From Bacteroides sp. (GTDB taxonomy: Bacteria; Bacteroidota; Bacteroidia; Bacteroidales; Muribaculaceae), in contig JAAVDM010000032.1 of assembly GCA_014801815.1 (NCBI GenBank), positions 1 through 64,000 of the forward strand: 64,000 nt of DNA. Reading direction: 5' to 3'. The position numbers and the translations under genes are program-made. Under the pieces are notes generated by a model. The model saw only the letters and a list, made by a program, of their open reading frames with translations. It was not told the origin of the DNA and made no database searches. Shown piece by piece: positions 1 to 64,000 of the stretch (the first letter of the stretch is position 1; the number at the start of each line of letters is the position of its first letter).

Positions 1-92
1 ATTTTTCCACAGACTCCCTGCTTTATGCAACCAATCGTGCTTTGGCTGCTCTTGGATCTGAACTCAATATCAATTTTGCCCATGCGGCTTAG
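1..92 (+). CDS. C-terminal end of an unidentified protein (partial)
   Basis: Reading from base 3, one frame stays open for 29 codons and ends in TAG at 90-92. It encodes a protein-like tail ending in NINFAHAA. The other two frames are less protein-like. The gene starts outside the window and the tail is too short to place in a family. It runs in the same direction as the following lipoprotein gene, 31 bases downstream. This call rests only on the look of the frame. Confidence 0.4.
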   Translation, partial: FSTDSLLYATNRALAALGSELNINFAHAA

Positions 93-98
93 TATAAA

Positions 99-119
99 TT
101 AATTTTTACGACTTACTTA
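99..119 (+). promoter_or_regulatory. Leader copy of the recurrent TTAATTTTTAAGAGCTACTT motif (degenerate)
   Basis: The sequence TTAATTTTTACGACTTACTT lies four bases before the ATG at 124. It resembles the motif found just before the start codon of the hybrid regulator at 62854 and at the ends of the repeats at 24749-24940 and 43171-43278. Its function is unknown. Confidence 0.35.
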
Positions 120-123
120 CATT

Positions 124-873
124 ATGAACTATTTTAAATTCCTTAAAAGATCTATAATAGGAGTCGGATTCATTCTATCGCTCCTAATGTCTACATTATT
201 GGTAGCCTGTAGTAACAACCAACCTACTGACGAACCGGATACTCCTACAGGCAGCTACGATGTAACCAACTATTGGTTTGATGGGTTTATATACCATTAT
301 CATCCGGATAGTATCGTCTCAGCAGATGCTCACGAACTTACTTTTTATACAAAAAAAATGCGTCATGACTATCATTGGGATAAAACATATATGGATATAA
401 CCCTTTGGGACTATGATGCTATAGACGGTTATGGTATCAAAGGTGATAATGCCGGTGCATGGAAAGGGTGTGACTTTAAAAAAGATGAAAATACTCTCTC
501 CTATGATTGGATTTCATTCGAATTAGTTATAAATGGTGAAGAATATTGGGTAAATGTCCATGTAAAACCAAATGATACCGGAAAAGAAAGATGTGCAAGA
601 TTTGAAATCACAGAATACCCTGAAGTATATCTAACATGGAGAACAACTCTTATAGTTACTCAAAAACCGGTAATAGATGATACTCCTTTTGAAATAAAGG
701 CACGATACAAAGAAAACATCTACTCCACACAAGCACATCTGGACAGTATGGAAAATTTGGTATTTGAAGATACTGAGTTCAGTGAGATGATGAAAATGCT
801 CCAAAACCGTGAGGATATCGAATGTGTGATTCTCGAAGATGGCATTATTGATTACTTGATAATGAAGACATGA
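124..873 (+). CDS. Hypothetical lipoprotein, N-terminal part of a probable frameshifted gene
   Basis: This 249-residue product opens with a lipoprotein signal peptide. It has basic residues near the start, a hydrophobic stretch at about 11-28, and the lipobox LLVAC with Cys29, so the mature protein should be anchored in the outer or inner membrane. The rest is a polar, Tyr/Trp-rich secreted domain that I do not recognise. The last 25 residues end in an acidic EDGIIDY segment that stops abruptly in frame. The next gene overlaps by four bases. Restoring one T at about 858-859 (TT to TTT) would join both frames into one protein of about 425 residues, reading DYFDNEDMKS across the junction. I favour one gene with a one-base deletion over two overlapping genes. 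Confidence 0.7.
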   Translation: MNYFKFLKRSIIGVGFILSLLMSTLLVACSNNQPTDEPDTPTGSYDVTNYWFDGFIYHYHPDSIVSADAHELTFYTKKMRHDYHWDKTYMDITLWDYDAIDGYGIKGDNAGAWKGCDFKKDENTLSYDWISFELVINGEEYWVNVHVKPNDTGKERCARFEITEYPEVYLTWRTTLIVTQKPVIDDTPFEIKARYKENIYSTQAHLDSMENLVFEDTEFSEMMKMLQNREDIECVILEDGIIDYLIMKT

Positions 874-1394
874 AAAGTAACCCTATTCTTAATGCTCTGA
901 CAACACGTGCTTCGATGGTAAATACTCCTGAACTGACACGTTCCGGTTGCCCCAATCATTCGGAAAATCTTCACAATGGGTACCGCTTTATGGACTCAGA
1001 TGCGGTAGGTTATTTTGGTCTTTTTGATGATACCAATTTCAAAGATACCTATTTTGCAAAGAGCGTGACAAGTAAATATACTGTGTTTGATCTTCCATAT
1101 ACAGGTGATGCAGGATTGGAAAATAAAATTAGTTCTGTAGCTCTTGCTTACGAAGCTACTGATAAAGATGTCTGTGCGGTGCTTACTCTTTGGGAAGACG
1201 GAAGCTATAATTTTGGCGATATTTATCGTAAGTCACATCGTATTTCTCTTATAGCAACTCCGAGCCATCCACATGTATGGCATTCCAATCTCAAGAATGT
1301 CCCATGTCTAAACTCTTCTCAGTCATGGAATGACCGTATTTCCTCCTGTTCATTCCATTTCGGTATTTTGGGAACTTCATTTAAAGATTATTAA
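870..1394 (+). CDS. Beta/gamma-crystallin-like (peptidase inhibitor I36-type) domain, probable C-terminal part of the preceding gene
   Basis: This frame encodes 174 residues with no signal peptide of its own, which is odd for a protein that otherwise looks secreted. Two segments, LENKISSVAL (about 84-93) and WNDRISSCSF (about 153-162), match the 'L.D.ISS' turn of beta/gamma-crystallin repeats, a fold shared with the I36 family of secreted inhibitors. A Trp-Glu-Asp-Gly-Ser-Tyr segment lies between them. The ATG overlaps the stop of the upstream lipoprotein frame. The simplest reading is that this is the C-terminal domain of that lipoprotein, separated by a one-base deletion. The family assignment is from motif resemblance only. 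Confidence 0.55.
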   Translation: MKSNPILNALTTRASMVNTPELTRSGCPNHSENLHNGYRFMDSDAVGYFGLFDDTNFKDTYFAKSVTSKYTVFDLPYTGDAGLENKISSVALAYEATDKDVCAVLTLWEDGSYNFGDIYRKSHRISLIATPSHPHVWHSNLKNVPCLNSSQSWNDRISSCSFHFGILGTSFKDY

Positions 1395-1401
1395 GAACTC
1401 T

Positions 1402-1478
1402 TAGTCAGAGTCCAACATAAAAAGAAAGGCTAATGTCCGCGAGACATTAGCCTTTCTTTTTATGTTGGACTCTGACTA
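1402..1478. terminator. Bidirectional terminator, 35-bp perfect inverted repeat
   Basis: Arms at 1403-1437 and 1443-1477 are perfectly complementary over 35 bp, with a 5-base loop. Runs of A and T inside the arms give a U-tract in either direction. It sits between convergent genes and overlaps the TAG stop (1476-1478) of the acyl-CoA synthetase. Confidence 0.85.
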
Positions 1479-3134
1479 GTGAGTGTAAAGGAAGCGTTTG
1501 ATACTGCGTTTGGGTGTCTTCTCAAACTCGTTTGGCATAAGTTTGATACGCGAGATCTGCTCGTATGGAGCAAGAAGCTTGTTGAGGTCTTTGCGGGTGG
1601 TCTCCATCGTCGTCTCAAGGTCAGCGAGTGCGATACCGAAGCGATCGGTAGCATCATAGTCGGGATAGACGAGAGCCATCAGGCGGCCGTCATGCTCTAT
1701 CACAAGACTTTCGGCTACGAAAGGCATATTGTTTAGCTTGGCCTCTATCTCTTCGGGGTAGATGTTTTGGCCGGAAGCGGTGAGAATCATCGTCTTTGAG
1801 CGACCGCGCAGGAAGAGTGTACCATCAGCCGAACGGGTGCCCATATCGCCGGTTTTCAGCCAGCCATCTTTGTCGAGAACGAGTTCGGTAGCCTCCGGAT
1901 TCTTATAGTAACCCTTCATGACATTGACTCCGCGCACACATATCTCACCGGGTACATTCTCCGGGTCGGACGAAAGCACCATCGACTCCATAGTAGGCAG
2001 TGTGCGACCTGATGAACCGACCTGAAACTCACGCCAGGGTGTGTAGGAAATCAGCGGTCCACACTCGGTCATACCGTAACCGACAGTAAAGGGGAATTTA
2101 ATCTTGTTAAGAAATTCCTCCACTTCGTGGTTGAGCGGTGCGCCGCCTACAATCACCTCCTCAAACTCGCCTCCGAAGGCGTCGATGAGTTTCTTACGTA
2201 TCTTGGAATAGATGATTGTGTCGAGCAGAGGCACGGCAAGAGTCCAACGCATACTGCCCTTGCTGATGAGCGGAAGAATCTGATTCTTGTAAATCTTCTC
2301 CAAAATGAGCGGTACGCATATAACTAAATGCGGACGTACCTCGGCCAGAGCCTTGAGTAGCACACGCGGCGAAGGTGTCTTGCACAACAGTGTGATGTGC
2401 GAGCCGACGGCAAGCGGTGTAAGCATATCAAAAGCGCATCCGTAGGCATGAGCCAACGGCAGGAAAGCCAATGCACGCGAACCCCGGAAGTGAAGCACCT
2501 GCTCCATACCGAAACATACGTTGCCGGCAAGATTCTCGCCTGTAAGCATAACGCCCTTCGAGAAGCCGGTAGTGCCCGAAGTATAATTGATTTCGGCCAA
2601 TTCCTCGTTACTGCAGTCGGCATAATGCACATTGAGCGATGTATAACCTCCTTTGTAACGGCGGTTGAAGCGGCGGCGAAGATTGGGTATGTCACTCTGA
2701 AGCTGCTCGTGGCGGCTGTCGTAAAGTACACACTTACGGTCAAGCGAATTTACCGCTTTGACTTCAAGAAGCGCCTCCGGCTCGATATGCTCCCATACGG
2801 ACTCGGAAACATAGAACAACTGTGCCTCCGAATGATTCACAATGTGAGTGATATCGACCGGATTGAAGTCAGAGAGTATCGGTACTATCACAGCTCCGTA
2901 AGTTACGGTAGCCATATACACCTCAACCCAGCGGATTGAATCGCGTCCGCACAGAGCTACTTTGTCACCCGGTTTCAGACCGAGCGATTCATAGTACATG
3001 TGTATGAAAGCAATGTCACGTGCAAGGTCACCGTAGGTCAGGGTCTCACGGGTAGTGTACTCGGAGAGTGCCGGGAGATCCCAGTTCTCGATGAAGCTGC
3101 GTTCGTATATCTTGATGAAGTTCTGTATTTCCAC
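1476..3134 (-). CDS. fadD: Long-chain-fatty-acid--CoA ligase (AMP-forming)
   Basis: This enzyme of the ANL adenylating superfamily activates a carboxylic acid, probably a long-chain fatty acid, to its CoA thioester through an acyl-AMP. The 552 residues carry the P-loop-like motif YTSGTTGFSKG at 184-194, the adenine-binding motif GYGMTECGP at 352-360, the hinge TGD at 428-430, and a C-terminal lysine-rich segment (KTPKRSIK) that supplies the catalytic lysine region. Length is typical. It is the last gene of a greA-HIT-fadD run with short gaps (14 and 18 bases), ending in a strong bidirectional terminator. The exact acyl substrate cannot be read from the sequence. Confidence 0.92.
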   Translation of the reverse strand: MEIQNFIKIYERSFIENWDLPALSEYTTRETLTYGDLARDIAFIHMYYESLGLKPGDKVALCGRDSIRWVEVYMATVTYGAVIVPILSDFNPVDITHIVNHSEAQLFYVSESVWEHIEPEALLEVKAVNSLDRKCVLYDSRHEQLQSDIPNLRRRFNRRYKGGYTSLNVHYADCSNEELAEINYTSGTTGFSKGVMLTGENLAGNVCFGMEQVLHFRGSRALAFLPLAHAYGCAFDMLTPLAVGSHITLLCKTPSPRVLLKALAEVRPHLVICVPLILEKIYKNQILPLISKGSMRWTLAVPLLDTIIYSKIRKKLIDAFGGEFEEVIVGGAPLNHEVEEFLNKIKFPFTVGYGMTECGPLISYTPWREFQVGSSGRTLPTMESMVLSSDPENVPGEICVRGVNVMKGYYKNPEATELVLDKDGWLKTGDMGTRSADGTLFLRGRSKTMILTASGQNIYPEEIEAKLNNMPFVAESLVIEHDGRLMALVYPDYDATDRFGIALADLETTMETTRKDLNKLLAPYEQISRIKLMPNEFEKTPKRSIKRFLYTH

Positions 3135-3152
3135 GTCGGTTCAGATTTTAAA

Positions 3153-3545
3153 CTATTCGAACTCTCGGGCCACTGCGTCGGCTATCTCTTTCATACGGGT
3201 AGGATCGGGATTGTCAATCTTATGACGGAAGTCCATATCGCCCTCTTTCTGCAGCGGCACAAGGTGAATGTGGGCATGAGGTACCTCCAGACCGAGCACC
3301 GTCACTCCGACCTTGCGGCAAGGCATCACCTTGCGCAGGGCTTTGGCCACACGCTTGGCGAACACCATCATACGGCCCAGACGGTCGTCGTCGATGTCGA
3401 ATATATAATCCACCTCCTGTTTGGGTACCACAAGCGTATGGCCCCAGTTTACCGGATTGATGTCAAGAAAAGCGTAGAACTCATCGTTCTCAGCCACCTT
3501 GTACGAAGGTATCTCGCCGGCTATGATTTTTGAGAATATAGTCAT
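3153..3545 (-). CDS. HIT family hydrolase (histidine triad nucleotide-binding protein)
   Basis: This small cytoplasmic protein of 130 residues belongs to the histidine triad superfamily, whose members hydrolyse or transfer nucleotide phosphoramidates such as adenosine 5'-phosphoramidate. The catalytic triad is visible as HAHIHLVP at 90-97. The N-terminal IFSKIIAGEIPSYKV segment is typical of the bacterial Hint-like branch. It lies between greA and the acyl-CoA ligase with short gaps, so the three are probably co-transcribed. The physiological substrate is unknown. Confidence 0.93.
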   Translation of the reverse strand: MTIFSKIIAGEIPSYKVAENDEFYAFLDINPVNWGHTLVVPKQEVDYIFDIDDDRLGRMMVFAKRVAKALRKVMPCRKVGVTVLGLEVPHAHIHLVPLQKEGDMDFRHKIDNPDPTRMKEIADAVAREFE

Positions 3546-3559
3546 GGTAGCTGAAATTA

Positions 3560-4024
3560 TCAGATTTCAATCTTGACTATCTCGAAATTGATGATGCCTG
3601 CCGGAGCTTTCACCTGTACCACGTCGCCTACCTTATGGCCGAGCAGACCTTGTGCGATGGGAGTGTTGGATGCAATCTTAAATTCACGCAGATTAGCTTC
3701 GTTTTCGGTGACGATGGTATATGTCATAGTCATACCGTTGGCTACGTTGCGGATAGTAACCTTATTGAGGATCTGCACCTCCTCGGTGTTGAGTTTGCTG
3801 TCATCGATGATACGTGCTGAAGCAACCAGCTCTTTCAGCTTGGCTATCTTCATTTCAAGCATACCCTGTGCCTCTTTGGCAGCGTCATACTCGGCATTCT
3901 CCGACAGGTCACCCTTGTCACGTGCCTCGGCGATAGCCTGCTTGATAGCGGGGCGCTGTGCTTCAAGCGCCGCTAACTCTTCCATTTTCTTATTGTAGCC
4001 CTCTTGGGTCAGATATGTTGCCAT
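3560..4024 (-). CDS. greA: Transcription elongation factor GreA
   Basis: GreA enters the secondary channel of RNA polymerase and stimulates cleavage of backtracked RNA, rescuing stalled complexes. The 154 residues show the expected two parts: an N-terminal antiparallel coiled coil (about 1-75) that carries the acidic DLSENAEYDAAK tip, and a C-terminal FKBP-like domain containing the conserved SNTPIAQGLLGHKVGD segment. Length is near the family norm. It is the first gene of the greA-HIT-fadD run and is preceded by a well-formed promoter at 4191-4223 and a roughly 160-base structured leader. Confidence 0.97.
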   Translation of the reverse strand: MATYLTQEGYNKKMEELAALEAQRPAIKQAIAEARDKGDLSENAEYDAAKEAQGMLEMKIAKLKELVASARIIDDSKLNTEEVQILNKVTIRNVANGMTMTYTIVTENEANLREFKIASNTPIAQGLLGHKVGDVVQVKAPAGIINFEIVKIEI

Positions 4025-4093
4025 TGTTGTATGTGTTATTGTGTTTTTAGTCTGAACAAACGATAAAAAATAAGGAATCCTTTGCCGGTCATA

Positions 4094-4177
4094 TCACCGT
4101 CAGTTGCCGTAATGCGGCGGTGACAAACCTGAAAAAGATCCTTGTAATCGAAAGGCGGCTGCCTCACGCAAGCCGCC
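4094..4177 (-). other. Structured greA 5-prime leader (two hairpins)
   Basis: The region 4025-4362 holds no gene. On the minus strand, between the greA promoter and its ATG, there are two possible hairpins. GGCGGCT/AGCCGCC pair at 4154-4160 and 4171-4177, and TCACCG/CGGTGA pair at 4094-4099 and 4118-4123 with an inner GCCG/CGGC. Neither is followed by a T-run, so I see no terminator. A regulatory role is possible but unproven. Confidence 0.4.
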
Positions 4178-4190
4178 GTTATATTTCACT

Positions 4191-4223
4191 GCAAAGTTAG
4201 TGAGTTATTTCCGCTATTCCAAA
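4191..4223 (-). promoter_or_regulatory. Promoter of the greA operon
   Basis: On the minus strand, TTTG at 4220-4223 and TAACTTTG at 4191-4198 are separated by 21 bases, matching the Bacteroidetes -33/-7 form. Transcription would start near 4186, leaving a leader of about 160 bases before greA. Confidence 0.75.
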
Positions 4224-4262
4224 TTTTCCGTCAAAAAACCGTTCTATCCCGTCTGAAATAAC

Positions 4263-4270
4263 TAACTTTG
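4263..4270 (+). promoter_or_regulatory. Probable -7 element for pgeF
   Basis: TAACTTTG followed by C matches the Bacteroidetes -7 element. No clear -33 TTTG lies 19-21 bases upstream. The transcript would carry a leader of about 90 bases before the TTG start at 4363. Confidence 0.5.
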
Positions 4271-4362
4271 CGACCGCTTTACCTCGGCCGCAGCGTCTGT
4301 GCGAAAACACGCCGCAATAGAGCGGAGAGTGTAGCCCTAAAACCTTTCAACTGCTTAACCCA

Positions 4363-5058
4363 TTGAGACTCTTCATCCCGCTATATGAAGCACCCGGCAT
4401 GACAGCTTTTGTCGTGGCAGGTCACAACGGCGCCGACACTCTGCCGGTGTCGGTCATCACGCCGTCGCAGACCCATTCTATCAACGTGCGCGTGGCAACG
4501 CCGGGATTGTGGGAGTACCCTGATACAGACGCCCTTATCTCTCTGGATACTTCACTGCTAATAGGTGTGCGGACTGCCGACTGTGTGCCTATCGTGCTCC
4601 ACGCGCCCGATATCGGCGCCGTAGCGGCCATACATGCCGGTTGGCGCGGTTCGCTGTATGGTATTGTCGACCGTACTATCGAACAGCTGTGTGTGCGCGG
4701 TGCCGACACCACGCATATAACGGCTGTATTCGGGCCGTCGATATGCTGGCGTTGCTATGAGGTATCGCTCGAACTCGCCGCTGAGTTCGACCGCATAGGT
4801 TTCGCCCACTGTCTACACCCGGCTCCTCCGACTGACCCGCTCACTCACCGTGCTCCCGACCCCACACGGCCCCACCTCGACCTTGAAGCCGTCAACCGTA
4901 CCCGTCTGCTGAGCCTCGGCCTCCTTCCCGGTAATATCATCGCCTCAAACCTTTGCACACGCCACACTATCACCGACGGCGGCATGACCATGCCTTCCTA
5001 CCGCCGTGACGCCACTGAACAGCGCCTTGTCACCTGCGTTGCCCTCACTGCCGACTAA
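4363..5058 (+). CDS. pgeF: Peptidoglycan editing factor PgeF / laccase-domain (YfiH) protein
   Basis: This is a member of the YfiH/PgeF/LACC1 family, cytoplasmic proteins variously described as purine nucleosidases/phosphorylases and as hydrolases of mis-incorporated muropeptide precursors. The 231-residue product shows the conserved metal and active-site motifs: QTHS with His38, ADC at 72-74, HAGWRG at 91-96, GPSICWRCYEV and the C-terminal LCTRH. I use the TTG start at 4363 because it gives the usual N-terminal length. An in-frame ATG at 4399 would drop 12 residues. The gene stands alone on the plus strand behind a -7 element. Confidence 0.88.
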   Translation: MRLFIPLYEAPGMTAFVVAGHNGADTLPVSVITPSQTHSINVRVATPGLWEYPDTDALISLDTSLLIGVRTADCVPIVLHAPDIGAVAAIHAGWRGSLYGIVDRTIEQLCVRGADTTHITAVFGPSICWRCYEVSLELAAEFDRIGFAHCLHPAPPTDPLTHRAPDPTRPHLDLEAVNRTRLLSLGLLPGNIIASNLCTRHTITDGGMTMPSYRRDATEQRLVTCVALTAD

Positions 5059-5114
5059 GCCACCTCTCCATATACTGAATGTGAGCTTCAAGCCGCATAA
5101 GTCTGCCTTTTTTC

Positions 5115-5145
5115 TTTGAGATATTGAGTTGTTTTGTTACCTTTG
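5115..5145 (+). promoter_or_regulatory. Promoter of sufE
   Basis: TTTG at 5115-5118 and TACCTTTG at 5138-5145 are separated by 19 bases. The predicted start of transcription (about 5150) lies almost on the upstream ATG at 5156, which supports the downstream ATG at 5213 as the true start of sufE. Confidence 0.75.
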
Positions 5146-5212
5146 CCTCTAATATATGGAGTGTCTGCCGTCCGAGACGGTTGACACCCTTCGCACTAAA
5201 ACAATCAAACCT

Positions 5213-5647
5213 ATGACTATCAACGAAACACAAGACGAAATAATCGAAGAGTTCGAAGGTCTGACCGACTGGATGGACCGTTATGCCTACATCATCGACC
5301 TCGGCAACACACTGCCGGAGTTTCCCGACTCGCTCAAAACACCTGCCAACCTCATCGAAGGATGCCAGAGCCGCGTATGGATTACTTCCGAGCGCGACAC
5401 CGAAGGCCGCATGGAACTGCAGGCCGATTCAGACGCCATGATCGTCAAAGGTATCGTAGCCCTCCTGCTACGCGTACTCTCCAACCACACACCCGAAGAA
5501 GTAGCCGACGCCGATCTCTACTTCATCGGCCGCATCGGCCTGCGCGAGCACCTTTCCCCCACCCGTAGTAACGGCCTCGTCGCTATGGTGAAGCAGATAA
5601 AGAACTACGCCCGCGCCTACCGCCTCCTCGACGAAGCCGTCCGCTGA
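5213..5647 (+). CDS. sufE: SufE family cysteine desulfuration protein
   Basis: SufE accepts persulfide sulfur from the cysteine desulfurase SufS and passes it on for iron-sulfur cluster assembly in the cytoplasm. From the ATG at 5213 the protein has 144 residues. The catalytic cysteine lies in the conserved IEGCQSRVW motif as Cys51, the same number as in E. coli SufE. A longer reading from 5156 would add 19 residues unlike the family, and its ATG sits at the predicted transcription start. No other suf genes are adjacent. Downstream lies a pyrimidine-rich spacer with a small hairpin. Confidence 0.93.
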   Translation: MTINETQDEIIEEFEGLTDWMDRYAYIIDLGNTLPEFPDSLKTPANLIEGCQSRVWITSERDTEGRMELQADSDAMIVKGIVALLLRVLSNHTPEEVADADLYFIGRIGLREHLSPTRSNGLVAMVKQIKNYARAYRLLDEAVR

Positions 5648-5812
5648 CGCCCCTCCCCCACGCCGCCCCCAGCCTCCCGAAGCCACCCCTCCCCAAAGCT
5701 TCCCTCTCCCAAGGCTTCCCCTCTACCGAGGCTCTCCCAGCTTGCCAAGCGTCCCAAAGCCTTACAGGCCCTTGTTAGCGCGAAGCTGTCCAGTTCAAAA
5801 GCGAAGCTTTTG
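5640..5812 (+). repeat. Pyrimidine-rich imperfect repeat tract ending in a hairpin
   Basis: The spacer between sufE and the POT transporter is strongly C/T-rich on the plus strand. It contains imperfect direct repeats of about 16 bases built on AAGCTTCCCTCTCCC and AAGGCTTCCCCTCTACC. At 5796-5812 the palindrome CAAAAGC-GAA-GCTTTTG could act as a weak terminator for sufE. No promoter of the usual form was seen for the transporter. Confidence 0.5.
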
Positions 5813-5855
5813 TCTTCCCCCGCCAATCCAAATTACTCTAACCAATACCAACACC

Positions 5856-7388
5856 ATGTTCAAAAACCACCCCAAGGGATTAATCCCGGCAGCGTTAAGC
5901 AACATGGGCGAGCGTTTCGGATACTACATCATGAACGCTGTGCTTGTGCTGTTCCTCTGCTCGAAGTTCGGCCTCTCCGAAGAGACGAGCGCACTGATTT
6001 ACTCTTTCTTCTACGCCGGTATCTACATACTGGCTCTCGTAGGCGGTACAATCGCCGACCGTACCCAAAACTACAAAGGTACCATCATCTCGGGTCTGCT
6101 CATCATGACGCTCGGCTACATCGTGCTCGCCATTCCGGTGCTCGCCACCGAAGGCAACACCACATGGCTGCTGGTGATGACCTGTGCCGCGCTTTTCCTC
6201 ATAGCCTTCGGCAACGGCCTTTTCAAAGGCAACCTGCAGGCTATCGTGGGGCAGCTGTACGACAACCCGAAGTACGCCTCACAGCGTGACGCCGGCTTCC
6301 AGATCTTCTACGTATTCATCAACGTCGGCGGTGTCATAGCACCTTTCGTGGCTCCTATGCTGCGCAGCTGGTGGCTCGACGCCAACGGTATGAGCTACAA
6401 CGCCAGCTTCCCCGCTCTCTGCCACCAGTTCCTGAGTGTCACCGACACAATGACTGAGGAGAATATGGAGAACTTCTACGCACTGCTGAGTCAGGTAGGC
6501 GGTCAGGCCGCAGCCACACGCGAAGCCGTGTCGCATTTCTGCACGCAGTATCTTGACGTGTTCAACACCGGTATCCACTACTCGTTCATCGCCTCGGTAG
6601 CGGCTATGCTTATCTCGCTCTGCATCTTCCTTGCCACCAAGAAAGGTCTGCCCTCGCCCGCTAAGAAGGCAAAAGCTGAAGACGTCAAGATCTCAGCCGA
6701 AGAGAAAGCAGCTATGGCCAAAGAAATCAAGCAGCGTATGGGCGCTCTGTTTGCAGTGCTCGGTATTGCCGTATTCTTCTGGTTCTCATTCCACCAGAAC
6801 GGTACTTCAATGTCACTGTTCGCACGTGACTTCGTCATCACTAAGTCGATAGCCCCCGAAATCTGGCAAGCTGTCAACCCCTTCTTTGTGATTGTGCTGA
6901 CTCCCTTCGTGATGATGTTCTTCACCTCGCTCTCCCGCAAAGGACGCGAAATCTCAACTCCCAAGAAGATAGCCATCGGTATGGGTCTGGCTTCAATAGC
7001 CTATCTCTTCATGACACTCTACTCTCTGTATATGGGTTATCCCTCGGGTACGGAATTCCGCGCACTTCCCGAAGCTGCCCGCACAGCCATGCTCTCAGGC
7101 CCTTGGGTACTGATACTCTACTACTTCTTCATGACCGTAGCCGAGCTCTTCATCTCGCCTCTCGGCCTCTCTTTCGTGTCGAAAGTAGCCCCGAGCCACA
7201 TGCAGGGTCTCTGTCAGGGTCTCTGGCTGGGTGCCACTGCCGTCGGCAACCTTATGCTCTGGATCGGCCCCCTCATCTACAACGCCGCTCCTATCTGGGT
7301 AGCATGGGTTGTATTCATGAGTGTCTGTCTCATCTCGATGGGCGCTATGTTCGCCATGCTGAAATGGCTTGAGCGCGTCACCGCCTAA
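5856..7388 (+). CDS. POT/PTR family proton-dependent oligopeptide transporter
   Basis: This inner-membrane symporter of the proton-dependent oligopeptide transporter family is predicted to import di- and tripeptides. It shows the signature ERFGYY (residues 19-24) in the first transmembrane helix, matching the ExxERFxYY proton-coupling motif. There are about 12-14 hydrophobic helices, with a large periplasmic insertion near residues 165-235 and a charged cytoplasmic loop (SPAKKAKAEDVKISAEE) between the two halves. I start at ATG 5856 (510 residues) because the 38 upstream in-frame residues are proline-rich and lie in the pyrimidine tract. A terminator follows at 7411-7458. Confidence 0.92.
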   Translation: MFKNHPKGLIPAALSNMGERFGYYIMNAVLVLFLCSKFGLSEETSALIYSFFYAGIYILALVGGTIADRTQNYKGTIISGLLIMTLGYIVLAIPVLATEGNTTWLLVMTCAALFLIAFGNGLFKGNLQAIVGQLYDNPKYASQRDAGFQIFYVFINVGGVIAPFVAPMLRSWWLDANGMSYNASFPALCHQFLSVTDTMTEENMENFYALLSQVGGQAAATREAVSHFCTQYLDVFNTGIHYSFIASVAAMLISLCIFLATKKGLPSPAKKAKAEDVKISAEEKAAMAKEIKQRMGALFAVLGIAVFFWFSFHQNGTSMSLFARDFVITKSIAPEIWQAVNPFFVIVLTPFVMMFFTSLSRKGREISTPKKIAIGMGLASIAYLFMTLYSLYMGYPSGTEFRALPEAARTAMLSGPWVLILYYFFMTVAELFISPLGLSFVSKVAPSHMQGLCQGLWLGATAVGNLMLWIGPLIYNAAPIWVAWVVFMSVCLISMGAMFAMLKWLERVTA

Positions 7389-7410
7389 ACGCATTATAAT
7401 TTTCACTTAA

Positions 7411-7458
7411 CAGTTAAGGCTTTCGTTCTCATACTATTGAGAGCGGAAGCCTTAACTG
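7411..7458 (+). terminator. Hairpin terminator after the POT transporter
   Basis: Arms at 7411-7430 and 7439-7458 match at 18 of 20 positions around an 8-base loop. There is no long T-run beyond the stem, so termination strength is uncertain. Confidence 0.65.
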
Positions 7459-7506
7459 TAAATGTGATTTAAGGGTGGAAAAAGGAACAGTATAAGAAAT
7501 TTTGGC

Positions 7507-7514
7507 TAATTTTG
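7507..7514 (+). promoter_or_regulatory. -7 element upstream of the exported protein at 7548
   Basis: TAATTTTG followed by C matches the -7 consensus. The expected start of transcription, about 7520, leaves a short leader before ATG 7548. A clear -33 element is not visible. Confidence 0.5.
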
Positions 7515-7547
7515 CAGATGTAATCTGACCTATGCCATGGACTTGTT

Positions 7548-8198
7548 ATGAACCGACCTACTACTAACCCCGACCCGCAGTGTCAGAACAGCTGTCACAA
7601 ACGGGCGATGCCGGCTCTGGCGCACATAGCGCAGAGATGCACACAAGCCTCGCGGCTGCTGGCACTTGCGACTATCGCCGGGTGCCTCGCGGGTATATTG
7701 TGTATGTGTACCAACGCTACGGCGAGCCATGTCGACGCCGAGGCTGCCGACGAAGAGGGTGACGCCTATCATGCCGACAATGATATAGCCATGACCGTGC
7801 GCAGCCTGACCGACGCCATAACAGTCGGCCAGCCTCTTGATACAGCCGAATATAACTTCCGGGGAGTTCTCACTGACGGCGAGGGCGTACCCCTCTATAC
7901 CGACATACAGGGCAGCCCCGGCCAGTGGGTAGTAGATGTGACTACGGAGCGGCACGCCGTGATACGCAATCTCTATCTCGGTGATCTCCTGCCCGACGAC
8001 CTCCAAGCCTACATAACCTCAACTCTGCAATTAGGCACCGATGCCATCATAGAGAGCGATGAGTTCGACAACGACGACGAGGCCGAACTCACCATCTACC
8101 GCTTTGACGGCGGTGAAATACGCTTCGAACAACGCGCCGGCATAGCCCCCAACGGTCTCGAAGGCCCCCTCCTCAGCATCGTAGTGGCCGGCGACTGA
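7548..8198 (+). CDS. Hypothetical exported or membrane-anchored acidic protein
   Basis: The 216-residue product has a long polar N-terminus, then one hydrophobic segment at about 38-54 (LLALATIAGCLAGILCMC). This could be an uncleaved anchor, a late signal peptide, or a lipobox-like end at LCMC. The rest (about 60-216) is acidic and contains a stretch DEFDNDDEAELTIY followed by a C-terminal beta-rich segment. An alternative start at Met21 (7608) would give a more ordinary signal peptide. I do not recognise the family. It is convergent with the metallo-beta-lactamase gene, 14 bases away. Confidence 0.7.
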   Translation: MNRPTTNPDPQCQNSCHKRAMPALAHIAQRCTQASRLLALATIAGCLAGILCMCTNATASHVDAEAADEEGDAYHADNDIAMTVRSLTDAITVGQPLDTAEYNFRGVLTDGEGVPLYTDIQGSPGQWVVDVTTERHAVIRNLYLGDLLPDDLQAYITSTLQLGTDAIIESDEFDNDDEAELTIYRFDGGEIRFEQRAGIAPNGLEGPLLSIVVAGD

Positions 8199-8212
8199 CA
8201 GAAAAGGAGCTA

Positions 8213-9208
8213 TCAGGGTCGGAAGACGAAGAGGCGAGTAGGCTCGAAGCGCGGCAGGGCCATCAGCTGGACATCAGCGGCGCGGTCTTCAAGGGTTTCG
8301 TTGGCACCGCCGACACGGAGGCCGGCATCGCGAAGGGCGGCGTGAGCGGCGGCAAGAGCCTTTTCAGGGGTATTGTTGTCACGTGAGAGGTGGCACAGGA
8401 ATATGTATTTTAGACCGGGGTTGACTATCTCGCGTAGAAAAGCGGCTGTATGGGTATTGTCCATGTGGCCGATTTCGGTCTGTATGCGGGCTTTGAGATA
8501 TTCAGGATAGCGGCCGAGACGCAACATATCGAGGTCATAGTTGGCTTCGATGACAAGGTAGGTGGCTCGGCTCATGTAGTGACGGGCACGTGCCGTGACA
8601 GCACCGAGGTCGGTGGCAAGCACAAAGCGGCGGTCATCAAACTCAATGGAGAAGCCCATGTTATCCGAACCGTCGTGTGGCACCTCGAAAGCCGTAATCT
8701 CGAAATCGAATATCTTGAAGGGTATCTCTTTGAATATGGGTACATGATAGTCGCGCACACGCCGCGAGACATTGTGACGATGCAGCAGACCGTTAAGCAC
8801 GCGGTTGGTGCAGAAGAGTTTCAGATGACGGTGATTGCGCAGCAGTGAGTAGGCGTAGCGCACATGGTCGGAATGGTCATGAGTGAGAAGTATGCCGTGT
8901 ACTTTTGACATTGGTATTCCGCTGTCGCGCAGAGTCTTTTCGACAACTTCGTCTTTGACACCGGCGTCTATTATAACACCTCCCTGCGAAGTACCGATAT
9001 AACAGCTGTTGCCGCTCGAACCTGAGCCGAGCGACAGATAATAGAGAAGACGTTGCTGTGGCTCCAGAGGTCTGGATTGCAGCGGGAGCGTTTTAGCGTA
9101 ATGTGAGGCGGGACTTGGACGGGACTGTGCGGGAGTCAGCGTATCACTGCTTTCCCACTCTTCGAACGGCAGTTCGGGGAAGTCGAAACTTATCTTACGT
9201 GTGGTCAT
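8213..9208 (-). CDS. MBL-fold metallohydrolase (YycJ/WalJ-like)
   Basis: This protein of the metallo-beta-lactamase superfamily is closest in motif to the YycJ/WalJ group. The fold starts near residue 58 with LGSGSSGNSCY (60-70), and the metal-binding motif is THDHSDH at 109-115. Later conserved histidines and aspartates lie in the VPHDGSDN and CHLSRDNNTPE segments. The first 55 residues are a polar extension not needed for the fold. YycJ-like proteins are thought to act on DNA or cell-wall related substrates, but the substrate here is unknown. Its ATG overlaps the stop of the upstream methylase gene by four bases (ATGA), implying translational coupling. Confidence 0.88.
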   Translation of the reverse strand: MTTRKISFDFPELPFEEWESSDTLTPAQSRPSPASHYAKTLPLQSRPLEPQQRLLYYLSLGSGSSGNSCYIGTSQGGVIIDAGVKDEVVEKTLRDSGIPMSKVHGILLTHDHSDHVRYAYSLLRNHRHLKLFCTNRVLNGLLHRHNVSRRVRDYHVPIFKEIPFKIFDFEITAFEVPHDGSDNMGFSIEFDDRRFVLATDLGAVTARARHYMSRATYLVIEANYDLDMLRLGRYPEYLKARIQTEIGHMDNTHTAAFLREIVNPGLKYIFLCHLSRDNNTPEKALAAAHAALRDAGLRVGGANETLEDRAADVQLMALPRFEPTRLFVFRP

Positions 9209-9936
9209 AGTGTTACTGTTGAACCGCTGTAGATAAGGAAAATGGCAGGCCGTTTGTCATAATCGGTCTTTACGCCACGCCAACGTGACGTCGGACGACT
9301 AACCACACTTTCATGTTCGGGGTCAGTGAGGTCACAAGCGACACACAGCATTGTGTCGCCGCGCAGAGTGGAGACTAGAGTAGCCAACATCTTGTTGTTG
9401 CGATAAGGTGCTTCGATAAATATCTGAGTCATATTCTTACGTGCCGATTCGGCTTCAAGATCCTTTATGGCTTTAGCGCGTGCGGCAGCCTCAATGGGCA
9501 GATAGCCGTGAAAAGCGAAGCCTTGTCCGTTAAAACCGGAAGCCATAAGTGACATCAGTATGCTTGACGGGCCGACAAGAGGTACGACTTTAAGACCCTC
9601 GCGCTGTGCAAGACCCACGACTATAGCTCCGGGGTCAGCTACGGCGGGACACCCGGCCTCGCTCATCAGGCCGACGGGTTCGCCCCTACGCAAGGGTTCG
9701 AGATAGGCTGACACATCGCGTGGTTCAGTGTGGCGGTTAAGCTCACAGAAAGTGAGGGAGTCTATGTCTATGTCACGGTCACACTTCTTAAGGAAACGGC
9801 GTGCCGTACGAACATTCTCAACTATGTAGTGGCGTATATTGCGCACTATGCCGACGTTAGCTGACGGCAGGGTATCGGACAGCGGAGCATCGCTGATACC
9901 GACCGGGATAAGGTATAAAGCTGTTATAATTTCCAT
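9205..9936 (-). CDS. SAM-dependent methyltransferase, tetrapyrrole methylase superfamily (RsmI-like)
   Basis: The 243-residue product belongs to the tetrapyrrole methylase fold used by RsmI, which 2'-O-methylates C1402 of 16S rRNA. Recognisable parts are the start LYLIPVGISD, the loop MSEAGCPAVADPG (91-103) corresponding to the SAM-binding DAGTP..SDPG of RsmI, and VPLVGPSSILMSLMASG. It differs enough from canonical RsmI that the exact target is uncertain. Bacteroidetes often carry this form as a second paralogue. It is translationally coupled to the downstream metallohydrolase. Confidence 0.85.
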   Translation of the reverse strand: MEIITALYLIPVGISDAPLSDTLPSANVGIVRNIRHYIVENVRTARRFLKKCDRDIDIDSLTFCELNRHTEPRDVSAYLEPLRRGEPVGLMSEAGCPAVADPGAIVVGLAQREGLKVVPLVGPSSILMSLMASGFNGQGFAFHGYLPIEAAARAKAIKDLEAESARKNMTQIFIEAPYRNNKMLATLVSTLRGDTMLCVACDLTDPEHESVVSRPTSRWRGVKTDYDKRPAIFLIYSGSTVTL

Positions 9937-10288
9937 GTCTCTGTTCGAGGAGAGACGCCGGGATTAGTTTTTTAAGGAAGCCAAAAAAGCGCACGCCGAA
10001 GAGGAAAGCAGTGTACGCACGCCGGGAGAAGCTGTAATTAAAACGTTAATTTTTAAGAGCCCCTTATTATCAACAGTTCGGCAAAATTTACATATTTCAC
10101 TTAATATCAATAAGTTGAAATATCAATAAATAATTAATATAAGATATTGATTATCAGATAAATACGTCTTAATATTCTCCAAAAATTACCGAACTATTGT
10201 ATTATATTCTGCAAATTTAATGTTTTATGGTGATTTTACACTATTTTTGCAGTTGTTTTTATTTTAATTTTTTCTATCCTTCCGAGAC
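9937..10288. other. Divergent AT-rich intergenic region with promoter elements
   Basis: These 352 bases separate the minus-strand methylase from the plus-strand rRNA methyltransferase and contain no gene. On the plus strand TATTTTTG followed by C at 10242-10249 is a good -7 element for the gene at 10289. A copy of the recurrent TTAATTTTTAAGAGC motif lies at 10046-10066. A TAAATTTTGC-like sequence on the minus strand near 10081-10090 may serve the methylase. Confidence 0.5.
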
Positions 10289-11671
10289 ATGACCTTACCC
10301 GAAGGCTTCGCTCAGGCGATGCAACAGCTTGATAATGTTGATAGTGATGCTCTACTTGCCGCTTTGGAGCAACCTCCTTCCGTGTCTATACGCTATAACA
10401 GACGCAAGGCACCTGCAGAGCCTCCTTACACGGGTACGGAACCGGTGGCATGGTGCGCAGACGGTGTGTACCTACCCGAACGACCGGTGTTTACACTCAA
10501 TCCGCTGATGCACGCGGGGTGCTTCTATGTGCAGGACGCTTCGTCAATGATATATCAGACCATAGCAACTATGCTGACCGCCCGGCTTAGAGAGGCAGAC
10601 AGACCGCTGCGGGTTCTCGACCTATGCGCAGCCCCCGGCGGCAAGACCACCGCTATCATCAATGCGCTTGATGACCATGATGTCATAGTAGCCAATGAAT
10701 ATGTGCCGGCACGAGCAGCCGTATTGCGTGAGAACATAGCAAAATGGGGATTTCCCGGAGCGGCGGTCACTAATGCTCCGGCCGAAGCTTTCGGACGCTG
10801 TGGCTCTCTGTTTGATATAGTGGCGGTTGACGCACCGTGTTCCGGAGAGGGTATGATGCGCAAAGAAGCGGTAGCCGTCGGTCAGTGGAGTGAAGGACTC
10901 GTAAGACAGTGCGCCGCGTTGCAGCGCGATATAGTAAGCCACGCTGTCAGCAGTCTGCGTTCGGGAGGTTTTCTGATATACTCAACGTGTACTTTCAATA
11001 TTACAGAGAACGAGAATAATGCCGCAGCTATAGCCGAAGCAAACGGGCTGGAAATGATAACACTCCCCCTACCGCAGGATTGGGGAATAGTGTCGTCATG
11101 CCGTGCCGATGTGCCGGCTCTGCGTTTCATGCCCCATGTTACACGCGGTGAAGGACTGTTTGTCTGCGTTATGCGTAAGCCTGAAGATACCGGCAGTGAT
11201 ATTCCCGCCACAAGATCAGGCCGAGACAAAGGGACAGGCAGGAGAGACAAGACACAGATACCTTCCGTTCCGTCCGACTGGCTGTTGCGACAGGAAGAAT
11301 ACCGTTCCCGATTCGACGGTAAAACACTGTCAATGCTTCCCGTAGCTCTCGATGAACTTATGAGCCGCCTGGAAGGAATAAAAATTCTGAGTGCCGGAGT
11401 GACAGCTGCCGAGTTAAAAGGCCGTGAGTGGGCGCCGACTTCACAACTGGCTCTGTCGACGACTTTCAACCCGAAGGCATTTGAAATTGTTGACATAGAT
11501 GAAGAGACAGCCCTCTCCTATCTCCGTCATGAGGCCCTGCGCCTGCCCGAAGGCACTCCACGCGGCTTTGTAGCCCCGGCTTTCAAAGGACACCCGCTCG
11601 GTATGGCCAAGAACATCGGCAATCGTGCCAACAACCTCTACCCTGCCGCTTGGAAAATACGCCATCTGTGA
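10289..11671 (+). CDS. RsmB/NOP family rRNA cytosine-C5 methyltransferase (RsmF-like)
   Basis: This predicted m5C RNA methyltransferase uses SAM. The SAM-binding motif [10 protein letters not shown] is at 111-120. The two catalytic cysteines are in [10 protein letters not shown] (Cys184) and YSTCTFN (Cys234), the pair diagnostic of Nop2/Sun/RsmF enzymes. The C-terminal part (about 330-460) resembles the PUA-like RNA-binding extension of RsmF. It contains a short basic insertion near 300-320 ([13 protein letters not shown]). RsmF targets C1407 of 16S rRNA in E. coli; the site here is not certain. It is followed after 49 bases by the copper ATPase. Confidence 0.92.
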
Positions 11672-11720
11672 CAATACGGAGGACATAAACTTATACTCAC
11701 ACTCCACAACCATTACGATA

Positions 11721-13946
11721 ATGAAAACCTTTCCTGTAACAGGCATGATGTGTGCCGTTTGCGCCGGCACAGTCGAGCAGACAGTCAGGCAGCTTCCCGG
11801 TGTCAATGAGGCTTCGGTCAATTTCGCCACCTCATCGCTGTCGGTAAGCTGGAACCCGTCGGTGACTTCACCGCAGGTGATAGCCGAGGCTGTACGCAAA
11901 GCCGGATATGATATGATTGTCGAAAGCTCGCAATCGGCAGCCGACGAAGAACAGGCCCGACGAGAGGCCCGACATTACCGCTACATGCGTCTTATGGTAT
12001 GGCTGGCGTGGATTCTCACTATTCCGTTAGCCGTCATCTGTATGGCACACATACACTTCGAGGGCGACCAGTGGGTAATGGCCGGTCTGGCACTTGCCGT
12101 CATGGGTATATGTGGCCACAGATTCTATATAAACGGTTTCAGAGCCTTGTATAAACTGCGTCCTACTATGGACAGTCTCGTGGCCGTGTCAACACTTGTC
12201 AGCTTTCTTTACAGTCTGTTCAATACAGTATGGCCTGACGTTGCCTACGCTCACGGTCTGCCGGCCGACCTGTATTATGAAGCGTCAGCCATGATTATAG
12301 CCTTTGTACTCACCGGCAAACTTATGGAACTAAGAGCACGCCATTCGACAGGTTCAGCCTTGCGTGCCCTGATGGGTCTCCAGCCGGCAGAGGCATTGCT
12401 TGTGGAACCTGACGGCAAGACACATACAGTAAAGATAGCCGATATCAAACCCGGCGACCTCATATCCGTACGCCCCGGCGAAAGAGTACCGGTAGACGGC
12501 ACAGTAACTGAAGGACATGCAGCCGTAGACGAGAGTATGCTGACTGGCGAACCGATAGCCGTAGAGAAAACTCCGGGGACTGCCGTAAGCGCCGGCACAC
12601 TTGTTGACAACGGTTCTATTACCATAAGCGCAACACAGGTGGGCGGTGCCACACGGCTTGCACATATCATCGAGGCCGTAAGACGTGCGCAAGGTTCGAA
12701 AGCCCCTGTGCAGAAACTCGTGGATAAGGTGGCTATGATATTCGTACCGGCTGTCATAATTATAGCACTTATTACTTTCGGTGTGTGGCTGACTGTAGGT
12801 TACGGCAATCTGCCCGTAGCCATAATCACAGCAGTATCGGTGCTCGTAATAGCGTGTCCGTGTGCTCTCGGACTCGCAACACCTACCGCCATAATGGTCG
12901 GCATGGGACGCGGAGCGCGCAACGGCATACTGGTGCGCGATGCCGAAGGACTTCAGAATCTGGGTCGTGTCAAAATACTGGCAATCGACAAAACCGGCAC
13001 ACTCACCGAAGGCCACCCGGCTGTCAGTGATACATATATTTCTGCCGGCCCGGATTCTCTGCCGGAGATATTGGGAGCTATAGCCGTATTGGAGCGTAAA
13101 AGTGCTCATCCATTGGCGGAAGCGATAGCCGAATGGTGCGAAAATCACGGTGCAAAGCCGACTACCGATGTAATATTTGAATACATAGCCGGTATGGGCA
13201 TCACCGGCACTGTTGACGGACGCAGTTACTGGATAGGTTCAGCCACGCTTGCCGAACATGAACATGCCTCTATACCGGCCGCTATGTCGGCGGCAGCAGG
13301 TCAATGGGGTTCAGAGGGTGCCGGTATCGTATTTGCGGGTTCGGGTACTGACACACTTGCAGCTTTCAAAGTGTCAGATACTATAAAACCCGAGGCCGCC
13401 GAGACAGTAGCCCAACTGAAAAAACGTGGTGTGAAAGTCGTACTGCTGACCGGAGACCGACGCGACACGGCAGAGTATTTCGCCCGGCTTGCAGGTATTG
13501 ACGAGGTCATAGCCGGCGTACTGCCGGCCGGCAAGCAGGAAGCAATACAGAAACTTAAAGGCAAAGGTAAAATAGTAGCTATGGCCGGCGACGGTATCAA
13601 CGACTCGCAGGCTATGGCCGAGGCCGATGTGGCTATAGCTATGGGTACCGGGTCGGACATTGCCATTGATGTGGCACAGGTGACACTTGTGGCCGGACGC
13701 CTGACCGACATACCGAAAGCTATGCAACTCTCACGCGACACCCTCAGGATAATACGCGAAAACCTCTTCTGGGCGTTTATCTATAACCTCATCGGTATAC
13801 CCATAGCAGCCGGAGTATTCTACCCCGTATGGGGCTGGTTGCTCTCACCGATGTTTGCAAGTGCCGCTATGGCGATGTCTTCAGTCTGTGTGGTGCTTAA
13901 CTCACTACGCCTCGCCAAAACCTCCGATACTCAAACCAAAAACTAA
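11721..13946 (+). CDS. copA: Copper-translocating P1B-type ATPase
   Basis: This inner-membrane ATPase exports monovalent copper. From ATG 11721 it has 741 residues: one N-terminal heavy-metal-associated domain with the ligand pair in GMMCAVC (Cys11, Cys14), eight predicted transmembrane helices, the transport motif CPC near 379-381, the phosphorylation motif DKTGTLTEG near 423, the nucleotide-binding HP motif (AHPLAEA), and the hinge [10 protein letters not shown]. The helix 7 YN and helix 8 MSS motifs fit the Cu+ subclass. An upstream extension of 32 codons overlaps the previous gene and lacks family similarity. A small metal-binding protein follows after 14 bases. Confidence 0.96.
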
Positions 13947-13960
13947 AAAAGACAAAAACT

Positions 13961-14191
13961 ATGCAATTCAAAACTAATGCCCGCTGCCAAGGTTGCAGCG
14001 CTGCCATACTCAAGGCTATGAATGAGAAATTTCCCAATGCCAGCTGGAGTATGGATCTCGAAAATACAGATAAAATACTTGAAGGTCACGGCCTGCCCGA
14101 AAATGCAGAGACAGCCGCTCAGGTAGAAAAAACTCTTGCCGAAACCGGATTCAAGGGAAGCTGGATAGAGCGTGGCGGTAATAACCTCTGA
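13961..14191 (+). CDS. Small heavy-metal-associated (HMA-like) protein, putative copper chaperone
   Basis: This 76-residue protein begins with MQFKTNARCQGC, a betaalpha-betabetaalphabeta-type HMA start with metal ligands Cys9 and Cys12 in a CxxC arrangement. The rest (SWSMDLENTDKILEGHG and EKTLAETGFKGSWIE) matches the alternation expected of an HMA domain. It sits 14 bases after copA, so a role in handing copper to the ATPase or buffering it is the natural inference. It lacks the usual MxCxxC methionine. Function is inferred from fold and neighbourhood. Confidence 0.8.
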   Translation: MQFKTNARCQGCSAAILKAMNEKFPNASWSMDLENTDKILEGHGLPENAETAAQVEKTLAETGFKGSWIERGGNNL

Positions 14192-14201
14192 CAGCGAAGT
14201 C

Positions 14202-14939
14202 ATGCCCGGCACTACCGGAAGCCATCAGGTATCACAATGGGATGACCGGACCGTACGGCTGCTCGGCAGTGAAGCTGTCGGACGGCTGGCACAGGCACGT
14301 ATGCTGGTGGTTGGCGTAGGCGGTGTAGGAGGCTATGCCGCCGAAATGTTGGCCCGTGCCGGTGTGGGACACCTGCGCCTCATAGATGCAGACAACGTAG
14401 ACATAACCAATGTCAACCGCCAGCTGATAGCCACACTGTCAGTAGTGGGACAGCCGAAAGCGGAGCTGCTGGCCGAGCGCTTCCGCGACATCAATCCGAA
14501 CATCAATGTCGAAGCGGTGCAGGATTTTATTACTCCTGAAAATGTGGCGGTAATGCTCGACGAGGGTTTTGACTTCGTACTGGATGCCATAGACACCGTA
14601 GCGCCAAAGGTAGCACTCATCACACACTGCCTCCGTCACAACATACCCATAATCTCGTCAATGGGTGCAGGAGGACGCACCGACCCCACGAAGGTGGGAT
14701 ATGCCGACCTGTGGGAGACACGCGAGGACGGTCTGGCACGTGCCGTACGGCAACGCCTGCGCAAAGCCGGACTCAGACGTCCGCTGAAAACCGTGTGCAG
14801 TTCTGAAACACCACACACGGCATCACTGATAGAGGTAGGCACTGCCAATAAACGCACTTCATACGGTACACTGGCCACAATTCCGGCTCTCTTCGGTATC
14901 TTCATGGCTAACTACGCAATAATGCGTACAGCTCGGTAA
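14202..14939 (+). CDS. tcdA: tRNA threonylcarbamoyladenosine dehydratase TcdA (ThiF/E1 family)
   Basis: TcdA uses ATP to convert t6A37 of tRNA to its cyclic form. The 245-residue product has the ThiF-type nucleotide-binding loop GVGGVGGYAAEM, the adjacent IDADNVDITNVNRQL segment and the arginine/aspartate motifs of the E1-like fold. It also has SSMGAGGRTDP and a C-terminal PHTASLIEVGTA segment. I choose ATG 14202, 11 bases after the upstream stop. A GTG at 14172 would overlap the preceding gene by 20 bases. It lies in a tight run copA-HMA-tcdA-lolD. Confidence 0.92.
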   Translation: MPGTTGSHQVSQWDDRTVRLLGSEAVGRLAQARMLVVGVGGVGGYAAEMLARAGVGHLRLIDADNVDITNVNRQLIATLSVVGQPKAELLAERFRDINPNINVEAVQDFITPENVAVMLDEGFDFVLDAIDTVAPKVALITHCLRHNIPIISSMGAGGRTDPTKVGYADLWETREDGLARAVRQRLRKAGLRRPLKTVCSSETPHTASLIEVGTANKRTSYGTLATIPALFGIFMANYAIMRTAR

Positions 14940-14958
14940 ACACCCAACACCACACAAA

Positions 14959-15639
14959 GTGATAACACTAAGCAATATCACCAAGACCTACGGCACGCTG
15001 ACAGTACTGCATGACATATCGCTGACTGTCGGCGAAGGAGAACTAATGGCAATAGTCGGCCCAAGCGGTGCAGGCAAGACAACACTGCTGCAGATAGCCG
15101 GTTCGCTCGACCGTCCCGATTCCGGCACGGTAAGCTACGACGGCACCGATCTGACAAGCCTGCCGGACAGAAAACTGTCGGAGTTCCGTAACCGTAATAT
15201 CGGTTTCGTATTTCAGTTTCACCAGCTGTTGCCGGAGTTTACAGCTGTGGAAAATGTGGCTATGCCGGCTATGATAGCCGGCATAGGACGCCGTGAGGCC
15301 GAAGCCGAAGCCCGTCGGTTACTTGACATGCTCGGGCTTGCCGGACGTCTGCAACACCGTCCGTCACAGCTGTCCGGCGGTGAGAAGCAACGTTGTGCCA
15401 TAGCCCGTGCCCTTATCAACAAGCCGCGTGTGGTGCTCGCCGACGAACCTACAGGCAGTCTTGACTCTCACAACCGGCAGGAAATACAAGATACTTTCCG
15501 TCGTCTGCGCGACGAACTGCGGCAGACATTCGTCATAGTCACCCACGACCCCTCAATGGAGGCTGTGGCAGACCGTGTTGTGCACATGGCCGACGGACGC
15601 ATAGAGGCCGACACATCCGTACGGCAGACAGACGCCTGA
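14959..15639 (+). CDS. lolD: ABC transporter ATP-binding protein, LolD/MacB type
   Basis: This cytoplasmic ATPase subunit is typical of lipoprotein-releasing (LolCDE) or MacB-type exporters. In the 226 residues the Walker A motif GPSGAGKT is at 34-41, the Q-loop follows [18 protein letters not shown], the signature LSGGEKQR is near 138, and Walker B is [12 protein letters not shown]. The FxFQxHxLLPEFTAxEN pattern favours LolD. It starts with GTG at 14959, 19 bases after tcdA. The membrane partner (LolC/E-like) is not in the window, which is common for Bacteroidetes. Confidence 0.88.
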
Positions 15640-15682
15640 GAGACGTCAAGGTGTTAACGACATGTTAACATAGCCGCGATAA

Positions 15683-15713
15683 TTGGCAGTTTCGTATTTT
15701 TTACTTAACTTCG
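15683..15713 (+). promoter_or_regulatory. Probable promoter of the DUF3467-cysS pair
   Basis: TTGG at 15683-15686 and TAACTTCG at 15706-15713 are separated by 19 bases. The -7 element has one mismatch. Transcription would start near 15718, about 120 bases before ATG 15837. Confidence 0.5.
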
Positions 15714-15836
15714 CATTCGCTTTCGGCACGCTTTGTGCTGCACAAGCAGACTGACACACTCCCGCAGGAATGTGCCGGTTTACACAACAGAGATAAATCC
15801 CAACATACAACAACTTTTAAAACACTGACAACTATT

Positions 15837-16124
15837 ATGGCAGCTAACGAACAGAACAAGCAGCAGCTCCAGATTCAGCTCCGTCCCGACATGGCAGACG
15901 GCAAGTACAGCAACCTCGCTATGATCGGCCACGGCCCCAACGAGTTCCTCATCGACTTCATTTTCGCCGCTCCCGGTATGCCCCAGGCTCCCGTTGTAGG
16001 CCGTATCGTAATGAGCCCCGAGAACGCAAAGCAGCTTCTCTACGCTCTTTCTGACAACGTACAGAAGTACGAGAACCAGTTCGGCGAAATCAAGCCTCGC
16101 GGCAACCAGCCCAGCAACAACTGA
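15837..16124 (+). CDS. DUF3467 domain protein
   Basis: This small acidic protein of 95 residues matches the DUF3467 family in length and pattern: LQIQLRPDMADGKYSNLAMI, then NEFLIDFIFAAPG, then VVGRIVMSPENAKQLLYAL. It has no signal peptide or catalytic motif. The family is common in Bacteroidetes and its biochemical role is unknown to me. I start at ATG 15837 because the upstream in-frame residues are unlike the family. cysS follows after 27 bases, suggesting co-transcription. Confidence 0.88.
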   Translation: MAANEQNKQQLQIQLRPDMADGKYSNLAMIGHGPNEFLIDFIFAAPGMPQAPVVGRIVMSPENAKQLLYALSDNVQKYENQFGEIKPRGNQPSNN

Positions 16125-16151
16125 TAAGCCCCGCTCAAGTGTGAAAAGGGT

Positions 16152-17633
16152 ATGATGGACAACAATCTGACCCTATACAATTCACTTGCACGTATTAAAC
16201 AGCCCTTCAAGCCCCTCCATGAGGGGCTTGTGGGTATGTACGTGTGTGGTCCGACGGTGTACGGCGACGCACATTTAGGCCATGCCCGTCCGGCTATTAC
16301 GTTCGACATACTGTTCCGCTACCTGCGTCATCTCGGTTATAAGGTGCGCTATGTACGTAACATCACCGATGTCGGACACCTTGAACACGATGCAGACGAG
16401 GGTGAGGATAAAATCGCAAAAAAGGCACGCCTCGAACAGCTTGAGCCGATGGAAGTGGTACAGATGTATCTGAACCGCTACCACCGTGATATGGACGCGC
16501 TCAACGTGCTGCCGCCAAGCATCGAGCCGCACGCTTCGGGCCATATCATCGAACAGATAGAGTATATCAAAAAGATTCTCGCCGCCGGCTACGCCTATGA
16601 AAGCGAAGGTTCGGTATATTTCGATGTCGAGAAATATAACCGGGATCATCACTACGGCAAACTGTCAGGCCGAAATATCGAGGAACTACAGAATAACACA
16701 CGTACCCTCGACGGCCAGCAGGAAAAACACAATCCGCTCGACTTCGCACTCTGGAAAAAAGCAGCTCCCGAACACATTATGCACTGGCCGTCGCCGTGGA
16801 GCGAGGGCTTCCCGGGCTGGCATCTTGAGTGCTCGACAATGGGCGAGAAGTATCTGGGCGAGACTTTTGACATTCACGGCGGAGGCATGGATCTCATGTT
16901 CCCCCACCACGAGTGTGAGATAGCACAGAGCGTGGCCGCACAAGGTCACGAAGCTGTACGCTACTGGATGCATAACAACATGATTACCATCAACGGCAAG
17001 AAGATGGGCAAGTCATACAACAATTTCATAACACTTGAACAGTTCTATGACGGCTCACATCCGCTGCTTACGCAGCCTTATTCGCCGATGGTGATTCGTT
17101 TCTTCATTCTGCAGGCTCAATACCGTTCGACTGTCGATTTCTCGAACGAGGCACTGCAGGCCGCTGAAAAGGCCCTGCAGAAGATGCTTGACGGTTACCG
17201 CCGACTTCAGAGTCTGCTGCCTGCTGAAAAGTCGACTGTCGAAGTTCCCGACTTCGCCGCACAGTGCTATGAAGCACTTGACGATGACCTCAACACTCCG
17301 ATGGTTATAGCCACTCTTTTCGAAGCCTGCAAACTTATCAATCAGGCTACCGATGGTGCCATACGTCTCAATGCCGATGATCTGAGCCGTCTGCGTCATC
17401 TGTTTGACGTATTCCTTGTTGAACTGCTCGGCATACGTGTGAACGCTGACAATGAAAGCAGCGATGCGGCAAAAGCCTACGAAGGTGCTGTAGACCTGCT
17501 GATGGATATACGCAAGAATGCAAAAGCTGCTAAAGATTGGGCTACCTCAGACCTTATACGCAACAAACTCACGGCACTCGGATTTGACATTAAAGATACT
17601 AAGAACGGTGTCGAATGGTCAGTCAAGTCATGA
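16152..17633 (+). CDS. cysS: Cysteinyl-tRNA synthetase
   Basis: This class I aminoacyl-tRNA synthetase charges tRNA-Cys. The 493 residues include the zinc ligand in MYVCGPTVY (Cys32), the HIGH-type motif HLGH at 41-44, the zinc-site segment [19 protein letters not shown], and the KMSKS-type motif KKMGKSYNN near 283. The C-terminal helical anticodon-binding part is complete and length is typical. Two adjacent ATGs (16152 and 16155) are equally possible starts. A perfect 29-bp inverted repeat ends the transcription unit. Confidence 0.97.
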
Positions 17634-17641
17634 AGCATGAT

Positions 17642-17706
17642 GATATACATGATATAAAAAAACACGAACCAGATTACGGTTCGTGTTTTTTTATATCATG
17701 TATATC
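17642..17706. terminator. Bidirectional terminator, 29-bp perfect inverted repeat
   Basis: Arms 17642-17670 and 17678-17706 are perfectly complementary around a 7-base loop. Internal A7/T7 runs give a U-tract on either strand. It separates convergent cysS and ispG. Confidence 0.9.
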
Positions 17707-17709
17707 CAA

Positions 17710-19365
17710 TCAGTTCTCCTCAGCCGAGCCGGGTTCCCGCCAGTCGCCATTGGCCTTAATAAGCTCTATAAGGGCCGGAAGTGCTTCGGCTCGTGTGACG
17801 TTCTTGAGCACAAGTTCTTTACCTTTGTAAAGACTTACACGGTCAGGCCCGGCACCGACATAACCGTAATCGGCGTCAGCCATCTCTCCCGGACCATTGA
17901 CAATACAGCCCATAACGCCTATCTTGAGACCAGTCAGGTGAGCTGTGGCAGCTTTAACCTCGGCTAAAGTGGCCACAAGGTCGAAAAGAGTACGTCCGCA
18001 GCTCGGGCAGGCAATATATTCAGTATGCGATATACGCAGACGGGCAGCCTGAAGTATGCCTAATGCTACACGATGCAACATATTCTCATCAAAAGCAGGC
18101 GCTACTATATCTATACCGGAAGCATAACCGTTGAGCAGCAAGGCACCGAAATCGGCACCGGCCTGCACTTGCAGCAGTTCAGGGTCGGAAGTGTCAAAAG
18201 AAAGACGTACCACAATCGGATTACGACCATCCATAGCGACAAAGCGGTCTATCCACGAGGCTATTTCCCCTACTCTGTTTAAATGAGACGAAGTCAGCAC
18301 CACAGGCAGCATATCGTCATACAGATGTGGTTCCTCAGAGGCATCGGCATAGTGCCAGTCGTCAGTATCGGCACGGTCATAGTCAAGACCGGCCACTACC
18401 GGATATGGATGTGACAGCAGGCCCGAAAGTATAGCGTGATTGCGTGCAGCTCCATCTCTTACTGTCTCCGGCTCCTTGACGGCACAGTGATTGCTGCGCA
18501 ACGATATATAATCACGCAAAGCCCGGGCAACAGGAATCTCGGCCTCCGGAGCCTCACTCAGCGACACACGTATGGTATCACCAATACCTTCGGCAAGCAG
18601 AGTACCTATACCGACAGCGCTCTTGACACGGCCGTCCTCACCGTCACCGGCTTCAGTGACACCAAGATGCAACGGGAATGCCATACTCTCACGTTCCATC
18701 TCGGCCACAAGCAGGCGTACGGTCTCGACCATAACCGTCACATTCGAGGCTTTGATTGATATTACAATATTATCAAAATTCTCCTCGCGACATATACGCA
18801 GATATTCCATGACCGACTCCACCATACCGGCAGGAGTGTCACCGTAACGACTCATTATACGATCACTGAGCGAACCGTGATTAACTCCTAAACGGACACA
18901 TGTGTCATGCTCGCGGCAAAGAGCGAGAAACGGTTTCAACTGCCGGCGTATACGCTCTATCTCAGCGGCATATTCCTCATCGGTAAACTCAAGTTTACGG
19001 AATGTACGTGCGGCATCGACAAAGTTACCGGGATTGATACGTACTTTCTGACACGTCTCAGCGGCTGAAAAGGCCGCACGTGGATTAAAATGCACATCGG
19101 CTACAAGCGGCACATTACAACCGGCGGCATCAAGCGCACGGCGTATCTCTGCCATATTCACGGCTTCGCGTACACCCTGAGTGGTGAAACGCACAAGTTC
19201 GCCGCCGGCCTCGCTTATACGTATGGCCTGCGCGGCGCTGGCTGCTGTATCCATAGTCGAAGTGTTGGCCATCGACTGTACTACGACAGGATTATCGCCG
19301 CCTATATTCACATGCCCCGCATGGGCTACGGTGCTGCGGCGACGTTTATAATTATAAAGACTCAT
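17710..19365 (-). CDS. ispG: 4-hydroxy-3-methylbut-2-enyl diphosphate synthase (IspG), long form
   Basis: IspG reductively converts MEcPP to HMBPP, the penultimate step of the MEP isoprenoid pathway, using a [4Fe-4S] cluster. The 551-residue product is the long form: an N-terminal TIM barrel (about 1-265, with VPLVADVHFNP and RINPGNF), an inserted domain (about 265-410), and a C-terminal cluster-binding domain with CPSCGRTLFDL and GCIVNGPGEM. The insertion is normal in Bacteroidetes and plants. It is third in the RluA-PAP2-ispG run, 18 bases from its upstream neighbour. Confidence 0.96.
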   Translation of the reverse strand: MSLYNYKRRRSTVAHAGHVNIGGDNPVVVQSMANTSTMDTAASAAQAIRISEAGGELVRFTTQGVREAVNMAEIRRALDAAGCNVPLVADVHFNPRAAFSAAETCQKVRINPGNFVDAARTFRKLEFTDEEYAAEIERIRRQLKPFLALCREHDTCVRLGVNHGSLSDRIMSRYGDTPAGMVESVMEYLRICREENFDNIVISIKASNVTVMVETVRLLVAEMERESMAFPLHLGVTEAGDGEDGRVKSAVGIGTLLAEGIGDTIRVSLSEAPEAEIPVARALRDYISLRSNHCAVKEPETVRDGAARNHAILSGLLSHPYPVVAGLDYDRADTDDWHYADASEEPHLYDDMLPVVLTSSHLNRVGEIASWIDRFVAMDGRNPIVVRLSFDTSDPELLQVQAGADFGALLLNGYASGIDIVAPAFDENMLHRVALGILQAARLRISHTEYIACPSCGRTLFDLVATLAEVKAATAHLTGLKIGVMGCIVNGPGEMADADYGYVGAGPDRVSLYKGKELVLKNVTRAEALPALIELIKANGDWREPGSAEEN

Positions 19366-19383
19366 TTAGGTAAGAAGCGGTAA

Positions 19384-20145
19384 TCAATGTATCAAGGTGA
19401 TGAAGAACACACTGCAGAAACCTACGGCATAGCCTGCCAGCACCTGTCCTGCGGTGTGGCGTCCGAGCCATACACGTGCGGCACCGAGAAGACCCGACAG
19501 CAGTATGACGGCTATCAGCCATGAGAATGTGGAAGGCTCCGGAAAGCCGTCGCGCATTATACGTATCAGCATTGCCACTATACCGGCGATACCGGCCGAG
19601 TGAGCACTTATCTTCCAGTAGAAATTAACGGCAAAATTGATGATACCGGCTACGGCACCGCCGATGAAGAACATCGACATCCACAGCGGAGCGCCTTTAA
19701 GCGACATAAACCATGCCGTAGCGCCGAGACAAAGTATAGTGATGATGTAAGGCAACAGACGTTCTTTGCGTCCGTTAAGTCCTATATCCTCGACCACACC
19801 GGCCTTTTTGAGCAACATTACCATGCCCATAGGTATGACCACGTTGAAAATGAATACTATTATCGTGAACAGCACTCTCGTATGCATCGGAGCAATATCG
19901 AGTATTGACAGACCGAATATGAGCATGACACCGTACACCGGCATCAGCAACGGCACCAATACCCATGACAGTATGTTACAGGCAAGCGTAAGCCATTTCG
20001 GTCCCTCGGCAGGTTCAGGCCGGGGAGCAGGCGCGGGTGCCGGAGAGTCGTTTTTCTCGACTTCGGCACGCGGCTGACCGGCTCGTCCGGCTTCAGGCTC
20101 GGACGACGGAACGTCAGGATAATATGAGGTTGTGTCTAAGGGCAT
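19384..20145 (-). CDS. PAP2-like membrane protein, degenerate phosphatase motif
   Basis: This 253-residue inner-membrane protein has a proline/glutamate-rich cytoplasmic N-terminus (about 1-60) and six predicted helices. Two C-terminal segments, KISAHSAGIAG and ARVWLGRHTAGQV, match motifs 2 and 3 of the PAP2 phosphatase fold (PSGH and SRxxxxxHxxxD). The first motif is not evident and the final Asp is replaced, so activity is doubtful. A lipid phosphatase or a non-catalytic relative are both possible. I start at 20145; an upstream start would overlap the RluA gene. Confidence 0.7.
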   Translation of the reverse strand: MPLDTTSYYPDVPSSEPEAGRAGQPRAEVEKNDSPAPAPAPRPEPAEGPKWLTLACNILSWVLVPLLMPVYGVMLIFGLSILDIAPMHTRVLFTIIVFIFNVVIPMGMVMLLKKAGVVEDIGLNGRKERLLPYIITILCLGATAWFMSLKGAPLWMSMFFIGGAVAGIINFAVNFYWKISAHSAGIAGIVAMLIRIMRDGFPEPSTFSWLIAVILLSGLLGAARVWLGRHTAGQVLAGYAVGFCSVFFITLIH

Positions 20146-20188
20146 AATATATAACTTTAGTACAAGAATAGTTGGGTTATTATTGACT

Positions 20189-21163
20189 TTATTCGTCAGT
20201 ATCGCCGGTGCTGTTATCGGCCAGCACACGCGGGGTATGGCCTCCACGCACTACTGAAATGAATTTTGGCGGTACAGGCTGTTCAAAATTCATATCCTTA
20301 CGTGTAATTGGATGAGCGAATCTCAGCGTACGGGCATGAAGACACAAACGGTTGATAGGGCTGGTCTTGGCACCATACTTACGGTCACCGGCTATGGGAT
20401 GTTCGAGATCTTTAGCGTGTACCCTTATCTGATTCTTACGGCCTGTATCAAGCGAGAACTCAGCCAGAGTATAGCCTCCGCCACGTTTCAGCACTTTATA
20501 ATGAGTGACGGCCAGCTTACCTTCACCTTCGACATCGGTGGTATACACTTCAAAACGACTGTTCTCGGCCAGACGGCTCTTGACATAGCCCTGATCCTGC
20601 TCCAGATAACCTTCGAGCACAGCCACATAAAGGCGCTCAAGCACCATATTGTTCCAGTTGTGACGCAAGGCTTCCTGCGCCTCCTGTGTCTTGGCGAACA
20701 TCATCAGACCGGAAGTATGGCGGTCGAGTCTGTGTACCACAAAGAGCTTGTTGGATGGATGCACCTTCTTTACATAGTCTTTGAGTATGTCGTAAGCCGT
20801 TTCCTCTTTCTTGGTGGAGTTCGTACCTACCGATAACAGACCGTAGCCTTTATTTATGACTATTATGTCATCGTCTTCATACACAATATCTATGCGGGGG
20901 TGTTTAAACACCACGAACGGTCGCGTATGATTAAATTCGACCCATTGCCCCGGCAGTACCGGAGTATGTACGCCGGTATTTACCACACCGTCCACCATAA
21001 GATAACCGAACTTCAGCCAACGCTTGGCGTCAGCCTTTTTGATACCGGGCTGCATCGTCAGCAAAGCATCATAGAGTTCTATAGGTTCTTCACCGGTATT
21101 TTGCCAGGCTTGAATCCGGTCCGCCTCGAAATTAGGGCGCCCGTTGCGTGTGTTTCGTGCCAT
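20189..21163 (-). CDS. RluA family pseudouridine synthase with S4 domain
   Basis: This enzyme isomerises uridine to pseudouridine in rRNA or tRNA. The 324 residues carry an N-terminal S4-like RNA-binding segment (about 30-80), the catalytic motif HRLDRHTSG at 144-152 with Asp147, and the C-terminal GRKNQIRVHAKDLEHPI motif. Both are diagnostic of the RluA/RluC/RluD family. Which uridines are modified cannot be told. It is the first gene of a minus-strand run with the PAP2-like gene and ispG and has a good promoter upstream. Confidence 0.93.
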   Translation of the reverse strand: MARNTRNGRPNFEADRIQAWQNTGEEPIELYDALLTMQPGIKKADAKRWLKFGYLMVDGVVNTGVHTPVLPGQWVEFNHTRPFVVFKHPRIDIVYEDDDIIVINKGYGLLSVGTNSTKKEETAYDILKDYVKKVHPSNKLFVVHRLDRHTSGLMMFAKTQEAQEALRHNWNNMVLERLYVAVLEGYLEQDQGYVKSRLAENSRFEVYTTDVEGEGKLAVTHYKVLKRGGGYTLAEFSLDTGRKNQIRVHAKDLEHPIAGDRKYGAKTSPINRLCLHARTLRFAHPITRKDMNFEQPVPPKFISVVRGGHTPRVLADNSTGDTDE

Positions 21164-21217
21164 ATTTTCAAATACTCTTCTTTGGGTTGCATTACTATAA
21201 TAACAACTATCTCAATG

Positions 21218-21248
21218 CAAAGTTAACATTTTTTTCCCACCCTCCCAA
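21218..21248 (-). promoter_or_regulatory. Promoter of the RluA-PAP2-ispG run
   Basis: On the minus strand TTGG at 21245-21248 and TAACTTTG at 21218-21225 are separated by 19 bases. Confidence 0.65.
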
Positions 21249-21341
21249 TTCCTTAGCCGATCCGGAGACAGACTCAAGGAGATTGTATCTATTATCAGCT
21301 ATCGGTGTCAGCTAATGAACTTAATGACAGCTGTCACTAAT

Positions 21342-21373
21342 TTTGCATATATGAAATTTAGTTCTTATCTTTG
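21342..21373 (+). promoter_or_regulatory. Promoter of the frameshifted gene at 21432
   Basis: TTTG at 21342-21345 and TATCTTTG at 21366-21373 are separated by exactly 20 bases. The TTTG overlaps another TAATTTTG at 21338-21345 that could itself act as a -7 element. Confidence 0.65.
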
Positions 21374-21431
21374 TCTCTGAAAGGTTAAGAGAATCAAAAC
21401 AGTAATAATATAACCTTAATTCAAGAACCGA

Positions 21432-22056
21432 ATGAAGAAATTAATTTTACTCTTGCTGGCTTTTTGCCTTGTCATACCGATGACCTATGCCGATAAGAAG
21501 GCTGAAAAAGAGAGGAAAGAACAACTGGATAGATCCAGAAAAATAGCTAAAAACCTGAAAAAAGAGGGTTGGAAACTTCACGGCAGTTCAAGCGATCTCG
21601 AAGAAGTCGTGATACGCCATCACGATAAAATGAGATCCGTGTATGGCGGACGAGAGATTGTAGGTTTTGCATCTAATGTAAAAACAAAAACATTGGGCGT
21701 CAGAAAGCCATGAATGATGCCTACATCACCTATTCACAGCAAGAAGGGGGTAAAATCAAGGGGGGAGTCGAACAGATTTTAGGCACTGACACCTCCGGTG
21801 AGTTAGACAAGTTCTATGCCCATTATGAGCGTCTTATAGAAAAAGAAATAAAGGGTGAGATGCAGGAAACTTTTACAGTAATACGTGAAAAGAAACCTGA
21901 CCTTTATGAGTTTCAGACTTTCTTTGTCGTAATGAGCAAGCTGCGGCTAACGCACGTATGCGTGCTGTAGAGAGCGCCATGAAAGACGATGAAAATGCTC
22001 AGAAATACGAAAAAGAGATAAAAGAATTTGTCAAAGGCGGATTTGTTGTAGGATAA
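21432..22056 (+). pseudogene. Exported hypothetical protein interrupted by two apparent one-base deletions
   Basis: Three successive frames form one protein of about 205 residues: 21432-21713 (signal peptide MKKLILLLLAFCLVIPMTYA, then a charged region), 21710-21930, and 21931-22056 ending in TAA. Both junctions are repaired by adding one base to a short homopolymer. GGG to GGGG near 21684-21686 gives LGRQKAMNDAY. AA to AAA at 21931-21932 gives TFFVVNEQAAANARMRA. The tail ends in VKGGFVVG. The product would be a secreted, charged, helical protein whose function I do not recognise. It has an intact promoter and a terminator, so either it is a recent pseudogene or the sequence has indel errors. 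Confidence 0.8.
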
Positions 22057-22064
22057 TAAATACC

Positions 22065-22114
22065 AAAAAAACATACCTCCTGTGTCCGTCGACGGACACA
22101 GGAAGTATGTTTTT
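22065..22114. terminator. Bidirectional terminator
   Basis: Arms 22071-22090 and 22091-22110 are complementary with one mismatch and no unpaired loop beyond the palindromic centre GTCGAC. They are flanked by A6 and T4. It separates the frameshifted gene from the convergent dehydrogenase. Confidence 0.85.
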
Positions 22115-22120
22115 ACCCGG

Positions 22121-23077
22121 TTATCCGGCTACATTATTGCGTACATCACCTTGCAGGAAGCCACGGAGATTATCGACGGCTATCTGTAACAGACGTTCGC
22201 GGGCTTCTTTAGTAGCCCAGCCGAGATGAGGAGTTATAAAACAGTTTCGAGCCGTCAGCAACGGATTATCCGGGGAAGGCGGCTCCGAGGAAAGTACATC
22301 TAACCCGGCGGCGTATATCTCACTGCTATTCAAAGCAGCGGCAAGAGCGTTTTCATCAATCAGAGGTCCGCGTCCGGTATTGATAAGTATGGCCGTTTTC
22401 TTCATTCGGGCAAGACGTTCGGCATTTACAAGGTGACGTGTACCTTCGGTGAGAGGACAGTGAAGCGACACCACATCGGAGGTAGCGAAGAGTTCGTCAA
22501 GATCAGCCTTAGCCACACCTTCCGGCAAGTCTTCAGGACGTTTGGAGGTAAAGGCTTTCACTTTCATACCGAAAGCACGAGCTATAAGAGCAACCCGACT
22601 GCCGATATGTCCTAATCCTACAATACCGAAAGTTTTACCGGCCAATTCGTTAAGCGGTGTGTCCCAATAACAGAAATCAGCCGATTCACACCAACGGCCT
22701 GCACGATTTTCGTCGGTATAATGTTCCACCCTCACCACAGCAGCGAGCAGATGTGCAAATACCATCTGAGCAACCGAATCCGTACTGTAAGCAGGTATAT
22801 TCGTAACTACTATTCCAAATTCACGGGCAGTCTCCACATCTACCACATTATATCCCGTAGCCAGCACACCCACATACTTCAGCTGTGGAAGACTTCGAAG
22901 CATTTCACCTGTCAGTACTGTCTTATTAGTCAATAAGACTTCAGCTCCGGCAGCACGTTCCATCACTTCGCAAGCAGGTGTTCGGTCATACACCGTCACT
23001 TCACCAAGCTCTTCAAGCGGTTTCCATGACATATCACCAGGATTCATTCCGTAACCGTCCAATACTACAATTCTCAT
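22121..23077 (-). CDS. D-2-hydroxyacid dehydrogenase (NAD-dependent)
   Basis: This 318-residue cytoplasmic oxidoreductase belongs to the D-isomer-specific 2-hydroxyacid dehydrogenase family, with glycerate or hydroxypyruvate-like substrates most often assigned to such members. The NAD-binding motif GLGHIGSRVA lies near 150, the conserved NTGRGPLIDE near 233 supplies the catalytic arginine region, and the His of the TPHLGWAT segment is near 285. Length is typical. It is 35 bases downstream of the ATPase-partner pair on the same strand but is probably unrelated to it. The physiological substrate is not readable from sequence. Confidence 0.92.
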   Translation of the reverse strand: MRIVVLDGYGMNPGDMSWKPLEELGEVTVYDRTPACEVMERAAGAEVLLTNKTVLTGEMLRSLPQLKYVGVLATGYNVVDVETAREFGIVVTNIPAYSTDSVAQMVFAHLLAAVVRVEHYTDENRAGRWCESADFCYWDTPLNELAGKTFGIVGLGHIGSRVALIARAFGMKVKAFTSKRPEDLPEGVAKADLDELFATSDVVSLHCPLTEGTRHLVNAERLARMKKTAILINTGRGPLIDENALAAALNSSEIYAAGLDVLSSEPPSPDNPLLTARNCFITPHLGWATKEARERLLQIAVDNLRGFLQGDVRNNVAG

Positions 23078-23112
23078 GGTATAATTTTTAGTAAATACTA
23101 TTTATAATTAAA

Positions 23113-23712
23113 TCACGATGACAGCCGCACAGGCACTTTAAGCAGACGATAAGCATCTTCCGGCAAAACAACCTTAACAGAAGTATCCGGAATATTCCAT
23201 ATTTTCAGAAAAGGACGCATTTCATTTTTAAGTGCATCCTGCAACACACTCATAGACTGCTTATCAATATAATGTCCCGGTGACACTGTAAAGTTAATAA
23301 TCAGAATAAAGCGTAGACGATCAAAATTAAGATGCTTATCCGGCAATTGTATAGCCTTAAGACGTTCTGAACCATGCCGTCCTTGAGATAAGGACAAGAG
23401 AATTGAAAACGAGTCAATGAACTTCTTGGAAATATTACGAAGGAAAGTGGTATAATTATCAAATGCAGTCCAAGTACTCGGTATAGATTTACCGTTTAAC
23501 CTCAAATCCTTCACATTACCACCGGGGCCTCTTGGCGCTGACATTTTAGCTTCTATGAAGCAATGTCTCTTATCAATAACACTCACACATTCACATGCCA
23601 TATTATTAGATGTACTTGAGCAACCATTTGTGACTAACGGATCCTTTTCAATATGAAAGCAATTCCCATCTGCGAACTCAAACAACAGACCTGATTCCTG
23701 AAATACCGTCAT
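23113..23712 (-). CDS. Unknown protein partner of an AAA15-type ATPase, possible PD-(D/E)xK nuclease
   Basis: This 199-residue protein has no signal peptide or membrane segment. Residues 41-56 contain Glu41, Asp47 and the triad Glu54-Ala-Lys56 (CFIEAK), set in alternating hydrophobic residues. This resembles the beta-strand core of PD-(D/E)xK nucleases, but I cannot confirm the fold. The C-terminal half has a hydrophobic strand RFILIINFTVS and is otherwise unremarkable. Its ATG overlaps the stop of the upstream ATPase by four bases, so the two proteins are almost certainly made together. Base composition is AT-richer than neighbouring housekeeping genes. Best guess: effector of a two-gene defence module. 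Confidence 0.6.
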   Translation of the reverse strand: MTVFQESGLLFEFADGNCFHIEKDPLVTNGCSSTSNNMACECVSVIDKRHCFIEAKMSAPRGPGGNVKDLRLNGKSIPSTWTAFDNYTTFLRNISKKFIDSFSILLSLSQGRHGSERLKAIQLPDKHLNFDRLRFILIINFTVSPGHYIDKQSMSVLQDALKNEMRPFLKIWNIPDTSVKVVLPEDAYRLLKVPVRLSS

Positions 23713-24716
23713 AGTTCAAGTTCCTCTTCATAAAGTTTAATTGACTGATCGATAATAGGATTATCCGGCATACCATCTTTCAGGTCGCTTACCTGATTAC
23801 CACCCTCAAAATCAAACGAAATCACAGGTATGGATACATTATGAGACTGTGCCAACAAATACAGTTTCTTAATAACAAAATAGGAATGGCTTGCTATAAA
23901 GAACTGCATACCATAGCGGCTAAGCACACCTACGATATCAAGAAGTTCAATCAACACACTGGGATGAAGCCCCGACTCCGGTTCATCAATAAATACTATA
24001 GAATCGCGTGTCAGAAAATGATTTCCTATGAGAGTATCAAATATACCTATTTTCTTAGTGCCTTCTGAGGTAATATTTATATCAAATGTATTTTTACCCT
24101 GTACATATTGCCAGAGCTGTTTCTCTTTAGAATATACTACTCGCCCACCTAAAGCCGACTCTAACCGACTTCTCGCCTCAAGAAAAGGCCGAGCAATTTT
24201 ACCTTGTGTCGGTGGAGTAAGCGCTGTCACTAAATCATAATACGTTTCATCAAAACCAAACTCCATACGTACCTCACGATTGTTTTTTATTACATCAAGC
24301 AGTGAAAGCACTTCTTTAGCAGGTATGAAGATGGAGTTTGAAGTTCGTGATTTCAAATAATTGTCCAAACGCACAATTCTCTTTTCTGTATCTGATCCAA
24401 AGCTGAAACTAAAGCTATTACCATTGGCCTCAGTCATTTCAAACTGAAACGGACCGCAATCGGGACGATGAACCAACTGTCCGAGCCTGTCAACCTGAAA
24501 CGTCCAGTAAAGTTTATTAGCCAAAATTTCCTTGTCAGAAGACGGATTCTTACCTCTTCCGGTAATTTCAACTGTACGTTGTACACAATACAGAAGTTTA
24601 AGTAAAAGAGTTTTACCTGACCTGTTGGGCCCTATCAGAAGATTAATCGGACCACAATCTTTTACTTTAATATGCGAAACGGGACCGAAATTTTTTAAAT
24701 CTACGGATTGTATCAT
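23709..24716 (-). CDS. AAA15/AAA21-type (ABC-like, OLD-related) ATPase
   Basis: The 335-residue product is an SMC/RecF-like ATPase of the kind found in OLD, PARIS, Septu and retron-linked defence genes. It starts IQSVDLKNFGPVSHIKV, with Walker A GPNRSGKT near 29-36, an ABC signature-like SEGTKKIG near 225, Walker B IVFIDEPESGLHP near 248, and the H-loop FFIASHSYF near 277. The insertion between Walker A and signature is short and lacks a long coiled coil, and there is no C-terminal TOPRIM. It is coupled by ATGA to the small protein at 23113. Upstream lies a MITE-like repeat. The ATPase class is certain; the defence role is inferred. Confidence 0.82.
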   Translation of the reverse strand: MIQSVDLKNFGPVSHIKVKDCGPINLLIGPNRSGKTLLLKLLYCVQRTVEITGRGKNPSSDKEILANKLYWTFQVDRLGQLVHRPDCGPFQFEMTEANGNSFSFSFGSDTEKRIVRLDNYLKSRTSNSIFIPAKEVLSLLDVIKNNREVRMEFGFDETYYDLVTALTPPTQGKIARPFLEARSRLESALGGRVVYSKEKQLWQYVQGKNTFDINITSEGTKKIGIFDTLIGNHFLTRDSIVFIDEPESGLHPSVLIELLDIVGVLSRYGMQFFIASHSYFVIKKLYLLAQSHNVSIPVISFDFEGGNQVSDLKDGMPDNPIIDQSIKLYEEELEL

Positions 24717-24748
24717 ACCTCTTTAGTACTTAATGGGATTTTATAAAT

Positions 24749-24940
24749 AGTTCTTAAAAATTAAACGATACATGTTTTCAGGTAAAGTTGTGGAATCTTA
24801 AACGATAAAACTTGTTATTTATAGCCGCTTCAAGCTTGTGTCTCAGTCGAATACCCCAGTATTCTACTTTCCGCCGTGTCCGAATCATCTCAAAAATAAC
24901 TGTGTTTTTATATGTTCATTAATTTTTAAGAGCTACTTAA
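24749..24940. repeat. MITE-like repeat element, copy A
   Basis: Inverted ends lie at 24749-24764 (AGTTCTTAAAAATTAA) and 24919-24940 (TTAATTTTTAAGAGCTACTT and onward). The element has no coding frame. About 64 bases at its left side match copy B (43180-43243) at about 80 percent, and its last 37 bases match copy B exactly. Copy A carries about 84 extra bases in the middle. It lies between the ATPase and rubrerythrin. The remaining spacer to 25126 shows nothing further that I can name. Confidence 0.6.
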
Positions 24941-25126
24941 CGGCAAATATAAGCAATAAATTCCGAAAGGCAAAATTCAAAAATCCATAGGTGCAGCAAA
25001 ACCTTTATCAGTACTCTAACGTTAAAGTAATGTGTCTTTCTAACAATGGAAATGCGGATTGAACATCAACCGACAGATGTTATGAAAGACTGAAATTACG
25101 TTTAACCTTTAAAATTATTAATAACT

Positions 25127-25726
25127 ATGTCAGATACCACCACACCTCCGAAGAGTATCAAAGGCACACGTACAGAAGTTAACCTGGCCAACGCTTACAT
25201 GAGCGAATCGGCAGCCTATACACGTTACACTTTCTACGGTCAGCAGGCTCAGAAGGAACAATATTTCCAGTATGCCAATCTGTTCGCAGAAACAGCTGCC
25301 AACGAGCTTCACCACGCCAAGATATTCTTGAAATATCTTGTTGAAGGTGCTGTAGAGAGTACACCTCTCGGTGTAGACAGCGGAGTTATAGGCACTACCG
25401 CCGAGAATCTGGCTGTCGCAGCTGCCGAAGAGCAGAAAGAGGGCGTAGAACAGTACACTGAGGCAGCTAAGGTAGCAGCCGAAGAGGGATTCCCCGAAAT
25501 AGCTGCCCGTTTCCGTGCTATTGCCACTGTAGAGGCTCATCACGAAGCCCGTTTCAACAAGATGCGCGAGCGTATCGAAACCGGTACCGTATGGAAACGT
25601 GATACTCCTATCAAGTGGCAGTGTCTTGTATGCGGTTACATATTCGAAGGTACACAACCACCGGTAAAATGTCCCGCTTGCTATCACCCCTATCAGCACT
25701 TCATGCCAATGGAGGATAACATCTGA
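25127..25726 (+). CDS. rbr: Rubrerythrin
   Basis: Rubrerythrin is a non-haem di-iron peroxidase that protects anaerobes from hydrogen peroxide in the cytoplasm. The 199-residue protein has an N-terminal ferritin-like four-helix domain with the iron-ligand helices (MSESAAYTRYTFY, AANELHHAKIF, EEGFPEIA, TVEAHHEARF). A C-terminal rubredoxin-like domain has two Cys pairs (CLVCGY and CPACYH). It is monocistronic, ending in a 40-bp perfect inverted repeat. A sequence TAACCTTT near 25101 may be a weak -7 element; regulation is not evident. Confidence 0.96.
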   Translation: MSDTTTPPKSIKGTRTEVNLANAYMSESAAYTRYTFYGQQAQKEQYFQYANLFAETAANELHHAKIFLKYLVEGAVESTPLGVDSGVIGTTAENLAVAAAEEQKEGVEQYTEAAKVAAEEGFPEIAARFRAIATVEAHHEARFNKMRERIETGTVWKRDTPIKWQCLVCGYIFEGTQPPVKCPACYHPYQHFMPMEDNI

Positions 25727-25731
25727 TTAAG

Positions 25732-25814
25732 ATACCTGAAAATACCTTATAGAACAGTAAGTCCCGAAAGCAATGCTTTCGGGACTTACTGTTCTATAAG
25801 GTATTTTCAGGTAT
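25732..25814 (+). terminator. Terminator, 40-bp perfect inverted repeat
   Basis: Arms 25732-25771 and 25775-25814 are perfectly complementary with only a 3-base loop. It begins five bases after the rubrerythrin stop. The next gene is also on the plus strand, so it ends a single-gene unit. Confidence 0.85.
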
Positions 25815-26045
25815 GAGGAGAAAAACACTAAAAGAAAAAAGTCTGTCGCTTTTCACAAAGCAGCAGACTGAAACCTTAATCTTAATTTAATACTATGAAA
25901 AACACTCTGCAAAGATAGGATATTTTTTTGATTCTATCAACAATTCACTAAAAGCAATCTTATTATTTTAACTACTTTTAACATACAAATATTTCTATTC
26001 TCAATTTTCTCAGAAAGTTTTTATCCTCTGTAAAGCTATTTTAAT

Positions 26046-26053
26046 TAATTTTG
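26046..26053 (+). promoter_or_regulatory. -7 element of the DUF2851-recO pair
   Basis: TAATTTTG followed by C matches the -7 consensus, 35 bases before ATG 26088. No good -33 TTTG was seen at the right distance. Confidence 0.5.
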
Positions 26054-26087
26054 CGCGGTCACATAACCACATATCCATTTACCGCCT

Positions 26088-27395
26088 ATGGAACGTCTGT
26101 ATCATCATCTCTGGAAATACCGTATGTTCGGACGACGTCTGCGTCTGGCCGACGGACGACGTGTAGAAGTCATTGACCCCGGACTACCCAACAACGGAGC
26201 AGGCCCTGACTTTTTCAATTCAAAGATACGTATTGCAGACGGCGAAGAGTGGGCCGGTAATGTTGAAATTCACGTCAAGGCATCTGACTGGTTCCGTCAC
26301 GGACATGACAAAGACACGGCTTATGACTCTATCATACTGCATGTTGTTGCAGCATCAGATTGTCGTGTGAACAGGCGCGACGGTTCGGTAATACCACAGG
26401 TAGAAGTCATACTGCCTCCCGAATTGTACTCAGCCTATTCTCGACTGCACACCGACCTTGACGCAGTGAGGTGTGAACACGGACTACGCACCCTCCCCCA
26501 GCTTACCGTCATAGACTGGCTTGAATCGCTCGCCATAGAACGTTTGCAGACACGTGCCTCAAACGTAATGAGAATATTCGCTCTCACCGGTAATGACTGG
26601 CAACAGACATGTTTCGTAATACTGGCCCGTGCTATGGGGTTCGGATTGAACGGTGACCCTTTTGAACTAACAGCTCTCTCGTTGCCGCTACGCATAATGG
26701 CACGTCACAGCGACAATCCTCTACAACTTGAAGCGCTGCTTTTCGGACAGGCAGGAATGCTCGATACATCTCAGCATATATTAGATGACCGTTATCAACT
26801 GCTATGCCGCGAATATTATTTTTTAGCACGCAAATACGGTCTGAAACCGTTGCGTTGTGATATGTGGAAATATGCCCGCACAAGGCCACAGAATATGCCG
26901 CACAGACGTCTTGCAATGTTGGCACGAGCATGTGAAGGCGGATTCTCCATGTTGCGCACACTACTCGACTGCAAGGGTGATCCGGAACTTCTGACTCCAT
27001 TATTCGGTTGGAAGCTCGAAGGCTATTGGGCGACTCATCAGTCTTTTGATACTGATGAGTCATCCGCACCGGCAAAACTGTCTCAAGCCTCGATACGCCT
27101 GCTCATGATAAATGCCGTAGCACCGCTTTATTATGCTTATGGTATGCACATAGGTAATCCTGACATGGCTGAACTTGCTCTTGACCTGCTCGAAGCACTG
27201 CCACCTGAACAGAATACAATCATACGACGGTGGCAGGCGGCAGGATTGTCCGTAAAGTCAGCCGCCACTTCACAGGCTCTGTTACAGCTACGGCGTGAAT
27301 ACTGTGACAAACGAAACTGTATGCGCTGCCGTTTCAGCCATCAGCTGTTGCGCACCATAATAACTGAAAGCGATAAGGCATCAATATATTCCTGA
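26088..27395 (+). CDS. DUF2851 family protein
   Basis: This 435-residue cytoplasmic protein matches DUF2851, a Bacteroidetes family. The conserved N-terminal block reads LPNNGAGPDFFNSKIRI, then EWAGNVEIHVKASDW and then the histidine-rich RHGHDKDTAYDSIILHVV. The D/E/K spacing in this block resembles a nuclease-like core, but no function is established to my knowledge. A Cys cluster CDKRNCMRCRF lies near the C-terminus and could bind metal. recO follows after five bases, so a link to DNA repair is a reasonable inference. Confidence 0.9.
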   Translation: MERLYHHLWKYRMFGRRLRLADGRRVEVIDPGLPNNGAGPDFFNSKIRIADGEEWAGNVEIHVKASDWFRHGHDKDTAYDSIILHVVAASDCRVNRRDGSVIPQVEVILPPELYSAYSRLHTDLDAVRCEHGLRTLPQLTVIDWLESLAIERLQTRASNVMRIFALTGNDWQQTCFVILARAMGFGLNGDPFELTALSLPLRIMARHSDNPLQLEALLFGQAGMLDTSQHILDDRYQLLCREYYFLARKYGLKPLRCDMWKYARTRPQNMPHRRLAMLARACEGGFSMLRTLLDCKGDPELLTPLFGWKLEGYWATHQSFDTDESSAPAKLSQASIRLLMINAVAPLYYAYGMHIGNPDMAELALDLLEALPPEQNTIIRRWQAAGLSVKSAATSQALLQLRREYCDKRNCMRCRFSHQLLRTIITESDKASIYS

Positions 27396-27400
27396 CCGTT

Positions 27401-28126
27401 ATGTTGGAAAAACTTCAAGGTATCGTTACAGACATACGGCGGCATAACGATCGTCATAATGTGGTGACTCTTTTCACACGTCAGCGCGGACGTGTGGCTT
27501 TTCTGTCGACTGCCGGCTCAAGTCGCTCGGCAAGACTGATACAAGCCAGACTCCAGCCTTTAGCTATCATCGAAACCGAAGTTAATTTCAAGACAACACG
27601 TGAGCTGCAGCAACTCGGATCATTTCAACCTTTATTAGTGGCCGATTCCCTGAGATTCAATCCTGTCAAGGCTGCCATAGTCATGTTCATCAGCGAATTT
27701 CTCAATCATCTGTTACGTGCCTCTCCACCCGATGAGAATCTATGGGACTATATTGCCAATGCCATAAGTGTATTCAATTCTTCTGAGCGCGGAACAGGTA
27801 ACTTTCATCTTGCTCTGCTTGTCACACTCCTGCCTTTTATGGGTATACAGCCGGATCTCAAAAAGGAGGGTGCCAACTATTGGTTTGATATGCAAGGAGG
27901 AGTTCTCACTGACTCACGGCCACTGCACAACAACTTCCTGACTCCGGAAGAAGCTGTCTATGTGCCTCTCATAAGCCGTATGAATTTCGCCAACTATCCT
28001 CGCTTCCGCTTCAATGCCGCACAACGGCGACTCATTCTGAGACGCCTGCTCGATTACTATGCTCTTCATCTGCCGGGAATGACGGGTCTTAAATCACCCG
28101 ACGTGCTTGCCGACCTGTTCAATTGA
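27401..28126 (+). CDS. recO: DNA repair protein RecO
   Basis: RecO works with RecR to load RecA on SSB-coated single-stranded DNA. The 241-residue product has the N-terminal OB-fold (MLEKLQGIVTDIRRHND, then TLFTRQRGRVAFL) and a helical C-terminal domain with the LVTLLPFMGIQPDL segment. The zinc-binding cysteines found in some RecO proteins are absent, as is usual in Bacteroidetes. It is tightly coupled to the DUF2851 gene. Confidence 0.93.
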   Translation: MLEKLQGIVTDIRRHNDRHNVVTLFTRQRGRVAFLSTAGSSRSARLIQARLQPLAIIETEVNFKTTRELQQLGSFQPLLVADSLRFNPVKAAIVMFISEFLNHLLRASPPDENLWDYIANAISVFNSSERGTGNFHLALLVTLLPFMGIQPDLKKEGANYWFDMQGGVLTDSRPLHNNFLTPEEAVYVPLISRMNFANYPRFRFNAAQRRLILRRLLDYYALHLPGMTGLKSPDVLADLFN

Positions 28127-28369
28127 TAACCGCCGAGGAAGAAAAAACCGAAAAAGTTGCAAATTAGACATTTGACGCTTTATATGCAATCAAACAGGCT
28201 AAGTAGTATAATATTAGTATACTCATTGACCTTAGCTAACAATTATAGTTTACATTTGTCTGCCACAAGAGGCGGTATACATTCTTTTACAAAACTTTAA
28301 TAAGAGTTAAAGTGCACTAATACAGTGAATTTTTTTGCCAAAAAATTTTTTCTGAACAATTTTATGTAT

Positions 28370-28446
28370 TAATTTTGCACCGTGTTTTTCATGGTATTAG
28401 ATTTAAGGTTAGAGGATTAGTTGTCGAGAGACACCTAATCTTTTTT
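28370..28446 (+). ncRNA. Candidate short RNA with own promoter and terminator
   Basis: The 331-base gap 28127-28457 contains no gene. A -7 element TAATTTTG lies at 28370-28377. About 36 bases later a hairpin with arms 28415-28425 and 28430-28440 (GATTAG and CTAATC outer stem, GAGA loop) is followed by T6. Together these define a transcript of roughly 60 bases starting near 28384. It has no start codon followed by a plausible frame. It may be a small RNA or an abortive leader whose gene has been lost. A -33 element is not clear. Confidence 0.5.
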
Positions 28447-28457
28447 ATTTATACCTA

Positions 28458-29534
28458 TTACGAGCGTCCGCCGGTAAGTAGTGAGGCAACAGTCGGGAAA
28501 AAACGCCTGCAAAATGAGTTAAGAAGCAGACTGACACCAATCAGCAGTATCAAATCAAGAAAATAGACTGTCAGTATCGCCCAATCACTATCCGGAGAGA
28601 TATGACCGAGTAAAAATCTCATCACTGCCGAACTGTAAAGACCGTGACAAGCATAGACAAAAAACGCACTGTTTTCAAGCCACGCGTCAGCTTTGCCTCC
28701 ACGCTCCACATAATGTATTGCGACAGATGTCATAGCCATAACTCCACAACACAGACAACAGAAAACAAGTTCTCTGTTCCACCATGCTGCCTCGGGAGTA
28801 AATAATACGGTAAGTGCTAAGGCCAACCATATTCCCGACAGCAGCCACACGTAACGTCCGAGCCATGTTATGTCTATACGAGTCACAGCGACAAAGGCAC
28901 CGGCATAAAAGTAATACCACCCGTCAATATACATTACGCCACTACCCCACAAAGCCATAGCAAGAGTAGTGAGAATAAATACCCGGCTACCTCCGCGTGC
29001 CATATACCACACGACCGGCGAAAGGAACACAGCTACAATAATAAGGTCACGTACAAACCACAGTACAAAGTCATAGGGATAAGAAGTCCCAGGCATCTCC
29101 CAGAAACCGGCTAAAACAGTCAATGGCGACAAAGTTATGTCCTCGTATTGGCTGAAACCAGCCGAAGCACCCAAATGTCGTTTGAGAATAAAACCACAAA
29201 GCCCGAGCAGATTCCATAACAGATAAGGCACCACAAGACTCATGAAACGCCGCCGGGTTTTACGCCACCATAAAGAAGGTGTGAAACGTTCCACACCTCT
29301 GAAATACAGATAACCGGCAAGAATAAAAAATAACGGTACACATGAACGTGCCATAATACCGCTTAACAAGCTGATTACACTATACCCTAATATATCATGC
29401 CCCCGCCCGGTAGCATCAGCACCGAGCGAGGGCAGAAGATTGCAGTGTATCAGTACCACGCCTATGATAAGCGGGAAACGTAACGCCGATATTGCTCGAC
29501 CCACTGTATCACGACGTGATGAGGCATCAGTCAT
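28458..29534 (-). CDS. Acyltransferase family 3 membrane protein
   Basis: This 358-residue integral membrane protein of the acyltransferase-3 (OafA/WecH-like) family is predicted to transfer an acyl group, usually acetyl, to an envelope glycan or lipid. The conserved N-terminal His of helix 1 is in [10 protein letters not shown]. The second motif [12 protein letters not shown] precedes the arginine-rich [18 protein letters not shown]. About ten helices follow. Its ATG overlaps the stop of queA by four bases. The acceptor cannot be identified, and the position in a tRNA-modification and envelope operon gives no clear clue. Confidence 0.88.
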
Positions 29535-30583
29535 CGCAGCACTAGCATGGCGTCACCATAGGCGCCGAAGTTGTAACGTTCCTTCACAGCCACATCGTAC
29601 GCCTCCATAATAAGCTTATAGCCACCGAAGGCAGCAACCATCATAAGCATTGTGCTAAGAGGCATGTGGAAGTTGGAGATAAGCGAATTGCATACCGTAA
29701 AGTCGTACGGAGGGAAGATAAACTTGTTGGTCCAGCCGGAATAAGTCATAAGATGACCGTTCATACACACTGAGCTGGCCACAGCTCTGAGGACAGATGT
29801 ACCTACGGCACATACGCTCGAATTGCGGTCCTTAGCGGCATTTACCATATCCACAAGGTCACTGTCCACTATCATCTCCTCGCTGTCCATACGGTGTTTG
29901 GTAAGGTCTTCGACATCAATATCCTTGAAGTTACCACGACCGCTGTGCAGCGTCAGGAAGCCACGTTCGACACCTTTGATTTCAAGACGCTTCAGCAATT
30001 CACGGCTGAAGTGCATACCGGCCGCCGGAGCCATCACGGCACCCTCCTTGCTGGCAAAGATACACTGATAGCGCTCCGCATCCTCAGGTTCGGCCGGACG
30101 GGTGATATAGTCAGGTAGTGGGGTCTCACCCATAGCGTACAGAGCGGCTTTAAACTCATCATGAGGGCCATCATACAGAAAACGCAGTGTACGACCACGC
30201 GATGTGGTATTGTCTATAACCTCGGCTACCATTGACTCATCAGCGCCGAAATACAGCTTGTTGCCTATACGTATCTTGCGTGCAGGTTCTACCAGCACGT
30301 CCCAGAACTTGTTCTCAACGTTCAGCTCACGCAACAGAAACACCTCGATGCAGGCTCCCGTCTTCTCCTTGTTACCATAGAGTCGTGCCGGGAATACTTT
30401 GGTGTCGTTGAAGATCATCACATCTCCCTCTTCAAAATAGTTAATCACCTCTTTGAAGATATGGTGGCTTATCTCGCCTGTGCGGGAGTTGACTACCATA
30501 AGACGACATTCATCGCGGTTTTCCGACGGATATTGTGCAATAAGGTCGGCGGGAAGCTTAAACTTGAACTGTGATAATTTCAT
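29531..30583 (-). CDS. queA: S-adenosylmethionine:tRNA ribosyltransferase-isomerase (QueA)
   Basis: QueA transfers and isomerises the ribosyl part of SAM onto preQ1 in tRNA, forming epoxyqueuosine. The 350-residue product is full length and starts [19 protein letters not shown], with the conserved [31 protein letters not shown] and [12 protein letters not shown] segments. It follows truB after 95 bases, a gap that contains a small hairpin, and is coupled by ATGA to the acyltransferase. Confidence 0.96.
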
Positions 30584-30619
30584 ATCGGTTCGGTCAGATT
30601 GTTTGACTGAATTGTCGCC

Positions 30620-30658
30620 GTCCTGTCCTTGGCCCGTAGTGTGACCGGTACAGGACGT
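30620..30658 (-). other. Intergenic hairpin between truB and queA
   Basis: CGTCCTGT at 30620-30627 and ACAGGACG at 30651-30658 can form an 8-bp stem with a 23-base loop. There is no T-run, so it may affect mRNA stability rather than terminate. Confidence 0.4.
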
Positions 30659-30679
30659 GCGGGTTTAGGGTTATTTGTT

Positions 30680-31417
30680 TCATTGTGTATCGGCCGGAGC
30701 TTCGGGCAGACGATAATCGTCCGGGAAAGTCACAGGGCCGTTCAGTATACGCTCTACAGCCTGGTCCACTGTCAGACAGTCGGCCACCTTAATATTACCG
30801 ACACGTGTACGCCGCAATTCTACAAGATGGGCGCCACAACCTAATGCCTCGCCTAAATCACGGGCAAGAGCGCGTATATAGGTACCCTTACTGCATACTA
30901 TACGCAGCGTAACGTAAGGCGGCTCAAAAGCCATAAGCTCCAGTTCGGATATTTCGAGGGCTTTGGGTTTCAGTTCCACCTCACGTCCCTTTCGAGCCAG
31001 ACTATAAGCACGTTTTCCGTCAACCTTAACGGCTGAAAAGACCGGAGGTACCTGCATGATACGGCCTCTGAACGAAGGTAGCACATGCTCGACATCAGCG
31101 GGGGTGATATGTTCCCACGGTCGCTCACAGTCTATTTTGGTTTCGAGGTCAAAACTCGGTGTCGTAGCACCAAGACGCACACGGGCCACATACTCCTTGT
31201 CGTCATTCTGAAGTGACTCGATAGAACGTGTGGCACGTCCAGTGCATATTATCAGCACACCGGTAGCCAGAGGGTCAAGGGTACCGGCATGACCTACTTT
31301 GAATCGTCGCAGACGCAGACGGCGCTGTATGGCGCCTCGCACCCGCTTTACAGCATCGAACGATGTCCAGCCCAGCGGCTTGTCGATGCCTATTATTTCT
31401 CCGCTTATAAAGTCCAA
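30680..31417 (-). CDS. truB: tRNA pseudouridine(55) synthase TruB
   Basis: TruB makes the universal pseudouridine 55 in the T-loop of tRNA. The 245-residue product has the N-terminal GIDKPLGWTSFDAV and the catalytic motif GHAGTLDPLATG, with Asp48 at the same number as in E. coli. The KVDGKRAYSLARKG and CSKGTYIRALARDLG motifs follow. The C-terminal PUA extension is short, as in many Bacteroidetes. It follows uppP after 75 bases in the ftsX-queA run. Confidence 0.96.
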   Translation of the reverse strand: MDFISGEIIGIDKPLGWTSFDAVKRVRGAIQRRLRLRRFKVGHAGTLDPLATGVLIICTGRATRSIESLQNDDKEYVARVRLGATTPSFDLETKIDCERPWEHITPADVEHVLPSFRGRIMQVPPVFSAVKVDGKRAYSLARKGREVELKPKALEISELELMAFEPPYVTLRIVCSKGTYIRALARDLGEALGCGAHLVELRRTRVGNIKVADCLTVDQAVERILNGPVTFPDDYRLPEAPADTQ

Positions 31418-31492
31418 TGCTATTGAAACTGTTAAGTGAGTTTTATAACGCCCTATAATATATAGGGAGCGTATTAATTTTTAAGTATTGTA

Positions 31493-32338
31493 TCAGTGCC
31501 ACAACAGACACAGCAGGCCGGCAGCTACACAGTAGATTGAGAACCATATAAGTTTGCCTTTCTTCACCAGATTAATCATCCATTTGCAGGCACAACAGCC
31601 GACTATGAATGAAGCAAAGAAACCTATAGCCATAGGGCCTGCGCCGATGGGCGCCGACTGTTCGGCTGCCGGACTTGCCAACAGATCCTTGAGGTCGAGA
31701 AGTGCCTCTCCCAATATAGGAATTATAACCATCAGGAATGAGAACTGTGCCACTTGATCACGTTTGTCTCCGATAATGATACCGGTCGCTATCGTGGTAC
31801 CCGAACGGCTCAGACCGGGCAGTACAGCCAGCGACTGAGCGCAGCCGATGATGAAAGCATCAAGCCATGTTATATCCCGGCCTCGCGAAGCGGGCACCAT
31901 ATCCGTCCCTGAGCTGTTACGTGCCTCACGCATACCGGTATAGTGTGCGAATGCCAGCAGACAGGCGGTTATCAGAAGACAGACACCTACAAGACTGAGG
32001 CCGTTGCCGAAGAATGACTCCACATAATCCTTAAAACATATACCTACAATACCTATGGGTATACAAGACAGCAACAGCTTGCACACATAATAGAAGTTAT
32101 CATCACGTCTGAAAGTGAAAAAGCTGCGGCAAAGACCGGAGAACATAGGCCACAGAACGACTATGGTTGAAAGTACTGTGGCGGCATGAAGGAGTATATC
32201 AAATTCAAGTACCTTGTCCGAAGGAAGATCTACGCCGAGCATCTGACGGAAAATCTCAAGATGTCCGCTTGAACTTATGGGCAGATACTCTGACAGCCCC
32301 TGCACTATGCCCAATATCAGGGCATCAATCCATTCCAT
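31493..32338 (-). CDS. uppP: Undecaprenyl-diphosphatase UppP (BacA)
   Basis: UppP is an inner-membrane enzyme that recycles undecaprenyl diphosphate to the monophosphate carrier used for peptidoglycan and other glycans. The 281 residues include the two catalytic motifs, GLSEYLPISSSGH at 14-26 and PGLSRSGTT near 174, and about eight helices. Its start overlaps the end of the DUF3098 gene by 14 bases, indicating co-translation. The ftsX-DUF3098-uppP-truB-queA order is a conserved Bacteroidetes arrangement linking cell wall and tRNA modification. Confidence 0.96.
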   Translation of the reverse strand: MEWIDALILGIVQGLSEYLPISSSGHLEIFRQMLGVDLPSDKVLEFDILLHAATVLSTIVVLWPMFSGLCRSFFTFRRDDNFYYVCKLLLSCIPIGIVGICFKDYVESFFGNGLSLVGVCLLITACLLAFAHYTGMREARNSSGTDMVPASRGRDITWLDAFIIGCAQSLAVLPGLSRSGTTIATGIIIGDKRDQVAQFSFLMVIIPILGEALLDLKDLLASPAAEQSAPIGAGPMAIGFFASFIVGCCACKWMINLVKKGKLIWFSIYCVAAGLLCLLWH

Positions 32339-32654
32339 TATTATTATCTGTTAGTTTTGTTTTATTAGGTTCATTTTTGTGCAGGTGCTTGGGCTGCCAT
32401 ACTATTGCAAAGGCCATAAGCAGAAATCCGGCAAAAGCTATCGTCGGACCCACCACTATGCGGCGTGTGCTGAAGATGTCGGGATTATAACCGCCCTCCA
32501 CACTGCTGCCGCTACCGCTCATAAGGGCGAAGCCTAAAATTATAAGCAACAGACACAAAGCCATAAGCAGGAAATTGGTCTTGGTAAAGGGTTTCTCACG
32601 TTCGCTCACATGTTGTAGCGGTGCGGTTTCATTGGTTGGGGTTGTATATGACAT
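32325..32654 (-). CDS. DUF3098 family small membrane protein
   Basis: This 109-residue protein has a charged N-terminal tail and two transmembrane helices (about 25-45 and 70-92), separated by an external loop ending NPDIFSTRRIVVGP. This pattern is typical of DUF3098, a family found between ftsX and uppP in Bacteroidetes. Its function is unknown; the neighbourhood suggests a role with FtsX or in lipid-carrier recycling. Confidence 0.88.
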   Translation of the reverse strand: MSYTTPTNETAPLQHVSEREKPFTKTNFLLMALCLLLIILGFALMSGSGSSVEGGYNPDIFSTRRIVVGPTIAFAGFLLMAFAIVWQPKHLHKNEPNKTKLTDNNNGMD

Positions 32655-32692
32655 GTTTATTTATTATGTTGAACGTTATTCGTTCGACCGCG

Positions 32693-33601
32693 CTATCTGA
32701 ACAGCTGGTCATAGTCCTTATGCAAGTAGCGCGATGTGGCGATACCTGCCGATATACCGCATAGCAAGGCGCCCAGCCCGACAAGACCGCCCCCTACGAT
32801 ACCGAAAGGTATCCACCCTATCAGAGCGACAAGATTGATAGCCGTCGAAGCCGACAGCACCATACCCAAAGCCAGCAGACCGGTGGCAATACAACCGGCC
32901 AGCATACCCGACAGAAGATTATAGAAGATATAAGGACGACGGATAAAGCCGTTGGTCGCACCTACAAGCTGCATGGTATGTATGGTAAAGCGGCGTGCGT
33001 ACACGGCAAGATGTACGGTATTGTTTATAAGTACGAACGAAATCACTATAAGTACCAACGCTATCGCTGCCATAATCCATGTGGCGCGCTCTATGTTGTG
33101 GTTCATTCGAGATACCATCTCCGAGTCGGGAACCGCCACACTCTCTACCTGCGGCAACGTTTCGAGTTGAGCCGCTATAGCCGCTATCGAATCGGATGCC
33201 GTATGTTCGGCACGAAGACGGAACACCACCTCCGGACTGAGGGGATTGACGCCGAACAGTGCCTGAAGGTCTTCGCCGGTCTCGGCTGTCCACGCATCGA
33301 GCGCTTCCTGCTTTGTGATGAGATGAGCCTCAAGAGCATAGGGTTCGGCAGCGATTTGTTCACAAACTACTGCAGCGCGGTCGTCCGAAACACTGTCGGC
33401 CATGACCACGCTTATCTCTATCTTTTCCTTAAGTCTCTGGGTCTCTACAGCGGCGCCAATCGATGTCAGGGCAATGAGACCGATTATCAGCAGCACCAGT
33501 GTCACACTCACAATCGTAGTGAGATGGGCGGCCCAATAAGATATTTTTACCTCTTTTCTTCCTTTCATCTCTTGATGAGGCGGTTTCGTCCGGAGCGGCA
33601 C
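32693..33601 (-). CDS. ftsX: Cell division protein FtsX (permease)
   Basis: FtsX pairs with the ATPase FtsE to couple division to activation of peptidoglycan hydrolases. The 302-residue product has a short cytoplasmic N-terminus, helix 1 (about 25-48), a large extracytoplasmic domain (about 50-190), and three further helices. This is the standard FtsX topology. An alternative start at Met12 (33568) would remove a proline-rich tail. ftsE is not in the window. It heads the minus-strand operon and has a good promoter at 33704-33734. Confidence 0.93.
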   Translation of the reverse strand: MPLRTKPPHQEMKGRKEVKISYWAAHLTTIVSVTLVLLIIGLIALTSIGAAVETQRLKEKIEISVVMADSVSDDRAAVVCEQIAAEPYALEAHLITKQEALDAWTAETGEDLQALFGVNPLSPEVVFRLRAEHTASDSIAAIAAQLETLPQVESVAVPDSEMVSRMNHNIERATWIMAAIALVLIVISFVLINNTVHLAVYARRFTIHTMQLVGATNGFIRRPYIFYNLLSGMLAGCIATGLLALGMVLSASTAINLVALIGWIPFGIVGGGLVGLGALLCGISAGIATSRYLHKDYDQLFR

Positions 33602-33703
33602 GCGCAGCGAGACGGAGTTGGTTTGTGTTCAGACATGAGGCAGACATCATTCATTCAGCCGATACAGGCACGGTTATGAGTTACCCCTCAGTCTTATAGA
33701 GTG

Positions 33704-33734
33704 CAAAGATAATAAAACCATTATTTCATGTCAA
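33704..33734 (-). promoter_or_regulatory. Promoter of the ftsX operon
   Basis: On the minus strand TTG at 33732-33734 and TATCTTTG at 33704-33711 are separated by 20 bases. Transcription should begin near 33699. Confidence 0.65.
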
Positions 33735-33778
33735 GGTTTTTTAACCTTTTTTAAATCATATACGCCGTCTTTATTGAT

Positions 33779-33786
33779 TAATTTTG
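33779..33786 (+). promoter_or_regulatory. -7 element of mtaB, suggesting a leaderless mRNA
   Basis: TAATTTTG followed by C ends only five bases before the mtaB ATG at 33791. The expected transcription start falls on or next to the A of that ATG, so the mRNA is probably leaderless. Confidence 0.6.
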
Positions 33787-33790
33787 CGCT

Positions 33791-35107
33791 ATGACTGATA
33801 ATTCCGATATTCTGAAAGCGGCATACTTCACCCTCGGGTGCAAACTCAACTTCGCCGAATCATCAACCATAGGCAAACTCCTTGCCGAACGCGGCATCGT
33901 GCGTGCCGCCACCGGTGAGACACCTGATATATGTGTGGTCAATACCTGCTCGGTAACTGAAATGGCCGACAAAAAAGGACGGCAATTGGTACGCCGTCTT
34001 GCAACACGCTATCCCGACGCTACTATCGTAGTGACAGGCTGTTATGCCCAGCTCAAACCCGATGAAGCGGCATCATTGCCGGGAGTGGATATAGTACTCG
34101 GTTCCGACCAGAAACTGCTTATGGCAGACTATATAGACCGCTGGCGCACCAATCGTCAAAAGGCAGTCGCCGTGACGCCGACACATGATATAAAAACCTT
34201 CAGACATTCATGCGAACGCGGTGACCGCACCCGATATTTTCTTAAAGTACAAGACGGTTGCGATTATTTCTGTACTTACTGTACAATACCTTACGCACGT
34301 GGCCGTTCCCGCTCGGGAAATACTGACGAACTTATAGCGCTCGCCCGTCAGGCCGCCGCACAAGGTGGCCGAGAGATTGTTATAACAGGTGTGAACATAG
34401 GGGAATTCGGCCGTGATTCCGGCGAGAGTTTTTTTGAACTTCTGAAACGTCTTGATGCTGTCGAAAGTATCGAGCGCTACCGTATTTCGTCAATTGAGCC
34501 GAATCTGCTCACTGACGATATTATAGACTGGATAGCCAATGAGGCACGTGCTTTCATGCCACATTTTCACATTCCGCTACAATCAGGCTCCGACACTGTA
34601 CTGCGTCTCATGAACCGGCGATATGATACGACTCTGTTCCGCCACAGACTTGAATACATACGCAACCGCATTCCTGACGCATTTATAGGTGTCGATATAA
34701 TAGCGGGTGCTCGTGGTGAGACTCCCGAAGAGTGGAAGCATAGCTTTGACTTTGCTACCTCACTTCCGGCGACACGCTTTCATGTATTCCCCTACTCCGA
34801 GCGTCCGGGCACATCGGCTCTTCATCTGGCCAACCCTGTCAGTCAGCATGACAAGCATCTGCGTGTCAAGGCTCTTACCGATTTGTCAGACAGAAAGCTG
34901 CATGATTTTATGACCTTTCAGACAGGTCTGACACGCCCGGTATTGTGGGAAGGAAGTGCCGACGGTGTGACTATGCACGGACTTACCGACAACTATCTGC
35001 GTGTTTCGGCCCCACTGCATCCGGAACTGGTCAATACAGTCGGTATGGCAAGGCTTGAACGTATATCCGCTAACGAACCAGATACTATAGAGGCCATCTG
35101 TCTCTGA
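33791..35107 (+). CDS. mtaB: tRNA (N6-L-threonylcarbamoyladenosine(37)-C(2))-methylthiotransferase MtaB
   Basis: MtaB is a radical SAM methylthiotransferase that converts t6A37 to ms2t6A37 in tRNA. The 438 residues contain the N-terminal UPF0004 domain binding an auxiliary [4Fe-4S] cluster (GCKLNFAES, VVNTCSVTE, VTGCYAQ). The radical SAM motif CDYFCTYC has Cys157, Cys161 and Cys164, and a C-terminal TRAM-like segment follows. MtaB is favoured over MiaB by the short FTLGCKLN start. It begins a three-gene run with a glycosyltransferase and surE, with gaps of 10 and 21 bases. Confidence 0.95.
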   Translation: MTDNSDILKAAYFTLGCKLNFAESSTIGKLLAERGIVRAATGETPDICVVNTCSVTEMADKKGRQLVRRLATRYPDATIVVTGCYAQLKPDEAASLPGVDIVLGSDQKLLMADYIDRWRTNRQKAVAVTPTHDIKTFRHSCERGDRTRYFLKVQDGCDYFCTYCTIPYARGRSRSGNTDELIALARQAAAQGGREIVITGVNIGEFGRDSGESFFELLKRLDAVESIERYRISSIEPNLLTDDIIDWIANEARAFMPHFHIPLQSGSDTVLRLMNRRYDTTLFRHRLEYIRNRIPDAFIGVDIIAGARGETPEEWKHSFDFATSLPATRFHVFPYSERPGTSALHLANPVSQHDKHLRVKALTDLSDRKLHDFMTFQTGLTRPVLWEGSADGVTMHGLTDNYLRVSAPLHPELVNTVGMARLERISANEPDTIEAICL

Positions 35108-35117
35108 AATCGTCATT

Positions 35118-36110
35118 ATGAAAGAACTATCGGTTATAATACTGAACTGGAACGGTCTCAGCCTGCTCGAACGCTTTCTGCCTGCCGCTGTACGTTATAC
35201 TAATGGAGCCGAAGTGGAACTCATCGTAGCTGATAACGGCTCGACAGACTCTTCCGTAAGCTGGATACACGAACACTTCCCTGAAATACGTGTCATTGAG
35301 TTAGGGAAAAATTACGGATTCGCCGAAGGCTATAACCGAGCCATAGCTCAGACTGACACTGAGTTTACCGTGCTGCTCAATTCCGATGTCGAAGTTACGG
35401 AAGGCTGGTGGCAACCGCTGTTATCTTTCATGCGTTCCGAACCACAGGCCGGTGCCTGTCAGCCGAAAATAAAATCTCTCCGACAACCTGAATATTTCGA
35501 ATATGCCGGAGCCGCCGGCGGACTGCTCGACCGTCTTGGGTACCCTTACTGCCGAGGACGCCTTTTTGAGTCTGTCGAAAAAGACAACGGCCAATACGAC
35601 GGTCCTCCGGCCAGAGTGGCATGGGCTTCGGGTGCCGCTCTTATGGTACGCACTTCCCTATACAGGAGTCTGGGCGGTCTCGATGCCGATTTCTTTGCCC
35701 ACATGGAGGAAATAGACCTCTGTTGCCGTATGCAGGCTGCCGGGTATGGCGTCTATGCACTCACCGACTGCGAAGTGTTTCATCTCGGAGGCGCATCGCT
35801 CAATTATGGTGATGCACGTAAGACCTATCTCAACTTCCGCAACAATCTATTGTTGCTACATAAGAACCTCCCTGATGGCCGCAGAGGACGTATGCTGCTG
35901 TGGAGACGTCTGGCTGATACGCTTGCCTTCGGAGCCTTTCTTGCCAAAGCCGACTGGGCAAGAGCGCGTGCGGTACTTAAAGCACACAATGACTTCCGCA
36001 CCATGCGCCGCCGCTACACCGAACACCCTAAGTCTGACTTCATGGCCTCTCTGCCGGGTGCGCGCCGCTGGGCCGTCTGGGACCGTTACGTGCGCCGTAT
36101 GACGCACTGA
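35118..36110 (+). CDS. Family 2 glycosyltransferase
   Basis: This 330-residue GT-A fold enzyme is similar to rhamnosyl/galactofuranosyl-type family 2 transferases. The nucleotide-sugar site is VIILNWNGLSLLERFLPA at the start and VADNGSTDSSV near 38-48. The metal-binding region is LLNSDVEVTEGWW, and the acceptor-side motif FAHMEEIDLCCRMQAAGY lies near 195. The C-terminus ends in a helical, arginine-rich membrane-associating tail. Its product is likely an envelope polysaccharide or lipid-linked sugar; the specific sugar is not known. Confidence 0.9.
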   Translation: MKELSVIILNWNGLSLLERFLPAAVRYTNGAEVELIVADNGSTDSSVSWIHEHFPEIRVIELGKNYGFAEGYNRAIAQTDTEFTVLLNSDVEVTEGWWQPLLSFMRSEPQAGACQPKIKSLRQPEYFEYAGAAGGLLDRLGYPYCRGRLFESVEKDNGQYDGPPARVAWASGAALMVRTSLYRSLGGLDADFFAHMEEIDLCCRMQAAGYGVYALTDCEVFHLGGASLNYGDARKTYLNFRNNLLLLHKNLPDGRRGRMLLWRRLADTLAFGAFLAKADWARARAVLKAHNDFRTMRRRYTEHPKSDFMASLPGARRWAVWDRYVRRMTH

Positions 36111-36131
36111 TATAAAACATATAAATACATT

Positions 36132-36971
36132 ATGATTATGGCAAATGACAAGGAGCCGAAAAAGGCTCGGAATAAAAATAGTGATAAGACAGATTCATGT
36201 CGTCCGCTGATTCTGGTGAGCAACGATGACGGTTATCAGGCCCCGGGAGTAAAACGTCTTGTGGAACATCTGCAACGCTTCGGACATGTGGTGTGCGTAT
36301 GTCCCGATAGCGCACGCTCAGGTCAGTCGATGGCGCTGACAGTAAATTCACCTCTGCGTCTCACACGCCTTCCCGACCTCGGCGAATCGGAAATGTATTG
36401 TTGCAACGGCACACCGGTAGACTGCGTAAAAATAGCTATGCACACAGTATGCCGTGACCGACGTCCCGACCTGTTAGTGTCAGGTATCAATCATGGTTCG
36501 AACGCTTCGGTCAACGTCATGTATTCAGGCACAATGGGAGCGGCTTTTGAGGGATGTGCCTGCGGTATACCGTCGGTAGGATTCTCACTGACCTCACACA
36601 GTATTTCAGCCGATTTTACACCGGCTATGCCTTACGTTGATTTTATAGTACGCCGTATTCTTGCTGAAGGACTTCCCGAGAATATATGTCTGAACGTTAA
36701 TATTCCAGCCGACTGTGTGCCGATGGAAATGAGGCTTGTGAGAGGCGCCCGCAGTCATTGGAGCGACGAATACGCTGACTATACCGACCCACACGGCACA
36801 CCATTCTACTGGCTCACCGGCCATCTTATCAACCTTGAACCCGAAGCAACCGATACAGACCTTTATGTACTCGAACACAAAATAGTGTCAGTCGTACCAT
36901 GCGCCCTTGACCGTACTGCTGATGTAAGTACACACAGTTGGCTGCGCGACCTTGACGGAGTGCGCCCTTAA
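36132..36971 (+). CDS. surE: 5'/3'-nucleotidase SurE
   Basis: SurE removes phosphate from nucleoside monophosphates and is a metal-dependent survival protein. The 279-residue product has a lysine-rich N-terminal extension of about 23 residues, then the metal site LVSNDDGYQAPG with Asp32 and Asp33. The conserved SGINHGSNASVNVMYSGTMGAAFEG region follows near 115-140. Length is typical apart from the tail. It is the last gene of the mtaB run. In many Bacteroidetes surE is followed by lpxB, which is absent here. Confidence 0.95.
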   Translation: MIMANDKEPKKARNKNSDKTDSCRPLILVSNDDGYQAPGVKRLVEHLQRFGHVVCVCPDSARSGQSMALTVNSPLRLTRLPDLGESEMYCCNGTPVDCVKIAMHTVCRDRRPDLLVSGINHGSNASVNVMYSGTMGAAFEGCACGIPSVGFSLTSHSISADFTPAMPYVDFIVRRILAEGLPENICLNVNIPADCVPMEMRLVRGARSHWSDEYADYTDPHGTPFYWLTGHLINLEPEATDTDLYVLEHKIVSVVPCALDRTADVSTHSWLRDLDGVRP

Positions 36972-37483
36972 TATCGGTAAAACAGACACATACAGAGATA
37001 CTGCAATAAGTATTTCTGACTATAAAAACACCATTTAAGCTAATATTAACAATTGTTAACGATGAGTAAATCTTTCAATGAGATTTATTTTCATCGTTTT
37101 CTCTTTTATAAAGAGCCTTAAATTAAAAAAAATAGTTAATTTTGCACCCGGTGTAAAACTAAATATTTAACGAACCTTCACAAACCTCATTTTCCACTGA
37201 CAACCCTCATCTGCACATTGTGTCTGCGTTAACTCCTCTTTCTCCTCTATATTCCTCCCGCACCCCACAGGCAGCAGATTTAAATTTACATCACGGATTT
37301 CTCCGTGCTCAATCCGGTTAAGACTTTTTATACAGTCTGAACGGAATCTACGTACAGATATAGCGCATGATGACTGCCCATGAAGCGTCATCTTACCAAT
37401 TAGGAATCGTTTCATTAGAGTAACTAATTGTTGCATTAGTAAAGTTATGGATTAAAACACTTGTAACTAAATTGTTAAAATTA
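36972..37483. other. Long intergenic region upstream of the structured RNA candidate
   Basis: No convincing gene is present. A -7 element TAATTTTG followed by C lies at 37137-37144 on the plus strand, without a -33 element. It could start a transcript running to the terminator at 37567. A direct repeat GTAACTAATTGTT / GTAACTAAATTGTT occurs near 37417 and 37463. An 89-codon minus-strand frame (37167-37436) is not supported by composition or family. Confidence 0.4.
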
Positions 37484-37567
37484 GGATTAGGACCATCGGC
37501 AGGCCACGCTGGTAATCGGGACCTGCCGGAAGAAACAGGGACGTAGAGAGTACGGCTCTGTTTTTTT
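37484..37567 (+). ncRNA. Candidate structured RNA with pseudoknot potential and terminator
   Basis: CGGCAGG (37497-37503) pairs with CCTGCCG (37522-37528). ACCA (37492-37495) can pair with TGGT (37510-37513), giving the interleaved order of an H-type pseudoknot. It is followed by a terminator hairpin with arms 37535-37545 and 37551-37561 and a T-run at 37561-37567. A separate murF promoter lies just beyond it, so this RNA is not needed as the murF leader. The 5-prime end is unclear. It lacks the conserved SRP RNA or RNase P core sequences that I can recall. Confidence 0.5.
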
Positions 37568-37580
37568 ATTGTCTTTCCAA

Positions 37581-37611
37581 TTGCAAATCACGTCCGGGTG
37601 GTCTAACTTTG
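37581..37611 (+). promoter_or_regulatory. Promoter of murF-alr
   Basis: TTG at 37581-37583 and TAACTTTG at 37604-37611 (then C) are separated by 20 bases, 14 bases after the upstream terminator. Transcription would start near 37616, close to ATG 37635. This rules out a start in the longer upstream frame. Confidence 0.75.
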
Positions 37612-37634
37612 CATATAATTTCATTCTGAAGCTT

Positions 37635-40124
37635 ATGTCATCTACCATAGGAGAAATAGCCGCATGGTTCGGTGTGACACCTGCCGGACATGCCGGACAT
37701 CGTGTGAATCAGATAGTTCACGATTCACGCACACTTAATTCGGCCGAAGACACACTGTTTTTTGCTTTACGTACCAAAGCTGATGACGGCCACCGGTTCA
37801 TCAGAGACCTCTACAATCGGGGAGTACGTAATTTCGTAGTTGATCATATCCCTGAGGACATGCTTCCCCTTCAGCCTGATATGTGTTTTCTTATTGTACC
37901 CGATACGCTACGGGCATTGCAGCAGGTAGGCAGGGGCTGTCGTAAGCGTTTCGGCGGTCTGGTGACGGCAATTACCGGAAGTCGCGGCAAGACAACTCTG
38001 AAAGAGTGGATTTTTCAACTTATGGAGCCGCTTAATGACATTTCACGCAGTCCTCGCAGCTTCAATTCTCAGATAGGTGTACCTCTGTCATTATGGAGTG
38101 TACGTCCCGACAGTGAACTGGCCATAATCGAAGTAGGAGTTTCGGCAGCAGGAGATATGGATATGCTGCGTGATGTTATAAATCCCGAAATTCTTATACT
38201 TACCAATATAGGCCGCGAACACGAAACCGGATTTGACTCACCGGCTGAAAAAGCTATCGAGAAAGTCAGTCTTGCTTTGGCTCCTGACTGTAAGCTCGTC
38301 ATTTTTCCGGCTGACTCTCCGTTGGTAGCCGAGGCTATAAGCACACTTCCGCCTGACAGACAGCGTTGCGGTTGGTCACTCTCTGATCCTACAGCATGGC
38401 TTTTCATTGACCGGCCCGAACTTCCCGCTGTGCCGGACGGAAAACCTGTCAGAGTATCGTTCTCATTCAACGGTCAGCAACATTCCTTGCTTGTACCACT
38501 GCGCAACAGTGCCGACATCGAAAATATGGGCAACGCACTTGCATTCATGCTTGTACGTGGAATCTCGCCTGAAATCGCCGCCAAAAGATTTGAAACGCTC
38601 CGTCATCTTGACACACGTCTTAATGTTTCGGAGGGTGTCAACGGTTGTTCGGTAGTCTATGATAGCTACACAAGTGATTTTTCCTCTCTTGCCCCGGCAC
38701 TCGATTTTGTGCTGCGCCGTGCCATGCCTTCACAGCGTCCGACTCTCATATTGAGTGACCCGCGTCATGAAGCCTCGGATACTGCGCTCTACAACGCTAT
38801 GGCAGACCTTGTGGCTCGTGCAGGTGTGGAACGTTTCATAGGTGTAGGCCCCGGATTATGCCGTCACAGAAATCTTTTTGCTCAGGACTCTCTGTTCTTT
38901 GACTCTACCGACAACCTTATGCAATATCTGAGTCCGTCAGATTTCGACAGAGAGATTATACTTCTCAAAGGTTCACCGGATTTTGAATTTGACCGTATAG
39001 CACAGATGCTTGAGGCACGTACACACGAGACAGTGCTTGAAGTCAATCTTGATGCCATAGCCAAAAACTACAATTATTTCCGGCGGCAAGTACCGCAGGG
39101 TACCGGAGTGATATGTATGGTCAAGGCATCGGGCTACGGAGCCGGTAGCCGTGAGATTGCCAAGACACTTCAGGACGCCGGCGCTTCATATCTGGCTGTA
39201 GCGGTACTCGATGAGGGCATAGACCTGCGCAACAACGGTATAACCATGCCGATAATGGTGATGAATCCCAAAGTGGTAAACTATAAGGCTATGTTCGCCT
39301 ATCGTCTTGAACCGGAGATTTACTCACTTGAGATGCTTCAAGACGTCATACGCGAAGCCCGTAAGAACAATCTGACTGACTATCCGGTACACATCAAACT
39401 TGATACCGGTATGCACCGCATGGGCTTTATTGAGAGTGAACTGCCTGTATTGCTCGACACTCTTAAATCTTGTCGAGAAGTAAAAGTGAGTTCGGTTTTC
39501 TCACATCTTGCCACTGCCGACGAGCCCTCTATGGACGATTATACGTTGATGCAGCTCGATACTTTCAACCGCCTGACCGAACAGATGCTCACCGTCCTCC
39601 CCTATAGTTTCAGGCGTCACATACTCAATTCGGCCGGTATTTTGCGTTTTCCACAATATCATTACGACATGGTGCGCCTCGGCATCGGACTTTACGGAGT
39701 CAATACACTACCTCCTGAAATGGAACAACCCCTTGCGGTGGTCTCTACTCTGCGCACAGTCATAATAGCACTCAGGCATTGGGAAGCCGGTACCACTATA
39801 GGGTACGGGCGCCGCGGTCTGATAACACGGCCGAGCATGATAGCCACAATTCCGATAGGTTATGCCGACGGTATGAACCGTCATTTCGGACGTGGTGCCA
39901 TATCGGTACGTGTCAACGGACACGATGCTCCCACTATCGGTAACATCTGTATGGACGCCTGCATGATTGATGTCACCGGTATAGATTGTAAAGTTGGAGA
40001 CTATGTAGAGATATTCGGTAACGATACACCGATTCAGCGGCTTGCCGATACTCTCGATACAATTCCCTACGAAATACTGACATCTGTCTCACCCCGTGTA
40101 AAACGTGTCTATTACCGCGAATAA
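37635..40124 (+). CDS. Bifunctional MurF ligase / alanine racemase
   Basis: This fusion joins UDP-MurNAc-tripeptide:D-Ala-D-Ala ligase (MurF) to PLP-dependent alanine racemase, so one protein makes D-Ala and adds D-Ala-D-Ala to the peptidoglycan precursor. From ATG 37635 it has 829 residues. The MurF part (about 1-450) has the P-loop ITGSRGKTTLKEW near 112-124. The racemase part (about 455-829) has the PLP-lysine in VKASGYGAG near 496 and the conserved HIKLDTGMHRMGF and GNICMDACMIDVT segments. The fusion is usual in Bacteroidetes. A MurF glycine in the P-loop is replaced by arginine (GSRGKT), also seen in these fusions. Confidence 0.95.
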   Translation: MSSTIGEIAAWFGVTPAGHAGHRVNQIVHDSRTLNSAEDTLFFALRTKADDGHRFIRDLYNRGVRNFVVDHIPEDMLPLQPDMCFLIVPDTLRALQQVGRGCRKRFGGLVTAITGSRGKTTLKEWIFQLMEPLNDISRSPRSFNSQIGVPLSLWSVRPDSELAIIEVGVSAAGDMDMLRDVINPEILILTNIGREHETGFDSPAEKAIEKVSLALAPDCKLVIFPADSPLVAEAISTLPPDRQRCGWSLSDPTAWLFIDRPELPAVPDGKPVRVSFSFNGQQHSLLVPLRNSADIENMGNALAFMLVRGISPEIAAKRFETLRHLDTRLNVSEGVNGCSVVYDSYTSDFSSLAPALDFVLRRAMPSQRPTLILSDPRHEASDTALYNAMADLVARAGVERFIGVGPGLCRHRNLFAQDSLFFDSTDNLMQYLSPSDFDREIILLKGSPDFEFDRIAQMLEARTHETVLEVNLDAIAKNYNYFRRQVPQGTGVICMVKASGYGAGSREIAKTLQDAGASYLAVAVLDEGIDLRNNGITMPIMVMNPKVVNYKAMFAYRLEPEIYSLEMLQDVIREARKNNLTDYPVHIKLDTGMHRMGFIESELPVLLDTLKSCREVKVSSVFSHLATADEPSMDDYTLMQLDTFNRLTEQMLTVLPYSFRRHILNSAGILRFPQYHYDMVRLGIGLYGVNTLPPEMEQPLAVVSTLRTVIIALRHWEAGTTIGYGRRGLITRPSMIATIPIGYADGMNRHFGRGAISVRVNGHDAPTIGNICMDACMIDVTGIDCKVGDYVEIFGNDTPIQRLADTLDTIPYEILTSVSPRVKRVYYRE

Positions 40125-40139
40125 TCAACTCTCATCCTC

Positions 40140-41498
40140 ATGAATGAAGTAAAATTCTCCATAAGAAAATATATCGCTGTCATTGCCATACTCATCGTAC
40201 TGGTGATGACCGTACTTGATGTCACACTGGTCAATGTGTCACTGCCGGTATTAGCTGACGACTTCGGCATTTCAAATTCCATGACTGTATGGATTGTGAC
40301 AATATACCAGCTTGTAATTACTGTGTTGCTATTACCCTTATCATCGGTAGGTGATTTGTACAGTTACCGGCGTAATTTTCTTACGGGAGTAATAATTTTC
40401 ACAGTGGCTTCAGGATTATGTGCGGCATCACAGACTTTCACCATGATAATCGCCGCCCGTGCGCTTCAGGGTATCGGTGCCGCCTGTGTCATGAGTGTCA
40501 ACATAGCTCTGACCCGTCTGATATATCCACGTGAGATTCTCGGACGCGGACTCGCACTTAATGCTATGGTCATAGCTATCGCTACAGCGGCCGGGCCGAC
40601 CATTGCCGGCTGCATACTTTCGATAGCATCATGGCACTGGCTGTTTCTTATCAACATTCCTTTCGGCATTGTGGCATTTATAATAGGGAAAAGACTACTG
40701 CCGCATAATCCGCCAAAGGAACGGAAAACCGGATTCGATTGGATAAGCGCTATCGAAAATATCATCGTTTTCGGCCTCATATTCTACTCTCTCGGCAACT
40801 TCGCCCGTAAAGGAGATATAACCACCAACATCTGTCTGCTTGTGGCAGGCGTCACGGTAGGCATATTCTATGTACGCCGTCAGCTTAACCGTGAATCACC
40901 GATGTTGCCTGTCGACTTGTTCAGAATCAGATTATATGCCCTGAGTATAGCCACTTCTGTATGCTCATTTATCGCGCAGAACATAGCTATGATTTCACTG
41001 CCATTTTTATTCCTGAACAGATTCGGTTTTTCTGAAATCACTACGGGTCTTCTTATGACACCTTGGTCATTAGCAACAATGATTACCTCACCCATAGCCG
41101 CACGTTTTGTCGAACGCCACAATCCCGGTGCTATAGCGGCTGCCGGTATGGCTGTCTATGCGACCGGTATTATCCTGCTTGCCACGCTGCCCGCGACAGG
41201 CACAACAGAACTGAACATAGTATGGCGTATGGCTATATGCGGTATAGGTTTCGGAATGTTCCAGACTCCGAACAATGTGGTCATGGTCATAGCCACACCA
41301 CCTCATCGCACCGGCGGCGCCGGGGGTATGCAGAGTACAGCACGTCTTGTCGGCCAGACACTCGGTGCTACTGTCGTCACCCTCGTGTTTGCCGTAGCCG
41401 CTCCCCTTACCTCCGTCACTGTATGCCTCTACATAGCCTTAGGTATGGCCCTTACCGCAGGTCTCCTGAGTCTAAGCCGTGCCAACAAACTCCACTAA
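40140..41498 (+). CDS. MFS transporter, DHA2 (EmrB/QacA-like) family
   Basis: This 452-residue inner-membrane transporter has about 13-14 helices. The N-terminal helix pattern VLDVTLVNVSLPVLADDFG with the downstream TVWIVTIYQL is the standard signature of DHA2 drug:H+ antiporters. The motif-A-like loop is GDLYSYRRNF. Such proteins export lipophilic drugs, bile-type compounds or fatty acids; the substrate is unknown. It follows murF-alr after 15 bases and ends at a 22-bp palindromic terminator. Confidence 0.9.
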   Translation: MNEVKFSIRKYIAVIAILIVLVMTVLDVTLVNVSLPVLADDFGISNSMTVWIVTIYQLVITVLLLPLSSVGDLYSYRRNFLTGVIIFTVASGLCAASQTFTMIIAARALQGIGAACVMSVNIALTRLIYPREILGRGLALNAMVIAIATAAGPTIAGCILSIASWHWLFLINIPFGIVAFIIGKRLLPHNPPKERKTGFDWISAIENIIVFGLIFYSLGNFARKGDITTNICLLVAGVTVGIFYVRRQLNRESPMLPVDLFRIRLYALSIATSVCSFIAQNIAMISLPFLFLNRFGFSEITTGLLMTPWSLATMITSPIAARFVERHNPGAIAAAGMAVYATGIILLATLPATGTTELNIVWRMAICGIGFGMFQTPNNVVMVIATPPHRTGGAGGMQSTARLVGQTLGATVVTLVFAVAAPLTSVTVCLYIALGMALTAGLLSLSRANKLH

Positions 41499-41504
41499 GT
41501 AATA

Positions 41505-41548
41505 AAATCACAGTGTTGACACAATTAATTGTGTCAACACTGTGATTT
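41505..41548. terminator. Bidirectional terminator, 44-base perfect palindrome
   Basis: The sequence is a perfect palindrome of 2 x 22 bases centred on AATTAATT, with AAAT and ATTT at the ends. It lies between the MFS gene and the convergent tannase-like gene. Confidence 0.8.
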
Positions 41549-41591
41549 GTGTCCGTATTGTGACTGTGCCTGTCGGACATACCGACAGAGA

Positions 41592-43151
41592 CTATCGGGT
41601 GCTTGTCATGGACTGTTCAATCCATGCAAACAGGTCATCAAGATTATAGTCTCCGGAATGAGGACGATTCCACGGCAGGAAAAAGTTGACATCATAGCCG
41701 GCGTTTTTCAGCTTGGTGGCCAGATTTATCGGTACGAGGAATGATGTGTCGCGGTCTTTCGCGCCGTGACGTATATACCACTTGGGAGCGACATCAGCGG
41801 TTACACTTTCCCCAATGAAATTCATGGGATTCATCAGGTAAACGCGCTTTGCCTGCTCGGCAGAAAGAGTATCGGAAGGATTATGTAGTCTGTGTTCAAG
41901 TGAAAAGTCGGTGAAGTTTGCCGGAACGCCGGCAGCATCGGCAAACACTTCATTCTCCGGCGAGGGAGTAGGAATAATAACTCCCATCTGGTCAAATGCC
42001 GGCGGTGTCTTGAGAGGTTGCACCGTAGCCACATAACTCAGATACTTGTCAAGATCCACACTCTCAACAAAATCAGTTGTCATATTGAAAACAGGCCGTT
42101 GACCGCCTTTACCCTCCGGAGCAGCTCCGCCGGGACCAAACGATGGCGCAGCACGTCCATCATCACCAAAAGGATTTTCCGATAGTCTTACAATACCTGT
42201 TGATTCCGGAATATCCGCACCCTCTTCAAGAGCCTTGTGTGCGGAAGCAGCGATAAAACCTTTCAGATATTCACGGTAATTGTCGGCTGTTATCAGTTCA
42301 CCTTTATCATCACGTAGTTTGAGTGAATTTATATAATCCGGTGCCAAAGCTGCCAGTTCGTCAGAGATACGGCACTGTACCGAATCGAGTTTACGCACAC
42401 CGCGATTGGTACAGCCGTAAAGCCACTCATATTCCATATCGGCATGATTTAGGTCGGTGATAGGACAATAGCATATAGCACCATACACATTATCCTTTGC
42501 ATCGGCAGCTTTCATAGCCTCAAGATAAGAACGGTAATCCTCACGGTTGGCCGTTGTGCCTATAAGAGCGGACATAGCACCTCCCGCACTTGTACCGTCA
42601 ATAAATATACGCTCCGAGTTACCGGGAATACGGGCATCATTATAACGCAGATAGCGTACTACAGCCTTCAAATCGAGCAGACCGTTCGGTGCCACACCGG
42701 TATATACCTTTTTACCGTCGCGTATCACTACAGAGTTGGAACCTCTCACACCGGGAATACACACCACATACCCTTCCTGCAAGGCACGTCCTGTAGCGTC
42801 GGTAGCAGACGGTGTTTTGGCGGCAGATGCCCGGTAACCACCTACGTACTGACGAAGCAAGATAGGAATCTCACTGTCTTTACGTCCTTTCGTGTCTACC
42901 GGAACATAAATGTTAAGATTCTGATAAACCGAATCCTCGACATTGCCGACATAATATATTCCTTCGTAGGCTCTGTAAGCCACAGCTTCGCCCGAGGGCA
43001 TTCTCAGCGTATCGGTCCTGTAATCTGACGGTGCAAACTCCAGTGACACGACTTCACCTTCAGTCTCCTTCTGCTGACGTTGCGGTCCACATGCCGCCAG
43101 TGATACGGCCACCGCAGCACCGGCACCGATAATAAAATGTTTTACAGTCAT
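41592..43151 (-). CDS. Subtype B tannase-like esterase, lipoprotein
   Basis: This 519-residue exported alpha/beta hydrolase resembles bacterial subtype B tannases (Lactobacillus TanLp type), which split galloyl esters. The lipobox SLAAC gives lipidated Cys21. The nucleophile elbow is GTSAGGA with Ser188, followed by YCPITDLNHADMEYEW, a stretch highly characteristic of that family. The acid is probably in the AKDRDTS segment near 466, and the catalytic His is in WNRPHSGDYNLDDLF (His498). The lid insertion contains a Gly/Pro-rich loop near 345-365. A cell-surface or periplasmic role is expected. Substrate is inferred from motifs; another aromatic ester is possible. Confidence 0.82.
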   Translation of the reverse strand: MTVKHFIIGAGAAVAVSLAACGPQRQQKETEGEVVSLEFAPSDYRTDTLRMPSGEAVAYRAYEGIYYVGNVEDSVYQNLNIYVPVDTKGRKDSEIPILLRQYVGGYRASAAKTPSATDATGRALQEGYVVCIPGVRGSNSVVIRDGKKVYTGVAPNGLLDLKAVVRYLRYNDARIPGNSERIFIDGTSAGGAMSALIGTTANREDYRSYLEAMKAADAKDNVYGAICYCPITDLNHADMEYEWLYGCTNRGVRKLDSVQCRISDELAALAPDYINSLKLRDDKGELITADNYREYLKGFIAASAHKALEEGADIPESTGIVRLSENPFGDDGRAAPSFGPGGAAPEGKGGQRPVFNMTTDFVESVDLDKYLSYVATVQPLKTPPAFDQMGVIIPTPSPENEVFADAAGVPANFTDFSLEHRLHNPSDTLSAEQAKRVYLMNPMNFIGESVTADVAPKWYIRHGAKDRDTSFLVPINLATKLKNAGYDVNFFLPWNRPHSGDYNLDDLFAWIEQSMTSTR

Positions 43152-43170
43152 GTATAATGTGTATTATGTA

Positions 43171-43278
43171 TTAAGTATCTCTTAAAAATTAAACGATATC
43201 TATTTATAGTTACAGTCTTTGAATCTTGAACTATAAAACTTGTTTTTATATGTTCATTAATTTTTAAGAGCTACTTAA
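43171..43278. repeat. MITE-like repeat element, copy B
   Basis: Inverted ends TTAAGTATCTCTTAAAAATT (43171-) and its near-complement ending at 43278 enclose about 64 noncoding bases related to copy A at 24749-24940. It lies between the tannase and MscS genes. The left end reads as a leader motif 20 bases upstream of the tannase ATG. Confidence 0.65.
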
Positions 43279-43321
43279 TAATCCGTTTAAAGATACAGCG
43301 CTTTCAAACCTTATATCCGTA

Positions 43322-44512
43322 TCAGTTGGAGAGTGCAAGAATATCACGTCCCGAAGGTGCCTGATATATACGGAGACCGAATTGACCTACTACGGCATAA
43401 ATATGGTCGAACACATCGGCTTGCAGATGCTCGTAGGGTTTCCATGAAGTACGTGAGGTAAAGAAATACAGCTCTACAGGTATTCCCTGCGGGGTGGGCT
43501 GAAGCTGACGCACCATATACAGCATTTCATCATTATGATTGATGATTTCGGGATACTGAGACAGGAAATGTTCTATATAATGCCGGAACAATGTGAGATT
43601 TACCACATTTTCTACGGCCTGTTCTTCAATTCCTTCCAACAGCCCTTTGGTACGCAATTTCTCTATTTCCATCTTATTCAGAAAACGTACCGAATTAACA
43701 TCTATAAGAACTGAACGCGATACCCTTCGGCCACCACTGAGGCGCATAGCCTGAAAGTTCTGAAATGACTCGGTGAAAAGTGTATAAGGAGGTACCGTAA
43801 CTATCGAATTGTCCCAGTTACGTATCTTGACAGTGGTAAGTTTTATTTCGACTACTTCACCGTTGGCACCCGCTTTCTGACACACTATCCAGTCACCACG
43901 GCTCACCATTTTATTGACTGTAAGCTGTATACCTGCTGTAAAATTGAGTAGCGTGTCGCGGAATACCAACATCAGTACAGCAGCCGAGGCACCCAAAGCG
44001 GTAAGTATAGCTACCGGACTGCGGTTGATTATTATTCCAATACCGACTATTATACCCATAGCCACCACAAACAGTACCAGTGTCTGACGCACAATCTCCA
44101 AATTATGCCGTTTCAACATCTGGCGCTTATCGAGAGCGTCCTGAAAACTACTTAAAAACACAATCAGCAGATGTACAGCAGCCCAAAGTATATACAGCTT
44201 GGTCAGACGACCGGTCCACTCAAACACTGTAATATGCTTTAGAAAAGCATCAGGTAATGTAGATGCCACCCATATAGCCGGTGCCAACTGTGCCACCGCC
44301 TTAAGCACTCTGTTGTTGAGCAGGTCATCGTCCCACTTGGTATCGGTTTTGAGTATCAATATATTAGCTAACGGAATCAGCAATCGCACACACACTACAT
44401 AAATCAGCCATGCCGCCATACCGATAACGCACACTAATACCCACGGTGTCGCACTTTCCGCTGTGCTTGCTCCCACAAACCGCTTCAATAAGTCATAAAT
44501 TAATTCTTCCAT
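43322..44512 (-). CDS. Mechanosensitive ion channel, MscS family
   Basis: This inner-membrane channel protects against osmotic downshock. From ATG 44512 it has 396 residues: four to five N-terminal helices, a pore helix region ILTALGASAAVLMLVFRDTLLNFTAGIQL, the beta domain with GDWIVCQKAGANGEVVEI, and a C-terminal alpha/beta domain. The upstream start at 44587 coincides with the -33 element of the promoter and is rejected. It is larger than E. coli MscS because of extra helices, as in YbdG/YnaI-type proteins. Confidence 0.92.
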   Translation of the reverse strand: MEELIYDLLKRFVGASTAESATPWVLVCVIGMAAWLIYVVCVRLLIPLANILILKTDTKWDDDLLNNRVLKAVAQLAPAIWVASTLPDAFLKHITVFEWTGRLTKLYILWAAVHLLIVFLSSFQDALDKRQMLKRHNLEIVRQTLVLFVVAMGIIVGIGIIINRSPVAILTALGASAAVLMLVFRDTLLNFTAGIQLTVNKMVSRGDWIVCQKAGANGEVVEIKLTTVKIRNWDNSIVTVPPYTLFTESFQNFQAMRLSGGRRVSRSVLIDVNSVRFLNKMEIEKLRTKGLLEGIEEQAVENVVNLTLFRHYIEHFLSQYPEIINHNDEMLYMVRQLQPTPQGIPVELYFFTSRTSWKPYEHLQADVFDHIYAVVGQFGLRIYQAPSGRDILALSN

Positions 44513-44556
44513 TGACTTTGCTTTAACAGAATTAAACTCGAATTCTAACTTAGCAC

Positions 44557-44588
44557 CAAAATTAACTAAAAAAATTGTTTCACCCAAA
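44557..44588 (-). promoter_or_regulatory. Promoter of the MscS gene
   Basis: On the minus strand TTTG at 44585-44588 and TAATTTTG at 44557-44564 are separated by exactly 20 bases. Transcription should start near 44552, placing the true ATG at 44512. Confidence 0.8.
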
Positions 44589-44627
44589 TCCGACCTCTAT
44601 CCTCACCTACATTCTCTCCCAGAATAA

Positions 44628-44643
44628 GCGAGCTTTAGCCCGC
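44628..44643 (+). repeat. REP palindrome core, degenerate
   Basis: The bases GCGAGCTTTAGCCCGC differ by one base from the perfect core at 44703-44718. The left part of the unit is missing. Confidence 0.6.
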
Positions 44644-44685
44644 CACCCTCCCACTCACCTACAGTAACCATTACTGTAACCCCGT

Positions 44686-44718
44686 GCCTCCCGCTTTCGT
44701 GTGCGAGCTTTAGCTCGC
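44686..44718 (+). repeat. REP unit next to transposase 3-prime end
   Basis: GCCTCCCGCTTTCGTGT is followed by the core palindrome GCGAGCTTTAGCTCGC at 44703-44718, ending four bases before the transposase stop codon. Confidence 0.75.
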
Positions 44719-44722
44719 ATAT

Positions 44723-45694
44723 TTAGCTTGTCCTAAGCCGCAGTCGTGCCTGCTGTGGTGCTAATTGGGCTATTATGGCCGCAATGCGATTAAGGTATTG
44801 GGCCTCGGAATAAGTGATTCTCTGTTCGCGTAAATATTGCTCTGTCGAGATTATCAATAATTTCCCCTCGGCACAAAGATCAAACAGCTTCTTATAAGGC
44901 TTACTCCGATCAGATAAAGTATAATTGACGATAAGTATAATTCCGGTATCAGAAGAAATAGCACGCTCATAATACTTCTTTTCTTCCGGATTGATAAATG
45001 GCGATACAAGTACACCTTGAGAACGCAGGACCTCTTCCCAAAGACTTATCTTCTTAGCGAGCTCAGGAGTACGTTCCTTCCTGCGGCTGATTTTCACCGC
45101 CGCTTTTAGAGGATGATCAAGCAAGAACATATTACCGTATAACCCACAGCAGCGCTCTTCTATATTTATCGTCAATTTATGATAGAAATATTCCGGATAA
45201 TGCTTCTTAATCAGGTAACGCCGTGGATTATCACTTATATAGTTATAAAAGGCTTCTTTAGCACCTGCTCGAAAAGCGATTTTGTCATTAAAACCCGGAG
45301 TAAACAATGATTGTACCGGAGCATTAGTATCTGTACCGGTCATACGGTGAAAAGCTACTGAACAGTTCGATTTGAACCCGGCCAGAATACTGCCAAGATG
45401 AAGCGGCAAGGGCTGTTGTACAAAAAGCTCAAAATGTATATGGTCAGGCATAATGATGCGTGCAAGCACTTTAATCTCGGAGTAATCAGTCACAAGTTTA
45501 GCCAGATTATTCTGAATAAGTGTACCGACATCACTCAGCTTCACTATAGGCGAAATCTTTTTACATCGCTTATCATGGGTAATAGTACTGAAACGAGGCA
45601 CCCCGTTCGCTTTAAGCATAGTGATCATATAGATACAGCGACTGCGGTAGTCGTGGTTATGGCAACGCCTGTTGAAATTAGAGACCTCAGTCAT
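44723..45694 (-). CDS. REP-associated tyrosine transposase (RAYT, Y1/HUH type)
   Basis: RAYTs are single-copy HUH nucleases thought to move or amplify REP palindromes by single-strand cleavage. The protein starts with the family-typical FNRRCHNHDYRSRCIYMITM. The HUH-type metal motif is in MPDHIHFELF, with two histidines two residues apart, and the middle part contains NYISDNPRRYL, where a catalytic Tyr is expected. I start at 45694 (323 residues); a start at 45721 adds nine residues. The C-terminal half is longer than in classic RAYTs (about 165 residues in E. coli TnpA-REP) and ends in a helical region. Flanking REP palindromes support the call. Confidence 0.85.
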   Translation of the reverse strand: MTEVSNFNRRCHNHDYRSRCIYMITMLKANGVPRFSTITHDKRCKKISPIVKLSDVGTLIQNNLAKLVTDYSEIKVLARIIMPDHIHFELFVQQPLPLHLGSILAGFKSNCSVAFHRMTGTDTNAPVQSLFTPGFNDKIAFRAGAKEAFYNYISDNPRRYLIKKHYPEYFYHKLTINIEERCCGLYGNMFLLDHPLKAAVKISRRKERTPELAKKISLWEEVLRSQGVLVSPFINPEEKKYYERAISSDTGIILIVNYTLSDRSKPYKKLFDLCAEGKLLIISTEQYLREQRITYSEAQYLNRIAAIIAQLAPQQARLRLRTS

Positions 45695-45739
45695 ATTTGA
45701 ATGGATAAAAAGGTGAAACAAAAGTGTAACGAATGGTGT

Positions 45740-45772
45740 ACGAGCTAAAGCTCACACACAGAACCGGGAGGC
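45740..45772 (-). repeat. REP unit next to transposase 5-prime end, inverted
   Basis: Read on the minus strand this is GCCTCCCGGTTCTGTG followed by the core GAGCTTTAGCTC (plus-strand core 45742-45753). It is inverted relative to the unit at 44686-44718. Confidence 0.7.
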
Positions 45773-45830
45773 GGCCAAGCATACCTAAGCAGCCATAGCA
45801 AATGTAGCTGACGAAAGGGTGAAGTAATGT

Positions 45831-45862
45831 GCTTTCCGGTTCTGTACGCGAGCTTTAGCTCG
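45831..45862 (+). repeat. REP unit, outer copy
   Basis: GCTTTCCGGTTCTGTACG leads into the core CGAGCTTTAGCTCG at 45849-45862, in the plus orientation. Confidence 0.65.
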
Positions 45863-45876
45863 GCTTACAATATTTT

Positions 45877-45894
45877 AGGCAGCCAAGGCTGCCT
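45877..45894 (-). terminator. Palindrome after ftcD, possible terminator
   Basis: AGGCAGCC (45877-45884) and GGCTGCCT (45887-45894) form a stem with a 2-base loop, just downstream of the ftcD stop on the minus strand. It is followed there by AAAATATTG rather than a T-run, so it may instead be another REP-like element. Confidence 0.45.
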
Positions 45895-45905
45895 ATGGTG
45901 GCTGG

Positions 45906-47600
45906 TCAGATCTTGGCATTGACGATGGCAAGGATTTCGCCCTCCTGTATAGCAGCATCAGCTTCGATAGCTGCGCCACGCTCGATAAGAGCTTCGGCAC
46001 GTGTGCGATCCTTGAGTCCGGCAGCATTGATACGAACGTTGAGGAAGGCTCCGCGTACAGCAGCACGTGCGGCAAGGGCACCGACACCGGCATCAGTCAC
46101 TGAGTTCGGATTACCACGCTCGGCCATCTCACGTATAACACCGAAAGCCTCGGCAGCTGTCTCCATCGTGTGCAGAGGCACCTCTGTAGCATACAGCGTA
46201 GCTTCTTCCATAGCCTGTGCACGAGCAGCCTTTTCGGCCTCGCTCTTCTTAGGCATGGCAAATACAGCCATAATACGGTTGAAAGCCTCGGTATCCTCAT
46301 CAACAAGATGCAGCAGGCGTTCCATAAGTTCCTGTCCACGCTCAGCAGCAGCCGAGAACTCCTCCCAACAGTCATCATAAGCAGCCTTATGAGCCGACAG
46401 GTTAGCCACCATAGTAGCCAGAGCCGCACCGAGCGCACCCATATAGGCCGAAATAGAGCCTCCACCGGGTGCAGGAGACTCGGAAGCTGTCTCTTCGGCA
46501 AAGCCGCGAGCAGTCAGGTCTACCAGACGCTTGGCATTCTTATCCTCAATAAGATATTCTATTACCTTCTGCTGAGGGTCAAATTCGCCTAACTGGTCCA
46601 AACCCATCGACTTTATAGCTATGCGTATTATCTCACGTTCGGGAATACCGGTAGAACGCTGCTGTTTGCGAAGGAAGTACTTGCCGGCATCAATAAGAGT
46701 ACGCTTTGGTACAAGACCTACTATCTCTGTACCGGTCACACGTACTCCACGTGCATCAGCGGCACGGCATACCTCATCAAAAGCCAGATGCAACGGTGTA
46801 GCTGCGATGTCGGTTATGTTCATTGATACCTGTGCGATACCGTATTCATCTATATACCAACCTATAGCCTTAGTGCCCTTCAGTGTACCCGGTATCATTA
46901 TAGTGTTTCCATCGGCATCCTTAATAGGTTTACCTGTCACCTTTCCACCCTCACGCATGGGACGTCCCTTCTCACGCACATCAAAAGCGATAGCATTGGC
47001 ACGACGTGTGGAAGTAGTATTGAGATTATAATTGACAGCTATCAGGAAGTCGCGGGCACCGATAGTAGTGGCACCGGTACGTGCTACATTCTCGTCGAAA
47101 GGACGGTTGCCGAAATCAGGGCCTTTCTGCTCGTCACCCATCTTCTCGGGCAGTGCCTCATATTCACCGGCACGGCACACAGCAAGATTTTTACGTTCAG
47201 GAGTGAAAGCGGCTGCTTCGTAACAGTAAGTCGGGATACCAAGTTCGTCAGCCACACGCTTTGCCAACTGACGGGCGAGTTCGGCACACTCCTCAAGTGT
47301 GACACCGGCTACAGGAATCAGCGGACATACATCTGTAGCACCCATACGGGGGTGTGCTCCATGATGACCACGCATGTCGATTACCTCCGCAGCTTTCTTT
47401 ATACCTAAAAATGCAGCTTCAACCACTGCCTCGGGAGCGCCTACAAATGTCACAACAGTACGGTTTGTAGCCTCTCCCGGGTCAACGTCAAGCAGACTGA
47501 TACCCTTGACCGAGCAGATGGCATCGGTAATGGCTTTAATTTTTTCACGGTAGCGTCCCTCACTGAAATTGGGGACACACTCAATGATACGTGTATTCAT
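45906..47600 (-). CDS. ftcD: Bifunctional glutamate formimidoyltransferase / formimidoyltetrahydrofolate cyclodeaminase
   Basis: This enzyme finishes histidine breakdown by moving the formimino group from formiminoglutamate to tetrahydrofolate and then releasing ammonia. The 564 residues contain both domains. The transferase part (about 1-330) starts RIIECVPNFSEGR and has GHHGAHPRMGATDVCPLIPV. The cyclodeaminase part (about 365-564) contains SPAPGGGSISAYMGALGAAL. This fused form is common in Bacteroidetes and animals. No other hut genes are in the window. It lies directly after the calcium ATPase terminator. Confidence 0.95.
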   Translation of the reverse strand: MNTRIIECVPNFSEGRYREKIKAITDAICSVKGISLLDVDPGEATNRTVVTFVGAPEAVVEAAFLGIKKAAEVIDMRGHHGAHPRMGATDVCPLIPVAGVTLEECAELARQLAKRVADELGIPTYCYEAAAFTPERKNLAVCRAGEYEALPEKMGDEQKGPDFGNRPFDENVARTGATTIGARDFLIAVNYNLNTTSTRRANAIAFDVREKGRPMREGGKVTGKPIKDADGNTIMIPGTLKGTKAIGWYIDEYGIAQVSMNITDIAATPLHLAFDEVCRAADARGVRVTGTEIVGLVPKRTLIDAGKYFLRKQQRSTGIPEREIIRIAIKSMGLDQLGEFDPQQKVIEYLIEDKNAKRLVDLTARGFAEETASESPAPGGGSISAYMGALGAALATMVANLSAHKAAYDDCWEEFSAAAERGQELMERLLHLVDEDTEAFNRIMAVFAMPKKSEAEKAARAQAMEEATLYATEVPLHTMETAAEAFGVIREMAERGNPNSVTDAGVGALAARAAVRGAFLNVRINAAGLKDRTRAEALIERGAAIEADAAIQEGEILAIVNAKI

Positions 47601-47620
47601 GATAAGGTAATTTATGGATT

Positions 47621-47649
47621 AAAAAGGTAGCCCTCAGAGAGCTACCTTT
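47621..47649 (-). terminator. Terminator of the calcium ATPase gene
   Basis: On the minus strand, arms 47641-47649 and 47623-47631 (AAAGGTAGC / GCTACCTTT) form a stem with a 9-base loop, running into T5. The right arm also contains TACCTTTT, a near -7 element that could serve ftcD. Confidence 0.7.
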
Positions 47650-47671
47650 ACTGTTATATCTATCTGTATTT

Positions 47672-50326
47672 TTATTTACGGCTGAACAGGCGTACAAGTT
47701 CGCCAATCCACAGCACCAATGAGGTACCGCCGATAATCAGCACCCAATCAATAAACTTAAGCGGTGTCACATTGAAGAACTCACCACCGATGCTCACTAT
47801 CAGAAGCTGACCCAAGACTATCACCAGAGCTATAAGCAGGAATCCTCCGCAATCCTTGAAGTGGAAAGCCGAACGGCCTGTTTCAAAAGCACGGGCATTA
47901 AACATATTCCAGAACTGCAGGAATACGAAGATAGTGAAGAACAGGGACAGTTCATAGGCGCTGAGTCCTGTATTATCGCCTACCGGCACACGGAACATAT
48001 CAAGCAGACATGTGATATCGGTATGTTCGAAGTACCACACCAGACCCAGCAAGAGCAGGAAGAAAATACCGCCTACACCTACTATTGACTGCCACATAGG
48101 CCGATTGATAATAAATGCCTCACGTGAACGCGGCTTATCTTTCATAACAGACTCCGACGGTGGCAGCGAGGCAAGAGCCATAGCTGCAAAGGTATCCATG
48201 ATAAGATTCACCCAGAGCATCTGTGTCACTGTCAGCGGCGACTGCATACCCATAAAGGCTCCGGCAAGGACTATAAGACATGCAGCTACATTCACGGTCA
48301 TCTGGAAGAGTATGAAGCGCTGTATATTCTGGAACAGCGAACGTCCCCACATCACGGCACGGCCTATTGAAGCAAACGAATTGTCTACAATCGTTATATC
48401 CGAAGCCTCCTTAGCTACCGAAGTACCGTCACCCATTGACAGACCCACATGAGCAGCCTTGAGCGCCGGGGCATCATTTGTGCCGTCACCTGTCACAGCC
48501 ACTACCTCATTGTTAGCCTGCAAAGCTTCGACAAGACGCTTCTTATCAAGAGGACGTGCACGAGCTATAATCTTCAGGTCGCCCACACGCTTAAGCACCT
48601 CATCATCACTGAGTGCGGCAAATTCCGGACCGGTTATGATGTTACGGTCTCCATCGGTACTGTCATTCCAAAGACCTATCTGGCGGCCTATCTCCTTAGC
48701 GGTACCGGGAGTATCACCGGTTACTATCTTGATACCTACGCCGGCGTTAAGCACCTCACGCACGGCATCGGGGACATCGGCACGTACAGGGTCGGCAATA
48801 GCAGCTATACCGAGGAATATCAGTCCGCGTGCAACCACCTTACCGCCTTCGATAGTGGCATCTTTGGGGCTCACTTCCTGATAGGCAAATCCAAGTGTAC
48901 GCATAGCCATATTCTGATATTCGAGCAGCTGTGCGTCAACCTCAGCCTTAGTAATGCCGACCGTATCATGACACATACCGAAAATAATCTCAGGTGCGCC
49001 CTTCACATAAAGTATTGTCTTACCGGTAGCAGCCGAACGTACTACGGTAGCCATATATTTACGCTCGGTCGAGAACGGAAGTTCCTCTACGATTGTAACC
49101 TTCTCACGCAGTTGCTCGTAATCCACGCCTTTCTCGCGCAACCACAGCAGCAGAGCACCCTCGGTAGGATTACCCAATACCTGCGGCTTATCACCTGTGA
49201 GGTCAAGTCGTGCCGTAGAGTTGACAGCAATGCCTTCTTCGAGCACTCCTACAGGAGGATTACCGTAAAAATCAGCGCGATATATACGCATCTGGTTCTG
49301 GGTCAGTGTACCTGTCTTATCGGTACATATCACTGTCGTAGCACCCATAGTCTCACAGGCGTGCATCTTACGCACAAGGTTATTGGTGCGCAGCATACGA
49401 CGCATAGAGTAAGCAAGTGCAAGAGTAACTGCCATCGGCAGACCTTCGGGTACGGCAACCACCACAAGCGTAACGGCTATCATACACGTCTGAAGGAAAT
49501 AAGCAAGGAAGTCCAACCAGTTGAACGGTGTGCCGATAAAGTACATTACCAGTCGGCCGACTACTATTAGCGCAGCAACGGCATAGCTTATCTTAGTGAT
49601 AAGATTGCCAAGACCGTCAAGCTGTTCATTAAGGGGAGTCTTTACAGAATCGTCAATCTGTGCAGCCTCGAACACCTTACCGTTTTCGGTAGCGTCACCT
49701 ACGGCAGTGACACGCATCACACCGTGACCCTCCATGACTTTGGTGCCCTTCATGGCCGTATTAGACGCGAATGTGGCATCTTTATCAAACTGTTCCGGGT
49801 CTGTGGTCTTGTGAGCCACCGGTTCGCCGGTCAGAGTTGATTCATCGATATTTAGTGAGGTAGCCTCCAGCAGTTCGCCGTCGGCGGGGACTTCCTCACC
49901 GGTGTTAAGCACTACAATATCACCTACCACAACGTCCTTGCGCGGCACTGTAGTAGCACCACCCTGACGTATCACCTGTACCGGCTCGTCGTCATTGACC
50001 TGATTGAGCAGTGAGAATTCTTTATCCGCTTTAAGCTCAAATATGAAAGCGAGCCCCGTAGCTAACAGTATGGCAATAAAAATACCGATAGGCTCGAAGA
50101 AAACACCCGGGCCTGAGTCAAGACCCCAGTACTCATAGCAGCTTATACCTATAGACAGCACACCGGCTATGAGGAGAATAATAATCAGCGGGTCACCGAA
50201 TTTCTCAAGGAAGCGCTTCCATAGAGGTTCCTTTTCAGGAGGTGTGAGCACATTGACACCATGCTTGCGCCGGCTCTCCTCCACTTGGGCCGGAGACAGA
50301 CCCTCGTAGTGTTTAGGTTGTGACAT
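47672..50326 (-). CDS. Calcium-translocating P-type ATPase, PMCA-like
   Basis: This P2-type ATPase probably exports Ca2+ across the inner membrane. From ATG 50326 it has 884 residues and ten predicted helices. The phosphorylation motif CTDKTGTLTQNQM is near 333. The helix 4 ion-site motif VAVPEGLP and helix 6 WVNLIMDTFAA match plasma-membrane-type Ca2+ pumps, and the hinge reads TGDGTNDAPALKAAHVG. The N-terminal cation-ATPase domain starts HYEGLSPAQVEESRRKHG. The 45 residues before Met are low-complexity Cys/Arg-rich and rejected. It follows the AIM24 gene after 23 bases. Confidence 0.92.
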   Translation of the reverse strand: MSQPKHYEGLSPAQVEESRRKHGVNVLTPPEKEPLWKRFLEKFGDPLIIILLIAGVLSIGISCYEYWGLDSGPGVFFEPIGIFIAILLATGLAFIFELKADKEFSLLNQVNDDEPVQVIRQGGATTVPRKDVVVGDIVVLNTGEEVPADGELLEATSLNIDESTLTGEPVAHKTTDPEQFDKDATFASNTAMKGTKVMEGHGVMRVTAVGDATENGKVFEAAQIDDSVKTPLNEQLDGLGNLITKISYAVAALIVVGRLVMYFIGTPFNWLDFLAYFLQTCMIAVTLVVVAVPEGLPMAVTLALAYSMRRMLRTNNLVRKMHACETMGATTVICTDKTGTLTQNQMRIYRADFYGNPPVGVLEEGIAVNSTARLDLTGDKPQVLGNPTEGALLLWLREKGVDYEQLREKVTIVEELPFSTERKYMATVVRSAATGKTILYVKGAPEIIFGMCHDTVGITKAEVDAQLLEYQNMAMRTLGFAYQEVSPKDATIEGGKVVARGLIFLGIAAIADPVRADVPDAVREVLNAGVGIKIVTGDTPGTAKEIGRQIGLWNDSTDGDRNIITGPEFAALSDDEVLKRVGDLKIIARARPLDKKRLVEALQANNEVVAVTGDGTNDAPALKAAHVGLSMGDGTSVAKEASDITIVDNSFASIGRAVMWGRSLFQNIQRFILFQMTVNVAACLIVLAGAFMGMQSPLTVTQMLWVNLIMDTFAAMALASLPPSESVMKDKPRSREAFIINRPMWQSIVGVGGIFFLLLLGLVWYFEHTDITCLLDMFRVPVGDNTGLSAYELSLFFTIFVFLQFWNMFNARAFETGRSAFHFKDCGGFLLIALVIVLGQLLIVSIGGEFFNVTPLKFIDWVLIIGGTSLVLWIGELVRLFSRK

Positions 50327-50349
50327 ATATTTAGTTGTTGGTTTGTCGG

Positions 50350-50988
50350 TTACTGTGCAAGTACAGGCTGAAACTTGCCCGGCGACAGGAACACCTGACC
50401 CGGCCCTGTGACACGCAACATACTGAAGCCCTCGCCGCCGAGCACATTGCCGAGACTCCACGAGGCAGACATACGACTCTCAGGAATACCCTGCAGGGCT
50501 ATGATATGGTCTTCGTCTATCTCTACTGTGCGTCCAGGCGGTAAGGTCACGGTTATCGGTGTACCTTTTGTTTCAAGAAATACTGTGGCTGTGCCTTCTA
50601 TCTTCTGGAGAAGAAAGCCCATACCGCCGGTAAAGCCGGAGATAGAGAGTTTGGTAGAAACATTTACCTTACGGCTTGAAGCCACATACACACCGCGATG
50701 GCATATAAGCGAATCACTCTCAAGACGCACCGGATGCAGGCCGTAGGTACTGCCGATGCAGAGCTTACGCGGGTCGCGGGTCGTATTGCGCATACGCAGT
50801 ATAAACAGCGATTCGCCTGACAGTTTGGCTCTTATCAAACCGCCTAAACTGCCCGATGTGAAGGTACTGTCTTTTGAAATACCTTCTTCTATATATATCA
50901 GTGAACCCTTCTCGGCAAAAAATTCCTCACCTTGTTCGAGGGTCACTTCAAGGTGCTGTACGAAACTTCCTACAAGTTTACAATTCAT
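50350..50988 (-). CDS. AIM24 (TIGR00266/DUF124) family protein
   Basis: This 212-residue protein has the glycine-rich beta-repeat pattern of the AIM24 family: EEFFAEKGSLIYIEEG, then GGLIRAKLSGESLFILRMRN, then GGMGFLLQKIEGTATVFLE and GGEGFSMLRVTGPGQVFLSPG. The fold is a beta-prism/TRAP-like trimer; molecular function is unknown. It has no signal peptide. It is preceded by a good promoter and is likely co-transcribed with the calcium ATPase, so a membrane- or ion-stress link is possible. Confidence 0.9.
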   Translation of the reverse strand: MNCKLVGSFVQHLEVTLEQGEEFFAEKGSLIYIEEGISKDSTFTSGSLGGLIRAKLSGESLFILRMRNTTRDPRKLCIGSTYGLHPVRLESDSLICHRGVYVASSRKVNVSTKLSISGFTGGMGFLLQKIEGTATVFLETKGTPITVTLPPGRTVEIDEDHIIALQGIPESRMSASWSLGNVLGGEGFSMLRVTGPGQVFLSPGKFQPVLAQ

Positions 50989-51050
50989 ATCATTCAGGAT
51001 ATTTCATTAGATTGCCCTGTCGTGTCAGTATACATAACCGAGGGCATCTG

Positions 51051-51082
51051 CAAAGTTACTTCAATTTGGCTGACTTTTCAAA
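51051..51082 (-). promoter_or_regulatory. Promoter of the AIM24-calcium ATPase pair
   Basis: On the minus strand TTTG at 51079-51082 and TAACTTTG at 51051-51058 are separated by 20 bases. It lies in the gap between the sodium symporter stop and the AIM24 gene. Confidence 0.8.
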
Positions 51083-51102
51083 TTCCCGGCTATCCAATCG
51101 AC

Positions 51103-52476
51103 TCAGAACTTTATAAAAGTACTAAGAAGTATGAACAGCACCGATACCGGAGCGATAAAGCGCACCACAAACAGTATGGCGGGATAAATACGTTGCGATA
51201 CTGTACCGTCATTGGTAATCTGTCCGCGAAACAGACCCTTCGGAGCATACCAACCCATAAATACGCATATCATTATCGCTACCAGCGGCAGCAGTATGTT
51301 GGTAGTGAGATTATCAAGAAAGTCAAACAGATTCATGCCCAATATCTTGAAATCGGCAAGACTGCCGAATGACAGTGAACATAAACCACCGAACACGAAC
51401 ATAGGCAACATCACTATCATGCAGGCTGCAATGCGTGACCGACGCCAACGGTCTTCAATATATGATATGGTTACTTCGGCTATGGATATAGTGGAAGTAA
51501 GAGCCGCTACCATAAGTAGGGTGAAAAAGATTATAGCCCACAGACGTGAACCGGGCAACTGCATAAACACTTCGGGCAGAGTAACGAATACAAGTGTCGT
51601 ACCGCGCACCTGCGTGGCGTCCACTCCGAAACTCATCACCGCCGGAAAAATAATAACACCCATCAGCAGCGCTACTACCACAACCAGCGATGAAACTATG
51701 GTCGATGTCCGTGCAAGATTTACCGTATTAGGATAATATGCTCCGTAGGTGATAAGTATGCCCATTCCAAGACTCAATGAGAAAAACGCTTGGCCAAGAG
51801 CATTCAGTACTACTCCGCCGGTAATTTTGAAAAAATCGGGAGTGAAGAAATAAGCCAATCCTTCCGAAGCCTTAGGAAAGGTGAGCGCTACTGAGGCCAG
51901 TATCAGTAACAGCACGAACAGAAGCGGCATAAGTATATTCGACAGTTTTTCTATACCTTTCTGTACTCCTAATATAAGTACTCCCATATTCAGCACTATC
52001 ATGATAAATGTATCAATCAGCGGACGGCTGTCGCTACTGATATACATATTCATTTTTTCATGAAAATAATTTTCAGCGCCGACAAGATTGCCTGTATCAA
52101 GCCCGGAAAACAGCTCTCCGGTAACAGACTGCCACAGATACTGAAGTGTCCACCCCGCCACCACCATATAAAACATAAGTATGAGATATGATGCCAAAAT
52201 AGCCATCCAACCGGCATATTGCCAATGACTGCCCGGCACCAACCGCCTGAATACTCCGACAGCATCGCTTTGCCCTCCGCGACCCAATGCAAATTCAGCA
52301 AGCATAACCGGTACACCTATCGCCAGCACACAGATTACATATACAAGCAGAAAGGCACCGCCGCCGTTGCTTTGCGCCTCGGCCGGAAATCTCCATATTG
52401 TACCCAGCCCCACGGCCGACCCGACCGTAGCCGCTATGACCCCCATACGGGAGGTGAATTTGGCTTTCTCTGACAT
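51103..52476 (-). CDS. Sodium-dependent transporter, NSS family
   Basis: This 457-residue inner-membrane symporter belongs to the neurotransmitter:sodium symporter family with the LeuT fold and probably takes up amino acids or amines. Helix 1 contains the sodium/substrate motif ATVGSAVGLGTIWRFPAEAQSNGG-like region (the GSAVGLGTIWRFP core), and about 11-12 helices follow. Length is typical of bacterial 11-12-helix members such as MhsT. Substrate is unknown. No clear promoter of the usual form was found upstream. Confidence 0.93.
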   Translation of the reverse strand: MSEKAKFTSRMGVIAATVGSAVGLGTIWRFPAEAQSNGGGAFLLVYVICVLAIGVPVMLAEFALGRGGQSDAVGVFRRLVPGSHWQYAGWMAILASYLILMFYMVVAGWTLQYLWQSVTGELFSGLDTGNLVGAENYFHEKMNMYISSDSRPLIDTFIMIVLNMGVLILGVQKGIEKLSNILMPLLFVLLLILASVALTFPKASEGLAYFFTPDFFKITGGVVLNALGQAFFSLSLGMGILITYGAYYPNTVNLARTSTIVSSLVVVVALLMGVIIFPAVMSFGVDATQVRGTTLVFVTLPEVFMQLPGSRLWAIIFFTLLMVAALTSTISIAEVTISYIEDRWRRSRIAACMIVMLPMFVFGGLCSLSFGSLADFKILGMNLFDFLDNLTTNILLPLVAIMICVFMGWYAPKGLFRGQITNDGTVSQRIYPAILFVVRFIAPVSVLFILLSTFIKF

Positions 52477-52612
52477 GTTCAGCTACTTATAGTTACGCGG
52501 TTACTAAGTGGAATTATACAAACTCACATCGCTGTTCTTTTAAGAGTAACAGCATCTACCCGATATTGTTTTGCCTTTTAAGGCTACAGAATACATATAA
52601 CTTAACAACAAA

Positions 52613-52644
52613 TTTGTGGAATCGGGTATTTATCTATAAATTTG
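52613..52644 (+). promoter_or_regulatory. Promoter of the small lipoprotein gene
   Basis: TTTG at 52613-52616 and TAAATTTG at 52637-52644 are separated by exactly 20 bases. The leader to ATG 52715 would be about 65 bases. Confidence 0.75.
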
Positions 52645-52714
52645 TATGGTCGAAATATTCGATAATGTCTGACCGACAAATAAATACTTATCATACACCA
52701 ATATATTAACATAA

Positions 52715-53119
52715 ATGAAGAAAATACTTGTTTCTCTCTGTATGGCCGCGGCGCTGTTAGTAAGCTGTAGCAACACCAGTTCGCCTGTGGCACAGGTCTG
52801 TGAGATTATGAACAATATGGCGGAGAAATTCGCTAAAATGGATGTCGATAACGTCACTCCCGAAGATCAGGCTGAGATAGCAAAAGCCGGCGAACGTCTT
52901 GACTCTATAACTCAGGCCAACGCCGACCTAAAACTCACTGCCGAGGATAAGGCAGCTCTCAAGGAAGCCTCCAACAATATGGGTGAGGCTGTCATACGCC
53001 AGCAGGCCAAAGCTCTCGGTATGGATGTCAACAGCGAGGAGATACGTCAGCAGATTGAAATGACTCGTCAGGCTACAGACCAGAGCATAGACAATATGAC
53101 TACTCTCGGTGGTCTGTAA
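52715..53119 (+). CDS. Small helical lipoprotein of unknown function
   Basis: The 134-residue product has a lipoprotein signal peptide with lipobox LLVSC and lipidated Cys18. The mature part is almost entirely charged amphipathic helix (for example VTPEDQAEIAKAGERLDSIT and EEIRQQIEMTRQATDQ) with no cysteines except Cys28. It may form a helical bundle in the periplasm or at the surface. I do not recognise a named family. It is monocistronic, with its own promoter and a 39-bp perfect terminator, and is convergent with the PUL. Confidence 0.82.
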   Translation: MKKILVSLCMAAALLVSCSNTSSPVAQVCEIMNNMAEKFAKMDVDNVTPEDQAEIAKAGERLDSITQANADLKLTAEDKAALKEASNNMGEAVIRQQAKALGMDVNSEEIRQQIEMTRQATDQSIDNMTTLGGL

Positions 53120-53182
53120 GAAAATCAATACTCATAAAAGCAAAATCAATCCGAATCTCATTAATATACAATATACTGAAAA

Positions 53183-53263
53183 TGTTTTTCGGTCTGAGAT
53201 AATACAGAAGGCGGACGGAACAGTGTTCCGTCCGCCTTCTGTATTATCTCAGACCGAAAAACA
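53183..53263. terminator. Bidirectional terminator, 39-bp perfect inverted repeat
   Basis: Arms 53183-53221 and 53225-53263 are perfectly complementary with a 3-base loop. The outer T5/A5 runs give U-tracts in both directions. It separates the small lipoprotein from the DUF4960 gene, whose stop is three bases away. Confidence 0.9.
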
Positions 53264-53266
53264 GAG

Positions 53267-54769
53267 TTAACGGGTCTTCAGATATTCAATAGAGTTCTTA
53301 GCTAATGTTAGCACATTGTTCTGATACTGATTATTTTTGGGAGTAGCCGAAATATCGGGAGTACCGTCTTCATTCTTCATTGAGAATTCACAGCCGCCAT
53401 TACCGATACAGAGTACCGTACCCTTATACTCGGTATTGCCCTGACGAGCTTCCCATACATTCAGCTGAGAAACATAGTCAATCTGTGAATCCCAAGTACC
53501 GAGCGGTATAATACCATAGGTATTGGTGAGGACATTATAACACTCTTCATCCTGATTACCCAATCCGGTGAGTACTGACGGGATATTGAAGTAAAGACAG
53601 TTGTGATCTTCCGTCCAGCCCGGCCCCTTGAAAGCGATAAGTTTCGTACGGTCAGTGACAGTCACATCAAGACCTTTGAAAATCGCATGGGTTGAAGCGT
53701 CCTTCTTGAATGTTCCACCGGGATTAAGCTCTACGGCCATCATCCAAGTGTCACCGTTAATGCCACCGTGACCTATACCTATAGAGCGGTCATTGTCACG
53801 CAGCATATCAGTAGGCACACGTCCTAAAGTACCGATATAAGCTGTAGCATGGCTCCAGAGCAGGAGGTTACCGCCTGCAATATACCAGTCACGCACAAAC
53901 GGTGTGGCAGCATTAATAGTCTCAGTCATATTGAACACATCGTTCTCATCACCTTCTTCAAGGTCACGTAGCCAGAACAGCACACGATAGGACTCAAGAT
54001 TTTCAGCTGAAGTTATATCACCGAAGTAGACATACTGAGCGTTAGGATACTCACTCTTCAGCCAGAGCCAAGCAGAAGCCTCGTCGTCGTCACCTTTAGC
54101 TATAAGTTCTTCAGGAGTACTGTACTCACTCAGGAAGCCTACAGCAGTCTTACCTATTTTCAGTAACGATGATACAGGCAGTGACTTACCTTCACTGTTA
54201 GATGCGGTCACTGTCACATTCCACTCCTCACCGTCACGTACATTTTCAACAGTGAAGTTAGCAGCACTGCCGGGAAGAGTCTGAGAAATTTTTCTGCTTC
54301 CTGCCTCAGCCATAAATATCACCTCGGTAGCGTCAGACGACGGAGTCCACTCAGCATACATATTATAAGAAGCATCGGCATTCTCCACCTGTTTCAGCGA
54401 TAAATCGGCCACAGCGTATGCACCAGGACGAGTGTATCTTTTGATAACACCTTGTGAGAGATTGGTACCGTCAGTCAGTTTGAATATATATGTGTAAGGG
54501 ATCTGTGTCTCTACGTTACGGTGTACATACGAACCGGTAGATGAACTTTCGTTCGAAAGAATCTGACCGTCTTTAAGTATGGTAACCTGAACACTCTGAC
54601 CGTCGCGTGGTGTCCATTTCCACACATAGTCGTCGCCTTCCTGCTGTCCAAGAAGCTCGGTATCAGAGATAGGTGCCAATATAGGCTCGCTGATTTTTAT
54701 ATCATCGTTCTGACAGCCTGTAAGCAGTATACCTGCGGCCAACAGAGCTATATAACTATATTTCATCAT
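53267..54769 (-). CDS. DUF4960 lipoprotein, probable surface glycan-binding protein
   Basis: This 500-residue lipoprotein (lipobox LLTGC, Cys19) follows SusD and has the position and layout of a SusE/F-like surface glycan-binding protein. Two beta-sandwich domains (about 35-115 and 116-210, fibronectin-like) precede a larger C-terminal domain (about 215-500) rich in Trp and Gly that I assign to DUF4960 (LLLWSHATAYIG, GHGGINGDTWMMAVEL, VLCIGNGGCEFS). DUF4960 proteins occur with fructan loci, including that of B. thetaiotaomicron as I recall. Binding of levan or inulin is an inference from this and from the sensor of the regulator. Confidence 0.8.
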   Translation of the reverse strand: MMKYSYIALLAAGILLTGCQNDDIKISEPILAPISDTELLGQQEGDDYVWKWTPRDGQSVQVTILKDGQILSNESSSTGSYVHRNVETQIPYTYIFKLTDGTNLSQGVIKRYTRPGAYAVADLSLKQVENADASYNMYAEWTPSSDATEVIFMAEAGSRKISQTLPGSAANFTVENVRDGEEWNVTVTASNSEGKSLPVSSLLKIGKTAVGFLSEYSTPEELIAKGDDDEASAWLWLKSEYPNAQYVYFGDITSAENLESYRVLFWLRDLEEGDENDVFNMTETINAATPFVRDWYIAGGNLLLWSHATAYIGTLGRVPTDMLRDNDRSIGIGHGGINGDTWMMAVELNPGGTFKKDASTHAIFKGLDVTVTDRTKLIAFKGPGWTEDHNCLYFNIPSVLTGLGNQDEECYNVLTNTYGIIPLGTWDSQIDYVSQLNVWEARQGNTEYKGTVLCIGNGGCEFSMKNEDGTPDISATPKNNQYQNNVLTLAKNSIEYLKTR

Positions 54770-54816
54770 GATTTATAGGTTATTATATTTTAAAACCTCA
54801 GTATTTAAAAACCTTA

Positions 54817-56571
54817 TCAATTATAGCCCTTGTTCTGCTTGTAGAGATCGGGGATATAATACAACTGGTTGTAAGGCACGGGATAGAACTCGTTCTTACC
54901 GGCAGTGTAATGAGCATCTTCGTAGTACTGACCATACTTCGTAACGCTGCCATCAGGTGTAACGTAGGTAGAATTCTTCTCCTTCTCGAAGTAAGCATTG
55001 AGTACCTGAGAAGCTATACCCCAACGGCGAAGGTCGAAATAGCGGCTGCTCTCCATAGCCATCTCAAGACGGCGTTCCCAACGCAGACGTACACGGGCTT
55101 TCTCTTTGGTATCGAAATCAGAGGCAGAGTAAAGAGAAATCTCACAGAAGTCCTTGGCATAGCTGATATGTTTCTCAATCGAGTTGGCCGCACGGCGACG
55201 TATATCGTTGATTATAACCATAGCATCGGAAGTACGGTCAAGCTCAATAAGAGCCTCGGCGCGCATAAGCATAACATCAGTATAACGGAACACATAGTCG
55301 TTCATTGCAAACGCTTGCCATGAGCCATCAAAAGTCTCGCCACCGCTACGCTGCGGCACATCTTTAAGTGATGTGAAATAACCGTATGTATTGGGAGTAC
55401 GCGAGTTCTCAACAGTCATCGGATAAGCGGCCTCATACTTGTAGGGGAACGAAGGCATACCTACAGTGTGGAACAATCTCGGATCCCATTTCTGGTCGTT
55501 AACTTCAGAGCTTACAGGATAGCTGTTCTCATTGTCATAGTCGTCAAACATCGGCAGACCGTTACGGGTCTTGTAGGCGTTCACAAGATTCTGAGAAGGT
55601 TTGTGAAAGTCCCAGCCGCATGACCACATACCCCAGCAACCATTAAGCATGTTTGACCAGTTGGCACGACCGTAACGTGTATTGTCTTCAGTGTATTGTG
55701 AAGTCTGCACAGCGAATACGGACTCCTTGCTATTCTTGTACTCGGGCAGGAAGATGTCACCGAAATCCTCAAGGTAACCATACTGGGAGTTAACCACAAC
55801 ATCAGTATAGTCAACCACTTTCTGCATATAAGTCTTATTGATGAAATCGACACCATCTGTAGCCTCATAGCCGTCACCCCATGCAAGAGTCAGATAGCAC
55901 TTAGCCAGATATGAAGCTGCCGCTACCTTATTGGTACGGCCGCCGCCGTCGGTAGGCTCCATAGGCAGACCTTCGTATGCAAGTTCAAACTCGTTTATTA
56001 CCTTTTCGAACAGTTGTTCATAAGTAAACTCAGTATTTGAAGTCTTTTCCTGAAGGTTGTTATTGAATACCTCTTCATCAATCCAAGGAATCTGGCGGAA
56101 CATAGTCAGCAGCTTGAAGTAGCTGTGACCTCTGAGGAAGTGAACTTCGGCAGTACGCTGCTTGGCAGTATCCTCACCGAGTTTATCGACACCATATTCT
56201 TCGAGAGCGACAAGAGCTCGGTTACAACGCGAAATATTACAGTAGAGACGATACCAGAGTTCGTCAAGCTCTCCGGGAGTCGAGGTCAGAGTTGACCATA
56301 TCTCCATAGGGTGATACCCTGTATCAGTAGTACCGCCGCCACCTTTGAGGCAGTCATCAGAACCGAGGTCGCCGTAGGGCCACAGATTGAAAGGATAGCT
56401 GTACCAACAGTCGCCGAGTGAAGCATAAGCGGCATTCACCATCTTGTCGGGCTGCGAATACGCCAAGTCACCGTCGACAACTCCTGTAGGAGGAACATCG
56501 ATGAAGTCGTTGCACGATGTCATGCCGCCAAGTGCAACGCATGAAAGAGCAAATAATTTATATAATTTCAT
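54817..56571 (-). CDS. susD: RagB/SusD family nutrient uptake lipoprotein
   Basis: SusD-type proteins are outer-membrane lipoproteins that cap the SusC channel and bind the glycan. The 584-residue product has a lipobox MTSC with Cys20 and the family-typical NDFIDVPPTGVVDGD start. A TPR-like helical scaffold follows (LWYRLYCNISRCNRALVALEEY, TAEVHFLRGHSYFKLLTMF), and the C-terminal conserved block is DVMLMRAEALIEL and RWERRLEMAMESSRYFDLRRWG. It lies 22 bases after susC. Glycan specificity cannot be read directly. Confidence 0.95.
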   Translation of the reverse strand: MKLYKLFALSCVALGGMTSCNDFIDVPPTGVVDGDLAYSQPDKMVNAAYASLGDCWYSYPFNLWPYGDLGSDDCLKGGGGTTDTGYHPMEIWSTLTSTPGELDELWYRLYCNISRCNRALVALEEYGVDKLGEDTAKQRTAEVHFLRGHSYFKLLTMFRQIPWIDEEVFNNNLQEKTSNTEFTYEQLFEKVINEFELAYEGLPMEPTDGGGRTNKVAAASYLAKCYLTLAWGDGYEATDGVDFINKTYMQKVVDYTDVVVNSQYGYLEDFGDIFLPEYKNSKESVFAVQTSQYTEDNTRYGRANWSNMLNGCWGMWSCGWDFHKPSQNLVNAYKTRNGLPMFDDYDNENSYPVSSEVNDQKWDPRLFHTVGMPSFPYKYEAAYPMTVENSRTPNTYGYFTSLKDVPQRSGGETFDGSWQAFAMNDYVFRYTDVMLMRAEALIELDRTSDAMVIINDIRRRAANSIEKHISYAKDFCEISLYSASDFDTKEKARVRLRWERRLEMAMESSRYFDLRRWGIASQVLNAYFEKEKNSTYVTPDGSVTKYGQYYEDAHYTAGKNEFYPVPYNQLYYIPDLYKQNKGYN

Positions 56572-56593
56572 GATTCGTCAAAGTTATTATGGA

Positions 56594-59500
56594 TTAGAAA
56601 TCAAGCTGGAGACCGAATGACAGTGAAGTTGCGATAGGATAAGCCCAACCGGGATTTTCAGGGTCTGTGCAGGTCAGACTCTTACTCTTGATAGTAAGCA
56701 GGTTTTGTGCCGATACATATACACGAGCTTTGCTCATACGCAGTTTATCCATTACCTTAGAAGGAAGTGTATAACCTACCTGAAGTGTGCGAAGCTTACC
56801 ATACGAACCGTTCTCTACGAAGTAAGAAGATGTACGGCCTTCGTCACCTTTGTTGTTAGTGGTCAGCATAGGTATTGTAGAAGAGGTATTCACGTTGGGA
56901 AGCCATGCATCAAGTACACGCACACCCTTGTTGCTACCGGCGTCAGTCACACTCCAGAAGTCATTCTGGAACTTCTGGTTGTTATAGACGTCTTGTCCGA
57001 GTACACCCTGCCAGAACATCTGGAAGTCGAAATTCTTATAGCTCAGTTCAACATTCAGACCGAACGAAAGGTCGGGTACCGGATTGAAAATCCATGTTTG
57101 GTCAGCCGAAGTGATTTTACCGTCACCATCGAGGTCAGCATACTTCATACCGCCGACACGGGCGTTGTCCTGACCATAAGCGAGTACCTCTTCCTGAGTT
57201 TGGAACAGACCGTCAAATACATAACCTACTATCGAACCGTAAGGTTTGCCTGCTTGTACAAGGTCCTCGGTTGTAGTGTGAGGATAAGAACCTGTTGTGG
57301 TAGAAGGCAGATAAGTTACCTTATTGCGGAAGAAGTCGAAGTTGAGAGATGCTCGGTAGTTGAGACCGCAGGCCAGTTCATCACGCCAGCCAACGAGGAA
57401 TTCCATACCCCAGTTGCGCAATGAAGGACCATTAAGCCATGATGCACCACCTTCGCCCATAGCGCCGAGATAGGCGGGATTGATAAGCATATCCTCAACA
57501 TTCTTGATATAGAAGTCAACTGTACCGGTCAGACGATTGCGTAAGAAACCGTAGTCAACACCGGCGTTATACTGTATTGTGCTTTCCCATTTCAGATTAG
57601 GGTTTGCAGTCTGGCTGGCATAGTAACCTGAGGGGAAGATACCGCTTTGCTGCAGCAGGAGGTCGTATGCAGTCGAAGTCACACGGTCATTACCGTAGTC
57701 AGCTATATAGAGAGCATAGCGTGCAGTATTCGAGATAGCCTGGTTACCGGTCTTACCCCATGACAGACGAAGCTTGAGTTCGTCAAGCCAACGTTTATTG
57801 AAGTGTTCCGAGATACGGTAGCCAAGTGTGGCAGCGGGGAATGTACCATAGCGGTTGTTGCTGCCGAAGCGAGAAGAACCGTCACGACGTATGGTGAACG
57901 ATGCGAGCAGAAGGTTGCGCCAGTTGTAGTCTATCTTACCGAAGAACGATACCAGAGAGTAAGCTGATTTATTACCGGTAGCTCTTTCAACACCTGACGA
58001 AGCATCAGGATACATGTAGTCGGGAGTCTCGATATCGTAGTTTTCGTTATAGGCGGAAAAGTCGATACGGCTCTGGTGGAACATTTCCATACCGGCGAGT
58101 ACTGTGAACTCATGCTGATCGTTCAGAGAGAAGTTATAGTTGGCGGTATTACTCCAAGTCCACTTAGAGTCATTGGCCTGCGACAGTGTAGTCGAATTGG
58201 TATCGTTATTAACAATATCGCTGTGGAATGTGTAATTGTACGAGTGAATAAAAGCAGCATCGTAATCAAGACCGAAATTCGAGCGGAGCAGCAGACCCTT
58301 TACAGGTGTGATGTCCACATAAGCGTTACCGAAGAGACGCCATATCTTCAGGGCATTGTCACGGTTGAAAGCAAGTTCGCGCAGAGGGTTCTGGCGGTCG
58401 GCCATACTGCCTACAGGACCGGCATAAGTAGTGCCGTCAATCTCGTATACAGGTACAGACGAAGGCATCTTGAGAGCATTCTCAAGCGGCTGACAGTCTA
58501 CCTGATCAGTGTAAGTGAGTGTGAAGTTCTCACCAACCGACAGCACAGGCGAGATATTGTATGAAGAGTTCATACGGGCTGCTATATTCTCGAAGCTGGT
58601 ATATTTGAGAATACCTTCGTTCTTACGATAGCCGAGTGAGAAGAAAGCTGTTCCCTTGTCAGAAGCTGTAGATACTGAAGCATCATAATTCTGCGAGAAA
58701 CCTGTGCGGGATATTTCGTCAAGCCAGTCGGTGTCTGACATAAGCATTGTGCGTTTGGCATTGATAAAACCATCGTATGCACCGTTAACCGTATAATTAT
58801 TATAGTTACCGGTAGCTATATCATACACTGTGATAGGATAACCTGATTCAGCATTAAGATTCAGACCATAGCTCGAAGCATAGGCTACAGGGTCGAGACC
58901 ATCATTAAGGGCGGCCTGAGCCATAGCAGTGGCATAACCTGCTGTGTTAAGCAGTTTCATCTTCGACTGTGACGAATAGAACTGCGTTGTCAGGTTGGCC
59001 GAGAAGCTCACTTTAACTCTATCAGCGCCTTTACCTTTCTTGGTAGTGATGATAATCACACCGTTAGCAGCACGCGAACCATAGATTGAAGCTGAAGCAG
59101 CGTCCTTGAGTACCTGCATACTCTCAATGTCATTCATGTTAAGAGAGTTCAGAGTAGCAGTTGTGGGAACACCGTCAATAACAAACAGAGGGTTCTGGTC
59201 AGCATTGAACGAACCGATACCACGTATACGTACTGTACCGGTGCCGGCAGGTGAACCGTTTGCGGTAACTGTCATACCGGGTATCTTACCCTGCAACGCA
59301 CGCATCGGGTCGCTGTCCGAAGATGTTTCGAGTGATTTGGTTGACACTACAGACACGGCGCCTGTCACGTCGGCTTTACGTACTGTCTGATAACCTACCA
59401 CCACAAGCTCATCAAGCAGACCGGTATCCTCGTCCATATATATGGTCATGTTCGGTTCTGCATTCACCTCTACCGGCTGATAACCTACATAGGTTACTTT

Positions 59501-59710
59501 CAGCATAGCGCCGTAAGGCACCGTAAGGGTGAAATTGCCATCAATGTCGGTGGCTGTACCTTGCTTGGTTGATTCACATTGTACGGTGGCACCTATCAGA
59601 GGCTCATCGTCTGAACGTGAAACTACCGTTCCATACACAGTCAGGTCCTGTGCATGCGCCGTGATTGCCGCTATCAGGAGCAACAGTGCGCTGAGGATTG
59701 ATTTTTTCAT
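56594..59710 (-). CDS. susC: SusC/RagA family TonB-linked outer membrane transporter
   Basis: This 1038-residue outer-membrane barrel imports oligosaccharides with TonB energy. The parts are a signal peptide (MKKSILSALLLLIAAITAHA), a carboxypeptidase-regulatory-like domain (about 22-95, PLIGATVQCESTKQGTATD), a TonB-box-like DELVVVGYQTVRKADVTG, the plug (PMRALQGKIPGMTV, VRIRGIGSFNADQNPLFVIDG), and a 22-strand barrel ending in the usual aromatic residue (LQLDF). I start at 59710; the upstream reading includes the promoter. It is the first structural gene of the PUL. Confidence 0.96.
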   Translation of the reverse strand: MKKSILSALLLLIAAITAHAQDLTVYGTVVSRSDDEPLIGATVQCESTKQGTATDIDGNFTLTVPYGAMLKVTYVGYQPVEVNAEPNMTIYMDEDTGLLDELVVVGYQTVRKADVTGAVSVVSTKSLETSSDSDPMRALQGKIPGMTVTANGSPAGTGTVRIRGIGSFNADQNPLFVIDGVPTTATLNSLNMNDIESMQVLKDAASASIYGSRAANGVIIITTKKGKGADRVKVSFSANLTTQFYSSQSKMKLLNTAGYATAMAQAALNDGLDPVAYASSYGLNLNAESGYPITVYDIATGNYNNYTVNGAYDGFINAKRTMLMSDTDWLDEISRTGFSQNYDASVSTASDKGTAFFSLGYRKNEGILKYTSFENIAARMNSSYNISPVLSVGENFTLTYTDQVDCQPLENALKMPSSVPVYEIDGTTYAGPVGSMADRQNPLRELAFNRDNALKIWRLFGNAYVDITPVKGLLLRSNFGLDYDAAFIHSYNYTFHSDIVNNDTNSTTLSQANDSKWTWSNTANYNFSLNDQHEFTVLAGMEMFHQSRIDFSAYNENYDIETPDYMYPDASSGVERATGNKSAYSLVSFFGKIDYNWRNLLLASFTIRRDGSSRFGSNNRYGTFPAATLGYRISEHFNKRWLDELKLRLSWGKTGNQAISNTARYALYIADYGNDRVTSTAYDLLLQQSGIFPSGYYASQTANPNLKWESTIQYNAGVDYGFLRNRLTGTVDFYIKNVEDMLINPAYLGAMGEGGASWLNGPSLRNWGMEFLVGWRDELACGLNYRASLNFDFFRNKVTYLPSTTTGSYPHTTTEDLVQAGKPYGSIVGYVFDGLFQTQEEVLAYGQDNARVGGMKYADLDGDGKITSADQTWIFNPVPDLSFGLNVELSYKNFDFQMFWQGVLGQDVYNNQKFQNDFWSVTDAGSNKGVRVLDAWLPNVNTSSTIPMLTTNNKGDEGRTSSYFVENGSYGKLRTLQVGYTLPSKVMDKLRMSKARVYVSAQNLLTIKSKSLTCTDPENPGWAYPIATSLSFGLQLDF

Positions 59711-59746
59711 GTTATTGTTAGTTATAGTTGAGTAAGTTTTATGCCG

Positions 59747-59754
59747 CAAAGTTA
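59747..59754 (-). promoter_or_regulatory. -7 element of the susC operon
   Basis: On the minus strand TAACTTTG followed by C lies 37 bases upstream of the susC ATG. No -33 TTTG is present at the right distance, as expected for a promoter needing an activator such as the adjacent hybrid regulator. Confidence 0.6.
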
Positions 59755-59948
59755 GGCACACCTATACCCTGCTATATATCACACATGTTGTCTAAACTAA
59801 CATTTTTTCCGACACTCCCGTATTGTTAAAACCTTTGCGGATTTTTTACTAATTGCCTCCTTACACGCCTTGCAACAATTCTCAGCCCTAAGATACCACT
59901 ATTTATACAGTATTTATAATTATCTACAATACAATTATATAAAAATGA

Positions 59949-59992
59949 ATCATGCAATATATGTTACACTGGTGTAACATATATTGCATGAT
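59949..59992 (-). terminator. Inverted repeat after the hybrid regulator gene
   Basis: Arms 59949-59969 and 59972-59992 are perfectly complementary over 21 bp, 28 bases after the regulator stop. It separates the regulator from susC in the 309-base gap 59711-60019. An operator role cannot be excluded because the gap also holds the susC promoter. Confidence 0.65.
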
Positions 59993-60019
59993 ATTATACG
60001 TTCTGTAGCCGGCCTTATG

Positions 60020-62854
60020 TCATCGTCTGCCCCTCGTTTCAGAAGGTGACTCACCGAATTCCTCCTTGTAGCATTTCGAGAAATATGCAAGAGAAGTGAA
60101 CCCTACCTCAAAGGCTATTTCGCTTATGGTTTTGTCCGTAGCACAGAGCTGGGATTTAGCTCGTCGCAGACGCAATGTACGTATTATCTCGACCGGTGTG
60201 TAATTGGTCAGAGCCTTTATCTTACGTGTGAGCTGTGACTGACTCAGACCTATACGTTCGGCCACATACACCACACTCAGTTCAGGGTCATTAAGGCAAC
60301 CGGTGACAATCTCCATAAATCGTGAATAGAAATCATTCTCCACATCTTTATCACCGCGTGCTGCCGCAGCCGGTTGCGGTGAGGTTTCACTTTTTCTGAT
60401 AATCTGCGGACCGAGAATATGCGCACTTTCATAAAGTTCTTTTATTCTCTTACGGTTCAGCAACAGATTCCGGCAACGTGCTTCAAGTACCGTACCGCTG
60501 AAGGGTTTCGACAGATAACCGTCCGCACCGCTGTTATAGCCCTCCGCCCGCTGTTCGTCAAGTGAGCAGGCGGTGAGCATCAGCACAGGTATGTGCGAAG
60601 TGGATATTTCCTCTTTCAGACGTCGCACACACTCCATACCGTTCATCACAGGCATCATCACATCACAGATAATCAAATCGGGTACATACTTCACCGCCAT
60701 CTTGACACCTTGCTGACCATCGGGAGCATAAATTACATTGTAGGTATCACCAAGCAAATCACCGATAAGGGTACGTATATCCCTGTTATCGTCAATAACT
60801 AAAAGTAACGGCTTTTCAGTATCAAATTCTGCCGCTTCATTCTCGACGGTAGCCAGTTCCGTCTCGATAGCCGAAGCGGTTATATGCGATTCCGAAGGTA
60901 TTATGCTGTTTTCGCAATGACGTATCGGAAGAGTTACTATGAACACACTACCCTTCCCTTTCTCACTCTCTACGGTTATCGCTCCTCCATGTAACTCTAT
61001 AAAGGCTTTGGTAAGAGCAAGACCGATACCTGAACCTTTGTATCCTATCTTGTCAGCCTGAAAGAAACGGTCAAATATCTTTCCACAATCTTCTTCCGAT
61101 ATTCCGACACCATTATCTCTGACCGAAAATGATACTGTGTCGCCTGCCTCTTTGTAGCTTACGGTTATCCTTCCGTTGTCGGGAGTATGCTTGAAAGCGT
61201 TGCTCATAAGATTGAAAAACACACGCTCCATTTTCTCGACATCTAATGCTACCGAGCTACCTGACTCTGAAGGAACTTCTGCCACGAGGTTTATATCATG
61301 TTTACGGGCCACTTCGGAAAAGCTATCGGTCCATTCCTTAAGTAAGCGTGATAAATTGACCTCCGACAGATTCAGGTCAGTCTTTCCGTTTTCGTATTTA
61401 CGGAAATCAAGAATCTGATCTATCAGTCGCCGTAGTATCGTGACATTCTTTTGCGCCAGCTTCATCAGCGATTTATGCCTGGGAGTCAGATAGGCGGCCT
61501 CACCGACCTGTTCAACCGGCCCGGCTATAAGTGTCAGCGGTGTACGCAGGTCATGTGAGATATTGGTAAAAAACACGAGCTTCGACTGAGTGGCCTCACT
61601 TAGTCGGTCGTAAAGTATCTTCTGTTTCTCCTTTTCCTCCTCAAGAAGTTCATTCTTTTGCATAAGCAGTTCCTGATGCTGCCGGTTAGTATGAATCGTT
61701 TTTAGCAACAAAAACAACAGACTTGCCAGAAGCGCTCCGATTACTGCGGCTGCATACAGCAGCAATCTCTGAGCCGAATAACGGTTGAAGTATTCGTCAA
61801 GTTCTCCACGCAGAAAATTGATTTTACTCGTTTCATTATCAAGCATAGCCGCCTGTGAAAGCAGTATGTCGGCGTTGGTACTGTCTATTGGCGACAACGG
61901 CGCCACACGGTTGATACGTTCATAAGGCTCCCCTTCCAGTATGGCAAGAGCTAACCGCAACAAACGCTCTCCCTCCGTAAGATAAAGGAATGTAGCCCGC
62001 AAACGTCCATCTTTCACAGCCTGAATACCGACATGTGGAAATCCGTCTATACCCATTACCGCTACATCGTGACGACCATGCTTCTCAACAGCTCGGGCTG
62101 CTCCTATAGCCATGTGGTCGGTATGAGCATATATCAGATTTATGTCCGGATAAAGCGTAAGCAGCGAGTCGGCAAGCTGTTCGGCCAACCAGTCGTGCCA
62201 GTTGCCGTATTCACTTGCCAGAATACGGGCAGAAGTATCTTCGCCGAGACCGTCAGTGAAACCCTGATGACGGCGCTGTGCGGGCGAAGCACTTGCCGGG
62301 CCTTGAATTTCTATAGCTCTTATAGGCCGGCGTATGTCGGAAAGGGCATAATGTGCCACTGACTTTCCAAGTTCATAGTTGTCAACCTCCATGTGTGCCG
62401 TGTATGAATCACCCTCTATACTGCGATCGAAGGTAACAACGGGAATCCCCTTCTTATATGCTTCACTAACTATCGGTGTTATAGCTGCCGCTTCATTTGG
62501 AGAGATTATTATGAGGTCAAAACCGTTATCCATAAAGTATTTGATATCATCCGTCTGACGCTTATTATCATTTTCAGCCGAACGTATCTCAAGTTCCACG
62601 TCATCATGCAGAAGCAGTTCGCGTTCGAGGTCTTCATTAGTCTTTACGCGCCAGTAATCACCGCTGCACTGTGACACTCCTATCCTGTACTTCTTCTTAT
62701 TCGATCCACCGCAGGCGGACAACAACAATACTGTCAAAATCACCATAACGACAGAGCACAAAGTCTTCCATCCTCCTGCAACAATATATTTTTCCAGCCG
62801 ATATTGCATTTCTTTGAGATTTAGGCGCTCTATTACATTCTGAGTTAGTTTCAT
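60020..62854 (-). CDS. Hybrid two-component system regulator with periplasmic sugar-binding sensor
   Basis: This 944-residue one-protein regulator senses a sugar in the periplasm and activates its PUL. In order it has an N-terminal membrane segment (about 28-47), a type I periplasmic-binding-protein domain (about 54-330; DLIIISPNEAAAITP, PVVTFDRSI, MGIDGFPH), a second membrane helix (about 362-385) and a histidine kinase (phospho-acceptor His in FTNISHDLRTPL, ATPase NLMSNAFKHT and DNGVGI). A receiver (IICDVMMPVMNG) and an AraC-type DNA-binding domain (EIAFEVGFTSLAYFSKCYKEEFGESP) follow. The PBP-type sensor is the design of the fructose-sensing B. thetaiotaomicron BT1754. It has its own promoter and a leader carrying the recurrent motif. 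Confidence 0.94.
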   Translation of the reverse strand: MKLTQNVIERLNLKEMQYRLEKYIVAGGWKTLCSVVMVILTVLLLSACGGSNKKKYRIGVSQCSGDYWRVKTNEDLERELLLHDDVELEIRSAENDNKRQTDDIKYFMDNGFDLIIISPNEAAAITPIVSEAYKKGIPVVTFDRSIEGDSYTAHMEVDNYELGKSVAHYALSDIRRPIRAIEIQGPASASPAQRRHQGFTDGLGEDTSARILASEYGNWHDWLAEQLADSLLTLYPDINLIYAHTDHMAIGAARAVEKHGRHDVAVMGIDGFPHVGIQAVKDGRLRATFLYLTEGERLLRLALAILEGEPYERINRVAPLSPIDSTNADILLSQAAMLDNETSKINFLRGELDEYFNRYSAQRLLLYAAAVIGALLASLLFLLLKTIHTNRQHQELLMQKNELLEEEKEKQKILYDRLSEATQSKLVFFTNISHDLRTPLTLIAGPVEQVGEAAYLTPRHKSLMKLAQKNVTILRRLIDQILDFRKYENGKTDLNLSEVNLSRLLKEWTDSFSEVARKHDINLVAEVPSESGSSVALDVEKMERVFFNLMSNAFKHTPDNGRITVSYKEAGDTVSFSVRDNGVGISEEDCGKIFDRFFQADKIGYKGSGIGLALTKAFIELHGGAITVESEKGKGSVFIVTLPIRHCENSIIPSESHITASAIETELATVENEAAEFDTEKPLLLVIDDNRDIRTLIGDLLGDTYNVIYAPDGQQGVKMAVKYVPDLIICDVMMPVMNGMECVRRLKEEISTSHIPVLMLTACSLDEQRAEGYNSGADGYLSKPFSGTVLEARCRNLLLNRKRIKELYESAHILGPQIIRKSETSPQPAAAARGDKDVENDFYSRFMEIVTGCLNDPELSVVYVAERIGLSQSQLTRKIKALTNYTPVEIIRTLRLRRAKSQLCATDKTISEIAFEVGFTSLAYFSKCYKEEFGESPSETRGRR

Positions 62855-62858
62855 GATG

Positions 62859-62880
62859 TTAAGTAGCTCTTAAAAATAAT
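62859..62880 (-). promoter_or_regulatory. TTAAG-N5-CTTAA motif in the regulator leader
   Basis: The plus-strand bases TTAAGTAGCTCTTAAAAATA lie five bases before the regulator ATG, inside its transcribed leader. They contain an inverted repeat TTAAG-TAGCT-CTTAA and match the terminal sequence of the MITE-like elements. Confidence 0.5.
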
Positions 62881-62899
62881 AGAACCGAGCGATTTGACA

Positions 62900-62931
62900 C
62901 AAAATTAAGATGTTTTCACGAATACTCCAAA
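62900..62931 (-). promoter_or_regulatory. Promoter of the hybrid regulator
   Basis: On the minus strand TTTG at 62928-62931 and TAATTTTG at 62900-62907 are separated by exactly 20 bases. A consensus promoter suggests steady expression of the sensor, unlike the susC promoter. Confidence 0.8.
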
Positions 62932-63027
62932 CAAAACGTCAAATATTCACTAAATAACTACATCTAAAGTTTTTATAACTATAAATCTGCTTAATTTTAA
63001 ATCAATAGTCAAATAATGAGACCATGA

Positions 63028-63058
63028 CAATTTACCGGACACACCATCCGGTAAATTG
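63028..63058. repeat. 12-bp perfect inverted repeat
   Basis: CAATTTACCGGA at 63028-63039 and its complement at 63047-63058 enclose a 7-base loop. It lies exactly where similarity of the DUF1016 remnant ends, so it may mark an insertion or rearrangement point. No T-run follows. Confidence 0.45.
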
Positions 63059-63173
63059 GAAAAGTCTGATAGAATTTACGCATATCTCTTAGGTTTGAAC
63101 GTTTGAATCCACGTCCAAACTCCTTTGTTAAACGGCGTGATATTTCGGCTATTAATCCATCGCCATACTTAAT
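63058..63173 (-). pseudogene. Remnant of a DUF1016 (YhcG-type) PD-(D/E)xK nuclease gene
   Basis: Read on the minus strand from 63173, a frame without a start codon encodes KYGDGLIAEISRRLTKE, then FGRGFKRSNLRDMRKFYQTFP. This is the conserved core of the DUF1016 N-terminal domain, where the usual pattern is GFS..NL..MR.FY..FP. An in-frame TAA lies directly upstream (63174-63176), and similarity ends at the inverted repeat near 63058. So only about 38 codons of a gene normally of about 350 codons remain. Intact family members are nucleases often found near restriction or mobile genes. Confidence 0.7.
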
Positions 63174-63232
63174 TTATCTTACCGTCCTGTGGTCTCAACA
63201 ATCAGTTTTTTGATATGCCAATACGCCTTCTG

Positions 63233-63475
63233 TCAGATATTTCTTTCTTTTCTACGACTTTGCTTATTGCTTACAATTAAATCTTTAACATCAATGTCAA
63301 GTAATTCTGAAATCCTGACAAGTGTCTCAAGCGAAGGCTGCATTTTGTTGGAACACCAGCGGGAAACAGTAGCTTCATTTTTACCGATCTGTTCGGCAAG
63401 CCATTTGCCTGTTTTGCCGCTCTCAACTAACGCAACTTTTATCCTATTTATTCTTCGTAATTCCATTTCATTCAA
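63233..63475 (-). CDS. XRE family helix-turn-helix regulator
   Basis: This 80-residue DNA-binding protein consists of little more than one XRE/Cro-type helix-turn-helix. The fold spans about residues 8-66, with GKTGKWLAEQIGKNEATVSRWCSNK as recognition region in short pieces and the following PSLETLVRISELLDIDVKDLI. It is similar to regulators linked to mobile elements and restriction systems in Bacteroidales. It has its own promoter at 63515-63544. The neighbouring DUF1016 remnant suggests it once belonged to a larger accessory cassette. Confidence 0.93.
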   Translation of the reverse strand: MNEMELRRINRIKVALVESGKTGKWLAEQIGKNEATVSRWCSNKMQPSLETLVRISELLDIDVKDLIVSNKQSRRKERNI

Positions 63476-63514
63476 TTATTTTGCTTACTAATTACAATGT
63501 TTTGATGTCATGAG

Positions 63515-63544
63515 CAAAGCTACAAATAATTTATGAAATAACAA
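63515..63544 (-). promoter_or_regulatory. Promoter of the XRE regulator
   Basis: On the minus strand TTG at 63542-63544 and TAGCTTTG at 63515-63522 are separated by 19 bases. Transcription would start about 35 bases before the ATG. Confidence 0.65.
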
Positions 63545-63654
63545 TCAAAACTTGCATATAATTTGTAACCACATTTTATTAGGCCATTAAACGCAAAAAA
63601 ACTATTGAGATAAAGATAGCGCCCGGTGTCTACGACAGCAGCATAATCTATATT

Positions 63655-63723
63655 TAAAATGAGGCGACATTTAGCTATAAGTATGTAAAAATACCACTTA
63701 TAGCTAAATGTCGCCTCATTTTA
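63655..63723. repeat. 28-bp perfect inverted repeat upstream of the ATPase gene
   Basis: Arms 63655-63682 and 63696-63723 are perfectly complementary around a 13-base loop. The region between the two divergent genes should not need a terminator. The right arm ends two bases before the -7 element of the ATPase, so the repeat covers the place where a -33 element would be. Confidence 0.75.
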
Positions 63724-63724
63724 T

Positions 63725-63732
63725 TATTTTTG
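63725..63732 (+). promoter_or_regulatory. -7 element of the ATPase gene at 63743
   Basis: TATTTTTG followed by C. The predicted transcription start, about 63737, leaves almost no leader before ATG 63743. Confidence 0.55.
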
Positions 63733-63742
63733 CAAAAAATTT

Positions 63743-64000
63743 ATGAACATGTTAGTCGGACGCAAGGAAGAAATCGAGCAGTTAAAAAGAGCCTACAATT
63801 CTGAATATTCAGAATTTGTTGCCGTGTATGGTCGCAGGCGTATCGGGAAAACCTTTCTGATAAGGGAAACTTTCAGAGATCAGTTTACTTTCCAATACAC
63901 CGGAGTTTCGGACATATCAAATCAGGAACAGTTAGAGGAATTTTATAAAGATATGATTCAGCAGGGTCTGGCCGTTCAGAATCAATCACCCAAAACATGG
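63743..64000 (+). CDS. ATP-binding protein, archaeal-type ATPase with GRRRIGKT P-loop (partial)
   Basis: The first 86 codons of a gene run off the window end. The product starts MNMLVGRKEEIEQLKRAY, then EFVAVYGRRRIGKTFLIRE with the Walker A motif GRRRIGKT at about 30-37. This is the signature of the ATPase_2 (STAND-like) family that in Bacteroidales usually carries a C-terminal DUF234 nuclease-like domain. A second ATG two codons later (63749) is an alternative start. These proteins are abundant, strain-variable and of unknown function. The mRNA is probably leaderless or nearly so, and a 28-bp palindrome precedes the promoter. Confidence 0.88.
   Translation, partial: MNMLVGRKEEIEQLKRAYNSEYSEFVAVYGRRRIGKTFLIRETFRDQFTFQYTGVSDISNQEQLEEFYKDMIQQGLAVQNQSPKTW

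Follow-up and report, generated by a model that had tools for sequence, protein, structure and literature searches.

A two-gene HEC-02 cassette of an OLD/PtuA-type ATPase and a putative nuclease in a Bacteroides genome

Layout of the locus

The window analyzed here, a 64,000-nt stretch of a Bacteroides sp. contig, carries on its minus strand two overlapping genes. Gene A (HEC-02A; positions 23,709–24,716, minus strand) encodes an OLD/PtuA-type ABC ATPase of 335 residues, recognized from profile matches and from motifs read in the sequence. Gene B (HEC-02B; 23,113–23,712, minus strand) encodes a putative PD-(D/E)xK nuclease of 199 residues with the core E41-x12-E54-x-K56. The stop of A and the start of B overlap in the four bases ATGA (23,709–23,712, minus strand), and B directly after A is the gene order of HEC-02. 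B likewise follows A, with the same −4 spacing, in all six loci found in a scan of genome contigs, one of them a Fibrobacter assembly, and the spacing recurs in six of six copies within the genus. Four copies are common to the two sets, which comprise eight distinct loci with the window included. This constancy of spacing throughout both sets shows that the overlap is not a product of chance. The pair is AT-rich relative to its surroundings (GC 0.386 for A and 0.392 for B vs. 0.481 for the window), and the third-position GC values of A and B are the third and fourth lowest among the 43 open reading frames of at least 150 residues in the window. A previous reading of this DNA from its letters only, the sequence-only reading, had described the location of the pair, its ATGA overlap and its AT-richness, all of which were confirmed.

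Promoters of the Bacteroidales follow the consensus TTTG-N18-20-TAnnTTTG, for which the window contains 8 matches where 0.44 would be expected. The match TTTG-N19-TATATTTG (24,944–24,974, minus strand) is likely the operon promoter. Among five relatives the −7 box TAnnTTTG ends 22–23 bp before the ATPase start in four (L048, L049, L050, and L051), three of which have the full promoter pattern; the fifth, L008, has no such box before its ATPase. In the window the promoter match lies 227 bp from the ATPase start, and most of the gap is filled by an unstranded MITE-like element (24,744–24,939; inverted repeat I4), which is about 196 bp long and has terminal inverted repeats of 21 bp. A second TAnnTTTG box, lacking the TTTG, is found inside the element. 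With 40 of 144 candidates scored, the element has at least 40 long matches of 78–100% identity in its own genome, the window copy included. It had been described as bordering the pair; it is indeed a genuine multi-copy element, but with the promoter match on one side of it and the start of the ATPase gene on the other, it probably represents an insertion into the operon's 5′ leader rather than an edge of the cassette.

The nearest annotated neighbors of the pair encode a 2-hydroxyacid dehydrogenase and a rubrerythrin. No rubrerythrin gene is found at 29 dehydrogenase loci of relatives, where the sequence past the gene spans no more than 1.5 kb and in several cases stops at a contig edge. Two further inverted repeats occur in this part of the window. 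Between a small open reading frame and the end of the dehydrogenase gene, two adjoining 24-nt inverted arms without a spacer (22,067–22,114), 96% complementary, perhaps form a terminator between convergent genes. Directly past the rubrerythrin gene lies a perfect inverted repeat with 41-nt arms and a 1-nt spacer (25,732–25,814), of which no second copy was found in its own genome; it represents either an artefact of assembly or a terminator of an unusual kind.

The ATPase and its small partner

Gene A matches the Pfam families AAA_21 (E 4e-17) and AAA_15 (E 8e-15) and, over positions 2–335 of 338, the PADLOC HEC-02A profile PDLC04214 (E 2.3e-133). Other PADLOC models (AriA, PD-T4-4_A, AbiLi, and PtuA) give far weaker and partial matches. 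Motifs read from the sequence include a Walker A motif (G29–T36), Q74, a signature-like segment (S217–K222), a Walker B motif with E245, and H277. The structure model has the fold of the PtuA (Septu) ATPase across the whole of A and contains neither a coiled coil nor a TOPRIM domain, Pfam likewise giving no TOPRIM match, in agreement with the OLD/AAA15-like ATPase free of both that the sequence-only reading had described.

Gene B matches the PADLOC HEC-02B profile PDLC04221 over positions 1–163 of 171 (E 6.7e-26) and, at E ≤ 10, HEC-02B models only within that collection, AriB not being among them. Neither Pfam nor NCBIfam returns any family for B at E ≤ 1, HNH and TOPRIM included in the case of Pfam, and PHROGs returns no match at E ≤ 0.01. 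The earlier claim that neither TOPRIM nor HNH is visible in the partner agrees with these searches. Among solved structures searched by sequence, the B profile A1 found two chance-level matches (E 1.4 and 1.8) and the wider profile A5 none, and an hhalign comparison with a YhcG-type nuclease was not significant. In a structural search with the model of B, six of the seven best rows were entries of the nuclease Can2, the fold matches of B alone being weak. No housekeeping fold, the finding that had been named as counting against a defense role, was encountered.

Conservation in the partner was assessed over 31 distinct pairs, selected for an ATPase frame of more than 280 residues, a partner frame of 140–230 residues and a gap of −40 to +20. 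Added to these and counted in the set are five annotated plasmid pairs; it contains one copy per identical partner (35 pairs before this reduction); loci with broken or missing partners, and partners recovered later, fall outside it, and for the former reason the set favors conservation. Position 41 is acidic in all 31 pairs, Glu in the window and Asp in 16 of the partners; E54 is invariant, K56 is present in 30 pairs and replaced by Arg in the other, and K97 is likewise found in all 31. The (D/E)-x(n)-(D/E)xK motif of the PD-(D/E)xK superfamily is thus conserved among these pairs. Going by its strand limits, the model of B puts E41 and E54/K56 where the hairpin of residues 42–46 and 49–56 opens. 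The sequence-only reading had proposed a PD-(D/E)xK-like core of Glu41, Asp47, Glu54, and Lys56, and three of these four residues are borne out. Asp47 is ruled out as a catalytic residue, with an acid at this column in 6 of the 31 pairs and a location in the turn of the hairpin. The best interpretation of B is a PD-(D/E)xK nuclease with the core E41, E54, and K56.

Pairing, distribution and mobility

Profile searches of 111 genomes from the genus find A in six (E ≤ 1e-60) and B in the same six (E ≤ 0.001); three of the 46 more complete genomes carry the pair. In a sample of 395 genomes of the phylum, A occurs in at least 24 genomes and at least 31 places at E ≤ 1e-30, counts that are lower bounds with at most five candidates scored per genome, and the B model PDLC04221 finds 12 of the 395. 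Many distant partners match the B profile A1 weakly or not at all, and for this reason they were recognized by their position and motif; two downstream frames, a dehydrogenase and a HipA-like protein, were left out of the partner counts. A partner with the acid...ExK motif follows A at 26 of the 30 places examined (the 31st is without a locus), although among these 26 the partner is frameshifted at L131 and stands beside a cut ATPase at L158. L137 and L138 retain a 73-residue partner remnant without the core, L154 is an ATPase without a partner, and at L152 A itself is reduced to a fragment of 92 residues. At L131, L137, and L138 the frame of the ATPase is open while gene B is frameshifted or cut to the 73-residue remnant, and the effector gene seems to decay first at these loci.

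Among 72,556 plasmid records A is found in six at E ≤ 1e-12, with a partner adjoining in five and none adjoining the ATPase in the sixth (L059). Of two further relatives, L009 has no motif-bearing partner downstream and the partner of L010 is apparently split across two frames. Two scans of viral contigs contained no relative; phage records yielded none for B and two for A, one with a motif-bearing partner (L060) and one without (L061). Pairwise distances of A and of B are correlated over the 31 distinct pairs (r = 0.907), a value reached in none of 2,000 permutations, and the two genes share a history. The pairing counts together with this correlation mean that homologs of the ATPase are as a rule accompanied by the partner and that the pair is a real unit; the opposite outcome, ATPase homologs normally on their own, is what the sequence-only reading had named as telling against it. 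Relatives are also found in Fibrobacter, Cyanobacteriota, and Pseudomonadota; the pair is not special to the Bacteroidales.

Five close relatives (L048–L052) have differing gene surroundings, as judged from the first residues of the neighboring proteins, and only L048 and L049 share a neighborhood. Two genomes without the pair at the L049 site (L160 and L161) have an FKBP-type gene and then, within about 100 bp, the flank that in L049 follows A and B, the extra stretch in L049 being approximately A and B only. We infer that the pair was gained rather than lost at this site. The cassette of L048 occupies a position in the same region about 1.3 kb further on. The cassette has moved between sites and its presence is patchy. 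Relatives on plasmids include one from Polaromonas within a BREX type 2 locus, where it has pglX on one side and on the other a large gene with pglZ after it; one from Methylomonas within a BREX type 1 locus, where brxC and pglX flank it; and one from Paracoccus, with a type ISP restriction gene at a distance of about 5 kb.

Other genes stand close to the pair in several relatives. On a Fibrobacter contig (L053, 13,825–15,850) the HEC-02 pair has, at a distance of about 4 kb, a second ABC ATPase that resembles PD-T4-4_A (E 1.9e-32) and is followed by a 247-residue frame without a Pfam or PADLOC match. Adjoining the pair of L048 on the opposite strand (6,975–7,736) is an HNH-domain protein with a weak match to type IV restriction. 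In L052 (1,490–2,676) genes for a HipA-like kinase and a DUF3037 protein begin 2 bp past gene B.

Proposed function and relation to known systems

The most probable reading, in which we have good confidence, takes the two genes for a mobile anti-phage cassette belonging to the HEC-02 family; the ATPase would sense infection and release the nuclease, most likely ending in abortive shutdown. The HEC-02 matches, the pairing and the relatives inside BREX loci support the phage-defense module that the sequence-only reading had suggested. By analogy with WonA, A would dimerize around ATP through its PtuA-type fold and sense infection, and B, a small PD-(D/E)xK nuclease, would dock on A, which may keep it inactive, or stable. 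Once triggered, A would release B, and the freed enzyme would cut host or phage nucleic acid and end the infection, most likely by an abortive shutdown that probably costs the cell. This control of B by A is proposed because of the analogy with WonAB of Vibrio cholerae, in which, according to the portions of the report consulted, an OLD-type ABC ATPase acts with a protein of the PD-(D/E)xK fold and both catalytic sites are needed (PMC12137116). Mutants of the WonA ATPase and of the PD-(D/E)xK site of WonB (K71A) no longer protect, WonB is lost if the WonA ATPase is inactive, WonB is toxic only alongside WonA, and the system inhibits translation and leaves genomic DNA intact (PMC12137116).

The foremost alternative, a tentative one, is a restriction-type DNA defense in which A would recognize incoming or unusual DNA and B would cut that DNA directly without killing the host. 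PD-(D/E)xK nucleases are mostly DNases, the fold neighbors of A include the Rad50 and SMC heads, which clamp DNA, and the placement of relatives inside BREX loci would also suit direct cutting. No methyltransferase or specificity gene adjoins the window pair in the Pfam search, however, and the sparing of genomic DNA by WonAB, with translation as the process inhibited, points the other way (PMC12137116). It is unlikely that the pair is instead a toxin-antitoxin or plasmid maintenance module, with a toxin B neutralized by A and kept through addiction rather than defense. The small size, overlap and mobility of the two genes, the occurrence of relatives on five plasmids and the Pfam description of AAA_21 as a putative AbiEii toxin are compatible with such a module, and the persistence of A without an intact B (L137 and L138) is allowed too if A were the antitoxin, but pairs sit inside BREX operons and the toxicity of WonB only in the presence of WonA argues against simple neutralization (PMC12137116). 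Slightly more doubtful still is that B consists of a degenerate PD-(D/E)xK domain without cutting activity, which would bind nucleotides or nucleic acid and serve solely to regulate A. Although inactive restriction-fold domains paired with NTPases have been described as sensors in the parts of the BREX survey consulted (PMC12839542), and weak fold matches of B are consistent with such a role, retention of the acid at position 41 and of E54 in every pair, and of K56 in all but one, is a pattern that catalysis, and not mere binding, would keep. A housekeeping DNA repair pair of the RecF/Rad50 kind, to which only distant RecF and Rad50 matches of A would point, is very improbable and already disfavored, given the patchy presence in the genus at different sites, the far better fit of the HEC-02 profiles and the lack of a Pfam or NCBIfam family for B.

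A bolder, tentative reading is that the B proteins of HEC-02 form a family of PD-(D/E)xK enzymes turned RNases, in which a minimal restriction-enzyme fold, kept in check by the ATPase and then freed, would cut tRNA or rRNA and halt translation. The cassette would then be reused, working alone here and forming a back-up layer within BREX loci. As a HEC-02 module the pair is small and open to testing, its active site is clearly predicted, and it bears on whether a shared ATPase sensor switches very different nucleases alike.

The PADLOC check that had been proposed for the two proteins assigns A to HEC-02A and B to HEC-02B, and the pair is a member of this candidate system, known but little studied and not a new kind. 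The suggestion that it may be a different type is not upheld, because PADLOC already has HEC-02 and dyads of an ABC ATPase with a PD-(D/E)xK protein are in print, as described in the consulted parts of two papers (PMC12137116; PMC12839542). All eight partners from relatives that were compared with HEC-02 models match them, seven of these being from outside the genus. In PADLOC the labels of PDLC04145 and PDLC04146 look swapped, a 170-position model that matches the partner being named HEC-02A and a 344-position model that matches the ATPase HEC-02B. In the literature search, which covered main texts rather than preprints or supplementary tables, HEC-02 is named only in a paper on cellulose and HEC-02A and HEC-02B nowhere; other HEC systems appear in the consulted parts of several papers, including HEC-06 (PMC12988326), HEC-05 and HEC-06 (PMC11411939), and HEC-04 (PMC12111858).

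Both window proteins match their HEC-02 models over almost the full length and share the two-gene layout, but B, at 199 residues, exceeds the 171 positions of the model and carries an insertion downstream of the ExK motif, and its residue 41 is Glu, where about half of the partners (16 of 31) have Asp. A further difference is that the window copy lies among ordinary genes and not within an Hma or other defense operon. HEC-02 is said to trace to a 2024 preprint by Payne et al., and HEC candidates were reportedly discovered through their embedding in such operons; this embedding is a feature of the discovery and not of the proteins. Septu (PtuAB) and the PtuA effectors of retrons are among the closest known systems. 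A is a PtuA-type ATPase by its structure model, whereas PtuB of Septu is an HNH nuclease and B, with no HNH match and only HEC-02B models in PADLOC, has a PD-(D/E)xK-like core. PARIS similarly combines two genes for an ABC ATPase and a nuclease, and A matches AriA weakly and partially (E 1.2e-20), but AriB is a TOPRIM nuclease according to the consulted text (PMC12839542), whereas neither A nor B has a TOPRIM match. The match of A to PD-T4-4_A is partial only (E 4.7e-16), and B has no PD-T4-4_B match at E ≤ 10.

A BREX survey, in the parts consulted, counts 594 taxa in which, within BREX and related systems, OLD-ABC ATPases are paired to non-TOPRIM nucleases of the HNH, PD-(D/E)XK or PIN type, and suggests that these serve as a back-up effector layer (PMC12839542). 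The window copy differs from these OLD-ABC and PD-(D/E)XK modules in having no BREX genes near it; relatives of the pair do lie in BREX loci, of type 1 and of type 2. The pair links three things that have been listed apart, namely a PADLOC candidate, the WonAB-like class of ABC ATPases with nucleases, and the auxiliary nucleases inside BREX. The authors of the WonAB study, in the portions consulted, tie their system to ‘OLD-ABC ATPase + Novel REase’ operons and to PD-T4-4 and suggest that ABC-ATPase sensors paired with nuclease effectors make up a larger family (PMC12137116). WonA appears longer than A, as judged by the numbering of its mutated residues E300 and H333, which are presumably the counterparts of E245 and H277 (PMC12137116). 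With an OLD-type ABC ATPase followed by a small protein of the PD-(D/E)xK fold, a likeness drawn from the published description, WonAB is the closest characterized case among the literature consulted (PMC12137116).
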